In this document: one piece after another, positions 1 through 64,000 of the stretch
How positions within the stretch are numbered: position 1 is the stretch's first letter
How the letters are laid out: each line of letters begins with the position of its first letter
From: Actinomycetota bacterium
Lineage (GTDB): Bacteria > Actinomycetota > Thermoleophilia > Solirubrobacterales > 70-9
Assembly: GCA_018268415.1 (NCBI GenBank)
Contig: JAFDWO010000160.1
Coordinates: 1 to 64,000 of the forward strand
Length of the DNA: 64,000 nt
Direction: 5' to 3'
The notes under the pieces: generated by a model
The model's input: the letters and a program-made list of their open reading frames with translations, nothing else
Told to the model about the DNA's origin: nothing
The model's database searches: none
Program-made: the position numbers and the translations under genes

Positions 1-106
1 CCCGGCCGAGGCTGTTGCCGAGCTCGGGCAGGCGTTTGGGGCCGAACACGATCAGGGCGATGATCAGGACGACGACGATCTCGAGGGGGCCGATGTTGCC
101 GAGCAT
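1..106 (-). CDS. tatA: TatA/Hcf106-type Tat translocase subunit, N-terminal part (runs off the window)
   Basis: The first 35 residues of a small pore-forming component of the twin-arginine export system are visible, starting from ATG at 106. They contain the family pattern: a short periplasmic N-terminus, one hydrophobic helix (LEIVVVLIIALIVF), then the hinge FGPKRLPELG leading into the amphipathic helix. The C-terminal half lies beyond the window edge. The gene follows the quinone and bc-complex genes on the same strand, 35 bp after the polyprenyl synthase. This is sensible because the Rieske protein at 3569-4243 carries a Tat-like RRKVF motif. A second tatA lies at 62156. The family call is secure; TatA versus TatB is not fully resolved from the N-terminus alone. 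Confidence 0.85.
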   Translation of the reverse strand, partial: MLGNIGPLEIVVVLIIALIVFGPKRLPELGNSLGR

Positions 107-141
107 CAGAGAGATGGTAACGCGCGTTTGACCTCGGTGGG

Positions 142-1104
142 TCAGCTGTAGCGCTGCACCACCCCGTCGGCGACCAGCTCGAGCAGGCGGCGCTGTTCGG
201 CATCGAAGCTCGTGCGGCCCAACGCCCGCTTGCCGTCGGCGACCAGCTCGAGCGCCCGCGCCCGCACCGTCTCCAGCGCGCCGGTCGCCGCGATCCGGTC
301 GCAAACCGCCTCGGCGCCCGCCGCGTCGAGGCGCGGGAGGTCGATCTGCCGCAGGTCGGGGTCACGCTCGGCGGCGACGATCAGCGGCAGCGTGACCGTG
401 CCGTCGAGCAGGTCGGTACCGCGGGCCTTCCCGGTCCGCGACGGCGGTCCGCTGACGTCGAGCACGTCGTCCAGCAACTGGAAGGCGAGCCCGACCTCGG
501 CGCCGAACTGGCGCAGCTCCGGATCGTCGTGGCCGAGCGAGACCGCGCACTCGAAGAGCGCCGCGGTCTTCAGCCGACAGCGATCCAGGTAGCGCTGCTC
601 GGGGATCGCGAGGTCGAAGGCGTCCTGGCGCTGCGCGAGCTCGCCCCGGGCGAGCGCGACCGCGGCGCCGGCGAGCAGCAGGACCGAGTGCGCGTCGCCT
701 GCCTCGCTGAGCAGGGCGAAGGCGCGCGAGAGCAGCAGGTCGCCGGTGGCCAGCGCCCGCGCCCGCCCCGAGGTCGCGGCGACCGTCGGCAGGCCACGCC
801 GCAGCGGCGCCTCGTCGAGGACGTCGTCGTGGACCAGCGTGGCCATGTGGACCAGCTCGATCGCCGTCGCGCCGCGCACCGCCTCCGCCCCGCCCCGTTC
901 CCCCGCGCAGAGCAGGACGAGCATCGGCCGTAGCCGCTTGCCTCCCGCCGCCAGAGTCGCGCCGGCGTCTTCGCCGAGTGGACCGCCCCAGCCGTCGATC
1001 GCCTCGCGCAGCCGGTCCTCGACTTCGCCGAGCCGCACCGGCAGCCAACGTTGGGAGGCGTCGAGAACCGCCGTCACCGGCGGTGGGACGGCCGAGCCGG
1101 GCAT
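142..1104 (-). CDS. Long-chain polyprenyl (hepta/octaprenyl-type) diphosphate synthase
   Basis: All-alpha trans-isoprenyl diphosphate synthase of 320 residues, normal for the family. It condenses isopentenyl diphosphate onto an allylic primer to build the isoprenoid tail of menaquinone. The first aspartate-rich motif is in LVHDDVLDEAPLRRG and the second in FQLLDDVLDVSG; the substrate-binding GGKRLRP stretch precedes the first. It starts with ATG 6 bp after the menG stop on the minus strand, so it is probably co-transcribed with menG and the bc-complex genes. That context favours a menaquinone tail synthase over a carotenoid GGPP synthase. Chain length cannot be read with confidence. Confidence 0.9.
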   Translation of the reverse strand: MPGSAVPPPVTAVLDASQRWLPVRLGEVEDRLREAIDGWGGPLGEDAGATLAAGGKRLRPMLVLLCAGERGGAEAVRGATAIELVHMATLVHDDVLDEAPLRRGLPTVAATSGRARALATGDLLLSRAFALLSEAGDAHSVLLLAGAAVALARGELAQRQDAFDLAIPEQRYLDRCRLKTAALFECAVSLGHDDPELRQFGAEVGLAFQLLDDVLDVSGPPSRTGKARGTDLLDGTVTLPLIVAAERDPDLRQIDLPRLDAAGAEAVCDRIAATGALETVRARALELVADGKRALGRTSFDAEQRRLLELVADGVVQRYS

Positions 1105-1110
1105 CGGGGA

Positions 1111-1848
1111 CTAGACCGCCTGCGGACCCTTGGCGCCGCTGTGGATCGCGATGATGCCGCCGGCCAGGACCGTATAGCGGATCGCGGTGAAACCGGCCCG
1201 GTCCATCTTCTCCGCCAGCCCGCGCGGGGTCGGGAAGCTGCGCACCGACTCGGGCAGGTAGCTGTAGGCCTCCGGCTCGTCGGAAAGGGCGCCGAGAAGG
1301 GGCACGATCCGGTCGAACCAGAGCGAGAAGAAGGTGGAGAGCGGCGGCCGGGTCGGCTGCGTGATCTCGAGGATGACCAGCCGACCGCCCGGCTTCAGCA
1401 CCCGCGCCATCTCCCGCAGACCGCGGTCGAGGTCGGCCAGGTTGCGAACGCCGAAGCCGACCGTCGCGGCGTCGAAGCGCTCGCCGTCGTAAGGCAGCTC
1501 CAGCGCGTCGGCCCACTCGAAGCGGACCCCCTCGGTCCCGCGTGCCGCCGCCTTCTCGCGCGCCAGGTCGAGCATCGGCTCGGAGAAGTCACAGCCGACC
1601 ACGCGGCCACCGGGCGTGACCCGCTTCGCCAGCTCCAGGGCGAGATCACCGGTCCCGCAGCAGACGTCGAGCGCCGACTCCCCCGGGCCGAGGTCGGTCC
1701 GCGCCGCCGCCTGCTCGCGCCAGCGGTGGTGCAGCCCCGCCGTCATCACCCCGTTCAGCGTGTCGTAGTGACCGGCCACCCGGTCGAACATCCGGTTGAC
1801 CTGGCCGGCGAAGTCGGGGGAGGAACGGTTGTCGTTGATCGTGTCCAT
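1111..1848 (-). CDS. menG: Demethylmenaquinone methyltransferase (MenG/UbiE)
   Basis: Class I SAM-dependent methyltransferase of 245 residues that performs the last step of menaquinone synthesis, C-methylation of demethylmenaquinone. The SAM-binding motif is DVCCGTGDLAL, followed by the acidic GCDFSEPML loop. The UbiE signatures FDAATVGFGVRNL and RVLKPGGRLVILEITQP are both present. The N-terminal VNRMFDRVAGHYDTLN block is also typical. Start ATG at 1848. The neighbours are the bc complex upstream and the polyprenyl synthase downstream, which gives a compact quinone plus quinol-oxidase unit. No strong Shine-Dalgarno precedes the start. Confidence 0.95.
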   Translation of the reverse strand: MDTINDNRSSPDFAGQVNRMFDRVAGHYDTLNGVMTAGLHHRWREQAAARTDLGPGESALDVCCGTGDLALELAKRVTPGGRVVGCDFSEPMLDLAREKAAARGTEGVRFEWADALELPYDGERFDAATVGFGVRNLADLDRGLREMARVLKPGGRLVILEITQPTRPPLSTFFSLWFDRIVPLLGALSDEPEAYSYLPESVRSFPTPRGLAEKMDRAGFTAIRYTVLAGGIIAIHSGAKGPQAV

Positions 1849-1902
1849 CGGAAAGGGGACGTTACTCGCCCGCTCCCGATCGATACGGCACGCGGCGCCG
1901 AA

Positions 1903-2604
1903 TCAGTTCAACGAGGAGAGGAAATCCGCGAGCTCGTTCAGCTTTTCTTTCGGCAGTTCGCGGAACGAGGGCATGATGCTGGGGCCGATTTCGATCGAGC
2001 GGATGATCGCGGCACGCGGGATGCGGGCGCCGATGTGGGTCAGTTCCGGACCCGGCCCGTTGTTGCCGTTCTCGCCCAGCTTGTGACAGGCGAGACAACC
2101 GGACCCGGCCACGATCTCCGCGCCCGCCTTGTATTGCGGCGCAACCTTCATGTCGATCTCGGTCGGCGAGCCGGAGGTGGCACCGGCGTAGGTCAGGTAC
2201 CCCATCGCGAGGATCGTCAGGATCCCGGCCGTGGTCGCCAGCGGGCGGCGCTCGGGGCGGCGCTCGGGGCCTTTGTCGTAGAACGGCAGCAGCAGGAGCA
2301 GGACCATGCAGATGGTCGGGATCCCGATCGTCGCGATCGGCACCAGCTCTGGCGGCTTGATCACGCGCAGAAGCTCGAAGAGGAAGAAGAAGTACCACTC
2401 GGGACGCGGCACGTAAGTGGTCGTGGTCGGGTCGGCCTTCGGGCCCTGCTCGGCGCCGAGGAGCAGGGACATCGCGATGATCACGCCGACGACGACGAGC
2501 GCCATCACCGAGTCCTTCATCACGGCGTACGGGAAGAACGGCTTCCCCTTCTTCTTGAGGAGCTCGTATTCCTCGAGGTATGCCTGTTTGTCGCTGGCCT
2601 TCAT
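1903..2604 (-). CDS. qcrC: Menaquinol:cytochrome c reductase cytochrome b/c subunit (subunit IV-cytochrome c fusion)
   Basis: Fusion of 233 residues. Residues about 1-130 match the C-terminal half of cytochrome b (subunit IV), including the quinol-site PEWY inside VPRPEWYFFFLFELLR and several membrane helices. The C-terminal 80 residues are a class I cytochrome c with one CLACH haem site and a later Met ligand in IGPSIMPSF. This is the architecture known from Bacillus QcrC; the diheme QcrC plus full-length cytochrome b of mycobacteria is different. Its ATG overlaps the qcrB stop by one base (TGATG), so translation is probably coupled. It passes electrons from the Rieske/b core to a terminal oxidase not found here. 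Confidence 0.93.
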   Translation of the reverse strand: MKASDKQAYLEEYELLKKKGKPFFPYAVMKDSVMALVVVGVIIAMSLLLGAEQGPKADPTTTTYVPRPEWYFFFLFELLRVIKPPELVPIATIGIPTICMVLLLLLPFYDKGPERRPERRPLATTAGILTILAMGYLTYAGATSGSPTEIDMKVAPQYKAGAEIVAGSGCLACHKLGENGNNGPGPELTHIGARIPRAAIIRSIEIGPSIMPSFRELPKEKLNELADFLSSLN

Positions 2605-3560
2605 CAGGCAGGCGCCCCCTCGCCGTTGTGGCCGTCGATCTGGACGCCCGCGATCGTCGGGCCCGCCCCGTCCGGCCGGTAGCCGTTGCCGGAGACGCCC
2701 GCGTCGAGGTTCGACGTCGGCGTGGCGACCCGCGGCTTGTCGGCCTTGGTCCAGGGCGGCGCGGTCGTGCCCAGCTTCACCACCAGGTAGAGGTGGGCGC
2801 CGATCAGGGCGATGATCGCCCCGGGCACGAGCAGCATGTGGATCGCGTAGAAGCGCGAGAGCGTGGTCGCCCCGAGCTCGGGCCCGGCGCGGAGGAAGTC
2901 ACTCAGGTACGGACCGACGATCGGACCGGTGCCGTTGATGTTGATGCCGACGATCGAGGCCCAATAGGACCGCTGGTCGAACGGCAGCAGGTACCCGGTG
3001 AAGGCCATCGTCATCGTCAGGATCAGCAGCACGACGCCGATCACCCAGTTGAGCTCCCGCGGGTACTTGTAGGCACCGAAGAAGAAGGTCCGGCCCATGT
3101 GGAGGAAGACCAGGATCACCATCACGCTGGCGCCCCACTTGTGCATCCCGTGCACAAACTGGCCGAGGAAGACGTCGTTGTTGATGTGGGCGATCGAGCT
3201 GTAGGCCTGGGTGGTCGACGGCGTGTAGAACATCGCCAGGAACACCCCGGTCACCGCCTGCACGATGAAGGCGAAGAGGGTGGCGGAGCCGAGCGTGTAG
3301 AACCAGTTGGTCCCTTTCGGCACCTTGCGGAACAGCATCCCGGTGAGGAAGCCGCTCGCCGCCATCCGCTGGTCGATCCAGGCCATCGCCTCGACCGGCG
3401 CCTCCAGCGCCTTTTCGCCGGTGCGACCGAGGTCGGTAGGACGCTCCGGCGGCGCGGACTTGAGGTCCTGCGGCGCAGGGGTTTTGGGCGCGCCTGCTTC
3501 GCCGGGCTTCGGCGTGTTGCGCAGCGGCGCGGGTACGAGTAGGTCGGAAAGCTTCGGCAT
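2604..3560 (-). CDS. qcrB: Menaquinol:cytochrome c reductase cytochrome b subunit (b6-type N-terminal half)
   Basis: Membrane cytochrome b of 318 residues corresponding to the four-helix, two-haem N-terminal half. Haem ligands are expected from the paired histidines in the helices carrying FVHGMHKWGASVMV and IHMLLVPGAIIAL. The conserved GYLLPFDQRSYW segment is the quinol-site cd loop. There is an extra Pro/Ala-rich N-terminal tail of about 65 residues before the first conserved segment. The gene sits between the Rieske gene and the subunit IV/cytochrome c gene; all three run on the minus strand with 0-8 bp gaps, consistent with one operon. The complex sits in the cytoplasmic membrane and contributes to proton motive force. 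Confidence 0.93.
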   Translation of the reverse strand: MPKLSDLLVPAPLRNTPKPGEAGAPKTPAPQDLKSAPPERPTDLGRTGEKALEAPVEAMAWIDQRMAASGFLTGMLFRKVPKGTNWFYTLGSATLFAFIVQAVTGVFLAMFYTPSTTQAYSSIAHINNDVFLGQFVHGMHKWGASVMVILVFLHMGRTFFFGAYKYPRELNWVIGVVLLILTMTMAFTGYLLPFDQRSYWASIVGININGTGPIVGPYLSDFLRAGPELGATTLSRFYAIHMLLVPGAIIALIGAHLYLVVKLGTTAPPWTKADKPRVATPTSNLDAGVSGNGYRPDGAGPTIAGVQIDGHNGEGAPA

Positions 3561-3568
3561 CGTCTAGA

Positions 3569-4243
3569 TCACGGGGGCGGGAAGGTCGAGGGCCGCGGCG
3601 GGTAAAGGTATTCCCAAACCCCGCCGGTGAACTCGCCGGGGTCGCGGGCGCGGACCGGCTTCAGCTGCGAGGTGACGCTGTAGCGCGGGCCGACTTCGAC
3701 CTCACCCTTGGTGATGCGGGTCTGGAAGCGGTCGAGCGGGCGCACCGGCGGGCCGCCGATCCGCTTGCCCTGGAAGTCGTAGACGCCGCCGTGGCACGGG
3801 CAGATGAAGTTGCCCGCAGCCTGGACGAAGCGCACCGGGCAGCCGAGGTGGGCACAGCGGTTGGAGATCGCGACGTACTGGTTGGGTTCTTCGCCCAGTT
3901 CGGTCGAGCTCTTGCGCACGTAGGCCAGCTGCTTGCCGATGTCGCCGATGCCCGGCGTTTCGGTGAAGACGACCTGGCGGTAGGTGTCTTCGGTGAAGTC
4001 GGAGGTCTTGCCGATCTTCTCCCAGCGCTCCTTGCCGCGGTGGAAGATCGGGGCAACGGCGAAGCCGACGGCGGGCAGGATGATGGCGGCGCCGGCCAGG
4101 CCGCCGATCGCCTGGGACGCGATCGTGAAGACCTTGCGACGGGTCATCGACTCGCCCTCGAAGTAGCCGGGGGGAGGTGGTTCCGTCCTAACCTGGTCGG
4201 GAGCCCGGTAGGGCTGGTTGATCTTGTCCGCGTCTTCTGCCAC
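3569..4243 (-). CDS. qcrA: Rieske [2Fe-2S] protein of menaquinol:cytochrome c reductase
   Basis: Rieske iron-sulfur subunit of 224 residues. The cluster ligands are in CAHLGCP and CPCHGGVYD, giving two Cys and two His, plus the two cysteines of the Rieske disulfide. Near residue 35 a TRRKVF sequence precedes a hydrophobic helix, which is a Tat-type signal anchor. The start is GTG at 4243, the first gene of the operon. An AT-richer stretch between it and the divergent gene at 4295 should hold its promoter. Having tatA at the far end of the same gene run fits the need to export this folded cofactor protein. Confidence 0.94.
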   Translation of the reverse strand: MAEDADKINQPYRAPDQVRTEPPPPGYFEGESMTRRKVFTIASQAIGGLAGAAIILPAVGFAVAPIFHRGKERWEKIGKTSDFTEDTYRQVVFTETPGIGDIGKQLAYVRKSSTELGEEPNQYVAISNRCAHLGCPVRFVQAAGNFICPCHGGVYDFQGKRIGGPPVRPLDRFQTRITKGEVEVGPRYSVTSQLKPVRARDPGEFTGGVWEYLYPPRPSTFPPP

Positions 4244-4294
4244 GTTCCGTTGCCGCTCGGTCGCGCAGTCTATTCAAAAGGGGGAGGGCCGAGG

Positions 4295-5137
4295 ATGCCG
4301 CATGGGAGAGGATTTGTGACGTTCGGGACGACCAGCGCCTTTACCCTGCTGACGACGCTTTGTTGCTGCGCGGCCCTGGCGGTCCCCGGGGCCGCGGGCG
4401 AGACGGTCCGGCAAGGGAGCTTGCAGGTGTCCTTCGGCGGATCGGTCGCGCCCCAGCGGCTGCCGCGGGCCGGGACGACGCCGGTGGCGGTCACGATCCG
4501 CGGACACGTTCGCGCCCTCACCGAGTCCCCGCCGCCGTCCCTGCGCCGGATCGCGATCGAAGTCAACCGGCTCGGCGTGCTCGAACGGAGGGGCCTCGCC
4601 GCCTGCCCGTTGCGCCGCCTTCGCGCCTCCAGCACCGAGACGGCGCTCGACGGCTGCCGGGCCGCGCTGGTCGGCGAAGGCCGGGTGAGCGGCGTCCTCG
4701 TCCTCCCGGAACAGGTGCCGACCCCGTTCGCCGGGCGCGTCGTCGCCTTCAACGGCACCCTGCCCGGCGGCCGTCCCGGCATCCTCGCCCACCTCTACAC
4801 CCCTCGGCCCGCGCCGCTCACCTTCGTGCTCGGCTTCTCGATCGGCCGCGCCCACGGCACCTTCGGCACCCGCCTCGTCGCCACCGTTCCGGCACGGACG
4901 CGCCGCACCGCCCACATCACCTCCTTCTCGCTGCGCCTGCACCGCACCTACTCGGTCGGCGGCGAGCAGCGCAGCTACCTCAGCGCCGGCTGCCCCGCGC
5001 CCGCGGGCTTCGGCGGCGCCACTTTCCCGTTGGTGCGAGCCGCCTACAGCTTCGTCGGCGAGAAGACCGTCTCCGACACCCTGGTGCGCACCTGCCGGGT
5101 GGGGGGAGCCGGAAACGAAACTCCTAATAACGGCTAA
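4295..5137 (+). CDS. Exported protein of unknown function
   Basis: A 280-residue protein with an N-terminal hydrophobic signal (FTLLTTLCCCAALAVPGAAG), so probably secreted. I do not recognise the family. The body is rich in beta-forming segments and has spaced cysteines (AACPLRRL, DGCRAAL, SAGCPAP, VRTCRV) that could form disulfides. I chose ATG 4295 because a GGGGGAGGG ribosome-binding site sits 6 bp upstream; the frame is open further upstream, but that part overlaps the divergent Rieske gene. It is followed 32 bp later by the exported gene set at 5170-9685 on the same strand and may belong to that unit. Confidence 0.75.
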   Translation: MPHGRGFVTFGTTSAFTLLTTLCCCAALAVPGAAGETVRQGSLQVSFGGSVAPQRLPRAGTTPVAVTIRGHVRALTESPPPSLRRIAIEVNRLGVLERRGLAACPLRRLRASSTETALDGCRAALVGEGRVSGVLVLPEQVPTPFAGRVVAFNGTLPGGRPGILAHLYTPRPAPLTFVLGFSIGRAHGTFGTRLVATVPARTRRTAHITSFSLRLHRTYSVGGEQRSYLSAGCPAPAGFGGATFPLVRAAYSFVGEKTVSDTLVRTCRVGGAGNETPNNG

Positions 5138-5169
5138 AGGTTTACCTGCGAATTGGCGAATAGGGCGCC

Positions 5170-6492
5170 ATGACGAAAGCTCGCGCCGTACCTGAGCCCC
5201 TCCCTGCCCGCCTGATCGTCGGCCTCCTCGCCGCAGTCGCGGCCCTTTGTGCGCCGGCGTTCCCGGCGCTCGCCGGGGCCCGCCCACATTTCAAGCTGCC
5301 GAAGCCCGCGGTCCTGACCTTCAAAGTTGCGCAGGTCGGCAAGCCGGACAACTCGTCGGTGGCGATCGTCCCCTTCACCTCGGCGCTCTACGCCAATTGT
5401 GGCGACGCGCCGAAGGAAACGAAGGTGGGCAAGACCAACCTTCCCGACCCCTGCCAGGAAGTCGGGAGCGTCCCCTACGAATACGGGATCGGCGAGGTCG
5501 AAGTGACGGTCGAACAGTACGTCGCCTTCCTCAACACGGTCGATCCGTTCGGTCGTAACCAGCAGGGGCTCTACTCGGAAACCGAGAGCGGTGCGGCCTG
5601 GCCGCGCTTCGGCCAGATCGACTACTCGGCGATCGCCCGGGCGGGCAGGCACTACACCGCCGCCGCGCCGGAATGGAACGACAAGCCCTATGGCTTCGCC
5701 AACTTCCTCCGCGCCGCGCGCTTCGACAACGCGGTCGCCAACGGCAAGGTGCTGTCGAAGGAAGCGTCGACCATCGGCTCCGGCAACGGGGAATTCAGGT
5801 ACGTCACCTACAAGGTGCGGCTCTCCCGGAAGACCGGGACCGGCATGTACGACATGCACAAGCGCGCCCCGGTGCGGACCGAGGAATCGGGCTTCGTGAT
5901 CCCGAGCCAGAACGAGTGGATCAAGGCCGCCTACTACGACCGGACCGGCGGCGGCACCTACTCGTACTGGTGGTACCCGACCAACGTCGGCAGCCCGTTC
6001 TTCGAAGGCGGCGCGCCGGAACAGGTGACGCTCGACCCGAGCACCGGCGACGTCACCAACGCCCACGGCCGGCCGCTGGCCAACTTTCACGCCGGCTCGT
6101 CGACGCCCGCGCCGAGCTGGTGCCCGTCGAACCAGACGCAGGAAGCGTGCGAAACCGTGAACCCCTTCAACCTGCCGCCGAAGGCCTACAAGAAGGCCTA
6201 CCAGGGAAGCCTCAGCACGGTCGGCCAAGCGGCGACCTTCGGGCCGTGGGGCACGCTCGAACAGGGCGGCAACGCGGTCGAGTGGACCGACACGATCACC
6301 GCACCCCCGTTCGGGGCGAAGGGCCATCGGGTGTGGCGGCGCCTGCACGGGGGAGTCCCCAACGCACCGCTCTACCAGCTGTGGCTTTCGGCGGTGGGCC
6401 TGCAACCACAGGACAACACCTTCTACACCGCCACCTACCCGTGGCTCGGCTTCCGGATCGGCGTGGTCGGTGAAGGGTCCGGCGGCAAGTGA
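5170..6492 (+). CDS. Exported SUMF1/formylglycine-generating-enzyme-like protein lacking the catalytic cysteines
   Basis: A 440-residue protein with a signal peptide (about residues 13-36). Fold hallmarks of the FGE-sulfatase (SUMF1) family are clear: YEYGIGEVEVTVEQYVAFLN near the start, EWIKAAYYDRTGGG in the middle, GGNAVEWTD, and the terminal LGFRI. In copper-dependent FGEs the C-terminal third carries two active-site cysteines (GGSxLCHxSYC-type); here the corresponding RRLHGGVPNAPLYQLW has none. The only mature cysteines are in YANCGDAP, DPCQEV, SWCPSN and EACETV, which suits structural disulfides. It overlaps the propeller gene by 4 bases (GTGA). FGE activity is therefore doubtful; a binding or scaffold role is possible. 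Confidence 0.8.
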   Translation: MTKARAVPEPLPARLIVGLLAAVAALCAPAFPALAGARPHFKLPKPAVLTFKVAQVGKPDNSSVAIVPFTSALYANCGDAPKETKVGKTNLPDPCQEVGSVPYEYGIGEVEVTVEQYVAFLNTVDPFGRNQQGLYSETESGAAWPRFGQIDYSAIARAGRHYTAAAPEWNDKPYGFANFLRAARFDNAVANGKVLSKEASTIGSGNGEFRYVTYKVRLSRKTGTGMYDMHKRAPVRTEESGFVIPSQNEWIKAAYYDRTGGGTYSYWWYPTNVGSPFFEGGAPEQVTLDPSTGDVTNAHGRPLANFHAGSSTPAPSWCPSNQTQEACETVNPFNLPPKAYKKAYQGSLSTVGQAATFGPWGTLEQGGNAVEWTDTITAPPFGAKGHRVWRRLHGGVPNAPLYQLWLSAVGLQPQDNTFYTATYPWLGFRIGVVGEGSGGK

Positions 6493-8033
6493 AGAATCTC
6501 GTCTCGATGCGTCGGCGTCGGCTCTCCGTCCTCGTACTCGGCCTGGTCGCGATCCTGGTGTTCGCCCTCGCGGCGGGCGCCGGAGCGGCGCCGTCCGCCG
6601 GCGGCAAAAAGGGCGGCTCCGAACACGTGCAACCGCCCGTGGAAACCAGCGCCGGGAGCCTCGAACAGCTGCCTGGGCGGCTCGGCTGCCTCGGCGAAGG
6701 CAAGGCAGCGGTGAAGCTCTGCGGCCGGGCGCGGGCGCTCACGGAACCGGGGCCGGGCGTCGGCTCGCGGGCGATCGCGATCAGCCCTGACGGGCGCAAC
6801 GTCTACGTCGCCTCCTCCGGCAGCGACGCGATCGCCGTCTTCGACCGCAGCCGGGCCACCGGCGCGCTCACCCAGCCGCCAGGCAAGGCGGCGTGCGTCG
6901 CCGCGGCGCTCGGCAGGGCGAAAGGGACGCGCGGCTGCGGCGTCGCGATCGGCCTCGACGGACCGAACTCGGTCGCGGTCAGCCCTGATGGGCGCAACGT
7001 CTACGCGACCGCGCGCGGCAGCTCCGCGGTCCTCACCTTCCTCCGCAACCCCCGCACCGGGCAGCTGCGCCAGCTGCCGCCGTCGGCCTCCGGCTGCATC
7101 GCCGGAGCGGCGGTCCCGGGGTGCACCGCGGGGCGGGCGCTGAGCTGGCCGGACGTGGTCGTCGTCTCCCCCGACGGGCGCAACGTCTACGTCGGCGACT
7201 TCGCCGGCTCCGGCGTCATCTCGTTCTCCCGGGCGGGCAAGGCGGGGGCGCTCACCCAGCTCTCCGGCAGCGCCGGGTGCATCACCGAAGCGGGGGCCGA
7301 AGGTTGCGCCAAGGGCGCGCAGATGAACCACGTCGAGGGTCTGGCGATCGCCCCGAACGGGTCCGCGGTCTACGCCGCGGCGGCCTTCTCCAGTGCTGTC
7401 GACTTCCTCGCTCGTGACTCTGCCACCGGCGCGCTCAGCCAGAGCGGCTGCGTCACCGCCTCGAAGGTCACCGGGTGCGCGCTCGGCTACGAGTTCGGCG
7501 GCGTCAACGCGCTCGCGTTCGCGCCCGCCGGAGGTGACGTCTACGCAACCTCGCTGACCAGCAACAGCCTCACCACCTTCCAGAAGCTCCTCGGCGGTGT
7601 CGGCATCAGCCAGCCGCCCGGTCCCGAACGGCAGGTGGAAAAGGAAAACGGGCCGGGCAAGGAAACCGTCCCGACGCCGGAAGGCACGCCGAGCCCCGAT
7701 GGCTGCACCGTCTTCCTGCGCTCGCCGGGCTGCGGGTTCGGCGTCGCGATGCAGGCGCCGGAGGGGGTCGACGTCTCCCCCGACGGGACCAGCGTCTACG
7801 TCGCCGCCTTCGGCACCGGCGCGATCGACGTCTTCGACCGCGATGCCGAATCGGGCGTCGTCACCCAGAAGTCGGGCCCGCGCGGCTGCGTGGCGGTGCC
7901 CAAGGTCCACGGCTGCACGCCGGGGCGGGCGCTCGGCGGAGCCGCCTCACTGGTCGTCAGCCCCGATGGCAGGAACGTCTACTCGACCGCGCAATTCAGC
8001 AACGCGGTCGACATCTTCAGGAGGATCGAATGA
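6489..8033 (+). CDS. Exported seven-bladed beta-propeller (YVTN/lactonase-like) with paired cysteines
   Basis: A 514-residue protein with an N-terminal signal (LVLGLVAILVFALAAGAGAA). I count seven blade motifs of the SPDGRNVYV type: three near-identical copies, two degenerate ones (APNGSAVYA, APAGGDVYA), then SPDGTSVYV and SPDGRNVYS. Each blade is accompanied by a C-x(7-14)-C pair such as GCIAGAAVPGC or GCVTASKVTGC, seven pairs in all, suggesting one disulfide per blade. The GTG start overlaps the upstream stop (GTGA) and its stop overlaps the sulfatase start (ATGA), so the three products are probably made in fixed ratio. No enzymatic residues are evident; ligand binding or scaffolding is likely. 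Confidence 0.85.
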   Translation: MKNLVSMRRRRLSVLVLGLVAILVFALAAGAGAAPSAGGKKGGSEHVQPPVETSAGSLEQLPGRLGCLGEGKAAVKLCGRARALTEPGPGVGSRAIAISPDGRNVYVASSGSDAIAVFDRSRATGALTQPPGKAACVAAALGRAKGTRGCGVAIGLDGPNSVAVSPDGRNVYATARGSSAVLTFLRNPRTGQLRQLPPSASGCIAGAAVPGCTAGRALSWPDVVVVSPDGRNVYVGDFAGSGVISFSRAGKAGALTQLSGSAGCITEAGAEGCAKGAQMNHVEGLAIAPNGSAVYAAAAFSSAVDFLARDSATGALSQSGCVTASKVTGCALGYEFGGVNALAFAPAGGDVYATSLTSNSLTTFQKLLGGVGISQPPGPERQVEKENGPGKETVPTPEGTPSPDGCTVFLRSPGCGFGVAMQAPEGVDVSPDGTSVYVAAFGTGAIDVFDRDAESGVVTQKSGPRGCVAVPKVHGCTPGRALGGAASLVVSPDGRNVYSTAQFSNAVDIFRRIE

Positions 8034-9685
8034 CCGAGGAGCATCGCCGCGAGAGCGGCCTGACCCGCAAACAGCTGCTCGGCACGGGAGCGGGCGCCGC
8101 CGCGGCGGCGATGCTCTCTCCGGCCCTCGGGCTGGACAGGGCGCTCGCCGCCCCGCAGGGCGGCGGCCAGGGGCTCGGCGGCAAGAACGTGATCCTCTTC
8201 CTCACCGACCAAGAGCGGGAGATCCAGCACTTCCCGCCCAACTGGATGCGGGAGAACCTGCCGGGGATGCGGCGCCTGAAGCGGCACGGGCTCAGCTTCG
8301 AATCGGCCTGCACCGCGGCCTGCATGTGCTCGCCCTCGCGCTCCAGCCTGATGACCGGCTACTTCCCGGCCCAGCACGGCGTGAAGTACACGCTCGAGTC
8401 GAACATGGAAGCGACCAAGTACCCGCAGGTCGAGCTGCCGACGACGCTGCCGAACCTCGGCACGGTGATGAAGGCGGCGGGCTACGACGTCGTCTACAAG
8501 GGCAAGTGGCACTGCTCGAAACCGGCGGGCGAAGTGGCCGAGCCCTCGGACCTCGCGAAGTACGGCTTCGAACGCTGGGACCCGCCGGATGCGGGCGCCA
8601 ACCAGAGCGTCCCCGAGGCCGGCGGCGGCGTCACCAACAACGACGGCCGGATCATGGAATCGAAAGGCTCCGCGCAGGAAGCGGCGGAAGGTGCCCTGCA
8701 GTACCTCGACTCGCTGGCGGGCAAGGGTGAAAGGCCGTTCTTCCTCGTCATCTCCCTGGTCAACCCGCACGACGTCCTCTTCTATCCGAGCCGGACCTTC
8801 GAGGAATCGGGTTACGACGACTCCTGGCTGGCGGGGGAGATCGAACTGCCGCCGACCTTCGAGGAAGACCTCAGCACCAAGCCCACCGTGCAGGAACAGT
8901 TCCGGCGCGTGATGAGCCTCACCGGCGAACCGAAGAGCGAAGTCGAAAAACGCGCCTACCTGAACTTCTACGGCAACCTGATGCGCTCCTCGGACAACTA
9001 CGTGGTCGAAGTCCTCGACAGCCTCGAAAAACACGACCTGCTCGACGACACGCTGATCATCCGCACCTCCGACCACGGGGAGATGGGCCTCTCCCACGGC
9101 GGCCTGCGCCAGAAGAACTTCAACTTCTACGAGGAGACCCTCAAAGTCCCGCTCGTCTACTCGAACCCGAAGATGTTCCCGCGGCCGGTCACCTCCGACG
9201 CCCTCGTCTCCCACGTCGACCTCCTCCCCACCCTGGCGAGCCTGGCGGGCGCCCCTCGCTCGGCGCGGCGCGACTGGCAGGGCGTCGACTACTCCGACGT
9301 CGTCCTCAACCCTCACCGCGGCGGCTCTCCGCAGGACTACGTCGCCTTCACCTACGACGACTTCCAGTCGGGCCAGAAGACCGGTCCCTACCCCAAAGAG
9401 CCCAACCACGTGACCTCGATCCGCGAGCAGCGCTGGAAGCTCGCCAAGTACTCCGACGTCACCACCACGGTCGACAAGCAGACCGGTGCGGTCACCGCGA
9501 AGCCCGGTCCCAAACCCCCCCAGTGGGAGATGTACGACCTGAAGACCGACCCCTACGAGGAAGTCAACCTCGCCTTCAAGGACTACGAACGCACGGCGGC
9601 CCAGGAGCGAGAATTCCTCCGCCTGAAGAAGAAGCTGGCGAAGGTGGAGAAGACGCGCCTCCGCCCCCTCGCGAAGTCCGCGTAG
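8030..9685 (+). CDS. Exported arylsulfatase-type sulfatase
   Basis: Sulfatase-family hydrolase of 551 residues. The nucleophile motif CSPSR (Cys at about residue 100) within ACMCSPSRSSLMTG is the classical Cys-type site that needs conversion to formylglycine. Other family blocks are VILFLTDQ near residue 55 (the usual second Asp of the metal site is replaced by Gln), GKWHCSKPAG, and the DHGEMGLSHGG metal site. The N-terminus (LTRKQLL then an Ala-rich helix) resembles a Tat signal, consistent with folding and maturation in the cytoplasm before export. The ATG overlaps the propeller stop by four bases. Substrate is unknown; the only FGE-like gene seen here (5170) lacks catalytic cysteines. Confidence 0.92.
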   Translation: MTEEHRRESGLTRKQLLGTGAGAAAAAMLSPALGLDRALAAPQGGGQGLGGKNVILFLTDQEREIQHFPPNWMRENLPGMRRLKRHGLSFESACTAACMCSPSRSSLMTGYFPAQHGVKYTLESNMEATKYPQVELPTTLPNLGTVMKAAGYDVVYKGKWHCSKPAGEVAEPSDLAKYGFERWDPPDAGANQSVPEAGGGVTNNDGRIMESKGSAQEAAEGALQYLDSLAGKGERPFFLVISLVNPHDVLFYPSRTFEESGYDDSWLAGEIELPPTFEEDLSTKPTVQEQFRRVMSLTGEPKSEVEKRAYLNFYGNLMRSSDNYVVEVLDSLEKHDLLDDTLIIRTSDHGEMGLSHGGLRQKNFNFYEETLKVPLVYSNPKMFPRPVTSDALVSHVDLLPTLASLAGAPRSARRDWQGVDYSDVVLNPHRGGSPQDYVAFTYDDFQSGQKTGPYPKEPNHVTSIREQRWKLAKYSDVTTTVDKQTGAVTAKPGPKPPQWEMYDLKTDPYEEVNLAFKDYERTAAQEREFLRLKKKLAKVEKTRLRPLAKSA

Positions 9686-9744
9686 TCCGCTGACCCCTCG
9701 CGGCGCGGGGGGAGAGATCCGGCGCTGCGTGCCCTTTCCACCGT

Positions 9745-10650
9745 ATGGCGTGGAAAATGCACGCCGCGCGGGATGCGGCGGCCTGGGCGTTGGTTCGGGA
9801 GCAGCACGGCGTCGTGACTCGGCGCCAGTTGATGGCGCTCGGCTACACCCGGCGGGAGATTGAACAGCGCCTCCACAACGGTCGGCTCCACCACATCTCC
9901 CACGGTGTCTATGCCGTCGGGCGCCGCGAGCTCGCGCCGCATGGGCACTGGATGGCGGCGGTGCTCGCGTGCGGGACGGGAGCGGCACTGAGCCACCGGA
10001 GCGCCGCGGAGCTGTGGGGGATCGGCTACGAGGAGCGGGGACGAGTCGACGTCTCGATCCGGCGAAAGAGCAAGATCAGGCGCAAGGGGATCAAGGTCCG
10101 CGCCCGACCCTCCCTCGATAGCCAAGCCGTGGTCCGCAGGTTCGGCATCCCGGTGACCAATCCGGTGCAGACGCTTATCGACCTCGCCACCGAGCTGAAG
10201 GTGATGCGCCTGGAGCGGGCGGTCAACGAGGCCGACAAGCTGGATCTGATCGACCCCGAATCGCTTCGCGAGGCCCTCGACGCCCACGTCGGCAACCCGG
10301 GGGTCAAGACGCTGCGGACGATGCTCGACCGCCACACCTTCCGGCTCTCCGATTCCGACCTCGAGGTCCTCTTCCGGCCCCTGTCCCGCGCCGCGGGCTT
10401 CCCCTTACCGCTGACGAAACACCAGGTCCTGGGCTACGAGGTCGACTTCTGGTTTCCCGACCACGCGCTGGTCGTCGAGACCGACGGGCTCAGGTACCAC
10501 CGCACTCCGGCCCAGCAGGCCCGCATGGCGAAACGAGATCAGAAGCACACGGCGGGCGGCCTGCGCGTCCTCCGCTTCACGCACTGGCAGATCGCCTACG
10601 CGCCCAACGAAGTCACCGCGGTCTTGCGCCAAGTGAGAGCGATCCCGTAG
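9745..10650 (+). CDS. AbiEi-like N-terminal domain fused to a DUF559/Vsr-like nuclease domain
   Basis: A 301-residue protein. The N-terminal part (HGVVTRRQLMALGYTRREIEQ, then HGVYAVGRR and ALSHRSAAELWG) is a winged-helix segment like AbiEi-type antitoxins. The C-terminal 100 residues resemble the DUF559/very-short-patch endonuclease fold: YEVDFWFPDHALVVETDG supplies the acidic residues of a PD-(D/E)xK-like site, followed by AKRDQKHTAGGLRVLRFT. It stands alone between the sulfatase and the haem operon and no toxin gene adjoins it. In known AbiE systems the AbiEii toxin is next door; its absence argues against a functioning toxin-antitoxin pair. Biological role unknown. Confidence 0.75.
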   Translation: MAWKMHAARDAAAWALVREQHGVVTRRQLMALGYTRREIEQRLHNGRLHHISHGVYAVGRRELAPHGHWMAAVLACGTGAALSHRSAAELWGIGYEERGRVDVSIRRKSKIRRKGIKVRARPSLDSQAVVRRFGIPVTNPVQTLIDLATELKVMRLERAVNEADKLDLIDPESLREALDAHVGNPGVKTLRTMLDRHTFRLSDSDLEVLFRPLSRAAGFPLPLTKHQVLGYEVDFWFPDHALVVETDGLRYHRTPAQQARMAKRDQKHTAGGLRVLRFTHWQIAYAPNEVTAVLRQVRAIP

Positions 10651-10693
10651 GTGGCTACAGCCTGCCGGGGCCGCACGCGGGATCGCTCCGTCC

Positions 10694-11074
10694 CTACTCC
10701 CGTATCCGCCGCGCGGCCTCGACCCACAGCGCCTCGACCTCATCCCCCCGGCCCTCCGCGTGCAGCTGTGCGCAGCGCCCGATGAGCTCCGACAGGACGG
10801 CCACCGCCTCCGTGTCCCCCATCGCCGCCAGCCGGTCGAGGCCGAGGGCGTACAGATAGTCCCCGGCCAGCAGCGCCAGGTCCGGATCGTGGCCGGCCAG
10901 CAGCCGCGACTGCCCGTAGTGGAGCAGGTAGCCCTCGCGCACCGCCTCCATCACGAGGCCGTACTCGTCGGCCGCTTCCCCGTCGGGGGACCCGGCCACC
11001 TCCACCACGTGCCCCGCGATCGGGGTGTCCTCACCGCGGAGCTGCTCGGCGAGGACCTGGAGCGCGGCACTCAT
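10694..11074 (-). CDS. Small helical protein of unknown function at the end of the haem operon
   Basis: A 126-residue, all-helical, acidic protein I cannot name. The central segment SRLLAGHDPDLALLAGDYLY followed by ALGLDRLAAMGDTEAV resembles, in spacing, the GD-x(12)-GD helices of polyprenyl diphosphate synthases and of the small HepS-type subunits. No aspartate-rich catalytic motif is present. Its ATG overlaps the hemL stop by four bases (ATGA), so it is translationally coupled to hemL. Either a haem-pathway accessory protein or a HepS-like non-catalytic subunit is possible; both are inference. Confidence 0.6.
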   Translation of the reverse strand: MSAALQVLAEQLRGEDTPIAGHVVEVAGSPDGEAADEYGLVMEAVREGYLLHYGQSRLLAGHDPDLALLAGDYLYALGLDRLAAMGDTEAVAVLSELIGRCAQLHAEGRGDEVEALWVEAARRIRE

Positions 11075-12327
11075 CCGAGGACCTCGTCGAGGGCCTCGCC
11101 CGCGGCTTCCAGGGTCCGGTCGACGCTCGCCTCGTTGTGGGCCAGCGACACGAACCAGGCCTCGAACTGGGCCGGCGGCGGGTACACGCCACGGTCCAGA
11201 AGGGCCCGACAGAAGTGCGCGTGGGCATCGGTGTCGCAGGCGGTCGCGTCCTCGAAGTTCCGCACCGGCCGATCGCTGAAGAACAGCGTCACCAGCCCGG
11301 GGGCGCGCGAGACCTGCAGCGGCCGATCCGCCGCCAGCGCCTCGAACCCGTCCGCGAGGCGGTCGGTCAACGCGCCCAGCCGCTCGTAGGCGGCGGCGTC
11401 GAGCCCGTCCAGCGTCGCCAGCCCGGCGGCCGCCGCGAGCGGGTTCCCCGACAGCGTCCCCGCCTGGTAGACGTCCCCGGCCGGGGCGATCCGTTCCATC
11501 GCCTCGCGGGGGCCGGCGAACGCCGCGGCGGGCAGCCCGCCGCCGATGATCTTGCCCATCACGGTCAGATCGGGTTCGATCCCGAACAGCTCCTGCGCCC
11601 CGCCGCGCGCCACCCGGAACCCGGTGATCACCTCATCGAAGATCAGCTGCGTCCCCGCCGCGCGAGTCGTCTCGCGGAGGAACTCGAGGAAGCCCTCGGC
11701 GGCCGGGACGACGCCCATGTTGGCGGCGACCGGCTCGGCCAGCAGCGCCGCCGGCTCATGCTCGGCGAGCGCCGCCTCGACCGCGGCGCGGTCGTTCCAC
11801 GGCACCACCACGGTCAGCGCCGCCATTGCCGGCGGCACGCCGGGGCTGCCCGGCACCGAGAGCGTCGCCATCCCCGAGCCGCCCTCGGCCAGCAGCCCGT
11901 CGGAGTGCCCGTGGTAGGCACCGGCGAACTTGACCACCACCTCGCGGCCGGTGATCGCCCGCGCCAGGCGCACCGCGCTCATCGCCGCCTCGGTGCCGGA
12001 GCTGGTCATCCGCACCATCTCCACCGAGGGGAAGCGCGACGCCACCTCTTCGGCGAGGCGCACCTCGATCGCCGTCGCGGCGCCGTAGCTCGTCCCCCGC
12101 TTGGCCGCCTCGATCACCGCGGAGACCACCGCCGGGTCGGCGTGACCGAGGATCAGCGGGCCCCAGGAGCAGACCCAGTCGATATAGCGGTTGCCCTCGA
12201 CGTCGACCAGCTCGGCGCCTTCGCCACGATCGATGAAGATCGGCTCGCGGCCGATCTGGCGCATCGCCCGGACCGGTGAGTTCACCCCGCCCGGCAGCAC
12301 CTGCAGGGCGCGGTCGTAGACGGGCAC
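11071..12327 (-). CDS. hemL: Glutamate-1-semialdehyde 2,1-aminomutase
   Basis: Class III PLP aminotransferase of 418 residues that converts glutamate-1-semialdehyde to 5-aminolevulinate in the C5 pathway. Diagnostic blocks are PGGVNSPVRAM at the N-terminus, the substrate/PLP segment SSGTEAAMSAVRLAR, FDEVITGFRV, and the PLP lysine in VMGKIIGGGLPAAAF. The GTG start at 12327 is one base after the stop of the siroheme-decarboxylase-like gene, indicating tight coupling. With hemB upstream it supplies the first steps of tetrapyrrole synthesis. Later haem genes (hemC, hemD, hemE) are not in the window. Confidence 0.96.
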   Translation of the reverse strand: MPVYDRALQVLPGGVNSPVRAMRQIGREPIFIDRGEGAELVDVEGNRYIDWVCSWGPLILGHADPAVVSAVIEAAKRGTSYGAATAIEVRLAEEVASRFPSVEMVRMTSSGTEAAMSAVRLARAITGREVVVKFAGAYHGHSDGLLAEGGSGMATLSVPGSPGVPPAMAALTVVVPWNDRAAVEAALAEHEPAALLAEPVAANMGVVPAAEGFLEFLRETTRAAGTQLIFDEVITGFRVARGGAQELFGIEPDLTVMGKIIGGGLPAAAFAGPREAMERIAPAGDVYQAGTLSGNPLAAAAGLATLDGLDAAAYERLGALTDRLADGFEALAADRPLQVSRAPGLVTLFFSDRPVRNFEDATACDTDAHAHFCRALLDRGVYPPPAQFEAWFVSLAHNEASVDRTLEAAGEALDEVLG

Positions 12328-12328
12328 T

Positions 12329-13414
12329 CTAGGAGTGCGCCGCCTCCCACTCGGCGTAATCCGGGGTGAAGTAGTGGAGGCGAATCTTCTTGTACTCGGT
12401 CGAGGAGTAGAGCGTGGCCCGATCGTCGGGACCCATGTCGCACTTCTCGGCGATCGAGTCGAGCACCGCGTCGCACTCCTCCTTGGAGCGGCCGTGGGCC
12501 ATGGTGAAGACGCTGTAGGGCCAGTCCTCGTAGGTCGGCCGCTCGTAACAGTGGCTGATCCCGCGGGTCGCCGCCATGCGGCCGCCGATCTCGAGGACCC
12601 GATCCTCGGGGACCTTCCAGACGCCCATCCCGTTCGCCGAGAAGCCCGCCCGCCGGTGGAAGAGGATCGCCGCGACGCGACGCAGGATCTTGCGGTCGAC
12701 CATGCCGCCGAGGTGGGCGAGGAGGTCCTCGGTCGACATCCCGAGCTCCTGGGCCGCCTCGTCGTAGGGACGCGCGGTCGCCTTCATCGGCCCCTGCAGC
12801 GCCTTGATGACCGCGATGTCGCCGTCGTCGTAGGGCTGCGGTTCGAGCTCACGCGGCGGCGCGGCCTCGACCGAGGCGGCGAGCGCGTCGGTCCCCTTCT
12901 CCATCTCCAGGTTCATGTTGATCTTGAAGAGGGTGAGGGTCGGCAGTTCGCGCATCGACTCGGCGCCGGTCTCCTCCTTCAGCGCCTCGATCGAGCCCTT
13001 CAGGCCGAGCTTCGAGTCGGGCGGCGTGGCGATCGTGAACCAGAGGTTGAAGTCGTGCGTGCGCAGGTAGTTATGCGAGACGCCCGGGTGGGCGTTGACC
13101 ATACGGGCCGCGCGCTGCGGGTTCTCGGAGTCGACTTTGGCGGCGACCAGCATCGATTCGTAGCCGAGCGCGCGGGTGTCGAAGATCGGCGTGATCTCGC
13201 GGATGATCCGGCCGTCGAGCAGGCGCTGGGTGCGCCCGAGGACGTCCTCGAGCTCCAGTTCGGCCTCGCCGGCGACCAGCGCGAACGGTTCCGGGTCGAG
13301 CGGAAAGTTCGACTGCAGGAGGTTCATCAGGTGCTTGTCGGTCTCGTCGAGCGGGATCGCCGAGCCGCCCTTGCGCGTGCGCGCCTTCGACTGCGGAACT
13401 TTCACTGAAGCCAA
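12329..13414 (-). CDS. Fused AhbA/AhbB-like siroheme decarboxylase (often annotated as an Lrp/AsnC regulator)
   Basis: A 361-residue protein with two tandem Lrp/AsnC-like halves. The first half carries NFPLDPEPFALVAGEAELEL and SHNYLRTHDFNLWFTI, the AhbA-type signature. The second half, after about residue 200, carries SHCYERPTYEDWPYSVFTM followed by AHGRSKEEC, the AhbB-type signature. In known systems AhbA and AhbB form a heterodimer converting siroheme to didecarboxysiroheme; here both halves are one chain. Start choice: TTG at 13414 has AAGGAGG seven bases upstream and overlaps hemB by 13 bp; an in-frame GTG at 13405 would overlap the hemB stop (GTGA) but has poorer spacing. A regulator role is less likely given the motifs. 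Confidence 0.75.
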   Translation of the reverse strand: MASVKVPQSKARTRKGGSAIPLDETDKHLMNLLQSNFPLDPEPFALVAGEAELELEDVLGRTQRLLDGRIIREITPIFDTRALGYESMLVAAKVDSENPQRAARMVNAHPGVSHNYLRTHDFNLWFTIATPPDSKLGLKGSIEALKEETGAESMRELPTLTLFKINMNLEMEKGTDALAASVEAAPPRELEPQPYDDGDIAVIKALQGPMKATARPYDEAAQELGMSTEDLLAHLGGMVDRKILRRVAAILFHRRAGFSANGMGVWKVPEDRVLEIGGRMAATRGISHCYERPTYEDWPYSVFTMAHGRSKEECDAVLDSIAEKCDMGPDDRATLYSSTEYKKIRLHYFTPDYAEWEAAHS

Positions 13415-14376
13415 CCTGCGGCCTCCTTCGCGTAGTAGGTGATGATCGCGTCGGCGCCGGCGCGGCGCAGCCCGGTCAACGTCTCGAGGACAGCCTGCCG
13501 CTCATCGAGCCAACCGTTCAGCACAGCGGCTTTCAGCGCGGAGTACTCGCCCGACACATGGTAGGTGGCGATCGGCGCCCCGGTCGCCTCCTTGACCCGG
13601 CGGATGATGTCCATGTAAGGGGTTGCGGGCTTGACCATCAGCATGTCGGCGCCCTCCTCGAGATCCAGTTCGGCCTCGCGCACGCCTTCGGTGCCGTTCG
13701 CCGGGTCCATCTGGTATCCGCGCCGATCGCCGAAGTCGGGGGTCGACTCGGCGGCATCACGGAACGGCCCGTAGAACGCCGACGCGTACTTGGCGCTGTA
13801 GGCGATGATCGGCACTTCCGGGTGGCCCTCCTCGTCGAGCTGGTACCGGATCGCGCCGACCCGGCCGTCCATCATGTCGCTCGGCGCGACCGCGTCGGCG
13901 CCCGCGTCGGCGTGGGAGATCGCGGTTTTGGCGATCAGCTCGACGCTGAGGTCGTTCTGGATCCGGCCCTCGGCGTCGGGGATGCCGCAGTGGCCGTGGT
14001 CGGTGTACTCGCAGAGGCAGACGTCGGTGATCACGGCGAGGTCGGGGTGGGCCTCCTTCAGCGCGCGGATCGCCATCTGCACGATCCCCTCGTCGTCGTA
14101 GGCGCCGGAGCCGACCTCGTCCTTGTCGGCCGGGATGCCGAAGATCAGCATCGACCCGATCCCCGCCGCGGCGACCTCGCCCGCGTGCTCGACCAGGTTG
14201 GAGATCGAGTACCGCTCGATGCCGGGCATCGAGGGGATCTCCTCGCGGACGTTCTCGCCGGCGACGACGAAGGCGGGCATGATCAGGTGCTCCGGGGAGA
14301 GCTCGGTCTCGCGGACGAGCGAGCGGAAGGTGTCGGTGCCGCGGAGGCGCCGCAGGCGGGTGGCGGGGAAGGGCAT
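13402..14376 (-). CDS. hemB: Porphobilinogen synthase (delta-aminolevulinate dehydratase)
   Basis: HemB of 324 residues, joining two 5-aminolevulinate molecules into porphobilinogen. The zinc-site cysteines are visible in TDVCLCEYTDHGHCG, and the two Schiff-base lysines lie in IAYSAKYASAFYGPF and LMVKPATPYMD. I place the start at ATG 14376 (MPFPATRLRRLRG), which fits family length; upstream in-frame sequence runs into the divergent ABC gene. It is the first gene of the hemB/AhbAB-like/hemL/orphan unit. Only 34 bp separate it from the ABC ATPase start, so the two divergent promoters must be very compact. Confidence 0.96.
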   Translation of the reverse strand: MPFPATRLRRLRGTDTFRSLVRETELSPEHLIMPAFVVAGENVREEIPSMPGIERYSISNLVEHAGEVAAAGIGSMLIFGIPADKDEVGSGAYDDEGIVQMAIRALKEAHPDLAVITDVCLCEYTDHGHCGIPDAEGRIQNDLSVELIAKTAISHADAGADAVAPSDMMDGRVGAIRYQLDEEGHPEVPIIAYSAKYASAFYGPFRDAAESTPDFGDRRGYQMDPANGTEGVREAELDLEEGADMLMVKPATPYMDIIRRVKEATGAPIATYHVSGEYSALKAAVLNGWLDERQAVLETLTGLRRAGADAIITYYAKEAAGWLQ

Positions 14377-14410
14377 CCTTTCCGAGTTTAGGGGAGGTAG
14401 CTTTGGCGGC

Positions 14411-15115
14411 GTGCAGGCACGGGGCTTGGTCAAGCGCTTCGGCGACCGGGAAGCGCTGAAGGGGGTCGGCTTCTCCGCGGAGCCGAGGGAGCTCGTCGCG
14501 GTGATCGGGCCCAACGGGGCCGGCAAGACGACGTTGCTGTCGATCCTGGCCGGGATCCAGGCAGCGGACGGCGGCGAGGTCGAGACCGGGGACGGGACGG
14601 TCGGCTGGGTGCCACAACAGGCCGCGCTCTATCGGCGACTGACGGTGGAGGAGAACCTGTTGCTGTTCGCGCGGCTGGAGAAGCACGAGGACCCGTCTGC
14701 GTCGGTCGAGGAGATGCTCGACCTGACCGGGCTCCGCGAGCGCCGGGGCGAGATCGTCGCCCGCCTCTCGGGCGGCAACCAGCAGCGGATCAACATCGCG
14801 ATCGGGCTCCTCTCGCGGCCGAGCGTGCTGCTGCTGGACGAGCCGAGCGTCGGCCTCGATTCGCGCCAACGGGCACGTCTGTGGGAGTTCGTCTCGGCCC
14901 TCGCCGGCCGCGGGACGACGGTGATCTTCTCCACCCACGACATCCAGGAGGCGGAGCGGTACGGCAACCGGGTGCTGGTACTGGCCGACGGCGAGGCGCT
15001 CTTCGACGGCCCCGCGGAGGAGCTCCGCGAAGCGGTCCGGCGCGAGGCGCCGGAGGCTGCCGACCGCGATTTCGAGACCGCCTTCGTCGCCTACCTCCAC
15101 CACCGGGGGCACTGA
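14411..15115 (+). CDS. ABC transporter ATP-binding protein (ABC-2 type partner)
   Basis: ATPase of 234 residues. Walker A is GPNGAGKTT, the signature loop is LSGGNQQRI, Walker B is VLLLDEPSVGLD and the switch histidine follows in IFSTHDIQE. The GTG start at 14411 (VQARGLVKRFG) fits the family N-terminus; a GGGGAGG lies 13 bases upstream, a rather long spacing. The permease gene begins two bases after its stop, so the pair forms one exporter. The signature with NQQ rather than MKQ is the CcmA-like variant common in ABC-2 exporters. Substrate unknown. Confidence 0.92.
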   Translation: MQARGLVKRFGDREALKGVGFSAEPRELVAVIGPNGAGKTTLLSILAGIQAADGGEVETGDGTVGWVPQQAALYRRLTVEENLLLFARLEKHEDPSASVEEMLDLTGLRERRGEIVARLSGGNQQRINIAIGLLSRPSVLLLDEPSVGLDSRQRARLWEFVSALAGRGTTVIFSTHDIQEAERYGNRVLVLADGEALFDGPAEELREAVRREAPEAADRDFETAFVAYLHHRGH

Positions 15116-15117
15116 CG

Positions 15118-16470
15118 GTGCGCTGGCTGCTGCTCAAGGACCTGCAGATCCTCCGCCGTTCGCCGCTCCAGGCGGTATTGCTGGTCGCCTACCCGGTGCT
15201 GATCGCGGTGCTGGTCGGGCTCGCCGTCTCACGCGGGCCGGAGAAGCCGCGGGTCGCGCTGCTGAACGAAGTTCCCGCCAACGCGCGGGTCAGCCTCAGC
15301 GGCACGAAGCTCCCTTCGGCCAACGTCCAGCGGCGGATCTGCGACAAAGTCGAATGCGTCCACGTCCACTCGCGTGACGAAGCGGTGGCGAAGGTCGAAT
15401 CGGGTGACGTGCTCGCCGCGCTGATCCTGCCCGAAGACCTGGTCAACAAGATCAACTCGCTCTCCACCCTCTCCCCCGGCACGCCGAAGGTCGAAGTGCT
15501 GGTCAACGAATCCGACCCGCTGAAGGCGGGCATCGTCGACGACAGGATCGAAGCGCTGCTCGCGCAGGCGAACCTGACCCTGGCCAAGCGGATCGCGGCC
15601 GAAGGCGGCAAGTACCTGAACCTGGTGATCAGGGGCGGTGACCTGCCCGTGCTCGGCGGCGGGATCCACATCCTCGGCCTGCAGGCGAGCGCCCACATCC
15701 TCGAAGCGATCGAACCGGCACTGCCGAACGGACCGCTGAAGGTGGCGCTGTCCCAGGTGACCGAATTCGCCAACCAGGCGGGCGAGAACCTCGACATCGC
15801 CGGGCCGCTGATCAACCGCCTCGCCCAGCCGATCACGGTCGAGAAGGTCGCCGTCGGCGGTTCCTCGCCACCCCTGGAAACCTTCGCGATCGCCGTGGCC
15901 GCCACCCTGACGCTTGCCTTCGTCGCGGTGCTCCTCGTGGCCGGGTCGCTCGCCCTGGAGCGCGAGGAGAACGCCTACCCGCGCCTCACCCGCGGCCTCG
16001 TCTCCGCCAGGGCGCTACTCGGGGAGAAGGTCCTGCTCGGGGTCGTCGTCGGCCTGGTCGTGACGATCCTGATGCTGGCCGGCCTGACGATCTTCGTACC
16101 GCTGGAGTGGAGCCGGTTCGGCCTCTGGCTGGCGGCGATCGTGGTCGGCGGCGCATCCCTGGCGACGGCGGGTGCGGCGCTCGGGGCGGCGGCCCGCGAG
16201 GTGCGCGCCGTCTCGCTCCTCGCCTTCATGGTGACCCTGCCGGTCGCCTTCCTCTCGCTGGTCCCCTCGGGCACGGTCGGCCAGGGCCTCTACGACGTGA
16301 TCAAGGTGATCACCGCCCTCTTCCCGTTCAAGCCGGCGCTGGAAGCGATCACCTCGGCCCTGGAAGCCGGCAACGGCGGGATCGGCGGCCCGCTCCTCCA
16401 CCTGGCGATCCTCTGCATCGCCTACGCGGCGATCGCCCGCCTGGCCCTCCGCCGTTTCACCCGCGTCTGA
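15118..16470 (+). CDS. ABC-2 type transporter permease with large extracytoplasmic domain
   Basis: Permease of 450 residues. A first membrane helix (about residues 18-38) is followed by an extracytoplasmic domain of about 230 residues, then five or six helices at the C-terminus, the YhgE/NatB-like ABC-2 layout. The GTG start at 15118 follows the ATPase stop by two bases. By count, glutamate codons in the extracytoplasmic loop are 13 GAA to 3 GAG, whereas in the C-terminal membrane domain they are 2 GAA to 6 GAG; see the codon-switch findings. Substrate unknown; drug, lipid or polymer export are all possible. Confidence 0.88.
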   Translation: MRWLLLKDLQILRRSPLQAVLLVAYPVLIAVLVGLAVSRGPEKPRVALLNEVPANARVSLSGTKLPSANVQRRICDKVECVHVHSRDEAVAKVESGDVLAALILPEDLVNKINSLSTLSPGTPKVEVLVNESDPLKAGIVDDRIEALLAQANLTLAKRIAAEGGKYLNLVIRGGDLPVLGGGIHILGLQASAHILEAIEPALPNGPLKVALSQVTEFANQAGENLDIAGPLINRLAQPITVEKVAVGGSSPPLETFAIAVAATLTLAFVAVLLVAGSLALEREENAYPRLTRGLVSARALLGEKVLLGVVVGLVVTILMLAGLTIFVPLEWSRFGLWLAAIVVGGASLATAGAALGAAAREVRAVSLLAFMVTLPVAFLSLVPSGTVGQGLYDVIKVITALFPFKPALEAITSALEAGNGGIGGPLLHLAILCIAYAAIARLALRRFTRV

Positions 16471-16491
16471 GTTTCGTCACAGCGCCCGGTC

Positions 16492-16534
16492 GATGGGCCG
16501 AAAGCTCAAGCATGTCTTGAGTTTTCGGCCCATC
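16492..16534. repeat. Palindromic repeat, copy 1 (19-bp arms, 5-nt loop)
   Basis: Arms at 16492-16510 and 16516-16534 pair with a single G-T wobble around the loop CATGT. The same palindrome recurs at 63280-63322 with perfect arms. Here it lies between the converging ABC permease and the cyclotransferase-like gene and overlaps the stop codon of the latter. A bidirectional terminator role is possible at this site, as the right arm carries a TTTT, but the second copy sits between divergent genes, which a terminator would not explain. Confidence 0.8.
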
Positions 16535-17207
16535 AACACAGGGGCGGGAGGGGGCGGCCGCCTTGTTTCACGTGGTGGAGGACGAACTCGGGGACGCTGA
16601 GGTCGGGCATCAGGGCGGCGCGGACGCGGTCGATGATCGCCGGCGTCGATGCCGCGGGGAAGACGCGATCGCGGGCGGGGATCGCGGCGAGGGCCACCGG
16701 CGTGCCGTCGACGAGCAGCGGTCCGTGGACGCTGGCGAAGGCGTCGATCTCGCGTGGACCCCCTCCCCCGCTCTCGTACTCCGCGCTGAAGTCGGCGAGC
16801 CGCTCGAGCCGGTAGTTCTCACCCTCGGTCGCGGTGATCGCCTCCAGCTGGGCCTCGTTGGGGAAGACGAGGTGGACGGCGGCGGCGGTCCCGGGGCTGG
16901 GCACCACCGCGGCGGGGACGGAGCCGTAGCCGGTGACGTGGGCCGAATAGACGACGTCCCAGCCGCCGAGCGTGACCCGCAGCGCCGCGAGCGGCTCCGG
17001 CGGTAGGTGCGCCAGCTTGCGGGTCAGCGCCTCCGGCGAGGCGTTCGATCCGTAGGCGAGCAGCGGCCGCCGCCCGTCGAGGTCGACCTCCCCCGGTGAC
17101 ACCGGCACGGTGCGATCGCCGATCTGGACGAAGGAGCCCGCGGGCGGGCCGTAGGGATAGGCGAGGGCGCGGCGGACCAGCTCGTCGTCGTCGGGCCGCT
17201 CAGGCAT
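16533..17207 (-). CDS. Gamma-glutamylcyclotransferase-fold protein of unknown function
   Basis: A 224-residue protein. The segment RRPLLAYGSNASPEALTRKL contains the YGSN loop of the gamma-glutamylcyclotransferase-like fold, and later segments (YSAHVTGYGSVPAAVVPSPG, then LVFPNEAQLEAITATEGENY) fit the same barrel. Start ATG 17207 is chosen for the GGGAGGG ribosome-binding site 6 bp upstream and the short leader to the divergent ymdB gene. No dedicated substrate can be assigned. Its 3' end lies within the palindromic repeat at 16492-16534. Confidence 0.7.
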   Translation of the reverse strand: MPERPDDDELVRRALAYPYGPPAGSFVQIGDRTVPVSPGEVDLDGRRPLLAYGSNASPEALTRKLAHLPPEPLAALRVTLGGWDVVYSAHVTGYGSVPAAVVPSPGTAAAVHLVFPNEAQLEAITATEGENYRLERLADFSAEYESGGGGPREIDAFASVHGPLLVDGTPVALAAIPARDRVFPAASTPAIIDRVRAALMPDLSVPEFVLHHVKQGGRPLPPLC

Positions 17208-17252
17208 CGCCGCACCCTCCCACACCGCGGTCAGGCGACTAGAGTCGCCGCG

Positions 17253-18044
17253 ATGAGATTGCTCTTCATCGGCGACGTGGTCGGCGGGCCCGGGCGGCGC
17301 GGACTGCGCGAGACGATGCCCTCGCTCCGCGAGCGTTATGCGCCGGACCTGATCGTCGTCAACGGCGAGAACTCGGCGGGTGGCATGGGGATCACCGAGC
17401 GCACCGCGAACGACATCTTCGACGCCGGCGCCGCCGTCATCACCTCCGGCAACCACGTCTACCGCCACCGCGACGCCTACCCGTTCCTCGAACGCACCGA
17501 CCGGGTGATCCGTCCCGACAACTACCCCAGCGGTAACCCGGGCCGTGGCTACACCGCGGTCGAGGCCGGCGGGATGCGCGTCGCCGTCGTCAACCTCAGC
17601 GGCGGCGTCGGGCTGAGGGTCGCGCGCTCCCCCTTCGACGCAATCGACGCGCTGCTCGAGCGGATCGAGACCGACGCGGTGATCGTCGACTTCCACGCCG
17701 AGGTGACCAGCGAGAAGGTGGCGATGGGCTGGCACCTCGACGGGCGCGTCGCCGCGGTGCTCGGCACCCACACCCACGTCCCGACCGCCGACGGTCGCGT
17801 CCTCCCCAGGGGCACCGCATTCATCTCCGACGTCGGCATGACGGGCGCGCGAAAGAGCATCCTCGGGGTGCGGATAGAGGATGCACTGGGCGCGCTGATC
17901 ACGCAGATGCCGACCCGCTTCGAGACCGCCGACGAGGACGTCTGGGTGATGGGCGCCGTGGTCGACGTCAACCCGTCGGGACTGGCGGACTCGTTCGAGC
18001 CGGTGATGGTCCCTGCGGCCGGCGGCGACCCGGGCGCCACCTGA
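17253..18044 (+). CDS. ymdB: YmdB-family metallophosphoesterase (cyclic-nucleotide/RNA-linked phosphodiesterase)
   Basis: TIGR00282/YmdB family protein of 263 residues. Metal-binding blocks are FIGDVVGGPGRRGL, VVNGENSAGGMGI, TSGNHVYRHRDA, DFHAEVTSEKVAMG, LGTHTHVPTAD and the SDVGMTG segment. YmdB in Bacillus is a phosphodiesterase affecting biofilm and motility gene expression, and the gene often sits near rny; no rny is seen here. Its last 77 bp overlap the end of the converging glycosyltransferase gene on the other strand. Confidence 0.92.
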   Translation: MRLLFIGDVVGGPGRRGLRETMPSLRERYAPDLIVVNGENSAGGMGITERTANDIFDAGAAVITSGNHVYRHRDAYPFLERTDRVIRPDNYPSGNPGRGYTAVEAGGMRVAVVNLSGGVGLRVARSPFDAIDALLERIETDAVIVDFHAEVTSEKVAMGWHLDGRVAAVLGTHTHVPTADGRVLPRGTAFISDVGMTGARKSILGVRIEDALGALITQMPTRFETADEDVWVMGAVVDVNPSGLADSFEPVMVPAAGGDPGAT

Positions 18045-19632
18045 GGCTGGGCGCCTCGCCGGGACCCGGCTCCTCGGTCCGCTCGAGCAGCGCCAGGGCG
18101 ACCAACATCAGCGGGAAGAACCAGACGATGTAGAGGTAGAACCAGTGGTGCAGGGTGATCTGCACGCCGATCAGGAGCGCCGCCGAGAGGGCCGCCACCT
18201 GCAACAACGACTTCTTGCGCGGGACGAACGCGAGCGCGATCGCCAGCACGCCGGTCGCTGCGAGGATCGTGACCCGCAGCCATTCCAGCGATTCGTCCTG
18301 TCCCCAGACGCTGAACGGGGAGCTGCGGCCGGCCTGGGCGGCGATCGTGCGTTCGTAGAAGACCTTGAGGCCGGGGTCGATCGCGGGCCAGAGCATCACC
18401 GCGACCGTGACCGCGGCGAAGCCGCCCGCGTAGAGGGCCAGCTTGCGCGGTTTCCAGCCGTCGAGGGTGAGCAGCATCGGGCCGAGCATCAAGGGCGTGA
18501 ACTTCGCCCAGGTCGCGAGAGCCAGGGTCGCGCCGCGCCACACCGGCTTGGCGAGGAGGACCAGCGTCGCCACCAGCAGCGCCGCGACGAGGGCGTCGTT
18601 GGAGTCGGACTGGAGGACGTAGGCGGTGTAGGGGAAGGCGGCCCAGCCGAAGCCGAGGATCGCGGCCAGGCGGCGCCCCGCCGGTCCCGGGCGGATCCTG
18701 ATCCCAAGCACCAGCAGGAGGAGGAACGTCGCGATGTCGAAGGTGATCGAGGCGCCGTGGGCCGCCGGCAGGTCGTCCCATTCGCCCGAGTAGGGCCAGA
18801 TCACCTCGAACGGCACGTAGGCGGCGTAGTTGACCGGGCCGTAGGTGTCGCCGGAGTGGATGTCTTCGGGGAAGTCGCCGTAGAGCGGTTCGCCGTGGAC
18901 GATCTTGTCGGCGCCGACCACCCCCGCGTAACCGACGTCGATCGCCCCGGCGTCGGCCATGTTGAGCCCGACCCGAAAGCCCATCAGGAAGAGCGCCGCG
19001 ACGAGCAGCCACAGCGTCGGCCAGACCGGGCGCAGGCCGGCGCCGCGGCCGCGGAACCCGATCCACAGGCACCGCGCCAGCAGGTACACCAGCACCGGAT
19101 AGGCGAGCGGCACCGAGATCCCGATTTCGCCGCGGTTGAAGAAGAAGTGCGAGACGCCGAAGCCGAGCAGGACCAGCAGGTCGAGGTTGGCGATCCGCCG
19201 CAGTCGCCGCCAGTCGGTGAGGCCGACGAAGAAGAGGAGGCAGAGCGGCACCCAGATGAACGGGGAGTTGAGCGAGTGGGCGAACTCGCCGGAGTAGCCG
19301 CGGGCCATTTCCCAGGCGACCTGGTAGCCCGTCCAGGACTCGGTCACCTCGCCGGTCTTGGGGTCGACCATCACCAGCGCGTACTCGTGTTCACCTTCGA
19401 ACCAGCCGACTTCCCAGCGTTCGTTCTTGAAGACCGGGCTCGGGATCAGGTCGGGGTGCACGTGCGTCTGTGCCGCGACCTTCGGGTCCCGCGATGCCGC
19501 CTGGGTCGCTTCGGCCGAGGTGATGTCCCCGGGCGCCGGGTGTTCTTCCTTCGCCGCCGCCGCCGCGGCCGGGACCAGCAGCGCGAGGGCGAGCAGCAGC
19601 GCGAGCAGCGAGGCCCGGCGCCGCACCATCAC
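17968..19632 (-). CDS. Multi-pass membrane glycosyltransferase-like protein (GT87/DUF2029 type)
   Basis: A 554-residue membrane protein: an N-terminal signal/anchor (ASLLALLLALALLVP), an exported region of about 90 residues, then about ten hydrophobic helices. The loop DIHSGDTYGPVNYAAYVPFE and the SNDALVAALLVATLVLLAKP region resemble GT-C fold polyprenyl-phosphate-sugar transferases such as the mannosyl/arabinosyl GT87 group. It begins GTG-ATG at 19632/19629, overlapping the stop of the phosphatase-superfamily gene, so the two are coupled. Its Pro/Arg-rich C-terminal tail overlaps ymdB tail-to-tail for 77 bp. Donor and acceptor unknown. Confidence 0.7.
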   Translation of the reverse strand: MMVRRRASLLALLLALALLVPAAAAAAKEEHPAPGDITSAEATQAASRDPKVAAQTHVHPDLIPSPVFKNERWEVGWFEGEHEYALVMVDPKTGEVTESWTGYQVAWEMARGYSGEFAHSLNSPFIWVPLCLLFFVGLTDWRRLRRIANLDLLVLLGFGVSHFFFNRGEIGISVPLAYPVLVYLLARCLWIGFRGRGAGLRPVWPTLWLLVAALFLMGFRVGLNMADAGAIDVGYAGVVGADKIVHGEPLYGDFPEDIHSGDTYGPVNYAAYVPFEVIWPYSGEWDDLPAAHGASITFDIATFLLLLVLGIRIRPGPAGRRLAAILGFGWAAFPYTAYVLQSDSNDALVAALLVATLVLLAKPVWRGATLALATWAKFTPLMLGPMLLTLDGWKPRKLALYAGGFAAVTVAVMLWPAIDPGLKVFYERTIAAQAGRSSPFSVWGQDESLEWLRVTILAATGVLAIALAFVPRKKSLLQVAALSAALLIGVQITLHHWFYLYIVWFFPLMLVALALLERTEEPGPGEAPSLRWRPGRRRPQGPSPARTSPPVPTG

Positions 19633-21164
19633 TCGCCTCCCAGCCCGAAGTGGTCGAGGATCGCCGGGGTGACGTCACGCAGGCTCCACTGCTCGCGCTG
19701 GTCCGCCGACTCCGGGCCACAGCCGACGAAGAGCAGCGGCCCGAGGCTGTCCCCGGCGTGCAGCGCCCCGTGGCTGCCGCCGCCGGCGTGGCTCTCGCCG
19801 CCCCAGTCGACCGCCTCGAAGCCCTCCGCCAGCGAGAGCACCCAGTCGCCCGAGTGCGGTGCCGCCAACGCCGACCACACTCGCTGGAGCGGGTCGGGAT
19901 AGGAATCGCTGCGCAGCTTGCCGTCCTCGATCCGCGCCTCCAGCACGCCGAGCTCGCCCTCGATCTCCCAGCGCCCGCCGCGCAGGTCGACGACCTTGCC
20001 ACCGGGGCGGAATCGCAGCCGCTCGCCGCGGCGCTCCACCGTCGCCCACTCGTCGCCCGAGGCCGGCATCCCCGGCTCCGGCCGGTAGAGCGGCGCGCCC
20101 TCGGCGTCGAGCATCCGACAGACCAGGTCGACCCCCTCGATCTCGGCCAGCCTCTCCCCCACCGCGGCCGGGTCGGCGCGCTCGCCCTCACCCGGCAGCA
20201 GGTAGACGTGGGCGGCGCGGCTGGTCGGGCTGACCGCGAGCTGGGCGAGCTCCGGCCGCTCCTCGGAGGGCTGCAGGACCGACCACTCGGCGCCGAGGAT
20301 CTCGGCCAGCGGCAGGCCCCGCTCGATCGCCGTGTGGGCGTGGTCGGCGACCAGGATCACCGCGTGCTCGGCGAGGAAGGGGTCCATCCCGCCCGCCTGC
20401 TCGACCAGCGTGCCGAAGCAGTCGTCCGCCCGGGCGATCGACTCGACCGACTCCCCGGGGCCGTGCCGGTGCGAGTAGTTGTCGTTGTCGGGGAACGAGA
20501 GGAGGAGGAAGTCGAAGCCGTCCTCCTTCATCAGCTCGACCGCGCAACAGGCGGCGTACGGATCGCGGGCACCGGGGATCGAGGTCGACTTGCAGGGGGT
20601 CTGACGGCTCGCGTAGAGGTCGCCGTAGAAGAGCTCGGCCGGCCCCCAGGTGTGGTGGCGGAACTTCAGTCGGGTCGCGTCCACGGCCCGCCGCAGCAGC
20701 CCGTCGAGAGAGACTTCGTGGCGGTGCCTGCCACGGTAGATCAGGTACGGCGTGCAGGCGGTGCGCTCGCCGGCGTCGTCGAGCTGCTCGAAGAGGGTTT
20801 CGATCTCCGGGCTCAGATGCGCCAGGTTCATGTTGTAGACGAGGTCGTAGAGGGCGCGGAAGACGCCGAAGGCGCGGGTCGCCTCGAGCGAGGAGCCGTA
20901 CTCGACGTAACGCCGCTCCAGCCGGTGGTACCAGTTCATGCCGCTGATCCAGTGGCGGTCGGCGCCGACGCCGGTGACCATCTCCGCGCAGGCGACCGGG
21001 GTCACCGAGGGGAAGCTGGAGACGCAGTCCTCGATCAGGACGCCACGCTCGACCAGGGCGCCGAAATTCGGTGCCCGGCCGTCGTCGATCGCGCGCCGCA
21101 GCATGTCGGTACGCAGCGAGTCGACGTAGGTGAGGATCAGCTTCTTGCGCCCGGAGGCAGTCAT
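19629..21164 (-). CDS. Alkaline phosphatase superfamily hydrolase (type I phosphodiesterase-like)
   Basis: A 511-residue protein without an evident signal peptide. It has the metal-binding pattern of the superfamily: YVDSLRTD near residue 15, a probable nucleophile Thr55 in FPSVTPVACAEM, SFPDNDNYSHRHGPGE, VADHAHTAIERG and a late SHGALHAGDS. It is the upstream partner of the membrane glycosyltransferase on the minus strand (GTGA overlap), which suggests the two act in one surface-glycan or lipid-headgroup pathway. The substrate class (phosphodiester, sugar phosphate) is not resolved. Confidence 0.75.
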   Translation of the reverse strand: MTASGRKKLILTYVDSLRTDMLRRAIDDGRAPNFGALVERGVLIEDCVSSFPSVTPVACAEMVTGVGADRHWISGMNWYHRLERRYVEYGSSLEATRAFGVFRALYDLVYNMNLAHLSPEIETLFEQLDDAGERTACTPYLIYRGRHRHEVSLDGLLRRAVDATRLKFRHHTWGPAELFYGDLYASRQTPCKSTSIPGARDPYAACCAVELMKEDGFDFLLLSFPDNDNYSHRHGPGESVESIARADDCFGTLVEQAGGMDPFLAEHAVILVADHAHTAIERGLPLAEILGAEWSVLQPSEERPELAQLAVSPTSRAAHVYLLPGEGERADPAAVGERLAEIEGVDLVCRMLDAEGAPLYRPEPGMPASGDEWATVERRGERLRFRPGGKVVDLRGGRWEIEGELGVLEARIEDGKLRSDSYPDPLQRVWSALAAPHSGDWVLSLAEGFEAVDWGGESHAGGGSHGALHAGDSLGPLLFVGCGPESADQREQWSLRDVTPAILDHFGLGGE

Positions 21165-21215
21165 TCCCTGCAGCGAATCATCGTGGACGGCCGACCTCGG
21201 CCCCCGTCGATCCGG

Positions 21216-21620
21216 TTAACGGAGGACGCGGAGGCCCGCGTGTTTGCGCTGGTTGCGGCGGTGGCGACTGTAGCCGAGCCAGATCAGCGCGATCGCGACG
21301 ACGATGATCGCGATCGGCACCAGCAGGGCGATCGCGAGCACGATCAAGGCGGCCAGGGCAACGATGAAGCCGAGCGCCCCGGCGCCGCTGCCCTCGCGCC
21401 TGGAGGCGCCGAAGACGAGGTCGGAGATCACCAGGCAGCCGGCGGCGCCGCCCGCCCCGGCGAGGACCGCACCGAGCAGGCTGTCGATCAGGAAGCCGAC
21501 CACAAGGCCGACGACCGCCGCCAACAGGACCATCCGCCCGCGGGCGCTCCCCGTGGTGCCGGTGGTGCCGGCGAGCATGCCGATCGCGATGCCGATGCCG
21601 AGGTCTTGAAGCAAATGCAC
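21216..21620 (-). CDS. Small multi-helix membrane protein of unknown function
   Basis: A 134-residue protein with three to four hydrophobic segments, two Gly/Ala-rich (LGIGIAIGMLAG, VVGLVVGFLIDSLLGAVLAG) and two strongly aliphatic ones near the C-terminus, ending in a basic tail (SRHRRNQRKHAG). GTG at 21620 is the most probable start because the frame upstream runs into the divergent aminotransferase gene 54 bp away. Not recognised. Confidence 0.55.
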   Translation of the reverse strand: MHLLQDLGIGIAIGMLAGTTGTTGSARGRMVLLAAVVGLVVGFLIDSLLGAVLAGAGGAAGCLVISDLVFGASRREGSGAGALGFIVALAALIVLAIALLVPIAIIVVAIALIWLGYSRHRRNQRKHAGLRVLR

Positions 21621-21674
21621 GGCCGGAAACCTAGCGCTGCGGGCAACCCGGCGCCAATCCGGCACACTTCCCGC

Positions 21675-23066
21675 ATGACCGAGGTCCCGCAGCCGCCCCA
21701 CAAACGCCGCGCCCACACCTCGACCCGGGACCTCGAGCGATACGCCGACCTCTTCGCCGAGCGCACCACGGTGATGCGCTCCTCGGCGATGCGCGACCTG
21801 ATGGCGGTGACCGCGCGCCCGGAAGTGATCTCGCTCGCCGGTGGCCTTCCCGACACCTCGACCTTCCCGCCGGAGAGCCTCGCCGCGCAGATGAGCCGGA
21901 TCGCGGCGGAGTCCGCGGCGGCGGCCCTCCAGTACGGCCCGACGGAGGGCTTCGACGAGACCAAAGACTGCATCGTCGAGGTGATGGCGGCCGAGGGGAT
22001 GCTGCCCGATCCCGACGACATCGTCATCACCACCGGCGGCCAGCAGGCGATCGACCTCGTCACCAAGACCCTGGTCGATCCCGACGACGTGGTGATCTGT
22101 GAGGCGCCCACCTATCCGGGCGCGGTGCCGGTCTTTTGCAGCTATCAGGCCGACGTCCGCCAGATCGAGATGGACGGCGACGGGATGCGGATCGACCTGC
22201 TGGAAGCCCTGCTCGACGAGCTGCGGGGAGAAGGTCGGCGGCCGAAGTTCATCTACACGGTGCCGAGCTTCCAGAACCCGGGCGGGGTCACACTCTCGCT
22301 CGAGCGGCGCGCGCGGCTGGTCGAGCTGGCGCGGCTGCACGAGATCCTCGTGGTCGAGGACAACCCCTACGGGATGCTCCGTTACGGCGGCCAGGCGCTG
22401 CCGCCGCTCTACCAACTCGACGGCGGCGACTTCGTCGTCTACCTGGGGACGTTCTCGAAGATCCTCTCCCCCGGCATCCGCCTCGGCTGGGTCGTCGCGC
22501 CGCCGCCGGTGCTGGAGAAAGTCGTCCTCGGCAAGGGCGCGGCCGACCTCTGCACCTCCACCCTCACGCAGTTCTTCGTCCGCCAGTACTTCGCCGAAGG
22601 CGGCTGGAGGAGTTACGTCACCGACCTGGTCGACCTCTACCGCGGTCGGCGCGACACGATGCTCGAGGCCCTCGCCGAGCACTTCCCCGCCGCGGCGACC
22701 TGGACCGAGCCCGAGGGCGGCCTCTTCATCTGGGCGACGCTGCCGGAGTACATCGACACCGGTGACCTGCTGGCGAAGGCGCTGCGCAACGACGTCGCCT
22801 TCGTACCCGGCCAGGCCGCCTACGTCGACGGGCGGGGGAAGAACTCGATGCGCCTGAACTTCAGCGGCGTGACCGATGACGAAATCCGTGAGGGGATCGC
22901 CCGGATCGGGCGCGTGATCCGCGAACAGGTCGAGCTGTACGAGGCGCTGTCGCCGTCGGCGGGCTCCGCCGGGGCCGTCCCCGCGCGCGAGGCGAGGGAC
23001 GCGGCGGCCGAGGTCGAGGAGGAGCCCAGCAACGTCGTGCCGCTGCGCAAGGAGGCGAACGGGTGA
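21675..23066 (+). CDS. PLP-dependent aminotransferase, MocR/2-aminoadipate-aminotransferase-like, without HTH domain
   Basis: Fold-type I aminotransferase of 463 residues. Recognisable blocks are VISLAGGLPDTSTFP, LQYGPTEGFDETKD, TTGGQQAIDLVTK, YTVPSFQNPGG, VVEDNPYGMLRYGG and the PLP lysine in LGTFSKILSPGIRLGW. It has the catalytic domain of MocR/LysN enzymes but no N-terminal DNA-binding domain. The ATG at 21675 begins shortly after the divergent membrane gene. A disordered tail rich in Ala/Glu (VPAREARDAAAEVEEEP) precedes the stop, which overlaps the ddl start (GTGA). Coupling to a D-Ala ligase hints at amino-acid supply for the wall, but the true substrate is unknown. Confidence 0.88.
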   Translation: MTEVPQPPHKRRAHTSTRDLERYADLFAERTTVMRSSAMRDLMAVTARPEVISLAGGLPDTSTFPPESLAAQMSRIAAESAAAALQYGPTEGFDETKDCIVEVMAAEGMLPDPDDIVITTGGQQAIDLVTKTLVDPDDVVICEAPTYPGAVPVFCSYQADVRQIEMDGDGMRIDLLEALLDELRGEGRRPKFIYTVPSFQNPGGVTLSLERRARLVELARLHEILVVEDNPYGMLRYGGQALPPLYQLDGGDFVVYLGTFSKILSPGIRLGWVVAPPPVLEKVVLGKGAADLCTSTLTQFFVRQYFAEGGWRSYVTDLVDLYRGRRDTMLEALAEHFPAAATWTEPEGGLFIWATLPEYIDTGDLLAKALRNDVAFVPGQAAYVDGRGKNSMRLNFSGVTDDEIREGIARIGRVIREQVELYEALSPSAGSAGAVPAREARDAAAEVEEEPSNVVPLRKEANG

Positions 23067-23998
23067 AGGTCGCCGTCCTCAAGGGCGGGCGGTCCCTGGA
23101 GCGCGGCGTCTCGCTCCGGTCCGGCGCCCGGGTCGAGGACGCGCTCGACCGGCTCGGCCACGAAGTGGTCCCGATCGACGTTGGCGCGGATCTCGTGAAA
23201 CGCCTGCGTGGCGATCGGCCCGACGTCGCCTTCGTCGCCATGCACGGCGTCGGCGGTGAGGACGGCACCGCGCAGGAGCTGCTGGAGATCCTCGGCATCC
23301 CCTTCACCGGTCCCGACGCCGCCGCCTGTGCCCGCTCGATCGACAAGGTCATGGCCAAGGCGGCGATGCGCGGCGTCGGCATTCCGACCCCCGACTCCTT
23401 CGCCTTCACCCAGACCGCCTTCCGTGATCTCGGCGTCGCCGACGCGCTCGCCGACCTCGAGGGGACGCTCGGCTTCCCGGTCGTGGTCAAGCCGAGCCGC
23501 GGCGGCTCCTCGCTCGGGGTCAAGTTCGCCGCCGCGCCGAGCGAGGTCCCCGGTGCCCTCGTCGCCGCCTTCTCCTACGACGACCGGGTGATGCTGGAGC
23601 GCTTCGTCAAGGGCCGCGAGGTCGCGGTCAGCGTGCTCGGCGGCGAGGCGCTGCCGATCGTCGAGGCGATCCCCGCCGAAGGCGACCCCTACGACTTCGA
23701 GGCTCGTTATGAGATCGGCCGCACCCACTTCGTCTGCCCCGCCGACCTCTCCCCCGCCGAGCGCGGTGCGATCACCGACGCCGCCATCGCCACCTGCCGC
23801 GCCCTCGGCTGCGAGGGCTTCGCCCGCGTCGACCTGATCCTGGGCGACGACGGCCCCTGGGTGCTCGAGGTCAACGCGATCCCCGGCCTCACCGACACCA
23901 GCCTCCTCCCCCAGGCCGCCGAGGCGGCGGGGATGAGCTTCGAGGATTTAGTGGAGCGGATACTCCACTTGGCCCTCTCCCCCGCCGGCGTCTCCTAG
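23063..23998 (+). CDS. ddl: D-alanine--D-alanine ligase-type ATP-grasp enzyme (first of two)
   Basis: ATP-grasp ligase of 311 residues. Family blocks are AVLKGGRSLERGVSL, VAFVAMHGVGGEDGTAQELL, FPVVVKPSRGGSSLGVKF, REVAVSVLGG and LEVNAIPGLTDTSLLPQAA. It joins two D-Ala for the peptidoglycan stem. The GTG start overlaps the aminotransferase stop and has AAGGAGG upstream. The stop shares a CTAG tetranucleotide with the converging DUF151 gene. A second ligase at 49845 carries the more canonical HEVSLGSA and LPGFTETS-like blocks, so this copy may have a specialised role or a different acceptor. Confidence 0.88.
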   Translation: MKVAVLKGGRSLERGVSLRSGARVEDALDRLGHEVVPIDVGADLVKRLRGDRPDVAFVAMHGVGGEDGTAQELLEILGIPFTGPDAAACARSIDKVMAKAAMRGVGIPTPDSFAFTQTAFRDLGVADALADLEGTLGFPVVVKPSRGGSSLGVKFAAAPSEVPGALVAAFSYDDRVMLERFVKGREVAVSVLGGEALPIVEAIPAEGDPYDFEARYEIGRTHFVCPADLSPAERGAITDAAIATCRALGCEGFARVDLILGDDGPWVLEVNAIPGLTDTSLLPQAAEAAGMSFEDLVERILHLALSPAGVS

Positions 23999-24486
23999 GA
24001 ATCGCCGGAGGCGAAGTCCTCGGGCGAGACTTCGTCCAGAAAGTCTTTGAACTTGTCGACGACTTCCTCGGTGTCCTCGACCTCGTGCTCGAACTCGATC
24101 GCCGACTCCTCGATGACCTCCTCGGCGGCGAAGATCGGCGCGGCGACGCGGACCGCCAGGGCCAGGGCGTCGGAGGGGCGCGAGTCGATCTCGATCTCGG
24201 ACCCCCCCACGCTGACCGTGATCGAGGCGTAGAACGTGTTGTCCCGCAGTTCGGTGACCGCCACCCGCTCGCACTTGGCGTCGAGGTTCTCGAGCACGTC
24301 GGAGAGCAGGTCGTGCGTCATCGGCCGCGGCGTCGAGGCACCCTGGAGCTTCATCAGGATCGCCGCCGCCTCGGGATGCCCGATCCAGATCGGCAAAAAC
24401 CGGTTGCCGTCGACCGTCTTCAACAAGACGATCGGCTGCTTGCCGACCATGTCGAAGCTGACGCCATAGATCTGCATCTGCTGCAA
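23995..24486 (-). CDS. DUF151 bifunctional-nuclease family protein
   Basis: A 163-residue protein of the BFN/DUF151 family (MQIYGVSFDM, then VLLKTVDGNRFLPIWIGHPE, DLLSDVLENL and IDSRPSDALALAVR are all diagnostic). Members have reported DNase/RNase activity and a plant homologue acts in defence; the bacterial role is unclear. Start choice: TTG at 24486 has a GGGAG seven bases upstream; a longer frame to TTG 24519 has no ribosome-binding site, and ATG 24477 has poor spacing. The acidic C-terminus (EFEHEVEDTEEVVDKFKDFL) is extra. The tRNA-Ile gene lies just upstream on the same strand, and the stop is shared as CTAG with ddl. Confidence 0.88.
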   Translation of the reverse strand: MQQMQIYGVSFDMVGKQPIVLLKTVDGNRFLPIWIGHPEAAAILMKLQGASTPRPMTHDLLSDVLENLDAKCERVAVTELRDNTFYASITVSVGGSEIEIDSRPSDALALAVRVAAPIFAAEEVIEESAIEFEHEVEDTEEVVDKFKDFLDEVSPEDFASGDS

Positions 24487-24537
24487 GGGAATGCTCCCGC
24501 CGTACGTGGTCTGAGCCAAAAAGTGTACGGGGCCGAG

Positions 24538-24611
<74 letters not shown>

Positions 24612-24647
24612 GGGGACGGCGATGATAGCGACGGATCGCCGACTGGC

Positions 24648-25529
24648 TCACTTGCCCCGCCGGCGCAACTCGCGCGCCAGGTGGTGCGCCTCCTCGACGT
24701 TGTCGAAACGGAGCTCGGCGACGATCGCGCTGCCGCGGGCCTTGACCGTCACCTCGTGGCCGAGCGCGGCCTCCAGCGCGTCGGTGGCGTCGTCAAGCGC
24801 CGCCCGCTCGTCAGGATCGATCGGGGCTTTACGCGGCCGCGCTTTTGGCCGGCCGGCCAGCCGAACCCGCTCCTCGGTCTCGCGGACCGACCACCCCCCC
24901 GCCACCGCGTCACGGGCGAGGCGGCGGCGGACGTCGTTGCCGGCGGCGCCGAGCAGGGCGCGGCCGTGACCCTCGCTGAGATCACCGGTCTGCAGCATGT
25001 CCAGAGCCTCGTCCGGCAGCTCCAGCAGTCGGATCAGGTTGGAGACCGCCGGGCGGCTGCGACCGACCCGCCGCGCCAGCTCCTCTTTGGTCAGCCCGAG
25101 GTCCTCGACCAGGGCGGCGCAGGCTTTCGCCTCCTCGACGGGGTTCAGGTCCTCGCGCACCATGTTCTCGATCAACGCGGCCTGCAGGCGCTCCGGCTCG
25201 GCCTGATCGCGGGCGATGACGGGGACCTTGGCGAGGCCGGCCTGCTGGGCGGCGCGCCAGCGGCGCTCGCCGGCGACCAGTTCGTAGCTGCCGTCGGCGA
25301 GTGGGCGGACGAGCAGCGGCTGGACGATCCCCGAGGCCTCGATCGAGGCGGCAAGCGCCGCCAGGGCCTCCGGGTCGAAGTGCGTGCGCGGCTGGTTCGG
25401 GTTCGGCTTGATCAGGTCGACGGGAAGTTCGAGCAGCTCGCCCGAGGCGGCATCGGCCGGAGTCTCCGGGAGGATCGCGGACAGGCCACGGCCGATCCCG
25501 GGCCGCCTTTTCTTGGTCGAGCTAGCCAC
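24648..25529 (-). CDS. parB: Chromosome-partitioning protein ParB
   Basis: ParB/Spo0J of 293 residues, a CTP-dependent clamp that loads at parS. It has the CTPase motif GERRWRA (about residues 87-93), a central HTH (TKEELARRVGRSRPAVSNLI) and a C-terminal dimerisation region (ALEAALGHEVTVKA). Start: GTG at 25529 overlaps the parA stop by eight bases and has AAGGAG ten bases upstream; the extra in-frame codons above it lie inside parA. The N-terminal KKRRPGIGRGLSAIL is the ParA-contacting tail seen in many ParBs. Two exact parS cores are 3.3 kb away inside yidD. Confidence 0.95.
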   Translation of the reverse strand: MASSTKKRRPGIGRGLSAILPETPADAASGELLELPVDLIKPNPNQPRTHFDPEALAALAASIEASGIVQPLLVRPLADGSYELVAGERRWRAAQQAGLAKVPVIARDQAEPERLQAALIENMVREDLNPVEEAKACAALVEDLGLTKEELARRVGRSRPAVSNLIRLLELPDEALDMLQTGDLSEGHGRALLGAAGNDVRRRLARDAVAGGWSVRETEERVRLAGRPKARPRKAPIDPDERAALDDATDALEAALGHEVTVKARGSAIVAELRFDNVEEAHHLARELRRRGK

Positions 25530-26280
25530 GGGCGGCGAGCTCCTTGGCGAGCGCGCCGTAGGCGATGGCACCGCGCGAGGAGGGAGCATGGTCGGTCACC
25601 GGCAGACCATAGCTCGGCGACTCGGCGACTCGGACGCTGCGTGGGATGACGGTGTCGAAGACCATGTCGGAGAAGTGCCGGCGCAGCTCGGCCTCGACGT
25701 CCTGCGCCAACCGCGTGCGCTCGTCGTACATCGTGATGAGCAGCCCCGACACCTCCAGCCGCGGGTTCAACTGCCGCCGGATCAGCCCCAGGGTGTCCAG
25801 GAACTGGACGAGGCCCTCGAGCGCCAGGTACTCGGCCTGCACCGGGACGATGACGCGGTCGGCGGCGACAAGGGCGTTGACCGAGACCGGGCCCAGCGAG
25901 GGTGGGCAGTCGAGGAAGGTCCGGGCGAAGCGCTCGCGGACCGGGCCGAGCCGTTCGCGCAGGCGCGTCTCGGAGCTCTCGATCCGGGGCAGCTCCACCG
26001 CAGCTCCCGCCAGGTCGACGTTGGCGGGCACGATCCAGAGGTTGTCGGGCCCGGCCGGGCGGGCGGCCGCAGCCACCTCGGTGTCGCCGGTCAGGCAGTC
26101 GTAGGAGGACGGGTGGAGGTCCCGGCCTCCGCCCAGGGCGACCGTCGCATTGCACTGCGGATCGAGGTCGACGAGCAGCGTCTGCTCGCCTTCCGAGGCC
26201 GTGCAGGAGGCAAGGTTGACCGCGGTGGTGGTCTTGCCGACGCCCCCCTTCTGGTTCGCGATCGCGTAGACGGTGCCCAT
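25522..26280 (-). CDS. parA: Chromosome-partitioning ATPase ParA/Soj
   Basis: Walker-type ATPase of 252 residues. The deviant Walker A (KGGVGKTT, residues 11-18), Walker A' (LLVDLDPQCNATV) and Walker B-like FLDCPPSLGPVSVNAL are intact. It segregates origins by a gradient on the nucleoid together with ParB. The ATG at 26280 is the natural start; jag is transcribed divergently from 26333, leaving a 52-bp promoter space. In most actinobacteria rsmG directly precedes parA on the same strand; here the jag-rsmG pair is inverted. Confidence 0.96.
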   Translation of the reverse strand: MGTVYAIANQKGGVGKTTTAVNLASCTASEGEQTLLVDLDPQCNATVALGGGRDLHPSSYDCLTGDTEVAAAARPAGPDNLWIVPANVDLAGAAVELPRIESSETRLRERLGPVRERFARTFLDCPPSLGPVSVNALVAADRVIVPVQAEYLALEGLVQFLDTLGLIRRQLNPRLEVSGLLITMYDERTRLAQDVEAELRRHFSDMVFDTVIPRSVRVAESPSYGLPVTDHAPSSRGAIAYGALAKELAARG

Positions 26281-26332
26281 CGCGGCCCAGACTAGATGAG
26301 CGCCGTGCCCACCGGTCGGATAGCCTGGGCGC

Positions 26333-26815
26333 GTGCCCGACCTGGCCGACTGGCCCGACGATCCTGCCGAGCGCGCCCGCGAGTTGGTCGAGGGGGTCCT
26401 CGACGAGCTCGACCTCGACGGCGACGTGGAGATCGAGGAGGACGACGATCGCATCGTCGTCACAGTCGTCGGCACCGACGATTACGGCTTGTTGATCGGC
26501 AAAAGGGGCCAGACGATCGATGCTCTGCAGCTGCTCTGCTACCAGGCGGCCTTCCGCGGCCTCCGCGAGCGCAAGCGGGTCATCGTCGACGCCGCGGGCT
26601 ACCGCGGGCGGCGTCGCGAGACCCTGGAGAGCCGCGCCGACCGCGCCGCCGAGCAGGCGCTGACCAACAACCGGGTGGTCGAGATGGACCCGATGAGCGC
26701 CCAGGAGCGCCGGGTCGTCCACGAAAGGCTGAAAGGCCGGTCCGGGGTCGAGACCTACAGCGAGGGCGACGAGCCTCACCGCTGCGTGATCGTCGCGCCG
26801 CTCGTCCACGAATAG
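26333..26815 (+). CDS. jag: Jag/KhpB-like RNA-binding protein (KH-R3H)
   Basis: A 160-residue protein with a KH domain (TVVGTDDYGLLIGKRGQTIDAL) and an R3H domain (LESRADRAAEQAL ... MSAQERRVVHERL). Jag/KhpB proteins bind RNA and affect cell-division and wall genes. The N-terminal Jag-N domain of firmicutes is absent, as is usual in actinobacteria. GTG start at 26333. It runs on the plus strand with rsmG, opposite to both parA-parB and yidC-rpmH, which normally share its direction. Confidence 0.92.
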   Translation: MPDLADWPDDPAERARELVEGVLDELDLDGDVEIEEDDDRIVVTVVGTDDYGLLIGKRGQTIDALQLLCYQAAFRGLRERKRVIVDAAGYRGRRRETLESRADRAAEQALTNNRVVEMDPMSAQERRVVHERLKGRSGVETYSEGDEPHRCVIVAPLVHE

Positions 26816-26823
26816 CGGCACCT

Positions 26824-27516
26824 GTGGGCGGCGACCCGACGGCGTCCCTCTCCCCGGCCTCGCGTCGGTCGCTGGAGACCGTCCTCGCCCTACTGGCGGA
26901 GGAGCGCGCCTCGGTCAGCTCCGTGGTCGACCGGCGTGCCTGGAAGGTCCACGTCGAGGACAGCCTCACCGGCCTTGAGGTCCCCGAGCTGCGGGAGGCC
27001 GAGCGGATCGCCGACGTCGGCGCCGGGGCGGGCTTCCCCGGCCTCGTCCTGGCCGTGGTCCTGCCGGAGGCCCAGGTCGACCTGATCGAGTCCGTGGGCC
27101 GCAAGACGGCCTTCATCACCCGCGCCGCCGAGGCCGCCGGGATCCCCAACGCCACCGCCGTCACCGCCCGGGCCGAGGACGTCGCCCGCAGCGAGGCCCG
27201 CGAGACCTACGACGTCGTGACGGCCCGCGCCGTCGGCCGCCTCTCGACCCTCGCCGAGCTGGCGAGCCCTCTCCTCCGCGAGAACGGGGCCCTGATCGCC
27301 TGGAAGGGCAAACGCGACGCGGAGGAAGAGGACCAGCTAGATCGCGCCTCAGAAGCGCTGTCGATGCGCCCCGAGGCCATCCTCGACGTCGGCCACCGGG
27401 CGGGCTCCGAGTACCGCCACCTCCACATCATCCGCAAGTCAGCCCCCACGCCCGCGAACCTCCCCCGCAAGTCCGGCCTGGCCAAGAAGCGTCCCCTCGG
27501 CCGGCAGTCGTCCTGA
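26824..27516 (+). CDS. rsmG: 16S rRNA (guanine-N7)-methyltransferase RsmG
   Basis: RsmG (GidB) of 230 residues, which methylates G527 of 16S rRNA. The SAM site IADVGAGAGFPGLVLAVVLP and the VDLIESVGRKTAFI and VVTARAVGRLSTLAEL blocks are present. The GTG at 26824 comes eight bases after the jag stop; no clear ribosome-binding site is seen, so it may rely on coupling. The basic C-terminal tail (KSGLAKKRPLGRQSS) runs into the tandem repeats that begin at 27507. Confidence 0.92.
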   Translation: MGGDPTASLSPASRRSLETVLALLAEERASVSSVVDRRAWKVHVEDSLTGLEVPELREAERIADVGAGAGFPGLVLAVVLPEAQVDLIESVGRKTAFITRAAEAAGIPNATAVTARAEDVARSEARETYDVVTARAVGRLSTLAELASPLLRENGALIAWKGKRDAEEEDQLDRASEALSMRPEAILDVGHRAGSEYRHLHIIRKSAPTPANLPRKSGLAKKRPLGRQSS

Positions 27517-27606
27517 GCAGCGCCCCCAGCTCGCGGTCGTCCTAACCAGCATCCCCGGGGGCGCGGTCGTCCTAACCAGCGCTATAGGTAGGCAAGGACG
27601 ACCGCG
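27507..27606. repeat. Three tandem copies of a 15-nt motif ending in a 12-bp hairpin
   Basis: The motif GTCGTCCTAACCAGC occurs exactly at 27536-27550 and 27566-27580 and with two changes at 27507-27521, where it contains the rsmG stop codon, giving a 29-30 nt period. The last copy also forms the left arm (27562-27573) of a perfect 12-bp stem with 27595-27606. The hairpin could end rsmG transcription but lacks a T-run. This fills the left part of the 319-bp gene-free stretch 27517-27835. Confidence 0.75.
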
Positions 27607-27670
27607 CTTCGCGCTTTGCGAGCAAAGAGCCGGCTGGCGTGTACCACCTTCGAGCGAAGCTTGTCCCGCG

Positions 27671-27797
27671 CCGACAGAGGGGTCTTCCGACTCCCTCCGA
27701 ACGGCTTGTAACGAGGGCCCTGCAACCACCTCGGACAGCCGCACCACGACTCAGCCCGAGTTTGAGAGAGGAGGGAGTCGGAAGACCCCTCTGTCGG
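27671..27797 (+). ncRNA. Long hairpin element, copy 1 (28-bp perfect stem, conserved 71-nt loop)
   Basis: Arms 27671-27698 and 27770-27797 are perfectly complementary. The loop begins with GAACGGCTTGTAACGAGG followed by GCCC and ends with CAGCCCGAGTTTGAGAGA. Copy 2 at 38854-38967 has the same loop ends but a different, still complementary stem. The compensatory change argues that the folded structure is what is conserved, as RNA or as a cruciform/mobile element. Strand is given by loop similarity only. It occupies the right part of the gene-free stretch between rsmG and yidC; I see no coding potential in it. Confidence 0.6.
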
Positions 27798-27808
27798 GGA
27801 GACCCACG

Positions 27809-27835
27809 AAAAAGGGCCCCCTTTCGAGAGCCCTT
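27809..27835 (-). terminator. Intrinsic terminator after yidC
   Basis: Read on the minus strand, directly after the yidC stop, AAGGGC (27835-27830) pairs with GCCCTT (27817-27812), followed by a run of T. It would end the rpmH-rnpA-yidD-yidC transcript. Confidence 0.65.
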
Positions 27836-28606
27836 CTAACGTCGCCGCTTCTTTTTTTTCGGCGGTTTGGGAGGCGGTTTGGCTGCCCGAACCTCCTCTT
27901 TCGTCGCCACGTGCGGCGCCGGGATCACTTTGTTGATCACGAGCCCCTGGCCGATCGTCCAGAGGTTCGTGGTGATCCAGTAGACGATCAGACCTGCCGG
28001 AAAGTTGATGATGAAGGGGACGAAGACCAGCGGCAGGACGAACATCATCATCCGCTGCGATTTGTCGGCGGAGACCGACATGAAGAAGCCGGAAGCCAGC
28101 TGGGTGCCGACGTAGAGGACGATCAGCGCGATGAGTTCCGCACCGTGGGCCGAGGCCGTCAGGTCTTCGATGAAGAGGAACGACGCGTGGCCCGCGGTTT
28201 CGCAGCCGCTCGGGAGCCCGAGGTTGGAGCAGATGTCGTCCGGGAGCTCGTGGCGGAGCGTGTAGAAGAGCGTGATGAAGACCGGGAGCTGCGCCAGCAG
28301 AGGGATGCAGGAAGCGAACGGGTTGACTTTGTTCTCTTTGTAGAAGCGCATCATTTCCTGCTGCATGCGCTGTTTGTCGTTTTTGTATTTCTCCTGGATC
28401 TCTTTCATCTGCGGCTGGAGTGCCTGCAGAGCCCGCATGCCTTTGAGCTGTTTGTAGGTGAGCGGGATCAGGATCGCCCGGGTGCAGACCGTGATGGCGA
28501 CGATCGACATGCCCCAGGAGAGGCCGACGTTGTCGTGGAAGAACTTGAGGACCGCGTTCGCGACGTCGATCAGCGGCTGCAGGATGTTGGCGTCCGGGAT
28601 CATCAC
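27836..28606 (-). CDS. yidC: Membrane protein insertase YidC
   Basis: YidC/Oxa1 insertase of 256 residues, the short form without the large periplasmic domain of proteobacteria. Five membrane segments are visible (first near residues 28-48, last near 205-225), with the cytoplasmic hairpin MKEIQEKYKNDKQRMQQEMM between the first two. The TM2 arginine is present in VCTRAILIPL. The basic tail (PPKPPKKKKRRR) suits ribosome binding. It begins GTG-ATG at 28606/28603, overlapping the yidD stop. A long loop containing two cysteines (DDICSNLGLPSGCE) is unusual. Confidence 0.94.
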   Translation of the reverse strand: MMIPDANILQPLIDVANAVLKFFHDNVGLSWGMSIVAITVCTRAILIPLTYKQLKGMRALQALQPQMKEIQEKYKNDKQRMQQEMMRFYKENKVNPFASCIPLLAQLPVFITLFYTLRHELPDDICSNLGLPSGCETAGHASFLFIEDLTASAHGAELIALIVLYVGTQLASGFFMSVSADKSQRMMMFVLPLVFVPFIINFPAGLIVYWITTNLWTIGQGLVINKVIPAPHVATKEEVRAAKPPPKPPKKKKRRR

Positions 28607-28917
28607 GAGTGGGCCTCACCGTGGTAATCGGCCGGGTGGATGTGGCCGAGGCCGCGCAGGGTGAAGTGGTCGGGAACCGGATCGAAGCCGCCGTGACTGA
28701 AGGGGTTGCACCGGACCAGGCGGTAGGCGGCGAGGACGATGCCGCGGATCACGCCGAAGCGCTCCACCGCCTCGACCGCGTAGGCCGAGCAAGTCGGCTC
28801 ATAGCGGCAGCAGCGCGGGCGGGCGGGCGAGATCCAGCGCTGGTACGCCCGCACCGGGGCCAGGACGACGCGTTTCACGTGGAACGGGGAGGACGGGACA
28901 TCGCCGGAGCGTTTCAC
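28603..28917 (-). CDS. yidD: Membrane protein insertion efficiency factor YidD
   Basis: YidD family, with CCRYEPTCSAYAVEAVERFG, VRCNPFSHGGFDPVP as signatures. Two starts compete: GTG 28917 overlaps the rnpA stop (GTGA) and has GGAGGG upstream; GTG 28878 gives the usual family N-terminus (MKRVVLAPVRAYQRWISP) but has no ribosome-binding site. Both GTG codons lie inside identical parS cores, so the extra 13 residues look like the result of a local duplication carrying parS. The 104-residue form is given; the 91-residue form is plausible. It cooperates with YidC and lies in the rpmH-rnpA-yidD-yidC operon. Confidence 0.9.
   Translation of the reverse strand: MKRSGDVPSSPFHVKRVVLAPVRAYQRWISPARPRCCRYEPTCSAYAVEAVERFGVIRGIVLAAYRLVRCNPFSHGGFDPVPDHFTLRGLGHIHPADYHGEAHS
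28872..28885. promoter_or_regulatory. parS site A (ParB-binding centromere)
   Basis: GTTTCACGTGGAAC, reading GTTCCACGTGAAAC on the other strand, equals the 14-bp core of the classical parS palindrome. It lies in the yidD coding region, about 0.6 kb from dnaA and 3.3 kb from parB. Confidence 0.88.
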
Positions 28918-28924
28918 GTGGAAC
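28911..28924. promoter_or_regulatory. parS site B (ParB-binding centromere)
   Basis: Identical 14-bp core 39 bp from site A. It spans the rnpA stop and the upstream GTG start of yidD, so the same bases serve as centromere, stop and start. Confidence 0.88.
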
Positions 28925-29285
28925 GCCCTCCGCCAAAGCTGGCATCCATCGCCTCTTCAAGCGATTTGGTGACACCGGCGGTCCCTTCCTTCTCGATCAA
29001 CCCGCCGATGTCGGCCCGGGCGACGATTACGAAGTCATGTTTGTCCGGCAAGCGATCGCTCAAGGACCAGAAGGCTTCCCGCAAGGTGCGCTTCACCTTG
29101 TTGCGATCGACCGCGCCGCCCACCTTCCGTGACACCGACACGCCCAGCCTCACCTCTTCGCGCTCCTCATCGCGACGTGGGAACGTGTAGAGGACGAGGT
29201 AGCGGGTCGCATGCGATGAGCCGTCGCGATAGACGCGGTCGAACTCGCCGCTGCGCGAGAGCCGACGGCGCTTCGACGGCGGCAT
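28914..29285 (-). CDS. rnpA: Ribonuclease P protein component
   Basis: RnpA of 123 residues, the protein cofactor of RNase P for tRNA 5' maturation. The RNR motif is clear in DRNKVKRTLREAFW and the start PPSKRRRLSRSGEFDRVYRDG is typical. ATG at 29285 follows the rpmH stop by three bases; its stop overlaps the yidD start. The C-terminus (SLEEAMDASFGGGRST) is family-like. Confidence 0.95.
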   Translation of the reverse strand: MPPSKRRRLSRSGEFDRVYRDGSSHATRYLVLYTFPRRDEEREEVRLGVSVSRKVGGAVDRNKVKRTLREAFWSLSDRLPDKHDFVIVARADIGGLIEKEGTAGVTKSLEEAMDASFGGGRST

Positions 29286-29288
29286 TGC

Positions 29289-29423
29289 TCAGGGAGTGAG
29301 GCGCTTCCGACCTTTGCGCCGGCGACGCTGCAGGACGGCGCGGCCACCGCGGGTGCTCATGCGGGCGCGGAAACCGTGGGTCTTGGCCCGCTTCCGCTTC
29401 TTGGGCTGATAAGTGCGCTTCAT
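29289..29423 (-). CDS. rpmH: 50S ribosomal protein L34
   Basis: L34 of 44 residues beginning [19 protein letters not shown] and ending GRKRLTP, the canonical sequence. First gene of the minus-strand rpmH-rnpA-yidD-yidC unit and divergent from dnaA. A TATACT hexamer at 29434-29439 on the minus strand is only ten bases from the ATG and no Shine-Dalgarno is seen, so a leaderless or very short-leader transcript is possible. Confidence 0.96.
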
Positions 29424-29496
29424 TGCCGGCGGGAGTATAGGGACACGGGCGAAATCTTTTCCCCGCCAATTGCGGGTGGCCGGGTTCCCCCAGCAA
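29424..29496. promoter_or_regulatory. Divergent promoter region rpmH/dnaA
   Basis: Only 73 bp separate the two starts. A TATACT (minus strand, 29434-29439) suits the -10 box for rpmH. No clear DnaA boxes are visible here, so replication-origin sequence is more likely on the other side of dnaA. Confidence 0.4.
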
Positions 29497-30837
29497 ATGA
29501 CGGCGCTATCGTCGCCGCCCCCCGTGCCTGACGACTCCCACACAACCGACCTCGACAGCCTCTGGCGAACGACCCAGGAAAGGCTGGCGAAATCGGTCCC
29601 GGAGTCGACCTACAGGCTCTGGCTGGAGCCGTTGGACGTCGTCGGAGCCGACTCCGAGACGATCTATCTGAAGGCCCCCGAGGGGATCCGCGCCTGGACC
29701 GAGCGGCGCTATTCGGCGTTGATCACGGCGGCCCTCGCCGAGGTGGGCGCAACCTTGCAGCGAGTCAGCTTCGCCACCCCGCGCGACGTGGTCGAGGCCG
29801 CACCTGGACCCGAGCTCAATCCCAGCTACACCTTCGAGCGCTTCGTCATCGGCCCCGGCAACCGACTCGCCCACGGCGCGGCGCTGGCGGTCGCCGAGGC
29901 GCCCTCGGAGGCCTACAACCCGCTCTTCCTCCATGGCCCGCCGGGACTCGGCAAGACCCACCTGCTCGCCGCGATCGCCAATTACCTGAACGCCAACGCC
30001 CCCGGGCTGAGCGTCCGTTACACGACCGCCGAGTCGTTCACCAACGAGTTCGTCGCAGCCCTGCGGACCACCGGCGCCGAGGCCTTCAAGTCCCGCTATC
30101 GCGACATCGACGTCCTCCTCATCGACGACGTCCAGTTCCTCGAGGGCAAGCCCGCAACCGAAGAGGAGTTCTTCCACACCTTCAACGCGCTTTACGAGGC
30201 CGGCAGCCAGCTGGTCCTCTCCGCCGACCGCATCCCGAGCGACCTCTCGACCCTCGCCGCCCGCCTGCGCGACCGCTTCGAGTGGGGTCTGACCGTGCCG
30301 GTCGAGCCGCCCAATCTCGCCACCCGGCTCACCGTCCTGCGCCGCCTTGTGGAGGAGGCCGGGATCGAGATCGCCGACTCCGAAGCCCTCTCCGAGCTCG
30401 CCCAGCGGATCGACGCCAACGTCCGCCAGCTGCACGGCGCCCTCACCCGCGTGATCGCCCACGCCTCGCTGCTCGCCAAGCCGCTCAGCTCCGAGCTGAT
30501 CGCCGAGGTCATCCCCCGCGGGACCCGCACCGCCCAGGCCACCTCGGTCGAGGAGATCCAGCAGCAGGTCGCCGAACGCTTCGGGATCTCCCGCGCCGAG
30601 CTGATCAGCTCCAGCCGTGCCGCAACCCCCCTGCGCGCCCGCCAGGTCGCGATCTACCTGACCCGCGAGTTCACCGATCTCTCCCTGCCGCAGATCGGTC
30701 GGCTCTACGGCGGCCGCGATCACACCACCGTGCTGAACAGCCTGCGCCGCGTCGAAGCCGGCCTCGGCGAGGACGAGACGCTGACCGAGAAGATCACCGA
30801 GTTACGCGCAGCAATCCACAACCCCGCGGCAGGTTGA
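29497..30837 (+). CDS. dnaA: Chromosomal replication initiator DnaA
   Basis: DnaA of 446 residues. Domain I is at the N-terminus ([21 protein letters not shown]), the linker domain II is very short, the AAA+ domain has Walker [10 protein letters not shown] and Walker [12 protein letters not shown], and the DNA-binding domain IV has [19 protein letters not shown] 29497 is taken as start; a GTG at 29524 (PDDSHTT) is an alternative and no ribosome-binding site distinguishes them. It binds DnaA boxes and opens oriC. dnaN follows after 140 bp. Confidence 0.96.
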
Positions 30838-30977
30838 ACCCGAGGCGCCGCGGCCGCTGTAAGAATCCACGCCCGTCCACAGGCTCGTCCCCAGGCCCCT
30901 TCCCGCACCACGGTCACGAATAGTCTTCGTTCCCACTTCTTTCCACAGCATCTAAATCAACTCCACAAGGCAATCTT
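30838..30977. promoter_or_regulatory. oriC: Candidate replication origin (dnaA-dnaN intergenic)
   Basis: A 140-bp spacer, AT-richer in its right half, with four TCCAC(A) motifs on the plus strand ending at about 30871, 30881, 30947 and 30967. The best, CTTTCCACA (30939-30947), matches TTATCCACA at 7 of 9; CCGTCCACA (30873-30881) matches the variant TTGTCCACA at 7 of 9. The position is conserved for actinobacterial origins, but the boxes are few and degenerate. The dnaN promoter must also be here. Confidence 0.5.
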
Positions 30978-32084
30978 TTGAAGCTCACGACCAAACGGGA
31001 AGAACTCGTCTCCAAGCTCTCGACCGTCTCGCGGGCCGTCTCCACCCGTGCCGCCACGCAGGCGCTGTCCGGCGTCCTGATCGAGGCCGGCGAGGGCTCG
31101 GTGACCCTTTCCGCCACCGACCTCGACCTCGGCCTGCGCACCGCCGTCGACGCCGAGGTGGAGGGCACCGGGTCGGTCCTGCTGCCGGGTCGGCTGCTTG
31201 CCGAAGTGACGCGCTCGCTCGGCGACGACACGGTGGAGATCGAGACCCGCGAGGCGGAGCGCGACGTCGAGATCCGCAGCGGTAGCTCGAGCTTCCACCT
31301 ACGGGTGCTGCCGGTGGAGGACTTTCCGACCCTGCCGAGCAGTGACGCCGAGCCGATCAAGATCCCGGCCGCGGTGCTGGCGGAGAGCATCGACCTGGTC
31401 GCCCGTGCGGCCTCGCGCGACGACATGCGCCCGGTCCTGACCGGCGTCTTCGTCACCGCGTCGGGGACCGAGATGACGATGGTCGCCACCGACTCCTACC
31501 GGCTGGCGGTGAAGCGGGCCGAGCTCGAGGCTCCGCTCAGCGGCGAGATCGAGGCCAACATTCCGGCCCGGGCGTTGCGCGAGCTGGCGCGGATCCTGTC
31601 GGGCGAGGGAGTCGACGAGGCCGCGATCACCCTGCAGGCCAACCAGGCGATCTTCGAGGCCGGCTCGATCACCCTGACCACCCGACTGATCGAGGGGCAG
31701 TTCCCGAACTTCCGCCAGCTCCTCCCCGAGTCCTACGAGCACGACGTGCGGCTGCCCCGGTCGGAGTTCCTCGACGTGGCGCGGCGGATCAGCCAGCTGG
31801 CGCAACGCAACGCGCCGCTGCGGTTCTCCTTCGAGCCGGGCGAGCTGACCGTCTCCGCCGAGACCCCGGACGTCGGGGACGCGCGCGAGACGATGCCCGC
31901 GGTCTTCGAGGGCGAGCCGATGGAGATCGGCTTCAACCCCGATTACCTGCGTGAGGGGATCGAAAGCGTCGCCGGTGACGAGGTGCTGGTGCGGCTGATC
32001 TCGCCGCTGCGACCGGGGCTGATGCAGCCGGTCGACAACGATGACTTCCGTTATCTCGTGATGCCGATCCGCCTGAACGTGTAG
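30978..32084 (+). CDS. dnaN: DNA polymerase III beta clamp
   Basis: Sliding clamp of 368 residues with three similar domains. Typical segments are TKREELVSKLSTVSRAVSTR, VLLPGRLLAEVTRSL, LRVLPVEDFPTLP, ATDSYRLAVKR, LIEGQFPNFRQLLP and the C-terminal RYLVMPIRLNV. The start is TTG at 30978 with AAGG seven bases upstream; this begins at the family-standard residue. It tethers the polymerase to DNA and is followed by recF after 14 bp. Confidence 0.96.
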   Translation: MKLTTKREELVSKLSTVSRAVSTRAATQALSGVLIEAGEGSVTLSATDLDLGLRTAVDAEVEGTGSVLLPGRLLAEVTRSLGDDTVEIETREAERDVEIRSGSSSFHLRVLPVEDFPTLPSSDAEPIKIPAAVLAESIDLVARAASRDDMRPVLTGVFVTASGTEMTMVATDSYRLAVKRAELEAPLSGEIEANIPARALRELARILSGEGVDEAAITLQANQAIFEAGSITLTTRLIEGQFPNFRQLLPESYEHDVRLPRSEFLDVARRISQLAQRNAPLRFSFEPGELTVSAETPDVGDARETMPAVFEGEPMEIGFNPDYLREGIESVAGDEVLVRLISPLRPGLMQPVDNDDFRYLVMPIRLNV

Positions 32085-32098
32085 GGACGGCGGGGACG

Positions 32099-33208
32099 GT
32101 GCTCGTCACCGCGATCGAAGCCCGCCCGCTGCGCAGCCTCGAGCGCGTCCGGGTGCCGCTCGGGCCGGGGATCACCAGCGTCGTCGGCCCCAACGGGGTC
32201 GGCAAGACGAACCTGGTCGAGGCGCTCTACTTCGCCTTGACCGGGCGCTCCTTTCGCACCTCCGATCGGCGCGACCTGATCCCGTTCGGCGGGAGCCTGG
32301 CGCGCGCCGAGGTGACGGTCCGCGACGCCGACGGGATCGAGCGCAGGCTGTTGGCCTCGGTGAGCCGCACCGAGGGGCGTCGTCACCTGCTCGACGGCTC
32401 GCCGGCCGACCCGGCGACGATCGCCCGCTCCCGGCCGCCCGTGGCGGTCTTCGCCCCGGACCGCCTCAGCCTGGTGAAGGGCCCGCCGGCCGAGCGCCGC
32501 GCCCACCTCGACGGCTTCCTCGCCGCCCGCTGGCCCGCCCGCGGCGAGCTGCGCAAACGCTTCGGCCAGGCGCTGGCGCAGCGCAACGCGATGGTCGCGC
32601 GCGTCGCCGCCGGGTTCGGATCCCCGGACGGCCTCGACGTCTGGGACGCAGGCGTCGCCGACGCCGCGGCGCCGCTGATCGCGGCGAGGGGTGAGGCGGT
32701 CGCGGAGTTGGCCCCGGCGTTCGCCGCCGCGCTGGCGGAGCTCGGCCTCGAAGGCGGCGCGCTTGCCTACGCGCCCCGGGCCGACGGGGACGCCGCGGCG
32801 ATCCGGGTCGGCCTGCGGGAGCGCCGCGACGCCGATCTCAAGCTCGGTCGCAGCTCCTGGGGCCCCCACCTGGACGAGGTGAAGCTGAGCGTGGACGGCC
32901 GGGCGCTGCGCAAATACGGGTCCCAGGGGCAACAGCGCGCGGCCCTCCTGGCTCTGCTTTTCGCCGAGCGCGAGGCGCTGCTCGCGGCGCGGCGCGTCAC
33001 CCCGTTGTTGCTCCTCGACGACGTGATGAGCGAGCTCGACCCGGGCCGTCGCGAGCGCCTCGTCGCGCGCTTCGGGGCCGGTGGTCAGACTCTGATCACC
33101 GCGGCCGACGAAGAGTCGCTGCCGGCTGCCGCGCGGGTGTCGATGGTGCGGATGCCAAGCCCGGGCGTCGTCGCGGCGTCGGGAGATTCCGGCGCGGAGG
33201 CGGCATGA
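32099..33208 (+). CDS. recF: DNA replication and repair protein RecF
   Basis: RecF of 369 residues. Walker A is GPNGVGKTN (about residues 29-37), the ABC-like signature region is near YGSQGQQRAALLALLFAE and Walker B is LLLLDDVMSELDP. It loads RecA at gaps with RecO and RecR. GTG start at 32099, 14 bp after dnaN; the stop overlaps the DUF721 gene (ATGA). The arrangement dnaA-dnaN-recF-DUF721-gyrB is the standard actinobacterial one. Confidence 0.95.
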   Translation: MLVTAIEARPLRSLERVRVPLGPGITSVVGPNGVGKTNLVEALYFALTGRSFRTSDRRDLIPFGGSLARAEVTVRDADGIERRLLASVSRTEGRRHLLDGSPADPATIARSRPPVAVFAPDRLSLVKGPPAERRAHLDGFLAARWPARGELRKRFGQALAQRNAMVARVAAGFGSPDGLDVWDAGVADAAAPLIAARGEAVAELAPAFAAALAELGLEGGALAYAPRADGDAAAIRVGLRERRDADLKLGRSSWGPHLDEVKLSVDGRALRKYGSQGQQRAALLALLFAEREALLAARRVTPLLLLDDVMSELDPGRRERLVARFGAGGQTLITAADEESLPAAARVSMVRMPSPGVVAASGDSGAEAA

Positions 33209-33507
33209 CGCGGCGGCATGCGCCGCGCCCGGCCGGCGAGGCGTTTCGCGTGGCGCGCGACCGCGCCGCGCCGCGGACCGGGCTGGCAGCGATCCAGGCG
33301 GCGTGGACGGCGGCGCTCGGCGAGCGCCTCGCCGCGGTCACGAAGCCCGTCTCCGAACGCGCCGGGACGCTCACCGTGGAGTGCGCCGACGGGGTCTGGG
33401 CCCAGGAGCTCGACCTGATGCAGGAGCAGCTGTTGCAGCGGTTGCGAGAGGAGCTGGGGGAGAGGGCTCCCGAGGCGCTCAGGTTCCGGGTTGAAAGGGG
33501 CGCCTAA
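33205..33507 (+). CDS. DUF721/DciA-like protein
   Basis: A 100-residue basic protein. The core (IQAAWTAALGERLAAVTKPV followed by TLTVECADGVWAQELDLMQE) is the DUF721 domain, whose KH-like fold in DciA loads the replicative helicase in bacteria lacking DnaC. ATG overlaps the recF stop, so the two are coupled. Its position between recF and gyrB matches the actinobacterial DciA locus. Confidence 0.88.
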   Translation: MTRRHAPRPAGEAFRVARDRAAPRTGLAAIQAAWTAALGERLAAVTKPVSERAGTLTVECADGVWAQELDLMQEQLLQRLREELGERAPEALRFRVERGA

Positions 33508-33539
33508 TCCGGCACGCTTTTTCCACGATTTGCAGGTAA

Positions 33540-36077
<2,538 letters not shown>

Positions 36078-36116
36078 CAGTGTGAAAGCGAACAGTGTGA
36101 AAGTGGAGGTGCGGTA

Positions 36117-38645
<2,529 letters not shown>

Positions 38646-38783
38646 CCCTCGCCTTCGCGCCCACCGCCCTGCGGTCGGTGGGATGAGGATCGCGCCTCCG
38701 GCACGAGGAATATGCAACGAGTTGTGGAGGTACGGTCGAGGGTTACTCAGCCACCCCTCACGGAACTTCTACGAGCCTCTGTC

Positions 38784-38812
38784 GCTTCCAGCTTCAAGCT
38801 TCCAGCTTCCAA
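38784..38812. repeat. Short CTTCCAG/CTTCAAG tandem repeats after gyrA
   Basis: Degenerate heptamer-like repeats (GCTTCCA GCTTCAA GCTTCCA GCTTCCA) lie in the 348-bp gene-free stretch 38646-38993. The rest of that stretch holds a GC-rich palindrome near 38813-38830 and the long hairpin element at 38854-38967; I see no gene. Confidence 0.6.
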
Positions 38813-38853
38813 CGCGCCGCAGGCGCGGCGAGCGAGCACGCAGGCGCCGGGCA

Positions 38854-38967
38854 GAGGGGAGAGCTGACCCTCTCCGAACGGCTTGTAACGAGGGCCCGAA
38901 AGCCATCGCGGCAGGCGCTAGCCGATCCAGCCCGAGTTTGAGAGAGGAGGGGGTCAGCTCTCCCCTC
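38854..38967 (+). ncRNA. Long hairpin element, copy 2 (22-bp stem, conserved 70-nt loop)
   Basis: Arms 38854-38875 and 38946-38967 pair with one G-T wobble. The loop starts with the same GAACGGCTTGTAACGAGG plus GCCC and ends with the same CAGCCCGAGTTTGAGAGA as copy 1. The 24-nt inner part of the left arm shares CAGAGGGG and CTCC ends with copy 1 but differs in the middle, with matching changes in the right arm. Located between gyrA and the converging HNH gene. Confidence 0.6.
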
Positions 38968-38993
38968 CCCCGAAGCGCAACGAAGAACGCCGC

Positions 38994-39503
38994 TCAAGCC
39001 GCCTGAGGTAAGTACTGCTGCCAGTTGGCCGGGATCTTCGGGCTCGCCACCTGGATGAAGACGGTTGGGGCGGGGGCCTTGGGGGTCGTCTTCGGGTGCA
39101 TGTGGATCTCGCGGGGAAGGCGGTTGCCCTTCTTGCGGTTGCAGGTGGCACAGGCGGCGACGATGTTGTCCCAGGTGGAGGTGCCGCCGCGGGAGCGGGG
39201 GATGACGTGGTCGACCGTGAGGCCGGATTTGGTCGAGCCGCAGTACTGGCAGGTCCAGGAATCACGGGCGAGGACGGCGCGGCGGGTGATCTTGCGGCGA
39301 TGGGCCTCGCGGGGGATGCGGACGTAGTTGACGAGCCGAATCACGTCGGGCCGCTCGAGGGTCATGTGCTCGGAGTGGAGCGCGTCGCCGTTCCGCTGCT
39401 CGAGCAGCTCCGCCTTTTCCTTCAGGAGCAGCACAGCGGCGCGTCGCAAAGTGCAGACGTTTATCGGCTCATACGTCGCATTGAGCACCAGCACCCTGGC
39501 CAT
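38994..39503 (-). CDS. HNH endonuclease domain protein
   Basis: A 169-residue protein with a classical HNH site: the zinc cysteines CQYCG and CATCNRKKGN flank LTVDHVIPRSRGGTSTWDNI. The N-terminus (MARVLVLNATYEPINVCTLR) is the conserved start of a widespread actinobacterial stand-alone family, distinct from intron or phage HNH enzymes. ATG 39503. The C-terminal QVASPKIPANWQQYLPQAA is also family-like. It converges with gyrA across the hairpin element. Role unknown; probably housekeeping DNA metabolism, since there is no phage context. Confidence 0.88.
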   Translation of the reverse strand: MARVLVLNATYEPINVCTLRRAAVLLLKEKAELLEQRNGDALHSEHMTLERPDVIRLVNYVRIPREAHRRKITRRAVLARDSWTCQYCGSTKSGLTVDHVIPRSRGGTSTWDNIVAACATCNRKKGNRLPREIHMHPKTTPKAPAPTVFIQVASPKIPANWQQYLPQAA

Positions 39504-39552
39504 GGTGCGGGAATTGTAAGCAGGCGGGGAAGCGGGGCTTCTGCCAGGGCGG

Positions 39553-40386
39553 TCAGACGACCGGGTAGCTGCCGAGGATCCGGACCGATTCGGCCTTGCC
39601 CCGGAGCGCCTCGATCGCGTCCGCGACGGTCTCGTCGGCGAGGCTCCCGTCGAGATCGCAGAAGAAGAAATAGCGGCCCAGTTCGGAGCGCTGCGGCCGC
39701 GACTCGATCCGGGAGAGGTTGATCCCGCGGGACGAGAACTCGGCCAGCGCGTCGACCAGGGCGCCGGGGCGGTCGTCGCCCAGCTCGTAGAAGAGCAGCG
39801 AGGTCTTCCACTTCTCGCCGGCCGGCGGCTCGGTGCCCGCCGGCGCCAGCCAGACGAAGCGGGTGACGTTGTTCTGCTCGTCCTGGATCCCCTCGCGCAG
39901 GATCCGGCAGCCGTAGAGGCTTGCCGCCGCCCGCGAGCCCACCGCGGCCCAGGGGCGCGGCGACTCGGAGACCATGCGCACCGCGGCCGCGGTGCTGCTG
40001 ACGCTGCGCAGTTCCACCCCCGGCACGTTCTCGCGCAGGAACCGTGCCGTTTGCGCCAGGCCCTGCTGGTGGGAGAGCACCGCCTCGATCTGGTCGAGCT
40101 CGACACCGTCACGGGTGATCAGGTGCTGGCGTACCGGATAGTCGTGCTCGCCGACGATCGCCACGTTCGGCGCGTCGAAGGCGAGGATGTCCAGGGTGCC
40201 ACGGACCGAGCCCTCGATCGAGTTCTCGTACGGCGCCAGCGCGCGATCCGCGCGGCCCTCGATCACGGCCTGGATCGCGTCAAAGACGGTCTCCGTGCGC
40301 AGCGGCTCGAACTCGGCGCCACCGAGCGCTTCGTTCAGGGCGTCTTCGGTGAACGTCCCCGCCGGTCCGAGATAGGCGATCCGCAC
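39553..40386 (-). CDS. pheA: Prephenate dehydratase
   Basis: Stand-alone dehydratase of 277 residues that converts prephenate to phenylpyruvate in phenylalanine synthesis. The catalytic domain has YLGPAGTFTEDAL, LAPYENSIEGSVRGTLD and the NNVTRF motif (catalytic TRF). The C-terminal ACT domain carries the phenylalanine-binding ESRP in SRIESRPQRSELGRYFFF. The ATG start at 40386 is ten bases from the stop of the exported protein gene upstream on the same strand, so they may be co-transcribed. Confidence 0.95.
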   Translation of the reverse strand: MRIAYLGPAGTFTEDALNEALGGAEFEPLRTETVFDAIQAVIEGRADRALAPYENSIEGSVRGTLDILAFDAPNVAIVGEHDYPVRQHLITRDGVELDQIEAVLSHQQGLAQTARFLRENVPGVELRSVSSTAAAVRMVSESPRPWAAVGSRAAASLYGCRILREGIQDEQNNVTRFVWLAPAGTEPPAGEKWKTSLLFYELGDDRPGALVDALAEFSSRGINLSRIESRPQRSELGRYFFFCDLDGSLADETVADAIEALRGKAESVRILGSYPVV

Positions 40387-40395
40387 GGACCCAAG

Positions 40396-41454
40396 CTATT
40401 CGAAGACGACGGTGTAGGTCGCTTCGTTGTTTTGGGTGAACTGCTCGCCCGGCACCGGTTCGACCTGAACTTCCAGTTTCGTTTCGCCTTCCGGCGCCGG
40501 GGTCAGGGGGACGACCGCCGTTTCTTCGGCCGCTGCTTCCAGAGCGGCGATTTCCTGCGTCGTTTCTTTGCCGTTCGCGATCACCACCACGGTGACGCCG
40601 TTCTCGGTCGATTCACCCTGGTTCTGGACGGTCACTTCGACTTCCGGCGTGCCTTCGGTGGTCACCGAGGTGGTCGATTCCGCCGATAGTTCGGTGCCGT
40701 TCACGCTCGTCCCGACCAGGCCGAGGCCGTGGAGCCCGGGACCCGGTTCGCCGCCGCTCGAGCCGCTCACCGTGCCCAGCGCTTTCGCGACTTCGCCTTC
40801 TTCCAGCCACTTGGTCCCGTCGGGCACGAAGGTGCTTTTCGGCACGTCGTGGCCTTCGATGCCTTCGTCGGAGAGCTTGTTGTTGATTTCCGGCCGCACC
40901 ACCGATTCGTAGATCACGTCGGAGGCGAGCAGGGTCTGCATCTGTTTGGTGATCGCCGTGGTCGCCTGCGCCGCGCCGGCTTCGCCCAGTGCGGTCGGCA
41001 TCTTTTCGGCGATCTTTTCCATCGCCGCCGCACGCAACGTGTACACGAGTTCGAGCGAGTTCTGCGCGCTGCCCAGTGCCCCTGGCGCGCTCAGCCCTTC
41101 GACCCGCGTCTTCAGGTTGGTCATCGCGCTGCGTTCGGCCTCCACTTTCCCGGTGAATTCGGTCACCGAGAGGGTGCCGGGGTCTTCGAGCAGGCCGAAG
41201 AACCGTTTACTGCTCTGTTCGGTCTCGACCAAGATCTGCCGGACGCTGCGCGAGTAGTCGGAGAGCGCACCCCGCGCCTGCGCGTCGAGGCACCCCTTGA
41301 CGCCGAGCACGATCACGATCAGGGCGATCAGCGCCCCGCCCAGGGCAAGCAGGCGCCGCAACATGATTTGCTGGCGTTCGGGGCGGCGGCCGGGCCGACG
41401 CGATCGTCGGCTCGCGCCGCCTGAAGTCGAGTACTCCAAGTGGCGGCTCTCCAA
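40396..41454 (-). CDS. Membrane-anchored exported protein with C-terminal CARDB-like domain
   Basis: About 350 residues: a basic cytoplasmic tail (SRRSRRPGRRPERQQ), one membrane helix (LALGGALIALIVIVLGVKG), then an exported helical region and a C-terminal CARDB/beta-sandwich-like domain (PEVEVTVQNQGESTENGVTV ... FTQNNEATYTVVFE). Starts possible are TTG 41454, TTG 41439 (GGAG nine bases upstream) or ATG 41364; the longest is given. Exported-part glutamates are 34 GAA to 4 GAG, against the GAG-rich neighbour pheA. It is divergent from the kinase at 41596, with whose signalling it may be linked. Function unknown. Confidence 0.7.
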   Translation of the reverse strand: MESRHLEYSTSGGASRRSRRPGRRPERQQIMLRRLLALGGALIALIVIVLGVKGCLDAQARGALSDYSRSVRQILVETEQSSKRFFGLLEDPGTLSVTEFTGKVEAERSAMTNLKTRVEGLSAPGALGSAQNSLELVYTLRAAAMEKIAEKMPTALGEAGAAQATTAITKQMQTLLASDVIYESVVRPEINNKLSDEGIEGHDVPKSTFVPDGTKWLEEGEVAKALGTVSGSSGGEPGPGLHGLGLVGTSVNGTELSAESTTSVTTEGTPEVEVTVQNQGESTENGVTVVVIANGKETTQEIAALEAAAEETAVVPLTPAPEGETKLEVQVEPVPGEQFTQNNEATYTVVFE

Positions 41455-41595
41455 AGGGCGGGTTTGCTGGCGGGGGAGTATGGCGACTGTGCGCGCGCCG
41501 CTTCCGTTTCTCCCCGCTCACGGTGCCTTTTTCCCAACGATAGAGGGTCTTCTCCCGGCAGGAGGCAGGAGGCGGGTGGCGAAGAGAAACCTGCT

Positions 41596-42510
41596 TTGGT
41601 CGGCTCCCTGGTACTTGACCGCTTCCTGATCGAGCGCCGCATCGGCAGCGGCGGGTTCGGCGTGGTCTACGAGGCCTGGGACGGCAGGCTCGAGCGCCCC
41701 GTCGCGGTGAAGGCGATCGAGCAGCACGGTGAGGCCGGCCGGCGGGTCCTGCGCGAGGCCCAGGCCGCGGCCCGCCTCAATCACCCGGGCATCGTGACCC
41801 TGTACGAGATGGGGGAGGAGGACGGCAACGCGCTGCTCGTCTCCGAGCTGGTCGAGGGCGACACGCTGGCCCGCCTCGCCGACGAGGATGCCCTTTCCGA
41901 CCGCGAGATCGGCGAGATCGGCGCCGACCTCTGCGAAGCTCTCGACCACGCCCACTCGCGCGGCGTGGTCCACCGCGACATCAAGCCGCAGAACGTCCAG
42001 GTGGTCGACGGCCAGCCGCGGGCGAAGCTGATGGATTTCGGCATCGCCCTGGTCGCCGACGCGGCGGGCCTCACCGCCACCGGGGACGTCGTCGGCACCC
42101 TCGCCTACATGTCCCCCGAGCAGGCGGAGGGGCTCGAGGCGGGCCCCGAGGCCGATGTCTACTCGCTCGCCCTGACGCTGTACGAGTGCTGGAGCGGCGA
42201 GAACCCGCATCGCCGCGCCAACGCCGTCGCCACCGTGCGCTCGATCGGCCGCCGCGCCCGCCCGCTGCGCCGCCTGCGCCCCGACCTCCCGCGGGAGCTC
42301 GCCGAGGAGATCGACGCCTGTCTCGACCCGCGTCCGCGCCACCGTCCGTCGCTGGAGGAGCTGGGCACGACGATCGAGGATTCGCTCGACGATCTCGCCG
42401 ATCACCCGCAGGGCACGTCGCGCCGCGTCGGCCTCCGCCTGGGCGTGCTGGGGATCGCCGCCGCCATCGGCGCGATCCTCGTGCTCGGCCATGGGCTGGT
42501 CCTCCCCTAA
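41596..42510 (+). CDS. Ser/Thr protein kinase, tail-anchored, no sensor domain
   Basis: Hanks-type kinase of about 304 residues. The glycine loop is IGSGGFGVVYEA, the ATP lysine is in PVAVKAIEQ, the catalytic loop is VHRDIKPQNV, followed by MDFGIAL and GTLAYMSPEQAEG. A single C-terminal helix (LRLGVLGIAAAIGAILVLGH) leaves only a few residues outside, so it has no extracellular sensor, unlike the two kinases at 47947 and 50812. TTG 41596 is chosen because the kinase domain begins a few residues later; the frame is open to a GTG at 41440, but that would overlap the divergent gene. It heads the fhaA-fhaB-pstP cluster. Confidence 0.88.
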   Translation: MVGSLVLDRFLIERRIGSGGFGVVYEAWDGRLERPVAVKAIEQHGEAGRRVLREAQAAARLNHPGIVTLYEMGEEDGNALLVSELVEGDTLARLADEDALSDREIGEIGADLCEALDHAHSRGVVHRDIKPQNVQVVDGQPRAKLMDFGIALVADAAGLTATGDVVGTLAYMSPEQAEGLEAGPEADVYSLALTLYECWSGENPHRRANAVATVRSIGRRARPLRRLRPDLPRELAEEIDACLDPRPRHRPSLEELGTTIEDSLDDLADHPQGTSRRVGLRLGVLGIAAAIGAILVLGHGLVLP

Positions 42511-42556
42511 ACTTTCCGACTCCTCCGCAGACGCGGAGACTTGACCCTGCCATGAC

Positions 42557-42563
42557 AAAGGAG
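42557..42563 (+). promoter_or_regulatory. Ribosome-binding site that fixes the fhaA start
   Basis: AAAGGAG lies eight bases before the ATA at 42572. It is inside a seven-codon frame ATG(42552)-TAG(42575), encoding MTKEQFR, whose stop overlaps that ATA, so termination-reinitiation is also conceivable. Confidence 0.6.
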
Positions 42564-42571
42564 CAGTTCCG

Positions 42572-43348
42572 ATAGCCCTTCTCCGCAGACTCGAGTCCGG
42601 GATCGAAGGCCTCGTCGAGGGCGTGTTCTCGCGCGCCTTCAGCTCCGAGGTGCAGCCGGTCGAACTGGCTCGCAAACTGGCCAAGGAAATGGACGCGCAC
42701 AAGACCGCCTCGGTGCAGCGCGTCTACGTCCCCAACGAGTACACGGTCTTCCTCTCCCGCCAGGACCGCTCCAAGCTCGAAGGCTACGAGCGCTCCCTCG
42801 AGCAGGAGCTCTCCGGTTACCTGCTCGAGCACGCCCGCCGCCGCGGGTACGACCTGTTGACCCGGCCCGCGGTCGAGTTCCAGACCGACGAGCGGTTGCG
42901 CCTCGGCGAGTTCGGCATCCAGCCGCGGATGGTGAAGGCACCGGTGCGCGAGGGCGAGGCGCCGCGCCAGGGCGAAGAGGGCCACACGATGGTCTACTCG
43001 GCGGTTCGCGAGCGCGATCGCCAGCGGCCCAAAGAACCGGAGCAGGACGTCCGCGCCCTGGTCTCCACCCGCGCCGTCGTCTCGCTCGACGACCGCCGTT
43101 ACGTCTTCGATGGCCCGCGCGCCACGATCGGCCGCTCGAAGTCGGCCGAGTGCGTCCTGGCCGACCCCAACGTGTCCCGTCGTCACGCCGAGCTGCGCCG
43201 TTCCGACTCGGGCGATTGGCAGATCGTCGACCTCGGCTCCACCAACGGGATCAAGGTGAACGGCAGGCGCGTCACCTCCACCCGCCTCAATCCGGGCGAC
43301 CAGGTGACGGTCGGCACCACCACCTTCCTGTTCGACGTCGAGCAGTAG
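42572..43348 (+). CDS. fhaA: FHA-domain protein FhaA (DUF3662-FHA)
   Basis: Phosphothreonine-reading protein of 258 residues with an N-terminal DUF3662 domain and a C-terminal FHA domain (ATIGRSKSAECVL, VSRRHAEL, LGSTNGIKVNGR). In mycobacteria FhaA binds phospho-MviN and PbpA to regulate wall synthesis. The DUF3662 N-terminus (ALLRRLESGIEGLVEGVFSR) requires initiation at 42572, where the codon is ATA; the first standard codon in frame, GTG 42623, would remove this helix. One base change would give ATG-GCC. So either a rare AUA start, a decayed start or a sequence error. Confidence 0.85.
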   Translation: MALLRRLESGIEGLVEGVFSRAFSSEVQPVELARKLAKEMDAHKTASVQRVYVPNEYTVFLSRQDRSKLEGYERSLEQELSGYLLEHARRRGYDLLTRPAVEFQTDERLRLGEFGIQPRMVKAPVREGEAPRQGEEGHTMVYSAVRERDRQRPKEPEQDVRALVSTRAVVSLDDRRYVFDGPRATIGRSKSAECVLADPNVSRRHAELRRSDSGDWQIVDLGSTNGIKVNGRRVTSTRLNPGDQVTVGTTTFLFDVEQ

Positions 43349-43393
43349 ATGGCCCGGCCTGGCTTCAGGCCCGGACCGTAAGGTGCTGAACGA

Positions 43394-43864
43394 GTGGCCT
43401 ACGACCCCCTTTCAACCGCGCTGAAATTCGGCTTTCTGGCCGTCCTGTTCCTGTTCCTGCTGGTGATCGCGAGGAGCGCCTTCCGCGATCTGCGGCGGAC
43501 GGCCCAACCCGCGCCCGACGCGACCGGCTTTCATGCCGCGGTCGGCCAGGTGGAGGTCCAGCGGGGCAACGACGCCTGGCTGATCGCCGAACGCGGCGGC
43601 GGCCTCGCCCACGACGAGCGCTTCGACCTGATCGGCGGCCTCTCCATCGGCCGCTCCAAGGACGCCGACGTGCAGATCGACGATCGCTATGCATCAGGCA
43701 TCCACGCCCGCCTGTTCTCGCGCGAAGGGCGGCACTTCGTCGAGGACATGAACTCGACCAACGGCACCCAGCTGAACGGCGGGGCGCTGTCCGGCGAGGC
43801 GGAGCTGGTCGACGGCGACACGATCCAGATCGGCGACACCGTCTTCCGCTTCGAGGCATCCTGA
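43394..43864 (+). CDS. fhaB: Membrane-anchored FHA protein FhaB
   Basis: A 156-residue protein: one N-terminal helix (LAVLFLFLLVIARSAF) then a cytoplasmic FHA domain (LSIGRSKDADVQI, ASGIHARLF, MNSTNGTQLNGG). GTG start. Its place between fhaA and the PP2C gene is the FhaB/FipA position of mycobacteria, where it links PknA/PknB signals to division and septal growth. Intergenic gaps of 30-45 bp suggest one transcript. Confidence 0.9.
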   Translation: MAYDPLSTALKFGFLAVLFLFLLVIARSAFRDLRRTAQPAPDATGFHAAVGQVEVQRGNDAWLIAERGGGLAHDERFDLIGGLSIGRSKDADVQIDDRYASGIHARLFSREGRHFVEDMNSTNGTQLNGGALSGEAELVDGDTIQIGDTVFRFEAS

Positions 43865-43894
43865 GGCGCGCCGGGTTGTCGGTGGAGAGATGAA

Positions 43895-45088
43895 ATGACG
43901 TTACGGATCACCGACCAGGCCTACGCGACCGACACCGGTCGCCAGCGCAGCGCCAACGAGGACTCGGTCTTCGTCCGCGCGCCGCTCTTCGTCATCGCCG
44001 ATGGGATGGGCGGGGCGCGGGCGGGGGAGGTCGCCTCGAAGACCGTGGTCGAGGCCTTCGACCGACCGCTCCCGGGGGCGCCGCCGGAGCGGGTGCTGCG
44101 GGAGACGATCGAAGGTGCCAACCGGACCGTCTACGCGCTCGCCCGCGAGGATTCGAACCTCTCGGGGATGGGAACGACGACGACCGCGGCGATCCTCGAC
44201 GAGGGTGCCGACGAGGTGGCGATCGGCCACGTCGGCGACAGCCGCGCCTACCGGCTGCGGCGGGGCAAGCTGGAGCGGCTCACCCGCGACCACTCGCTGG
44301 TCGAGGAGATGCGGCGCAAGGGGCAGCTGACCGAGGCGCAGGCCGAGGATCACCCGCAACGCTCGATCATCACCCGCTCGGTCGGGCCGGAACCGGAGGT
44401 CGAAGTCGACCTACAGACGGTGCCGGCGCAGGCGGGCGACGTCTTCCTGCTCTGTTCCGACGGCCTGACCACGATGCTCGACGACGACCACATCGAGCGG
44501 CTGCTGACCCGCGCGACCTCGATGCCCAACGCGGTCCGCGCCCTGGTCGACGAAGCCAACCGGGCGGGCGGGCGCGACAACATCAGCGTGATCGCCTTCA
44601 AGGTCGTCGACGCGGCCGAACCGGCGCTGGACGCGGAGGGCGCGACGCTGATCGGCACGAGTGCCGCGGACGCCGGGCTGACCGCGACCGAGGTGCGCCG
44701 CCGCGCCGCCGCCGACGCGGCCCGCCAACGGCGCGAGGACGCCGCCGCGGCCCGGCCCGGCAGGCGCCGGCGGATCGTGAAACGGGTGGCGGGGATCGTC
44801 GCCCTGCTCGTGGTGATCGGCGCCCTCGTCTTCGGTGCCGGCTACGGCCTGCGCCACATCTGGTTCCTCGGCACCGACAACGCCGGCCGCGTCGCCCTCT
44901 ATCGCGGCGTCCCCTACGAACTGCCCTTCGGGATCAAGCTGTACAGCGAACGCTATTCGGCGCCGGTGCAGACCGAAGCGCTGCCGGAAAAACGCAAGAA
45001 CGCGGTGACCGGCCACGGGCTGCGCTCGCACGCCGGCGCCCAGGAACTGCTGGAAGAAATCGAACGCGGCCAGGGGGTCAGGGAATGA
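43895..45088 (+). CDS. pstP: PP2C-family Ser/Thr phosphatase (PstP type)
   Basis: A 397-residue phosphatase. Metal-binding motifs are NEDSVFV, VIADGMGGARAGEVAS, IGHVGDSRAYRLRRGKL, LLCSDGLTTML and GGRDNISVIAFK. A basic juxtamembrane run (RQRREDAAAARPGRRRRIVK) leads to one helix (GIVALLVVIGALVFGAGYGL) and an exported tail of about 75 residues. It is the off-switch of the local kinases. The phosphatase part has 18 GAG and 5 GAA, the exported tail 0 GAG and 9 GAA. The stop overlaps the rodA start (ATGA). Confidence 0.93.
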   Translation: MTLRITDQAYATDTGRQRSANEDSVFVRAPLFVIADGMGGARAGEVASKTVVEAFDRPLPGAPPERVLRETIEGANRTVYALAREDSNLSGMGTTTTAAILDEGADEVAIGHVGDSRAYRLRRGKLERLTRDHSLVEEMRRKGQLTEAQAEDHPQRSIITRSVGPEPEVEVDLQTVPAQAGDVFLLCSDGLTTMLDDDHIERLLTRATSMPNAVRALVDEANRAGGRDNISVIAFKVVDAAEPALDAEGATLIGTSAADAGLTATEVRRRAAADAARQRREDAAAARPGRRRRIVKRVAGIVALLVVIGALVFGAGYGLRHIWFLGTDNAGRVALYRGVPYELPFGIKLYSERYSAPVQTEALPEKRKNAVTGHGLRSHAGAQELLEEIERGQGVRE

Positions 45089-46440
45089 CCCGCGCCCGCA
45101 ATCGCGAGATGCTCGCATTGATCCCGGTGGCCCTCCTGCTGACGGCCGGCTTCGCCGCGGTCTTCGCCCAGGAGAACGCCAAACTCGGCAACCTGAGCCT
45201 TACCTACGGCGCCTACTTCTTCGCCGTCTGTCTGGCGACCCACGTCTACCTGCGGATCCGCTTGCCGCACGCCGATCCCTACCTGTTCCCGCTGATGGCG
45301 CTGCTGATCGCGTTCGGGCTGGTGATGATCTACCGGATCGACGAAAGCCTCGCCCGCAACCAGGCGAACTGGTTCCTCTTCGCGCTCATCCTGTTCGCCC
45401 TGACGATCCAGTTCCTGCGCGATTACGAGGTGCTCGAGCGTTACCGGTACGTGATCGCCACGGTGGGCATCCTGCTCCTGCTGGCGCCGCGCCTGCCGGG
45501 GATCGGCGAACAGGTGAACGGCGCCTACCTCGGGGTGAAGGTCGGCCCGATCTCCTTCCAGCCGGGCGAGTTCGCGAAGATCGCGATCGTCATCTTCCTC
45601 GCCTCCTACCTGCGGGAGAACCGTGAGGTGCTGATCGTCGGCGCGCGGCGGGTGCTCGGCGTGACCCTGCCGCCGCTCAAGCACTTCGGCCCGATGCTGG
45701 TGGTCTGGGGCGCCTCGATGTTCATGCTCGTCTTCATCCGCGATCTCGGCACCTCGCTGATGTTCTTCGCCGCGTTCCTCGCCCTGCTCTACGTGGCGAC
45801 CGGGCGCTTCAGCTTCGTGGTGATCGGGACGGTGCTCTTCCTGGTCGGCGCCTGGTTCATCTTCACCACCGTCCCGCACGTGCACGAACGGGTCGAGACC
45901 TGGCTTCACCCTTACCAGGACGGGTTCCACGGACTCGGCGCGGGCTACCAGGTCTTGCAGTCGACGTTCGCCCAGGCCGACGGCGGGCTCTTCGGCAAAG
46001 GCTTCGGCCAGGCGTTGATCACCGTCCCCGGTCACCCGAGTCAGACGATGCTGCCGGTCGCGGAGACCGACACGATCTACTCGCTGATCGTCAACGAGCT
46101 CGGCCTCTTCGGCGCCTGCGGCCTGATCGCCACCTACCTGCTGATCACCGCCCGCGGCTTCAAGATCGCCCTGCTGGCGAACGACGGCTTCTCGAAGCTG
46201 CTGGCGACCGGGCTCACCGCCGTCTTCGCGATCCAGGCCTTCGTGATCATCGGCGGCGTCACCAGGGTGATCCCGCTGACCGGCGTCACCCTGCCCTTCG
46301 TCTCCTACGGCGGCAGCTCGATCGTCGCCAACTTCGTGTTGCTGGCGCTGCTCCTGCTGGTCTCCAACCGCGCCCGCCGCGAAGCCGAGGAAGGCGCTCC
46401 GCGCGGGGAACGCGATGAGCCGCTGGGGGCGCTGACGTGA
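45085..46440 (+). CDS. rodA: SEDS peptidoglycan glycosyltransferase (RodA/FtsW)
   Basis: SEDS polymerase of 451 residues with about twelve membrane helices. Diagnostic segments are GVKVGPISFQPGEFAKIAIV, FIRDLGTSLMFFAAFLALLY and GGVTRVIPLTGVTLPFVSYG followed by GSSI. It polymerises lipid II into glycan strands with its cognate class B PBP, here the next gene. ATG overlaps pstP and the stop overlaps pbpA (GTGA). A cytoplasmic C-terminal tail is charged (ARREAEEGAPRGERDEP). RodA is preferred over FtsW from the synteny. Confidence 0.93.
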   Translation: MTRARNREMLALIPVALLLTAGFAAVFAQENAKLGNLSLTYGAYFFAVCLATHVYLRIRLPHADPYLFPLMALLIAFGLVMIYRIDESLARNQANWFLFALILFALTIQFLRDYEVLERYRYVIATVGILLLLAPRLPGIGEQVNGAYLGVKVGPISFQPGEFAKIAIVIFLASYLRENREVLIVGARRVLGVTLPPLKHFGPMLVVWGASMFMLVFIRDLGTSLMFFAAFLALLYVATGRFSFVVIGTVLFLVGAWFIFTTVPHVHERVETWLHPYQDGFHGLGAGYQVLQSTFAQADGGLFGKGFGQALITVPGHPSQTMLPVAETDTIYSLIVNELGLFGACGLIATYLLITARGFKIALLANDGFSKLLATGLTAVFAIQAFVIIGGVTRVIPLTGVTLPFVSYGGSSIVANFVLLALLLLVSNRARREAEEGAPRGERDEPLGALT

Positions 46441-47894
46441 ACCGCCAGATCATCAAGCTGTTCGGCTTCATCGTCGTCCTCTTCGCGATCCTGGTCGGCT
46501 TCACGTCCTGGTGGTCGGTCTTCGACGCCAAGGCGCTGAAGGAACAGGAAACGAACAAGCGGCCGCTCTTTGAGCAACAACAGATCCCCCGCGGCCGGAT
46601 TCTCGCCGCCGACGGCTCGGTGATCGCCAAGTCGGTGCCGAAAGGGAAGGGGACCGGCAGACGGTACGTCCGCCATTACCCGCAAGGGAAGCTCTTCGGC
46701 CACCCGATCGGCTACAGCTTCATGGAATACGGCCAGACCGAGTTCGAGCAGTACCACAACGCCGAACTGACCGGGGAAGAATCGGAATTCGGCACGATCC
46801 TCGACCAGCTGACCGGGCAGAAGCAGGAAGGCGAACAGGTAGTCACCAGCCTCGACCCGAAGGCGCAGGAAGTGGCGATGGGGGACCTCGAAGCGGCGGG
46901 CTACGGTGCCGTGGTGGCGATCGAACCGAGCACCGGAGCGGTCAAGGTGCTGGCCACGAACCCCTCCTTCAATCCGAACGCGATCCCCACCAAGCTCGAA
47001 CAATGGAACCTGGAGAAGGTCAGGGCGCCGCTCTACAGCCGTGCGACCCAGAGCCAGTTCCCGCCGGGCTCGACCTTCAAGGTCGTGACCGCGGCCGCGG
47101 GCCTCGAATCGGGCGTGATCACCCCGGAAACGACCATCAACGCGCCGGGCTCGATCATCGACGAAGGCCACGAACTGGCCAACGACTACAACCAGTCCTG
47201 GGGCTCGATCTCGCTCGACACGGCGCTGACCAACTCGGTCAACACCTGGTTTGCCCAGCTCGGACAGAAGGTCGGCCAGGACAAGCTCTTCTCGATGATG
47301 GAAAAGTTCGGCTTCGGCGCGACCCCGCCGATCGACCTGCCGGAAAGCGAAGTCAACCCGAGCGGTCTCTTTGAAGGGAACGAACTGTTGAGCCGCCGCG
47401 ACCCGGTCGACCTCGGCCGGGTCGCGATCGGCCAGGAGCGCCTCCTGGTGACGCCCCTGCAGAACGCGATGGTCGCGGCCGCGGTGGCAAACCACGGCAA
47501 GCTGATGAAGCCGCAGATCTGGAAGCGGGTGGTGAACGTCGACGGCAGCGTCACCAAGCGGATGAAGCCGACCGTCTACAGCGAACCGCTCTCGGCGAAG
47601 ACGGCGGAAGAGCTGGGCATCGCGATGGAAGGCGTGGTCGACGAAGGGACCGGGACCAACGCGGCGATCTCCGGCGTATCGGTGGCCGGGAAGACCGGCA
47701 CCGCGGAAACGCCGAACAACAAGGAATGCGGCGGCGGTGAAGCGGAGAACCAGGCCTGGTTCATCGGGTTCGCTCCGGCCGATCACCCGAAGATCGCGAT
47801 CGCGGCGACGGTGTCCTGCACCGAACGGTTCGGTGGCGACGTCGCCGCACCGATCTTCCGCGATGTCGCCGAAGCGATCCTGGCGGGCGAATAG
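46437..47894 (+). CDS. pbpA: Class B penicillin-binding protein (PbpA-like transpeptidase)
   Basis: A 485-residue bifurcated enzyme: one N-terminal anchor helix (FGFIVVLFAILVGFTSW), a dimerisation domain with the IPRGRILAADG entry, and a transpeptidase domain with STFK (Ser about 212, Lys about 215), SVN in LTNSVNTWFAQLG and KTG in VAGKTGTAE. It cross-links the strands made by RodA. GTG start overlaps rodA. Exported glutamates are 32 GAA to 7 GAG. The 52-bp gap before the PASTA kinase has GAGGGGAGAGGGG, a strong ribosome-binding region. Confidence 0.94.
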   Translation: MNRQIIKLFGFIVVLFAILVGFTSWWSVFDAKALKEQETNKRPLFEQQQIPRGRILAADGSVIAKSVPKGKGTGRRYVRHYPQGKLFGHPIGYSFMEYGQTEFEQYHNAELTGEESEFGTILDQLTGQKQEGEQVVTSLDPKAQEVAMGDLEAAGYGAVVAIEPSTGAVKVLATNPSFNPNAIPTKLEQWNLEKVRAPLYSRATQSQFPPGSTFKVVTAAAGLESGVITPETTINAPGSIIDEGHELANDYNQSWGSISLDTALTNSVNTWFAQLGQKVGQDKLFSMMEKFGFGATPPIDLPESEVNPSGLFEGNELLSRRDPVDLGRVAIGQERLLVTPLQNAMVAAAVANHGKLMKPQIWKRVVNVDGSVTKRMKPTVYSEPLSAKTAEELGIAMEGVVDEGTGTNAAISGVSVAGKTGTAETPNNKECGGGEAENQAWFIGFAPADHPKIAIAATVSCTERFGGDVAAPIFRDVAEAILAGE

Positions 47895-47946
47895 ATGGCC
47901 GAACGAACGGATGAAGGCGAAAGAGTGACAACGAGGGGAGAGGGGC

Positions 47947-49848
47947 GTGGCTGAGGTCGAGGTCGGCTCGGTCGTCGACGGGCGCTACCAGGTGCTGGCG
48001 AAGCTGGGCGGCGGTGGCATGGCGGACGTCTGGCTCGCCGAGGACACCCACCTGCAACGGCGGATCGCATTGAAGGTCCTGCACCGGCGCTTCGCCCAGG
48101 ACCGCGAGTTCGTGATGCGCTTCCGGCGCGAGGCCGAGGCGGCCGCCGGGCTGCAGCACCCGAACGTCGTCGGCGTCTTCGACCGCGGTGAATGGGAGGG
48201 CACGTACTACATCGCCATGCAGTACGTGGAAGGCCCGACGCTGAAGCAGCTGATCGATTCCGGGATCACCGTCGAGCAGGCGGTTGCGGTGATCCGCCAG
48301 GTCCTGCAGGCGGCCGGGTACGCGCACCGCCAGGGGATCGTCCACCGCGATCTGAAGCCGCAGAACGTGATCGTCGACCCGGAGGGCAAGGCGGTGGTCA
48401 CCGACTTCGGCATCGCCCGGGCGGGAGTCTCCGAGATCACCCAGACCGGCTCGGTGATGGGGACGCCGCACTACCTCTCGCCCGAGCAGGCGCAGGGTTT
48501 CGACGTCACCGCCGTCTCCGACCTCTACTCGATCGGCGTGATGCTCTACGAGGCGCTCACCGGCCGGGTCCCGTTCGAGGGCGAATCGGCGGTTGCGGTG
48601 GCGATGAAACAGGTCTCGCAGATGCCGCAACGGCCGAGCTCGATCCAGCCGCGGGTCAGCCCGGCTCTGGACGCGGTGGTGATGCGGGCGCTGGAGAAGG
48701 ACCCCGGGCAGCGGTTCCAGAGCGCCGACGCGTTCATCGCCGCGCTCGACCAGGCGATGCGCGAACCTGGTGGCGCCGGCCGCGGGACCACCTCCTTCGC
48801 CGCGCTGCCGCCGGTCGTCGCGACGCCCGAGGAGGAGGGGGAGGACCCCGAGGCCAAGCGCAAGCGACGGCGCAACATGTGGATCATCGCCGCCCTGGTG
48901 GCGATCATCGTCGGTGCGCTGATCGGGATCTTCGCCAGCCGCTCCAACCCCACGACCCCGGTGCCGAGCGTCGAAGGCCGCAGCCTTCAACGGGCCGAAG
49001 AAATCCTCGAACAGCGCGGCTTCACGGTGAACCAGCCGCCCCAGCAGGTGCACCGCATGGTCGAAGCGGGGACCGTGCTCGAGCAGGACCCCTCGCCGGC
49101 GCCGCCGGGGCGAGAAGCGGAAGAAAACTGCTCCTTCCTCACCCTCTTCTGCTCGAAGCCGGCGGTCACGCTGACGATCAGCGTCGGCCCCGGCGAAGGC
49201 ACGGTGCCGCGGGTGAACGGCCTGAGTCGTGCCGAAGCGACGAAGAAGCTGGAAGCCGCGGAATTCGAAGTGGCCACGGAAAACGTCAACTCGGCGACCG
49301 TCGAAGAAGGCGACGTGGTCAAGTCCGAACCGTCCGCCGGCACGGTTGCCACCCACGGCTCGACCGTCACGATCTTCGTCTCCACCGGCCCGAAGCTGGT
49401 CAAGGTGCCGGTGCTGGTCGACAAGCAGCGCCGCCTCGCGGTGCAGGAAATCCGCGCCCGCGGGCTCACCCCGGAAGTCGGCGAAGAGGAAAGCAGCCAG
49501 CCGATCGGCCGGGTGCTGCGCCAGTCGCCGAGCGCGGGCCAGGAACTGGAACCGGGCGCGACCGTGCAGATCGTCGTCTCCTCCGGGCGCGAAACGAAGC
49601 GGATGCCCGGTGTGGTCGGCCTCGAACGCCGCGAAGCGGTGGAAGAAGTGCGAGCCGCCGGGTTGACCCCGGTGGTCGAAGAAGAAGAAACGCGAAACGA
49701 AGCGAAGATCGGCGTGGTGCTGCGGCAGTCGCCGCACGGCGGCACCCAGCTGACGCCGGGGTCCGAAGTGACGCTGATCGTCGGCAAGCGCGCGGCGCCG
49801 ACGCCCGTGGAAGAACCAGAAGAACCGGAAGAAGGGGAAGTCCCGTGA
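47947..49848 (+). CDS. pknB: PASTA-domain Ser/Thr protein kinase (PknB type)
   Basis: Membrane kinase of 633 residues. The kinase domain (about 1-275) has LGGGGMADVWLAED, ALKVLHRR, VHRDLKPQNV, TDFGIARAG and GTPHYLSPEQAQG. A basic stretch and one helix (MWIIAALVAIIVGALIGIFAS) lead to four PASTA repeats that sense muropeptides or lipid II. The first PASTA contains an insertion with two cysteines (NCSFLTLFCS). Glutamate codons change at the membrane: 19 GAG/4 GAA inside, 2 GAG/41 GAA outside. GTG start; the stop overlaps ddl. Confidence 0.96.
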   Translation: MAEVEVGSVVDGRYQVLAKLGGGGMADVWLAEDTHLQRRIALKVLHRRFAQDREFVMRFRREAEAAAGLQHPNVVGVFDRGEWEGTYYIAMQYVEGPTLKQLIDSGITVEQAVAVIRQVLQAAGYAHRQGIVHRDLKPQNVIVDPEGKAVVTDFGIARAGVSEITQTGSVMGTPHYLSPEQAQGFDVTAVSDLYSIGVMLYEALTGRVPFEGESAVAVAMKQVSQMPQRPSSIQPRVSPALDAVVMRALEKDPGQRFQSADAFIAALDQAMREPGGAGRGTTSFAALPPVVATPEEEGEDPEAKRKRRRNMWIIAALVAIIVGALIGIFASRSNPTTPVPSVEGRSLQRAEEILEQRGFTVNQPPQQVHRMVEAGTVLEQDPSPAPPGREAEENCSFLTLFCSKPAVTLTISVGPGEGTVPRVNGLSRAEATKKLEAAEFEVATENVNSATVEEGDVVKSEPSAGTVATHGSTVTIFVSTGPKLVKVPVLVDKQRRLAVQEIRARGLTPEVGEEESSQPIGRVLRQSPSAGQELEPGATVQIVVSSGRETKRMPGVVGLERREAVEEVRAAGLTPVVEEEETRNEAKIGVVLRQSPHGGTQLTPGSEVTLIVGKRAAPTPVEEPEEPEEGEVP

Positions 49849-50810
49849 GGATCGTGGTGTTGAGCGGTGGTCGCTCCTCCGAGCACGAGGTCTCGCTCGG
49901 GTCGGCCGCCGCGGTGATGAAAGGGTTGGAAGAAGCCGGCCACCAGGTGGTCGAGGTACGGATCGGCCGTGATGGGGGATGGAGTGCCGGCGGTGACGCG
50001 GTGGAGCTCACCCCCGGCGCCGGGCTGCTCGACGCCGAGGTCGTCTTCCCCGTCCTCCACGGGCCCTTCGGCGAGGACGGCAGCATGCAGGGCCTGCTGG
50101 AGATGCTCGACGTCCCTTACGTCGGCTCCGACGTCCTGGCCTCGGCGACCTGCATGGACAAGCTGACCCTGAAGCGGCTGCTGGCCGGGCAGGGGATCCC
50201 TCAGGTCGACTTCGTCGAGGTCGGCGAGGAGGGCTGGCGGGAGCGCTGCGCCGAGCTGGGGTCGCCGCTCTGGGTCAAGCCCTCGCGGATGGGCTCCAGC
50301 GTCGGCATCACCCGGATCGAGGACCTCGCCGCGCTCGACGGGGCGGTGGAGACGGCACTGCGGCACGACCCGCGGGTGATCGTCGAGGCCTCCGCCCACG
50401 GGCGCGAGATCGAGTGCTCGGTGCTCGGCAACGAGGACCCGCGGACCTCGATGCCGGGCGAGATCCTCGCCCACGCCGAGTGGTACGACTACGAGGCGAA
50501 GTACGCCGAGGGCGGCATGGACCTGGCGGTGCCGGCGCCGATCTCGGAGATCGAGACGGCGCGGGTGCGCGAGCTCGCCGCCGAGGTCTTCCGCCTGGCC
50601 GGCTGCTCTGGCCTGGCCCGTTGCGACTTCTTCGTCGAGCCCGACGGCTCGGTGCTCGTCAACGAGCTCAACACGATGCCCGGCTTCACCGAGACGAGCG
50701 TCTACGCGAAGCTGCTCGAGGCCGACGGCCTCGCCTACCCTGATCTCTGCGATCGCCTTGTCGCCCTGGCGATCGAGCGCTACGAGCGCGTCCGCTCACA
50801 CGAGTTCTGA
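49845..50810 (+). CDS. ddlA: D-alanine--D-alanine ligase (second copy, canonical)
   Basis: ATP-grasp ligase of 321 residues with textbook blocks: VLSGGRSSEHEVSLGSAAAV, VFPVLHGPFGEDGSMQGLLE, PLWVKPSRMGSSVGITRI, REIECSVLGN and VNELNTMPGFTETSVYAKL. GTG overlaps the PASTA kinase stop, so wall sensing and precursor supply are translationally linked. In contrast to the exported half of the kinase just upstream, its glutamates are 33 GAG to 2 GAA. It converges with the kinase at 50812, with one base between stops. The better-conserved substrate loop suggests this is the housekeeping ligase. Confidence 0.95.
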   Translation: MRIVVLSGGRSSEHEVSLGSAAAVMKGLEEAGHQVVEVRIGRDGGWSAGGDAVELTPGAGLLDAEVVFPVLHGPFGEDGSMQGLLEMLDVPYVGSDVLASATCMDKLTLKRLLAGQGIPQVDFVEVGEEGWRERCAELGSPLWVKPSRMGSSVGITRIEDLAALDGAVETALRHDPRVIVEASAHGREIECSVLGNEDPRTSMPGEILAHAEWYDYEAKYAEGGMDLAVPAPISEIETARVRELAAEVFRLAGCSGLARCDFFVEPDGSVLVNELNTMPGFTETSVYAKLLEADGLAYPDLCDRLVALAIERYERVRSHEF

Positions 50811-50811
50811 G

Positions 50812-52344
50812 CTATTCGAACAGCTTGATGTCCGAGATTTCGACCTGGTAGCGACCTTCCTGGTCGCTCGCGGGCGAAGCCTTGGTGAACCAGATCAGGA
50901 AGTATTTGGCGGCCTGGCCGAGGTGGAGCTGCACTTCTTCTTCCTTGGCGGCGCCGGTGACCTCGCCGACCTGTTCTCCCCATTCTTCGATTTCGCCGGG
51001 TGGGCCCGCGGCGGCGGCGAAGATCTGGGCGTCCCAGCCGGGGGTGGGGGAGCGGATGATCATCTTTTCCGGCGTCGCGTCGGCCTTCGCCGTGACGTAG
51101 ATGCCGACGCCGGGGTCCGGACCGGTCTTCGTGCCTTCGAAGGTTTCGGAGTCGTAGTGCTCGGTCGACCAGGCGGTTTCTTCGCTGCCGTCGATCACGT
51201 TGCGCGCCAGCGCGTCGTTCTCGTGTTCGTCGCCCTCCGGGTCGTAGGCGGTGGCCGCTTCGAGCGCCACCGGGGACCCCGTGGAAGGCTTCGGTTCCTT
51301 GTTTTCGTTCTTGCCGACGATCGGCGTGTTGCCGCTGCCGATCAGCTGGGTCGCGAGGAGGACGGCCGCGGCGATCAGCACCACCGCCGCGATCGCCGCC
51401 CACGACCAGCGCGCCCGGGAGGACAGCTTGCGTTTGGCCGGCGGCACCGCCTCCAGCACGGTGGTCGCCTCGCCGGTGGTCGAGCCCGCTCGCGCCGCCT
51501 CGACCTCGAGCGCGGTGGAGAGGTCGTCGATCATCTCGCCGATCTCGGCATAACGCTGCGTGGGGTCCTTGGCCGTCGCCCGCTCGACCACCAACGCCGT
51601 GGCCGCCGAGATTTCGGGCCGGTCGCCCTGCACGTCGGGCAGCTCTTCGTTGACGTGTTTCATCGCCACCCCGACCTGGCTGTCGGCCTGGAAGGGGACG
51701 TGGCCGGTCAGCATCTCGAAGAGGACGACGCCGAGCGAGTAGATGTCGGAGCGCTGGTCGGCGCCGCGGCCCATCGCCTGCTCGGGGGCGACGTAATCGG
51801 TGGTGCCGAGCACCCGCCCGGTCGCGGTCAGCCCGTCCTTTTCGAGCTGGCGGGAGATGCCGAAGTCGGTCAGCTTGGCGCGTCCCTCGCCATCGATCAG
51901 GACGTTTTGCGGCTTGATGTCCCGGTGGACCATCCGGCGCGCGTGGGCGACGGTCAGCCCGCGGGCGATCTCGATCGCGTAGGCGAGGGCCTCCTGCACG
52001 TCGAGCGCCCCGACCCGGTTGATCCGCGCCTTCAGCGTCTCCCCTTCGACGTATTCGAAGACGATGTAGGGGTAGCCGCCGTCCTCGCCCGCATCGATCA
52101 CGGCAACCACGTTGGGGTGGGAGATCTTGGCCACCGCGCGGGCCTCCTGGCGGAAGCGCTCCAGCTGGTCGGCCTGCTCGGACATCTCCCGGTGCATGAC
52201 CTTAACCGCCACCGGCCGGTCGAGGGTCGTATCGCGGGCCAGGTAGACCGTCGACATGCCGCCCGAGCCGAGTTTCGCCTCCAGCCGATAGCGGCCGGAG
52301 AGCACGGTGCCGATCATCTTCGAGCTGGTGGGGCGGTCGGGCAT
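50812..52344 (-). CDS. Ser/Thr protein kinase with exported discoidin (F5/8 type C)-like domain
   Basis: A 510-residue kinase. The kinase domain has LGSGGMSTVYLARD, AVKVMHRE, VHRDIKPQNVLID, DFGISRQ and GTTDYVAPEQAMG; then one helix (WAAIAAVVLIAAAVLLATQLI) and an exported domain of about 150 residues with ARNVIDGSEETAWSTEHY and the terminal YQVEISDIKLFE, the pattern of F5/8 type C sugar/lipid-binding domains. So it probably senses a surface glycan and not muropeptides. Glutamates are 20 GAG/5 GAA inside and 4 GAG/19 GAA outside. ATG 52344. It converges on the pknB-ddl cluster. Confidence 0.92.
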   Translation of the reverse strand: MPDRPTSSKMIGTVLSGRYRLEAKLGSGGMSTVYLARDTTLDRPVAVKVMHREMSEQADQLERFRQEARAVAKISHPNVVAVIDAGEDGGYPYIVFEYVEGETLKARINRVGALDVQEALAYAIEIARGLTVAHARRMVHRDIKPQNVLIDGEGRAKLTDFGISRQLEKDGLTATGRVLGTTDYVAPEQAMGRGADQRSDIYSLGVVLFEMLTGHVPFQADSQVGVAMKHVNEELPDVQGDRPEISAATALVVERATAKDPTQRYAEIGEMIDDLSTALEVEAARAGSTTGEATTVLEAVPPAKRKLSSRARWSWAAIAAVVLIAAAVLLATQLIGSGNTPIVGKNENKEPKPSTGSPVALEAATAYDPEGDEHENDALARNVIDGSEETAWSTEHYDSETFEGTKTGPDPGVGIYVTAKADATPEKMIIRSPTPGWDAQIFAAAAGPPGEIEEWGEQVGEVTGAAKEEEVQLHLGQAAKYFLIWFTKASPASDQEGRYQVEISDIKLFE

Positions 52345-52459
52345 CAGCCTGCGAGGGCGGGAAGGAAGGTCAAGGGGTCAATATTGTCGAGCACGTTCGG
52401 TAGTGATTCGCTGCCACGGGGACCCTGCCTGCACGTGGTCGTGCGCTGCCAAACCCGAC

Positions 52460-53464
52460 TCAGCGGGCGACGTGGCCGGCGTCGTCGGTGACTCGGCCGA
52501 TGCGGGCGGCGCCGGGATGGTGGGTGCGCAGCAGGTCGAGGGCGCGGGCCTCGTCGTTCTCGGGGACGACGACGCAGAAGCCGCAGCCCATGTTGAAGAC
52601 CTCGTGCATCTCCTCATCGGCGACGCCGCCGCGCGCGCGGATCAGCTCGAAGATCGGCTGCGGGGGGAGAGGCGCGTCGATCTCGTAACCGACCGGGGCC
52701 GCCAGGCGCAGCAGGTTGTTGACGCCGCCGGAGGTGATGTGGGCGAGGCCGCGGACGTCGACCTCGGAGCGCAGCAGCTCGACGATCGGCTTCACGTAGA
52801 TCACCGTCGGCTCCAGCAGGGCCTCACCGAGCGGGCGGCCGAGCCGGCCCTCCGGGTCCTCGTCCAGGTCGAGGCCGTCGAGGGCCTTGCGGGCCAGCGT
52901 GTAGCCGTTGGAGTGGAGGCCGGAGGAGGGGATGCCGATGATCGAGTCGCCGGGCGCGACCTGGCGGCCGTCGATGATCGCGTCGAGCGCCACCGTGCCG
53001 AAGCAGGCGCCGGAGACGTCGACCCCGTGGACCATCTCGCCGAGCTGGGCGAGCTCGCCGCCGGGGATCTCGATCCCGGCGAGGGTCGCGCCCCGCGCCA
53101 GGCCGATGCCGATCGCCTCGCAGACCTCCGGATCGGCCCGGTCGATGGCGACGTAGTCGAGCATCGCGAGCGGCTCGGCGCCGACGCAGATCACGTCGTT
53201 GACGTTCATCGCCACGCAATCGATGCCGACCGTATCGAGCCTGCCGAGCGCTTCGGCGAGCATGAGCTTGGTCCCGACCCCGTCGGTGGATAGCGCGATG
53301 CCGAGGTTCGGCGCCACCTCGATCACGCTCGCGTAGTGGCCCGGCAGCGGCACCTGCGCCGAGGGCCGGCCGAGCTCGATCTTGCCGAGCGCGCGCACCA
53401 GCCCGGCCACCGCCGAGTCGGCGGCGCCCTGGTCGACCCCGGATCGTGCGTAGGCGTCGCTCAT
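52460..53464 (-). CDS. purM: Phosphoribosylformylglycinamidine cyclo-ligase
   Basis: AIR synthetase of 334 residues, step five of purine synthesis. Conserved segments are STDGVGTKLMLAEALG, CVAMNVNDVICVGAEPLAMLD, DYVAIDRADPE, GIPSSGLHSNGYTLARK, LAHITSGGVNNLLRL and FNMGCGFCVVVP. ATG overlaps the stop of the fic gene (ATGA), so purM is translated directly after a Fic protein, an unusual partner. The 115 bp between its stop and the kinase start contain no gene I can see. Confidence 0.96.
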   Translation of the reverse strand: MSDAYARSGVDQGAADSAVAGLVRALGKIELGRPSAQVPLPGHYASVIEVAPNLGIALSTDGVGTKLMLAEALGRLDTVGIDCVAMNVNDVICVGAEPLAMLDYVAIDRADPEVCEAIGIGLARGATLAGIEIPGGELAQLGEMVHGVDVSGACFGTVALDAIIDGRQVAPGDSIIGIPSSGLHSNGYTLARKALDGLDLDEDPEGRLGRPLGEALLEPTVIYVKPIVELLRSEVDVRGLAHITSGGVNNLLRLAAPVGYEIDAPLPPQPIFELIRARGGVADEEMHEVFNMGCGFCVVVPENDEARALDLLRTHHPGAARIGRVTDDAGHVAR

Positions 53465-54801
53465 CGGCCCGATTCTTTCAGTCGGCCGGCGAGGTTGGCA
53501 GGCGGCTCGTAGTGATGGGGCCGGCCCACCGGTCGGCGGACCAGCAGCCCGCGCCCGGCCAGGTCGGCCAGGTCCGACCGCGCGGTCTCGTGCGTGACCC
53601 GGTTGCCGGCCGCGTGGCCCGCGTAGGTGTAGAAGTGCTCGGGATGGCGGATCGCGTGGCCGAGCAGGGCGACCTGGCGCCCGTTCAGCCCGTCGAAGCC
53701 CGCCAGTCGTGTCTCGGCATCGCGCTGCTCGGCGATCTTCCGTTGCAGGTAGACGTGGAGGTCGTCGATCGCCCGGTCGATCGTGCGCAGCTGGTGGATC
53801 AGGAAGTAGGTGGTGTCGCCGCCGTCGGTCTCGGTCTCCAGGAATGCCCGCTCGTATCGGCCCTGCGCCTTGCGGATCAGCCGGGAGATCGGCAGGTACT
53901 CGGCGAGCCAGTAGCCCCGCGAGTGCATCAGCCAGAAGAAAAGGAGCCGCGCGGTGCGGCCGTTGCCGTCTTCGAACGGGTGGTCGTAGGCGAGGCAGAA
54001 ATGCAGCAGGATCGCCCGCAGCACCGGGTGCACGAACGGCTCGCCGTCGTCCCCTTCGTTGGCGAACCGGCAGAGCGCCGCGAGGCGCTCGGGCAGCTGC
54101 TCGGCGGGCGGGGGGACGTGGACCGGCGGGCCGTCTTCACCGCGGTAGAAGACGACGACCCGGTCCTCTCCCGGCCGCTGCACCCGCCCCGCCCCGTCAG
54201 GGTCGTCGAGCGTCCCGTCGGTGACTACCCGGTGCAGCTCCAGCACCGCCTCGGGGGTCAGCTCGCTCCCCATCTCCTTGACGAGCTGGATCGCCCGGTA
54301 GTTGTTGACGATCATCTGCTCACTGCGATCGCGCGGCTCCCGCCCGCTGCGCAGGAGCTCCTTGGCGGCGACCCGGGAGGTCGTCGCCCCCTCGAGCTGG
54401 CTGGAGCGGATCGCCTCCTCCATCAGTGAGTTGACGATGAACCGCCTTCCCCCGTCCCGCTCGGAGGTCACCACCTCGTCCATCGACACGTCACCCGCCG
54501 CGTGCTGGTCCACCCGGTACAGGTGCCGCAGGACCAGGTCGGGAAGCGTGTAGCCGAACGGGGCGCCGTCGCGGTCGGTGAGCGGCAGGCTCCGCATCGC
54601 ATCCTGGCGGGCAGATTTCAGCCGCAGCCACCACTGCTCGCTGGTCAGGCCCTGCGGTGGCGGTAGCCGCCGAAGCTTGTCCCAGTGCAGGTACCGCTCC
54701 CGATCGGAGGGGAGCGGCGAGACGGCGAGCGCGGAGATCAGTTCGGCGGCGTCGAGCCGGGCGACCAGCTCCTCGGTGGTGGGGGCGGGCTCCAGGTACA
54801 C
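53461..54801 (-). CDS. Fic-domain AMPylase with N-terminal inhibitory helix and C-terminal winged helix
   Basis: Fic protein of 446 residues. The catalytic motif is HPFEDGNGRTARLLFFW and the autoinhibitory S-x-x-x-E-G motif is in IRSSQLEGATTS, upstream of it, as in class II Fic enzymes. The C-terminal part (LNGRQVALLGHAIRHP ... THETARSDLADLAGRGLL) is a winged-helix domain. I place the start at GTG 54801 with GGAG five bases upstream; the in-frame extension to TTG 54879 consists of AT-rich CTTGGA-type repeats with codons foreign to this genome and looks regulatory. Coupled to purM. Targets unknown. Confidence 0.88.
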   Translation of the reverse strand: MYLEPAPTTEELVARLDAAELISALAVSPLPSDRERYLHWDKLRRLPPPQGLTSEQWWLRLKSARQDAMRSLPLTDRDGAPFGYTLPDLVLRHLYRVDQHAAGDVSMDEVVTSERDGGRRFIVNSLMEEAIRSSQLEGATTSRVAAKELLRSGREPRDRSEQMIVNNYRAIQLVKEMGSELTPEAVLELHRVVTDGTLDDPDGAGRVQRPGEDRVVVFYRGEDGPPVHVPPPAEQLPERLAALCRFANEGDDGEPFVHPVLRAILLHFCLAYDHPFEDGNGRTARLLFFWLMHSRGYWLAEYLPISRLIRKAQGRYERAFLETETDGGDTTYFLIHQLRTIDRAIDDLHVYLQRKIAEQRDAETRLAGFDGLNGRQVALLGHAIRHPEHFYTYAGHAAGNRVTHETARSDLADLAGRGLLVRRPVGRPHHYEPPANLAGRLKESGR

Positions 54802-54900
54802 GCTGGCTCCAAGTCGATTCCAAGTTTCTCCAAGACTTGGAATGCTATCCAATTCCAAGTCGAATCCAAATTCTTCCAAATTTTGGATTCGACTCCGAAG
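54802..54900. promoter_or_regulatory. AT-rich repeated operator-like region upstream of fic
   Basis: Nearly 100 bp dominated by TCCAA/TTGGA motifs in both orientations, including the palindrome TCCAAGACTTGGA and an inverted repeat TCGAATCCAAA/TTTTGGATTCGA with a loop of about nine bases (about 54860-54892). The low GC and symmetry contrast with all surroundings and suggest binding sites for a regulator, perhaps the Fic winged-helix domain itself. Confidence 0.55.
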
Positions 54901-54947
54901 CCAGGTCTCTTCCCGAGCGCCGGCTCCCGTGATGCGGTCCGCCAGGC

Positions 54948-55766
54948 TCAGCGTCGGCGCAATTTGGCCAGGACCACGCCGGCGAGGGCCGCCCGGTAGG
55001 CGGCGTAGGGCCAGAGGGCGCGGTCGCGCTCGACCAGGCCGATCAGGCGTTGGGAGGCCAGGGTCGAGACGAAGGAGGCACCGATGCCGACGGCGAGGGT
55101 GCGCCGCAGCTCCGGGGTCGTCCCGCGCCGCGCCAGGCGGGCGCCCTTGAGGCCGGTCGCGCCGACGATGATCGGCAGGGCGATCGTCCGCGACAGCAGG
55201 TTCGCCTGCTTGCGGGAGAAGCGGCGCCAGCGCGCCGCCGCCAGGGTCACGCCGTTGCGCGAGACCCCCGGGGCCAGCGCCGCCGCCTGGGCGACGCCGA
55301 GCACCAGGCCGTCGACCGGAGTCGCCTCGCCGCGCCCGCGGAGCTGCGGTCGGCGGTCGGCGATCACCATCAGCGCGGCCCCCGCCAGGAGGCCGAAGGC
55401 CGTCGCCCGCGGACCGCCCAGGCGTCCCTCGATCTGGCGCTCGAAGCGATAGCCGACGAACGCCGCGGGAGCGAAGGAGAAGACCAGCAGCGCCGCCCGG
55501 TTCAGGTCGAAGTGGCGCAGCTCTTCCAGGATCAGCTCGCGCTGGCCGATCAGGAGGGCGGCCGCGGCGCCGGTGTGCAGGGCGACCTCGAAGCTCTTGC
55601 GCACCTCCGGGTCGATCGCGTCCCAGTCCCAGCCCGCCAGCCAGGGGACGAGAACGATGTGGGCGGAGCTGGAGACCGGCAGCAGCTCGGCGGGGCCCTG
55701 CAGGATCCCCAGTGCCACCGCCCGCCGGACCGGCAGTCGTCCTTCGGGGTGCATGCGGCGCAACAT
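54948..55766 (-). CDS. uppP: Undecaprenyl-diphosphatase UppP/BacA
   Basis: Lipid-carrier recycling phosphatase of 272 residues with multiple helices. Active-site blocks are ILQGPAELLPVSSSAH (the usual QGxTEFLPISSSGH, with Ala replacing Phe-like positions) and APGVSRNGVTLAAARW (usual PGxSRSG). It regenerates undecaprenyl phosphate for peptidoglycan and for the polysaccharide locus that starts divergently at 55821. ATG 55766 (MLRRMHPEGRLP) or ATG 55754 are both possible; no ribosome-binding site decides. Confidence 0.9.
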   Translation of the reverse strand: MLRRMHPEGRLPVRRAVALGILQGPAELLPVSSSAHIVLVPWLAGWDWDAIDPEVRKSFEVALHTGAAAALLIGQRELILEELRHFDLNRAALLVFSFAPAAFVGYRFERQIEGRLGGPRATAFGLLAGAALMVIADRRPQLRGRGEATPVDGLVLGVAQAAALAPGVSRNGVTLAAARWRRFSRKQANLLSRTIALPIIVGATGLKGARLARRGTTPELRRTLAVGIGASFVSTLASQRLIGLVERDRALWPYAAYRAALAGVVLAKLRRR

Positions 55767-55820
55767 GCTAGTTGCCGAAATCAAGCGATCCTCATGAACC
55801 ACCCCTAAACTCGGCTGTTC

Positions 55821-57713
55821 ATGGGCCGGTTGAACCATCCCGTCTACCGCAACCGGGTGGGGCAGATTCTCGCCGACGCGGTGCTCGTCGCGTTGGCCTA
55901 CTTCCTCGCCTTCCAGCTGCGGTTCCTCGACGACCCGCACGGCTGGCCGCACCGCTATGAGGTGCTCTTCGCCCAGTCGGTCGGCTTCGTGGTGGCCGGC
56001 AAGCTGATCGTCTTCGCCATCGCCGGGCTCTACCAGAAGTGGTGGCGCTACGTGAGTGGCCGCGACTTCCTCCTGATCCTCCGCGCCGTGGCGATCTCGA
56101 GCGCCCTGCTGGTGATCGCCTTCGCGGTGATCCAGCCGTTCCACCACCGGCTGCCGCGCTCGGTCGAGGTGATCGACTTCATGCTCACCCTGATCCTGAT
56201 CGCCGGCGCCCGCCTGCTGGTGCGGCTGATCGTCGAGCGCCCCTCGAAAGGCGACCGGGTGCCCCGGCACGAGGTGCTGGTGGTCGGCGCCGGCTCCGGC
56301 GGCCAGATGGTGGTGCGGGAGATGCGCCTCAACCCTGCTCTCGGCGCCACCGCGATCGGCTTCGTCGACGACGACCCGCGCAAGCGCGGCATGCGGATGG
56401 TCGGCGGGGTCAAGGTGCTCGGCGCCACCGATGAGATCGAGCCGATCCTCGACGAGACCGACCCCGACGAGGTGATCATCGCGATCCCCTCGGCGCCGGG
56501 CACGCTGCGCGCCAAGGTCGTCGCGGCCTGCCGCGAGCGCCGCATCCGCGTGCGCACCCTGCCGACCGTCTTCGAGCTCCTGCGCGGTGGCGTCCAGCTC
56601 TCCAAGCAGCTGCGCGAGGTCCAGGTCGAGGACGTCCTCGGCCGCGAGCCGATCGTCGTCGAAATCGACCGCGTCGGCGCCTACCTGCGGGACAGGATCG
56701 TCCTCGTCACCGGCGCGGGCGGCTCGATCGGCTCCGAGCTCTGCCGCCAGATCGCGCGGGTCGACCCGCGCCTGCTGGTGATGCTCGACCACGCCGAGGA
56801 CAACCTCTTCGAGATCGAGCGGGAGATGCTCGACGAGCGCCACTTCACCAACGCCGAGTCCGTCCTCGCCGACTGTCGCGAGCCGCACCGGATGCTGGAG
56901 ACGATGCAGCGCTTCAAGCCCGACGTCGTCTTCCATGCCGCCGCCTACAAGCACGTGCCGTTGATGGAGGCGAACCCGCTCGAGGCGGTTCGCAACAACG
57001 CGATCGCCACCCGGATCACCGCCGAAACCGCGGCCGCGGCAAAAGCCGAGCGCTTCGTCCTGATCTCCACCGACAAGGCGGTCAATCCGCAGACGGTGAT
57101 GGGCGCCTCGAAGGCGATGGCCGAGTGGATCGTCGAGGTCGCCGGACACACCCACCCGGGCACGCGCTTTGCCTCGGTCCGCTTCGGCAACGTGCTCGCC
57201 TCCTCGGGCAGCGTGGTGCCGATCTTCCGCGGCCAGATCGAGCGGGGTGGCCCGCTCACCGTCACCCACCCGGAGATGACGCGGTACTTCATGACGATCC
57301 CGGAGGCGGTGCAGCTGGTGATCCGCGCCGGGGACATCGGCGCCGGCAAAGGCGAGGTGTTCGTCCTCGACATGGGCGAGCCGGTGAAGATCGTCGACCT
57401 TGCCCACAACATGATCCGGCTCGCCGGTTATGAGCCGGAAGCCGACATCGCCATCGAGTTCACCCAGCCGCGCCCCGGGGAGAAGCTCCACGAGGTGCTG
57501 TTCAGCGACTACGAGTCCCCCCAACCGACCGCCGCAAAGCGAATCAACCGTGCGGTCCGCACCACCCCATTGGATCCCGATTGGGTCGATTCGACCCTCA
57601 GCGCCCTGGAAGCCCTGGTTCTGGCCGGAGACGAGGCTAACTTGGCGGAACGGGTCGTCGACCTCATCGCCTCTCCTGGCGGAGATGCCACGAAGGTCAT
57701 GCTGGACGAGTAG
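55821..57713 (+). CDS. CapD/WbpM-type nucleoside-diphosphate-sugar 4,6-dehydratase, membrane form
   Basis: A 630-residue protein with four N-terminal membrane helices, a CoA-binding-like Rossmann domain (VLVVGAGSGGQMVVREMRLN) and a C-terminal SDR domain with VTGAGGSIGSELCRQI, FHAAAYKHVPLMEANPLEAV and STDKAVNPQTVMGASKAMAEW. This is the PglF/WbpM architecture, which makes 4-keto-6-deoxy UDP-HexNAc for surface glycans. Its ATG is 54 bp from the divergent uppP start. It opens the polysaccharide locus running to 62100. Confidence 0.92.
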   Translation: MGRLNHPVYRNRVGQILADAVLVALAYFLAFQLRFLDDPHGWPHRYEVLFAQSVGFVVAGKLIVFAIAGLYQKWWRYVSGRDFLLILRAVAISSALLVIAFAVIQPFHHRLPRSVEVIDFMLTLILIAGARLLVRLIVERPSKGDRVPRHEVLVVGAGSGGQMVVREMRLNPALGATAIGFVDDDPRKRGMRMVGGVKVLGATDEIEPILDETDPDEVIIAIPSAPGTLRAKVVAACRERRIRVRTLPTVFELLRGGVQLSKQLREVQVEDVLGREPIVVEIDRVGAYLRDRIVLVTGAGGSIGSELCRQIARVDPRLLVMLDHAEDNLFEIEREMLDERHFTNAESVLADCREPHRMLETMQRFKPDVVFHAAAYKHVPLMEANPLEAVRNNAIATRITAETAAAAKAERFVLISTDKAVNPQTVMGASKAMAEWIVEVAGHTHPGTRFASVRFGNVLASSGSVVPIFRGQIERGGPLTVTHPEMTRYFMTIPEAVQLVIRAGDIGAGKGEVFVLDMGEPVKIVDLAHNMIRLAGYEPEADIAIEFTQPRPGEKLHEVLFSDYESPQPTAAKRINRAVRTTPLDPDWVDSTLSALEALVLAGDEANLAERVVDLIASPGGDATKVMLDE

Positions 57714-57725
57714 CCTTCCGCAACT

Positions 57726-58523
57726 TTGCTGCACACTGTCGAAAGAATCGGCTCCTTCGCGGGCCTCGCGTCCTTCTTGGGGCTGGCGGTCTTCGCCCTG
57801 CTCCTGTTCGCCCACGGGCGGGACATCCGCCGGCTCCGCGATTGGGCGGGCTCGGCGCCCGAGCGGGAAGCCGAGCGGATGGAACAGACGCAGAACATCG
57901 CCGCCCAGCGCGCCGAAGAGCTGCGCGAACTGGAGGAATCGCGGACCGCGGAGCACGAGGCGGTAGAGCAGCGTGAAGTGCGACGGCAGCGCCGCGAGGA
58001 AGGCCTGCCGGAACAGACGCGCGGGGAGCGCATCCGCGAACGGTTCTCCGGCTTCGGCGAAACGCTGTCGCGGCCGGCCCTGCTGGTGGTGCTGTTCCTG
58101 GTCTTCGTCCTCGTCGCCGGCGGCGTCGCCTACGCGGTGCTGAACAACGGCGGCAGCGAAGAAGTCAAGGGCGGGGGCCACAGCAACAAGAACGGCAAGC
58201 AGGCCGCGTCGACGAAGAAGGTGAAGCCCGACGAAATCGAAGTGGCGGTCCTGAACGGCACCGAAGCGACGGGCCTGGCCGCGACCTGGGGCGACAAACT
58301 CGAAGGCAAGGGCTTCGAAGTCGGAGCCATCACCAACACCACGTCGACCTTCGAAAACTCGGTGGTGATGTTCGAAAACGGGGCCGCGCCGGAAGCCAAG
58401 ATGGTCGCCAAACAGCTGCAGATCCACAAAGTCCAGCCGATGACCGCCGAAGTCTCCGGGGTGTCGAACGGAGCGAAAGTCTCGGTCGTGGTCGGCGAGG
58501 ACAATGTCCCGGCGGAAAGTTGA
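57726..58523 (+). CDS. Membrane protein with exported LytR_C-type domain
   Basis: A 265-residue protein with a first helix (LASFLGLAVFALLLFAHG), a charged helical linker of about 80 residues rich in Glu/Arg, a second helix (ALLVVLFLVFVLVAGGVAYA) and an exported LytR_C-like domain (DEIEVAVLNGTEATGLAATW ... SVVVGEDNVP). LytR_C modules accompany LCP enzymes that attach polymers to the wall, but the LCP catalytic domain is absent. TTG start at 57726. Linker glutamates are mixed (10 GAA/9 GAG), the exported part 12 GAA/1 GAG. Its end overlaps the next gene by 20 bp. Confidence 0.8.
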   Translation: MLHTVERIGSFAGLASFLGLAVFALLLFAHGRDIRRLRDWAGSAPEREAERMEQTQNIAAQRAEELRELEESRTAEHEAVEQREVRRQRREEGLPEQTRGERIRERFSGFGETLSRPALLVVLFLVFVLVAGGVAYAVLNNGGSEEVKGGGHSNKNGKQAASTKKVKPDEIEVAVLNGTEATGLAATWGDKLEGKGFEVGAITNTTSTFENSVVMFENGAAPEAKMVAKQLQIHKVQPMTAEVSGVSNGAKVSVVVGEDNVPAES

Positions 58524-58992
58524 CGTAGGCGCCGTCGTCTTCGCGCTGCTCGTCATCGCCACCGTTGCCGCATTCGCCTACGCCCAACGGGTGAAGCGCG
58601 ACCCGCAGGTGGTCGACAAGTTCAAGATCGCCGGGAAACACACCAACGCCTTCACGCCCGCCGGCCCGTGCCACAAACGGATCCGGCTGAAATTCCGCAC
58701 CACCACCTCCAACGACGCGACGGTGGCGGTGATCAAACCGGGCGGGGCGGTGGTCCGCACGCTGGCCCGGGACGCGTTCCTGAAGCGCTACAGCTACCAC
58801 ACGTACCACTGGGACGGGACCGATGACGCGGGTGTGATCCAGCCGGTCGGCCGCTATCGACTGCGGGTGATGCTCGAAGACGAAGGCCGGTCGCTGACGC
58901 TGCCGGGGACGATCCGCCTGTACCCCAAGGGCGCGCTGGCCTGCGGGGGCGGCAGGGCGAGGGGGAGCGCCGGCGAGGGGCAGTCGGGTTGA
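58504..58992 (+). CDS. Anchored exported protein with FlgD-Ig-like fold
   Basis: A 162-residue protein: N-terminal anchor (VGAVVFALLVIATVAAFAYA) and a beta-sandwich whose end (YHTYHWDGTDDAGVIQPVGR followed by YRLRVML) matches the FlgD-Ig-like repeat found in many extracellular proteins. Not a flagellar protein by context; it lies in the polysaccharide locus between the LytR_C protein and the Wzy-like polymerase, overlapping both neighbours (20 bp and TTGA). Possibly an accessory to polymer export or attachment. Confidence 0.75.
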   Translation: MSRRKVDVGAVVFALLVIATVAAFAYAQRVKRDPQVVDKFKIAGKHTNAFTPAGPCHKRIRLKFRTTTSNDATVAVIKPGGAVVRTLARDAFLKRYSYHTYHWDGTDDAGVIQPVGRYRLRVMLEDEGRSLTLPGTIRLYPKGALACGGGRARGSAGEGQSG

Positions 58993-60527
58993 GCGACTTC
59001 CTCTCCGGCGCGGGCGTCCTGATCGCCGCGGGTGCCGCCGCCGCCTCGATCCTGCTGCCCGCCGGCCGCGCCCGCTCGGCGCTGATGCTGGTGGCCCTGG
59101 TCCTCTTCCCGGTCCTCATCCTCGGCGACCAGTGGCACTCCCACCGCATCGTCGAACTGCGCCACCACGGGGCAAAAGCAGGAGTGGGGATCCTCGTCGG
59201 AGTCGTCCTCGTGGTCGCGCTCGCCTGGATCTTCCGCCGTTGGCCGGTGCTGCTGCCGCTCGCGATCATCGGCATGCTCCCGTTCCGCATCCCGCTCGAA
59301 TCCGGCGGCGAATCGGCGAACCTCCTGGTCCCCCTGTACGTGGTCATCGCCGGGGGTGTCTTGAGCCAGGTCATCTCCGGCGGGTGGCGAGGGCTCGGGG
59401 CCCGCGAACGCACACCCCGCCCGCAGGGTCCCGAGACCTCCGCGGGAACCACCGGCCGGAGCGCCGCTGTCTGGCTCCCGCGCTCTCTCGCGGCCTTCGT
59501 CGTCCTCTACGCCCTGCAGGCCCTCTACTCCGAGGACTTCTCCAAAGGCCTGCAGGAAGTCTGCTTCTTCCTCGTCCCCTTCACCCTCGCCTTCGGCCTG
59601 CTCGGCGAAGTCGAGTGGGACCGCCGGCTGCTCGTCTGGACCCTGGTCCTGATCGCGGGCGAGGCGGTCGCCTTCGTCCTCGTCGGCAGCGTCGAGTACG
59701 TGAGCCGCAGCCTCTTCTGGAACGAAGCGGTGATCCGCTCGAACGAATTCCACACCTACTTCCGCGTCAACTCGGTCTTCTGGGACCCGAACATCTACGG
59801 CCGCTATCTCGCCCTCGTCCTCGTGGTGGTCACCGCGGCTGTGCTCTGGGTCAAGGAGCGCCGCCCGTTCTGGCTCTTGGCCGGCACCATCCTCGTCCTC
59901 TGGCTCGGCCTCGCCCAGACCTTCAGTCAGTCGAGCTTCATGGCCCTCCTCGCCGGGCTCGCGATGTTGGCGGCGATCCGCTGGTCGTGGCGCTGGACGC
60001 TCGCGGTCGCGGTGGTCGGGATCGTCGGCGGCGCGCTGGTCGTCCTGCTGGTCGGCGGCAAGTCGATCACCCCGAGCCGCCTCAACGTCGACATCTCCGG
60101 GCGCGGGCATCTGATCTCCGGCGGTGCCGAACTCTTCTCCGAACGCCCGCTCTGGGGCTACGGGTCGGGCTCCTTCCAGCAGGCCTACGGCGAGCACCGG
60201 AAGAAGGAAAAGGCGCCGGTGACGATCTCCCACACCGAGCCGGTGACGGTCGCCGCCGAGCAGGGGCTGATCGGATTGGTCGTCTACGTCGGCTTGATCG
60301 TGGTCGCCCTGTGGACGATGGGCGCGGGGCTCTGGGCGCGGGGGCCGGACCGGCGCCCGACCCTCGTCGACGTCGCCCGCGCCGCCGTGCTCGCCGCCTT
60401 CGTCGCGCTGCTCGTCCACACGATGGCCTACGCCGGGTTCTTCCAGGACCCGATCACCTACGTGCTGTTGGCGATCGGAGCCTCGCTCGCGGCGCTGCGG
60501 TCGCGCGCGGTCCCCGGCCCCGCTTAG
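58989..60527 (+). CDS. O-antigen ligase/polymerase-like membrane protein (Wzy/WaaL type)
   Basis: A 512-residue protein with about twelve helices and a large loop before the C-terminal helices containing RLNVDISGRGHLISGGAELF followed by SERPLWGYGSGSFQQAYGE and later SHTEPVTVAAEQGLIGL, which is the Wzy_C/O-antigen ligase signature region. It polymerises or transfers lipid-linked glycans. TTG start overlaps the previous stop (TTGA). Followed after ten bases by the flippase gene; together they make a Wzx/Wzy-dependent surface polysaccharide pathway. Confidence 0.85.
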   Translation: MSDFLSGAGVLIAAGAAAASILLPAGRARSALMLVALVLFPVLILGDQWHSHRIVELRHHGAKAGVGILVGVVLVVALAWIFRRWPVLLPLAIIGMLPFRIPLESGGESANLLVPLYVVIAGGVLSQVISGGWRGLGARERTPRPQGPETSAGTTGRSAAVWLPRSLAAFVVLYALQALYSEDFSKGLQEVCFFLVPFTLAFGLLGEVEWDRRLLVWTLVLIAGEAVAFVLVGSVEYVSRSLFWNEAVIRSNEFHTYFRVNSVFWDPNIYGRYLALVLVVVTAAVLWVKERRPFWLLAGTILVLWLGLAQTFSQSSFMALLAGLAMLAAIRWSWRWTLAVAVVGIVGGALVVLLVGGKSITPSRLNVDISGRGHLISGGAELFSERPLWGYGSGSFQQAYGEHRKKEKAPVTISHTEPVTVAAEQGLIGLVVYVGLIVVALWTMGAGLWARGPDRRPTLVDVARAAVLAAFVALLVHTMAYAGFFQDPITYVLLAIGASLAALRSRAVPGPA

Positions 60528-60537
60528 CCTTTCCGCC

Positions 60538-62100
60538 GTGTCGGGATACCTGCGACGACTCGCGACGACCGGCGCCGCCTACACGGCGGCGAGCATCATC
60601 TCGAAGCTCATCGCGGTCGCGCTGCTGCCGCTCTACACGCGCCACCTCACCAGAGGGGACTACGGCGCCGCCGAACTCCTCTTCGCCGCAGTCGTCACCG
60701 TCAGCATCGTCGTCCGACTCGGCCTGATCGAGGCGGTGCTGCGCTTCTACTACCGCGAGGACGAGGATCCCGACCGGATCGTCGGCGCGACCTTCTCCGG
60801 CCTCTTCTGGTTCGCCACGGTCGGGGCGCTCGTCCTCCTGCCGCTCGCCGAACCGTTGGCGGAAGTGCTGCTCAACCCGAAGCACCCGGGCGAACTCCAG
60901 ACCGGCACCGAACTGACCCGGATCGCGATCGGCGGCCTCTGGCTGGCGACGCTGTTCGAATACCTGCTGACGCTCTACCGCCTCGACGAGCGGGCGCGCG
61001 CCTACTTCGTCACCACGATCGCCAACGTCCTCGTGACGATCGCGCTGACCGTGATCCTCGTCGTCGGCGTGGGGGACGGCGCCCGCGGTCTCCTGCTCGG
61101 CTCCTACCTGACCGGCGCCGCCTTCGTCGGAGTCCTGATCTTCGAGCAGCGTCGCCGCCTCACCCTGCGGGTCGACCCGCCGCTGTTGAAGCGGCTGTTG
61201 CGCTTCGGCCTGCCGACGATGCCCGCCGAGGTCAGCCTCTACCTGCTCAACTTCGTCGACCGGCTGATCATCGTCCACTTCGTCGGGCTGCCGGAGGCCG
61301 GCCTCTACTCGGTGGGGGTGAAGTTCGCACAGGCGGTCAACGTGCTCGTCCGCGGCTTCCAACTGGCCTGGCCGCCCCTCGCGTACTCGATCCGTGACGA
61401 CGACGAGGCGCGACGTACCTACGCCACCGTGATCACCCTCTTCCTGGCAGGCTGCACCTGGCTGGTGGTGGGGCTGTGGTTGCTCGCCCAGTACCTGATC
61501 CGCTTCTTCGCCGCCCCGAAGTTCTTCGACGCCTACGAAGTGGTCGGCCTGATCGCCGCGGCAGTCACCCTCTACGCGCTCTACATGGTGATGGTCGTGG
61601 TGCTGGGACGGACGGGACGGACCGAGTTCAACCTGCCGGCCGCGCTCGCCGCGCTCGCCTCCAACGTGGCCCTGAACCTGATCCTGGTGCCGGCGCTGGG
61701 GATCGTCGGCGCCGGCCTCGCCCTGGTCGGCTCCTACCTGGTGGTGGTGGCGCTGATGTACTGGTTCACCGAGCGACTCTTCCCGGTGCCCTACGAATGG
61801 GGTCGTCTCGCCCGCGTCCTCTTCGTCGCCGCGGCGCTGGTCGCCTTCGGTGAGCTGGTGCTGCCGGCCTCGGGCTTCGCCGGCCTCGTCGGCCGGCTGG
61901 CCCTCGGCCTGCTCTTCCCCGTGATCCTCTTCGCGACCGGCTTCTTCACCGCCGAAGAGCGGGGCTGGCTGATCCGCCTGCGCCACCCGCGGGAGCTGGC
62001 CGCGAGCTTCGCCGCCCTGCGCGCCCGACCCCCCGCGGTCGACGGCGACCCCGGGGAGCTCTACGAAGCCGAGCGCATCGACGAAGACTCCCGCTTTTAG
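60538..62100 (+). CDS. Polysaccharide flippase (Wzx/RfbX, MOP superfamily)
   Basis: A 520-residue integral membrane protein with about 14 helices. The start (RRLATTGAAYTAASIISKLI and LLPLYTRHLTRGDYGAAELL) and the central GLPTMPAEVSLYLLNFVDRL and LPEAGLYSVGVKFAQAVNVL are typical for the polysaccharide-synthesis flippase family. It moves lipid-linked oligosaccharide across the membrane for the Wzy-like polymerase. GTG start. The C-terminal tail (DGDPGELYEAERIDEDSRF) is cytoplasmic and acidic. Confidence 0.92.
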   Translation: MSGYLRRLATTGAAYTAASIISKLIAVALLPLYTRHLTRGDYGAAELLFAAVVTVSIVVRLGLIEAVLRFYYREDEDPDRIVGATFSGLFWFATVGALVLLPLAEPLAEVLLNPKHPGELQTGTELTRIAIGGLWLATLFEYLLTLYRLDERARAYFVTTIANVLVTIALTVILVVGVGDGARGLLLGSYLTGAAFVGVLIFEQRRRLTLRVDPPLLKRLLRFGLPTMPAEVSLYLLNFVDRLIIVHFVGLPEAGLYSVGVKFAQAVNVLVRGFQLAWPPLAYSIRDDDEARRTYATVITLFLAGCTWLVVGLWLLAQYLIRFFAAPKFFDAYEVVGLIAAAVTLYALYMVMVVVLGRTGRTEFNLPAALAALASNVALNLILVPALGIVGAGLALVGSYLVVVALMYWFTERLFPVPYEWGRLARVLFVAAALVAFGELVLPASGFAGLVGRLALGLLFPVILFATGFFTAEERGWLIRLRHPRELAASFAALRARPPAVDGDPGELYEAERIDEDSRF

Positions 62101-62155
62101 GCCCCGGGCGCGGAATCTCTATGCGCCGCACCCGATCTGCGCCATACTGCTTGCC

Positions 62156-62338
62156 ATGTTCTCCCAGATCGGACCCCTCGAGGTTGCCATCGTCGCGATC
62201 ATCGCCCTGCTCGTCCTCGGCCCGAAACGCCTCCCCGAGGCGGGACGTGGTCTCGGCCGCAGCATGCGCGAGTTCAAAGCCGGCATCTCGGGTGACTCCT
62301 CCGAGAAGCCGGCCAAAGTCGAGTCGAAGGTCGACTAG
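62156..62338 (+). CDS. tatA: TatA/Hcf106-type Tat translocase subunit (complete)
   Basis: A complete 60-residue TatA: IGPLEVAIVAIIALLVLGPK, RLPEAGRGLGRSMREFKAG and a short polar tail ending KVESKVD. It is the shortest form of the family. ATG at 62156; no strong ribosome-binding site. It is a paralogue of the partial gene at the window start (IGPLEIVVVLIIALIVFGPK), so the genome has at least two TatA-type proteins. It ends in a CTAG shared with the converging glycosyltransferase. Confidence 0.93.
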   Translation: MFSQIGPLEVAIVAIIALLVLGPKRLPEAGRGLGRSMREFKAGISGDSSEKPAKVESKVD

Positions 62339-63264
62339 CGGGCCGCTTCGGCCCGCTGGCGCAGCCCGGTGCCGCGCGCCGGGAACAGCGCCTGCCGCGC
62401 GTGGGCGCGGTAGATCTCCGCGGGTTGTCCGGGGATGACGGTCGCGGCGAGCGCCCGCAGGGCGTAGGACCACGCGGTCAGGCCGCGGACGGCCAGCGCC
62501 GCGATCCGCCCGTGGTGCTTGCGCATGTAGAGATCCCGGTTGCGGTGGAACTCGACGATCCGCGGCAGCCCGGCGCCGAGGTCGGTGGCGAGCTGATCGT
62601 GGTGCACGGCGGCGGCGCCAGGGACGAAGAGCTCGTGCCAACCGGCCTCGGCGAGCCGCTTGGCGAAGTCGCACTCGTCGTAGTAGACGAAGAAGTCGGG
62701 GTCCATGAAGCCGATTTCCGCGGCCGCCTCGCGGCGGACCATCAGCGCGCTCGACTGGGCCCAGTCGACCCGGCGGGTCGCCTTGCCGGTGCTTTCGACG
62801 GTGAGCCGGCGGTGGAGGAAGAAGGCTCCGGCGAGCGCCGTGCGGACACCGGGGAAGCGCCACGCGCACGGGTACGGGGCGCCGTCGGCGTCGAGCAGCT
62901 GCGGCGTTGCCGCGGCGGCCCCGGGATCCGCGTCGAGGGCGGCCATCAACACCGCCGCCGTGCCCGGCTTCAGTTGGGAGTCCTCGTTGAGCAGCAAGCA
63001 GTACCGGCCCTTGGCGCGCTCCATCAGGAGCGAGTCGTTGGCGGCCTTGCCCGTCGGCAGCTCGTTCTCGATCAGCTGGATGTCGCCGCCGAGCGCCCGC
63101 ACCGCGGAGGCCGAGCCGTCGGTCGAGGCGTTGTCGAGGACGAGGATCTCCCGCTCGATCCCGGCCGGGTGCGTAGCCTCGATCGCGGTCAGGCAGGAGC
63201 GTAGGAACTCGCGCCCGTTCGTGTTCACCACGCAGTAGGAGAGCTCCGGTTCCAAGGCCGCCAC
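62335..63264 (-). CDS. Family 2 glycosyltransferase
   Basis: GT-A fold enzyme of 309 residues of the rhamnosyl/galactofuranosyl-like GT2 group. Segments are SYCVVNTNGREFLRSCLTAI, ILVLDNASTDGSASAVRAL, NELPTGKAANDSLLMERAKG, LLLNEDSQLKPG (the DxD-like metal site is EDS here) and DFFVYYDECDFAKRL. GTG 63264 is chosen with AGGGGG just upstream. It diverges from the GT4 gene at 63326, with the palindromic repeat copy 2 between. It probably adds sugars to the lipid-linked unit of this locus. Confidence 0.9.
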   Translation of the reverse strand: MAALEPELSYCVVNTNGREFLRSCLTAIEATHPAGIEREILVLDNASTDGSASAVRALGGDIQLIENELPTGKAANDSLLMERAKGRYCLLLNEDSQLKPGTAAVLMAALDADPGAAAATPQLLDADGAPYPCAWRFPGVRTALAGAFFLHRRLTVESTGKATRRVDWAQSSALMVRREAAAEIGFMDPDFFVYYDECDFAKRLAEAGWHELFVPGAAAVHHDQLATDLGAGLPRIVEFHRNRDLYMRKHHGRIAALAVRGLTAWSYALRALAATVIPGQPAEIYRAHARQALFPARGTGLRQRAEAAR

Positions 63265-63279
63265 GATAATCCCCCTGTC

Positions 63280-63322
63280 GATGGGCCGAAAACTCAAGGC
63301 ATGCTTGAGTTTTCGGCCCATC
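63280..63322. repeat. Palindromic repeat, copy 2 (perfect 19-bp arms, 5-nt loop)
   Basis: Arms 63280-63298 and 63304-63322 pair perfectly around GCATG. The flanks GTC (left) and AACA (right) are shared with copy 1 at 16492-16534, and TGT/ACA outside one mismatch would extend the stem. It lies in the 61-bp region between divergent glycosyltransferases and ends four bases before the GT4 ATG. Confidence 0.8.
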
Positions 63323-63325
63323 AAC

Positions 63326-64000
63326 ATGAGCCTCGAACGAAAGATGCGCGTCCAACTCGTCGACCCGTCGGCCTTCACGCCGCCGTACGACCGCGCGCTC
63401 GCCGCGGCGCTGGCGCGCGGCGGCGCGGAGGTGGAGCTGATCACGACGAAGTTCCTCTACGGGGCCGTCCCCGAGGCGGAGGGCTACGTGGTCGACGAGC
63501 GCTTCTACCGCCGCACCGCCTCGCGCGGGCTCTCCTCCTCGGCCCGGTTGCCGTTCAAGGGCGCCGAGCACCTGCGCGACATGCTCGCCTTCCGCCGGGC
63601 CCCGAGCGACGCCGACGTCGTCCACTACCAGTGGCTGACGCTGCCGGGTCTCGACCGGCGCCTGTTGCCTCCGACCCGTCCACGGGTGATGACCGCGCAT
63701 TACATCCTGCCCCCGAATGCGAGCCGACGCGCCGCCCGCGCCGCCCGCAAGGTCTTCGGCGCGATGGACGCGGTCGTCGCCCACTCCCGGCACGGCGCCG
63801 CGCGCCTGCGTGAGGAGGTCGGTCTGCCCGCCGAGCGGGTGTGGGTGATCCCCCACGGCGCCTTCGACTACCTGACGCGCCTGCCGGAGGAGAAGCCGCT
63901 GCCGGAGGAGCTGGAGGGGGCGGAGGGCCCGGTGGTCCTCTCCTTCGGCCTGCTGCGCCCGTACAAGGGCCTCGAGAACCTGCTCGAGGCCTTCACCGAG
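63326..64000 (+). CDS. Family 4-like glycosyltransferase, N-terminal part (runs off the window)
   Basis: The first 225 residues of a GT-B enzyme are present. The N-terminal lobe has VQLVDPSAFTPPYDRALAAA and ADVVHYQWLTLPGLD, followed by VMTAHYILPPN, VVAHSRHGAARLREEVGL and the start of the C-terminal lobe (VVLSFGLLRPYKGLENLLEA), the usual GT4 sequence order. ATG 63326 immediately follows the palindromic repeat; an alternative ATG at 63344 (MRVQLVDPS) would avoid it. Donor and acceptor unknown; it continues beyond the window. Confidence 0.88.
   Translation, partial: MSLERKMRVQLVDPSAFTPPYDRALAAALARGGAEVELITTKFLYGAVPEAEGYVVDERFYRRTASRGLSSSARLPFKGAEHLRDMLAFRRAPSDADVVHYQWLTLPGLDRRLLPPTRPRVMTAHYILPPNASRRAARAARKVFGAMDAVVAHSRHGAARLREEVGLPAERVWVIPHGAFDYLTRLPEEKPLPEELEGAEGPVVLSFGLLRPYKGLENLLEAFTE

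What the first reader, a model, noticed from the sequence alone, without database searches (positions are those of the whole stretch)
47947..49848. Glutamate codon switches from GAG to GAA at the membrane boundary inside one gene
Seen directly: counting every Glu codon by hand in the PASTA kinase gives 19 GAG/4 GAA before the membrane helix and 2 GAG/41 GAA after it. In the same exported half Lys is AAG 10 of 10 and Gln CAG 13 of 14, so this is not a general AT shift. The next gene, ddl, overlapping by four bases, returns to 33 GAG/2 GAA. Summing seven exported parts in this window (this gene, 50812, pstP tail, ABC-2 loop, LytR_C protein, CARDB-like protein, PbpA) gives 160 GAA/21 GAG. Cytoplasmic parts of three of them plus ddl give 16 GAA/90 GAG. 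Inference: a translation-rate, tRNA-Glu modification or internal Shine-Dalgarno (GGAG) effect tied to export.
Basis: seen in the sequence. Interest (0 to 1): 0.88.

Follow-up and report, generated by a model that had tools for sequence, protein, structure and literature searches.

The report
Glutamate codon marks exported protein parts
In one genus of uncultured soil-type bacteria the two "equivalent" codons for glutamate are sorted by where the amino acid ends up, GAA outside the cell membrane and GAG inside, and the only transfer RNA found in this genome that can read GAA is a strangely built one, which suggests that the two codons are not truly equivalent in these bacteria.

Summary
In 1.15 Mb of this genome, strictly exported proteins use GAA for 1052 of 1355 Glu; proteins without a membrane helix use it for 2141 of 14114. 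The location odds ratio is 19.6 for Glu and 0.4-0.9 for Lys, Gln, Asp, Asn. The switch follows the final side of each residue without lag: outer loops under 20 residues 39 of 77 GAA, inner 6 of 49. This argues against translation-rate or translocon effects; internal Shine-Dalgarno avoidance is minor. The trait is strong in 12 of 12 congeneric PASTA kinases read, intermediate in one named relative, weak in the sister genus, low elsewhere in the order. The only GAA-reading tRNA found in this genome is a 96-nt tRNA(UUC) with Arg-like body and a covarying D-loop hairpin, present in 11 of 12 genus and 3 of 3 sister-genus genomes, 0 of 35 others of the family. By alignment GAA still reads as Glu. 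Most likely this tRNA makes GAA-coded Glu inequivalent, so selection sorts it by location. That mechanism is inferred, not shown.

The parts
47947..48876 (+). PASTA kinase, cytoplasmic kinase part: 4 GAA/19 GAG
   Evidence: Pkinase by Pfam
48877..48936 (+). membrane helix of the PASTA kinase, where the codon choice switches
48937..49848 (+). exported PASTA part: 41 GAA/2 GAG; Lys AAG 10 of 10, Gln CAG 13 of 14
   Evidence: PASTA x4 by Pfam
49845..50810 (+). ddl, cytoplasmic: 2 GAA/33 GAG
   Evidence: Pfam D-Ala-D-Ala ligase
46506..47891 (+). PbpA exported part: 32 GAA/7 GAG
   Evidence: Pfam Transpeptidase and PBP_dimer_2
44843..45085 (+). PP2C phosphatase (PstP-like) exported tail: 9 GAA/0 GAG (its cytoplasmic part 5/18)
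50815..51339 (-). exported tail of second kinase: 19 GAA/4 GAG (its kinase part 5/20)
40399..41295 (-). CARDB-like exported protein: 34 GAA/4 GAG
15229..15882 (+). large outer loop of ABC-2 permease: 13 GAA/3 GAG (next inner loop 0/4)
58143..58520 (+). LytR_C exported part: 12 GAA/1 GAG (the segment my script predicts as inner is 10/9)
5272..6489 (+). exported protein without Pfam match: 16 GAA/5 GAG
6579..8030 (+). exported beta-propeller-like protein: 14 GAA/3 GAG

Best explanation
Shown: in this genus Glu is written mostly GAA where the residue lies outside the membrane and mostly GAG where it lies inside. This holds down to single loops, in most exported proteins tested (54 of 60 strict ones at 0.5 GAA or more), and for none of the other amino acids tested. 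Shown: by alignment GAA still reads as Glu. Shown: the only GAA-reading tRNA found in this genome is a clade-specific 96-nt tRNA(UUC) with an Arg-like body and an extra structured hairpin in the D-loop, alongside an ordinary tRNA-Glu(CUC) for GAG. Inferred: this tRNA replaced the ordinary tRNA-Glu(UUC). [quoted passage not shown] Selection then sorts the codon by what the residue must do: kept low inside, favoured or tolerated at exported, mostly variable sites.
For: Location effect on Glu alone: odds ratio 19.6 after adjusting for neighbours and gene GC3, against 0.43-0.94 for K, Q, D, N. No lag: the inner side after an outward-to-inward helix is 0.20 at 0-6 codons and 0.15 at 35-70; the outer side after an inward-to-outward helix is 0.48-0.64; loops under 20 aa 39/77 out against 6/49 in (this genome plus G009). 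So the state of ribosome or translocon is an unlikely cause, and a property of the residue itself is the simplest alternative. Proteins with Tat-like signals share the bias (four picked by eye: 29 of 46, p 2e-13; all 7 hits with at most one helix: 45 of 75). GAA is Glu by profile likelihood: Gln is 73.6 nats behind at 404 cytosolic sites and 42.5 at 262 exported sites. Odd tRNA: 11/12 genus, 3/3 sister genus, 0/35 other family genomes; 28 of 28 pairs standard in 9 distinct sequences, with changes on both sides at 3 pairs of the inserted hairpin. All 49 tRNA matches of this genome typed: no other TTC anticodon. Hints of a cost inside: GltX GAA 0.02 against AAA 0.18; cytosolic GAA/AAA 0.15/0.19 here but 0.03/0.02 and 0.07/0.05 in two outgroups; 22 of 22 [LIVMF]3-DEP motif Glu are GAG, at least one of the 22 not an ABC ATPase.
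Against: No product was measured. The sister genus has the odd tRNA but only a weak bias (24/152 against 146/2161), so the tRNA alone is not sufficient. Avoidance of GAA at conserved exported Glu is weak and uneven: 18/26 GAA at conservation 0.9 or more (p 0.19 against the least conserved), 18/38 at 0.6-0.9, 168/207 below; that set was itself chosen for high GAA and its homologues include paralogues. Cytosolic conserved Glu avoid GAA no more than Lys avoids AAA or Gln avoids CAA (10/151, 2/61, 0/39). GAA is used at some invariant exported Glu such as KTGTAE, so any difference from plain Glu must be mild. All four anticodon-loop determinants of Glu identity are present (PMC9976931), so ordinary GluRS charging is possible. 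The model does not by itself explain why GAA outside rises far above the mutational baseline.
Confidence: 0.37

Rival explanations
1. Selection acts on the codon through an unknown route that depends on residue location, GAA and GAG both give identical Glu, and the odd tRNA is a coincidental neutral replacement.
For: GAA is Glu by profile; at exported sites of the PASTA kinase GAG exchanges with GAA between close species (of 86 pairs with GAG, 0.384 GAA and 0.209 GAG); the sister genus has the tRNA with little bias; avoidance at conserved exported Glu is weak.
Against: I know of no codon-level process that would distinguish outer from inner loops shorter than 20 codons. The effect is confined to the codon whose decoder is abnormal, and is strong only within the clade where it is abnormal.
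Confidence: 0.3
2. GAA codes for a non-canonical, Glu-like amino acid carried by the odd tRNA, used outside and largely avoided at functional Glu.
For: The odd tRNA lacks the tRNA-Glu body determinants; GAA columns are less Glu-specific than GAG columns (E fraction 0.171 against 0.356 exported, 0.369 against 0.495 cytosolic). The Codetta paper notes that such a codon would be called as nonspecific or as a similarly used amino acid (passage in PMC8629427).
Against: GAA is 1.2% of residues in proteins without a helix and occurs at invariant exported Glu. No clade-wide extra synthetase was found among two Pfam families searched: PF00749 gives one match in 11 of 12 genus members, none in G007; an ArgRS paralogue is in 9/12 genus members but 0/3 of the sister genus, in what looks like a natural-product cluster. 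Other synthetase families were not searched.
Confidence: 0.11
3. Export-coupled translation: GAA changes elongation speed while the chain is handed to or moves through the translocon.
Against: No lag before or after helices; inner loops of the same membrane proteins keep GAG; Tat-like proteins are also biased.
Confidence: 0.1
4. Avoidance of internal Shine-Dalgarno-like GGAG/GAGG, local GC or neighbour context.
For: GAA rises from 0.72 to 0.87 when G flanks both sides.
Against: 0.72 remains with no flanking G; adjusting for neighbours and GC3 leaves odds ratio 19.6; other codons do not move.
Confidence: 0.03
5. GAA is reassigned to another canonical amino acid (Arg, Asp, Gln, Lys).
For: Arg-like tRNA body; Asp and Arg are low in exported proteins.
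Against: Profile likelihood prefers Glu over each of them in cytosol and exported parts; exported Glu total 6.2% is close to outgroups (6.2 and 5.7%, loose exported rule) only if GAA counts as Glu.
Confidence: 0.03

Closest known systems
Ambiguous CUG decoding in the CTG-clade yeasts (Candida)
   Same: A sense codon read by a different tRNA after loss of the original, with reshaped codon use (start of abstract of PMC8645108 in listing; passages of PMC1991585).
   Different: There charging with two amino acids is established. Here no ambiguity is shown, the codon is Glu by alignment, and the sorting is by membrane side of each residue.
Bacterial sense-codon reassignments (AGG to Met; CGA/CGG) found by Codetta
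   Same: Clade-specific change of codon use together with a changed tRNA (abstract and passages of PMC8629427).
   Different: Those change the amino acid. Here profile likelihood keeps GAA as Glu. The word GAA does not occur as a whole word in that paper's main text.
tRNA-Glu(UUC)
   Same: Anticodon UUC with A37; reads GAA.
   Different: Arg-like stems, 5-nt variable loop, no U11-A24 or U13-G22:A46, about 22 nt longer with a hairpin in the D-loop (read; determinants from PMC9976931).
Non-canonical tRNAs (tRNA-Sec and others)
   Same: Cloverleaf departs from the norm in the D-arm (12 of 28 passages of PMC7609411 seen).
   Different: Ordinary 7-bp acceptor and 5-bp T-stem, with an extra stem-loop inside the D-loop; no such form appeared in the passages shown.
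Non-optimal codons in signal peptides and general secretome codon bias
   Same: Codon choice linked to export (listing only; passages of PMC3729583).
   Different: Here the tail before the helix is normal (3 of 34 GAA) and the mature exported part is changed, for Glu only.

Membership tests
Codon reassignment (GAA no longer Glu) | Aligned columns favour another amino acid | tested here: not met
   Glu best by 73.6 nats (404 cytosolic sites) and 42.5 nats (262 exported sites); 5.1 nats on 57 weighted columns
Codon reassignment (GAA no longer Glu) | Decoding tRNA changed in the clade | tested here: met
Ambiguous sense codon | Two residues measured at the codon | not testable with these tools
   needs proteomics
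Ambiguous sense codon | Codon avoided at sites where the residue matters | tested here: inconclusive
   exported 36/64 against 168/207 overall, but 18/26 at the most conserved sites; cytosolic avoidance no stronger than for AAA or CAA
tRNA-Glu | U34 U35 C36 A37 | tested here: met
   read from sequence; determinants from PMC9976931. Whether U34 carries the needed thiol modification is not testable here
tRNA-Glu | U11-A24, U13-G22:A46, no residue 47 | tested here: not met
   odd tRNA has C11-G24, C13-G22 and a 5-nt variable loop; the genome's tRNA-Glu(CUC) fits them (both read by eye)
tRNA-Arg | A20 and C35 | tested here: not met
   U35; position 20 lies at the inserted hairpin
Functional tRNA rather than remnant | Cloverleaf kept by selection | tested here: met
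   28/28 pairs standard in 9 distinct sequences, 7 pairs with changes on both sides; RF00005 64.5 bits
Translation-rate or translocon effect | Lag of tens of codons between topology and codon switch | tested here: not met
Internal Shine-Dalgarno avoidance | Effect limited to sites where GAG makes GGAG or GAGG | tested here: not met
General property of exported proteins in bacteria | Present in organisms outside the clade | tested here: not met
   G012 3/207 against 92/2883; other Actinomycetota (5 exported proteins) and Streptomycetales/Nocardiopsis loci (2) no difference. Single kinase genes outside the clade with more GAA outside: PWTE 13/45 against 1/18 (p 0.05), Jeotgalibacillus 49/64 against 12/21 (p 0.10), so a slight general tendency is not excluded

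The most novel reading that the evidence does not exclude
In this clade GAA and GAG are not synonyms: the replaced tRNA makes GAA specify a distinct product (a Glu-like residue or a stable mixture of Glu with another residue). The exported proteome is thus written in a slightly different amino-acid alphabet from the cytosolic one, and membrane topology can be read from a single codon.
Probability: 0.25. Interest if true: 1.

Novelty: categorically new. Interest (0 to 1): 0.93.

Why it matters
A synonymous pair that predicts membrane side with AUC 0.975 has no precedent that I know of, and none appeared in the top listings of the searches made. Either two codons for one amino acid are unequal in a living bacterium, or selection on synonymous codons can see the final location of a residue by a route not yet described. 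Both are directly testable by proteomics and tRNA charging. It also gives a practical tool: in this genome the GAA fraction alone points to exported proteins and, judged by eye, to missed signal peptides.

Tried and rejected
Internal SD, context and GC and translation lag were rejected as main causes. Reassignment to another canonical residue was rejected by profile likelihood.

My first test of conserved exported Glu (14 of 16 GAG) looked like strong recoding evidence. Six of those 14 came from two proteins wrongly taken as exported (own_291 and G009_99). The cleaned set leaves a weak, uneven effect: 36/64 against 168/207 (p 1e-4), but the most conserved class alone is 18/26 (p 0.19).

Column-wise conservation of the GAA/GAG state between diverged congeners (mixed pairs 0.32 and 0.59 of expectation in two exported parts) is weaker support than it first seemed. 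Lys shows a similar figure in cytosolic GltX (0.44) and kinase (0.50), perhaps from neighbour context.

The ArgRS-like paralogue of the genus was considered as the charging enzyme. It is set aside because it was not found in the sister genus nor in three genus members, and its neighbours look like a p-aminophenylalanine-type pathway (labels partly by eye), whose aromatic product would not fit Glu-like columns (F, Y, W depleted).

GluRS showed no clade-diagnostic column under my rule. Taxon-plus-codon literature terms gave nothing useful.

Limits: gene calls and membrane helices come from my own simple scripts. Only about a quarter of the genome was read. In one search four loci gave no usable frame (G032, G029, G038, SKTG) and were dropped. 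Eleven of the 41 genomes had no locus cut. 10 of the 15 full-length odd tRNA genes were aligned; four of the others are identical to the first and one is a second copy in G064.

Full report
Observation. The codon counts in the finding are exact. In the PASTA kinase (47947-49848) Glu is 4 GAA/19 GAG before the helix and 41/2 after it; Lys and Gln stay AAG and CAG in the exported half; ddl is 2/33. The acidic stretch just inside the membrane (PEEEGEDPEA) is all GAG and the first Glu outside is GAA, so the switch is at the membrane rather than at a conserved domain edge.

Genome-wide test. I took 60 stretches (1.15 Mb) of the 4.74 Mb genome, called 981 genes with a codon-model script, and predicted membrane helices with a hydropathy and positive-inside script. 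With a strict rule for exported proteins (one N-terminal helix of mean hydropathy at least 2.0, preceded by Lys/Arg) 64 proteins have 1052 GAA of 1355 Glu. The 574 proteins without a helix have 2141 of 14114. Lys is 200/971 against 776/4102 (p 0.24). Under the looser rule the exported figure is 1393 of 2161. In a logistic model with neighbours and gene GC3, the location odds ratio is 19.6 for Glu and 0.84, 0.72, 0.94 and 0.43 for Lys, Gln, Asp and Asn; per-gene AUC is 0.975 for Glu. No four-fold family moves comparably. Of 60 strict exported proteins with at least 5 Glu, 54 have a GAA fraction of 0.5 or more. Many apparent exceptions look, by eye, like errors of my topology script: 'exported' proteins with low GAA are mostly Rossmann-like folds, and several 'cytosolic' ones with high GAA are binding proteins and Tat-like proteins whose signal was missed. 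An exported protein that looks coiled-coil is also GAA-rich (39/9), which speaks against secondary structure as the cause.

Resolution. In 111 N-anchored proteins (loose rule) the tail before the helix is 3 of 34 GAA, the first five codons after it 10 of 25 and codons 5-10 after it 22 of 29. In 86 polytopic proteins of this genome and G009 with a clear charge pattern, inner segments stay at 0.15-0.22 from the first codons after an outward-to-inward helix, and outer segments are 0.48-0.64 after an inward-to-outward helix (0.40 in the last six codons before the next helix). Internal loops under 20 residues are 39 of 77 outside and 6 of 49 inside (p 9e-6). In proteins with short segments on both sides, outside exceeds inside in 25 of 30, is below in 4 and equal in 1. 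The ribosome tunnel holds some 30-40 residues (recalled), so a model based on the state of the ribosome, SRP or translocon would not be expected to draw boundaries this fine. Candidate Tat proteins, which are exported folded (recalled), share the bias: four picked by eye give 29 of 46; all seven regex hits with at most one helix give 45 of 75, including one Rossmann-like false hit.

Phylogenetic range. One search found the kinase in 41 of 41 genomes; loci were cut for 30 of them, and named loci were added. In the 12 genus members the exported part is 416 GAA/55 GAG (0.68 to 0.95 each) and the kinase part 48/241. In the sister genus (G019) the exported part is 5/19. In the other family and order relatives read it runs from 0 to 6/10 (G018). 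Named loci: CRAIB_MAG25 19/13 (kinase part 8/13), PWTE 13/32 (1/17), Nocardiopsis 4/38 (1/16), Jeotgalibacillus 49/15 (12/9) (four loci gave no usable frame). Larger samples agree: G009 328/491 against 356/2411; G019 24/152 against 146/2161; G012 3/207 against 92/2883; SZAS-10 (the named record whose contig coordinates equal those of G006) 72/83 against 22/152 from 22 kb; CRAIB_MAG25 39/77 against 16/143 from 22 kb. The trait is therefore clade-centred and graded.

The tRNA. All 49 tRNA matches of the genome were typed: 47 by ARAGORN with the odd one read by eye, one degenerate Lys(TTT)-like by eye, one Leu(TAA). tRNA-Glu(CUC) is present. The only gene with a TTC anticodon is a 96-nt tRNA at G000:C40:51643-51738, outside the window. 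ARAGORN left it untyped here and in four identical relatives, named other congeners' copies Pro, the sister's Thr, and in one case read the 3' part as tRNA-Glu(TTC); the anticodon is read from the stem alignment with tRNA-Arg(ACG), which its stems resemble. Its D-loop holds an extra 7-bp hairpin. In ten aligned genes (nine distinct, of 15 full-length ones) all 28 pairs are standard in all sequences, with changes on both sides in the inserted hairpin (3 pairs), the anticodon stem (1) and the T-stem (3). It is identical in five species; the other four have kinases 86 to 91% like the window's over the matched parts. It is found in 11 of 12 genus members, 3 of 3 of the sister genus and 0 of 35 other family genomes at E 1e-15. 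Other relatives carry ordinary tRNA-Glu(UUC): typed in G026, G029 and G034, matched in others. In one search that ordinary tRNA matched no genus member except a 35-base piece in G004 (E 0.001), nor G019; but it also missed some relatives outside the clade. The pattern misses this genome's own odd tRNA because of its T-arm and hits one odd-like partial in G006 (C82). So absence of an ordinary gene is firm for this genome's assembly (94% complete), good for G009 (listed 100% complete, only the odd gene matched), and provisional for the rest. By the determinants listed in PMC9976931 (passages and the Glu section) the odd tRNA keeps U34 U35 C36 A37 but lacks U11-A24, U13-G22:A46 and the missing residue 47.

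What GAA means. A Codetta-like likelihood on aligned outgroup residues makes Glu the best reading of GAA both inside (404 sites, Gln 73.6 nats behind) and outside (262 sites, Gln 42.5 behind). Exported Glu totals 6.2% here against 6.2% and 5.7% in two outgroups only if GAA counts as Glu (loose rule). Between close congeners GAG columns of the exported PASTA part are often GAA. So GAA is not reassigned to another canonical residue. But GAA columns are less Glu-like than GAG columns (E fraction 0.171 against 0.356 outside, 0.369 against 0.495 inside). In a cleaned exported set Glu conserved at 0.6 or more are GAA in 36 of 64, less conserved ones in 168 of 207 (p 1e-4); the most conserved class alone is 18 of 26 (p 0.19). 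In PbpA one invariant Glu is GAG in all 12 species and another (KTGTAE) GAA in all 12. An earlier, stronger figure was an artefact.

Mechanism. A cause that sees the final side of a residue at loop resolution, for one amino acid, strongly in one clade, coinciding with an abnormal decoder of exactly that codon, points to the product of decoding rather than to its timing. I therefore favour the view that the aberrant tRNA delivers Glu of different quality (lower fidelity, a minor second residue, or an altered residue), tolerated or useful outside and selected against inside. The steps from tRNA to product are inference. The main weaknesses are the sister genus, which has the tRNA and little bias, the weak effect at conserved exported Glu, and the lack of unusually strong GAA avoidance at conserved cytosolic Glu (10/151 against Lys 2/61, Gln 0/39).

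Literature. The top listings held no report of a codon pair partitioned by membrane topology. The library holds open-licence papers only, so this is weak evidence of absence.

Noticed in passing
G000:C40:57624-57655; G002:C6:268932-268972; also G003:C208, G008:C176, G011:C170, G010:C48 and C106, G019:C113: Partial copies of the 3' half of the odd tRNA, in two genomes on the same contig 6-17 kb away, as left by elements that integrate into a tRNA gene (the reading is inference).
   Followed up: partly
L063:14257-16017 (G000:C1:54257-56017, minus): Divergent ArgRS paralogue in 9 of 12 genus members and 0 of 38 other family genomes, in a cluster with a PabA-PabB fusion and, by eye, chorismate-mutase-like, P450 and monooxygenase-like genes: possible natural-product pathway using a synthetase-like enzyme.
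   Followed up: partly
exported proteins of G000 and G009: Asp (4.4 and 5.0%) and Arg (5.4 and 6.1%) are low in exported proteins compared with G012 (7.9, 8.2%) and G019 (5.6, 8.5%) (loose rule).
   Followed up: no
PASTA kinase and GltX alignments of the genus: The AAA/AAG state of Lys is also conserved by column in cytosolic proteins (mixed pairs 0.44-0.50 of expectation) while Asp, His, Tyr and Gln are at 0.9-1.0.
   Followed up: partly
L068:10640-10712 (G000:C149): Degenerate tRNA-Lys(TTT)-like gene, 38.6 bits, with an abnormal 3' half.
   Followed up: no
G006:C82:42373-43827 and G006:C94:77983-79452: Two close copies of pbpA in one genome, 82% and 81% to the window's.
   Followed up: no
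window 24537-24611, minus: tRNA-Ile(GAT) gene in the window.
   Followed up: no
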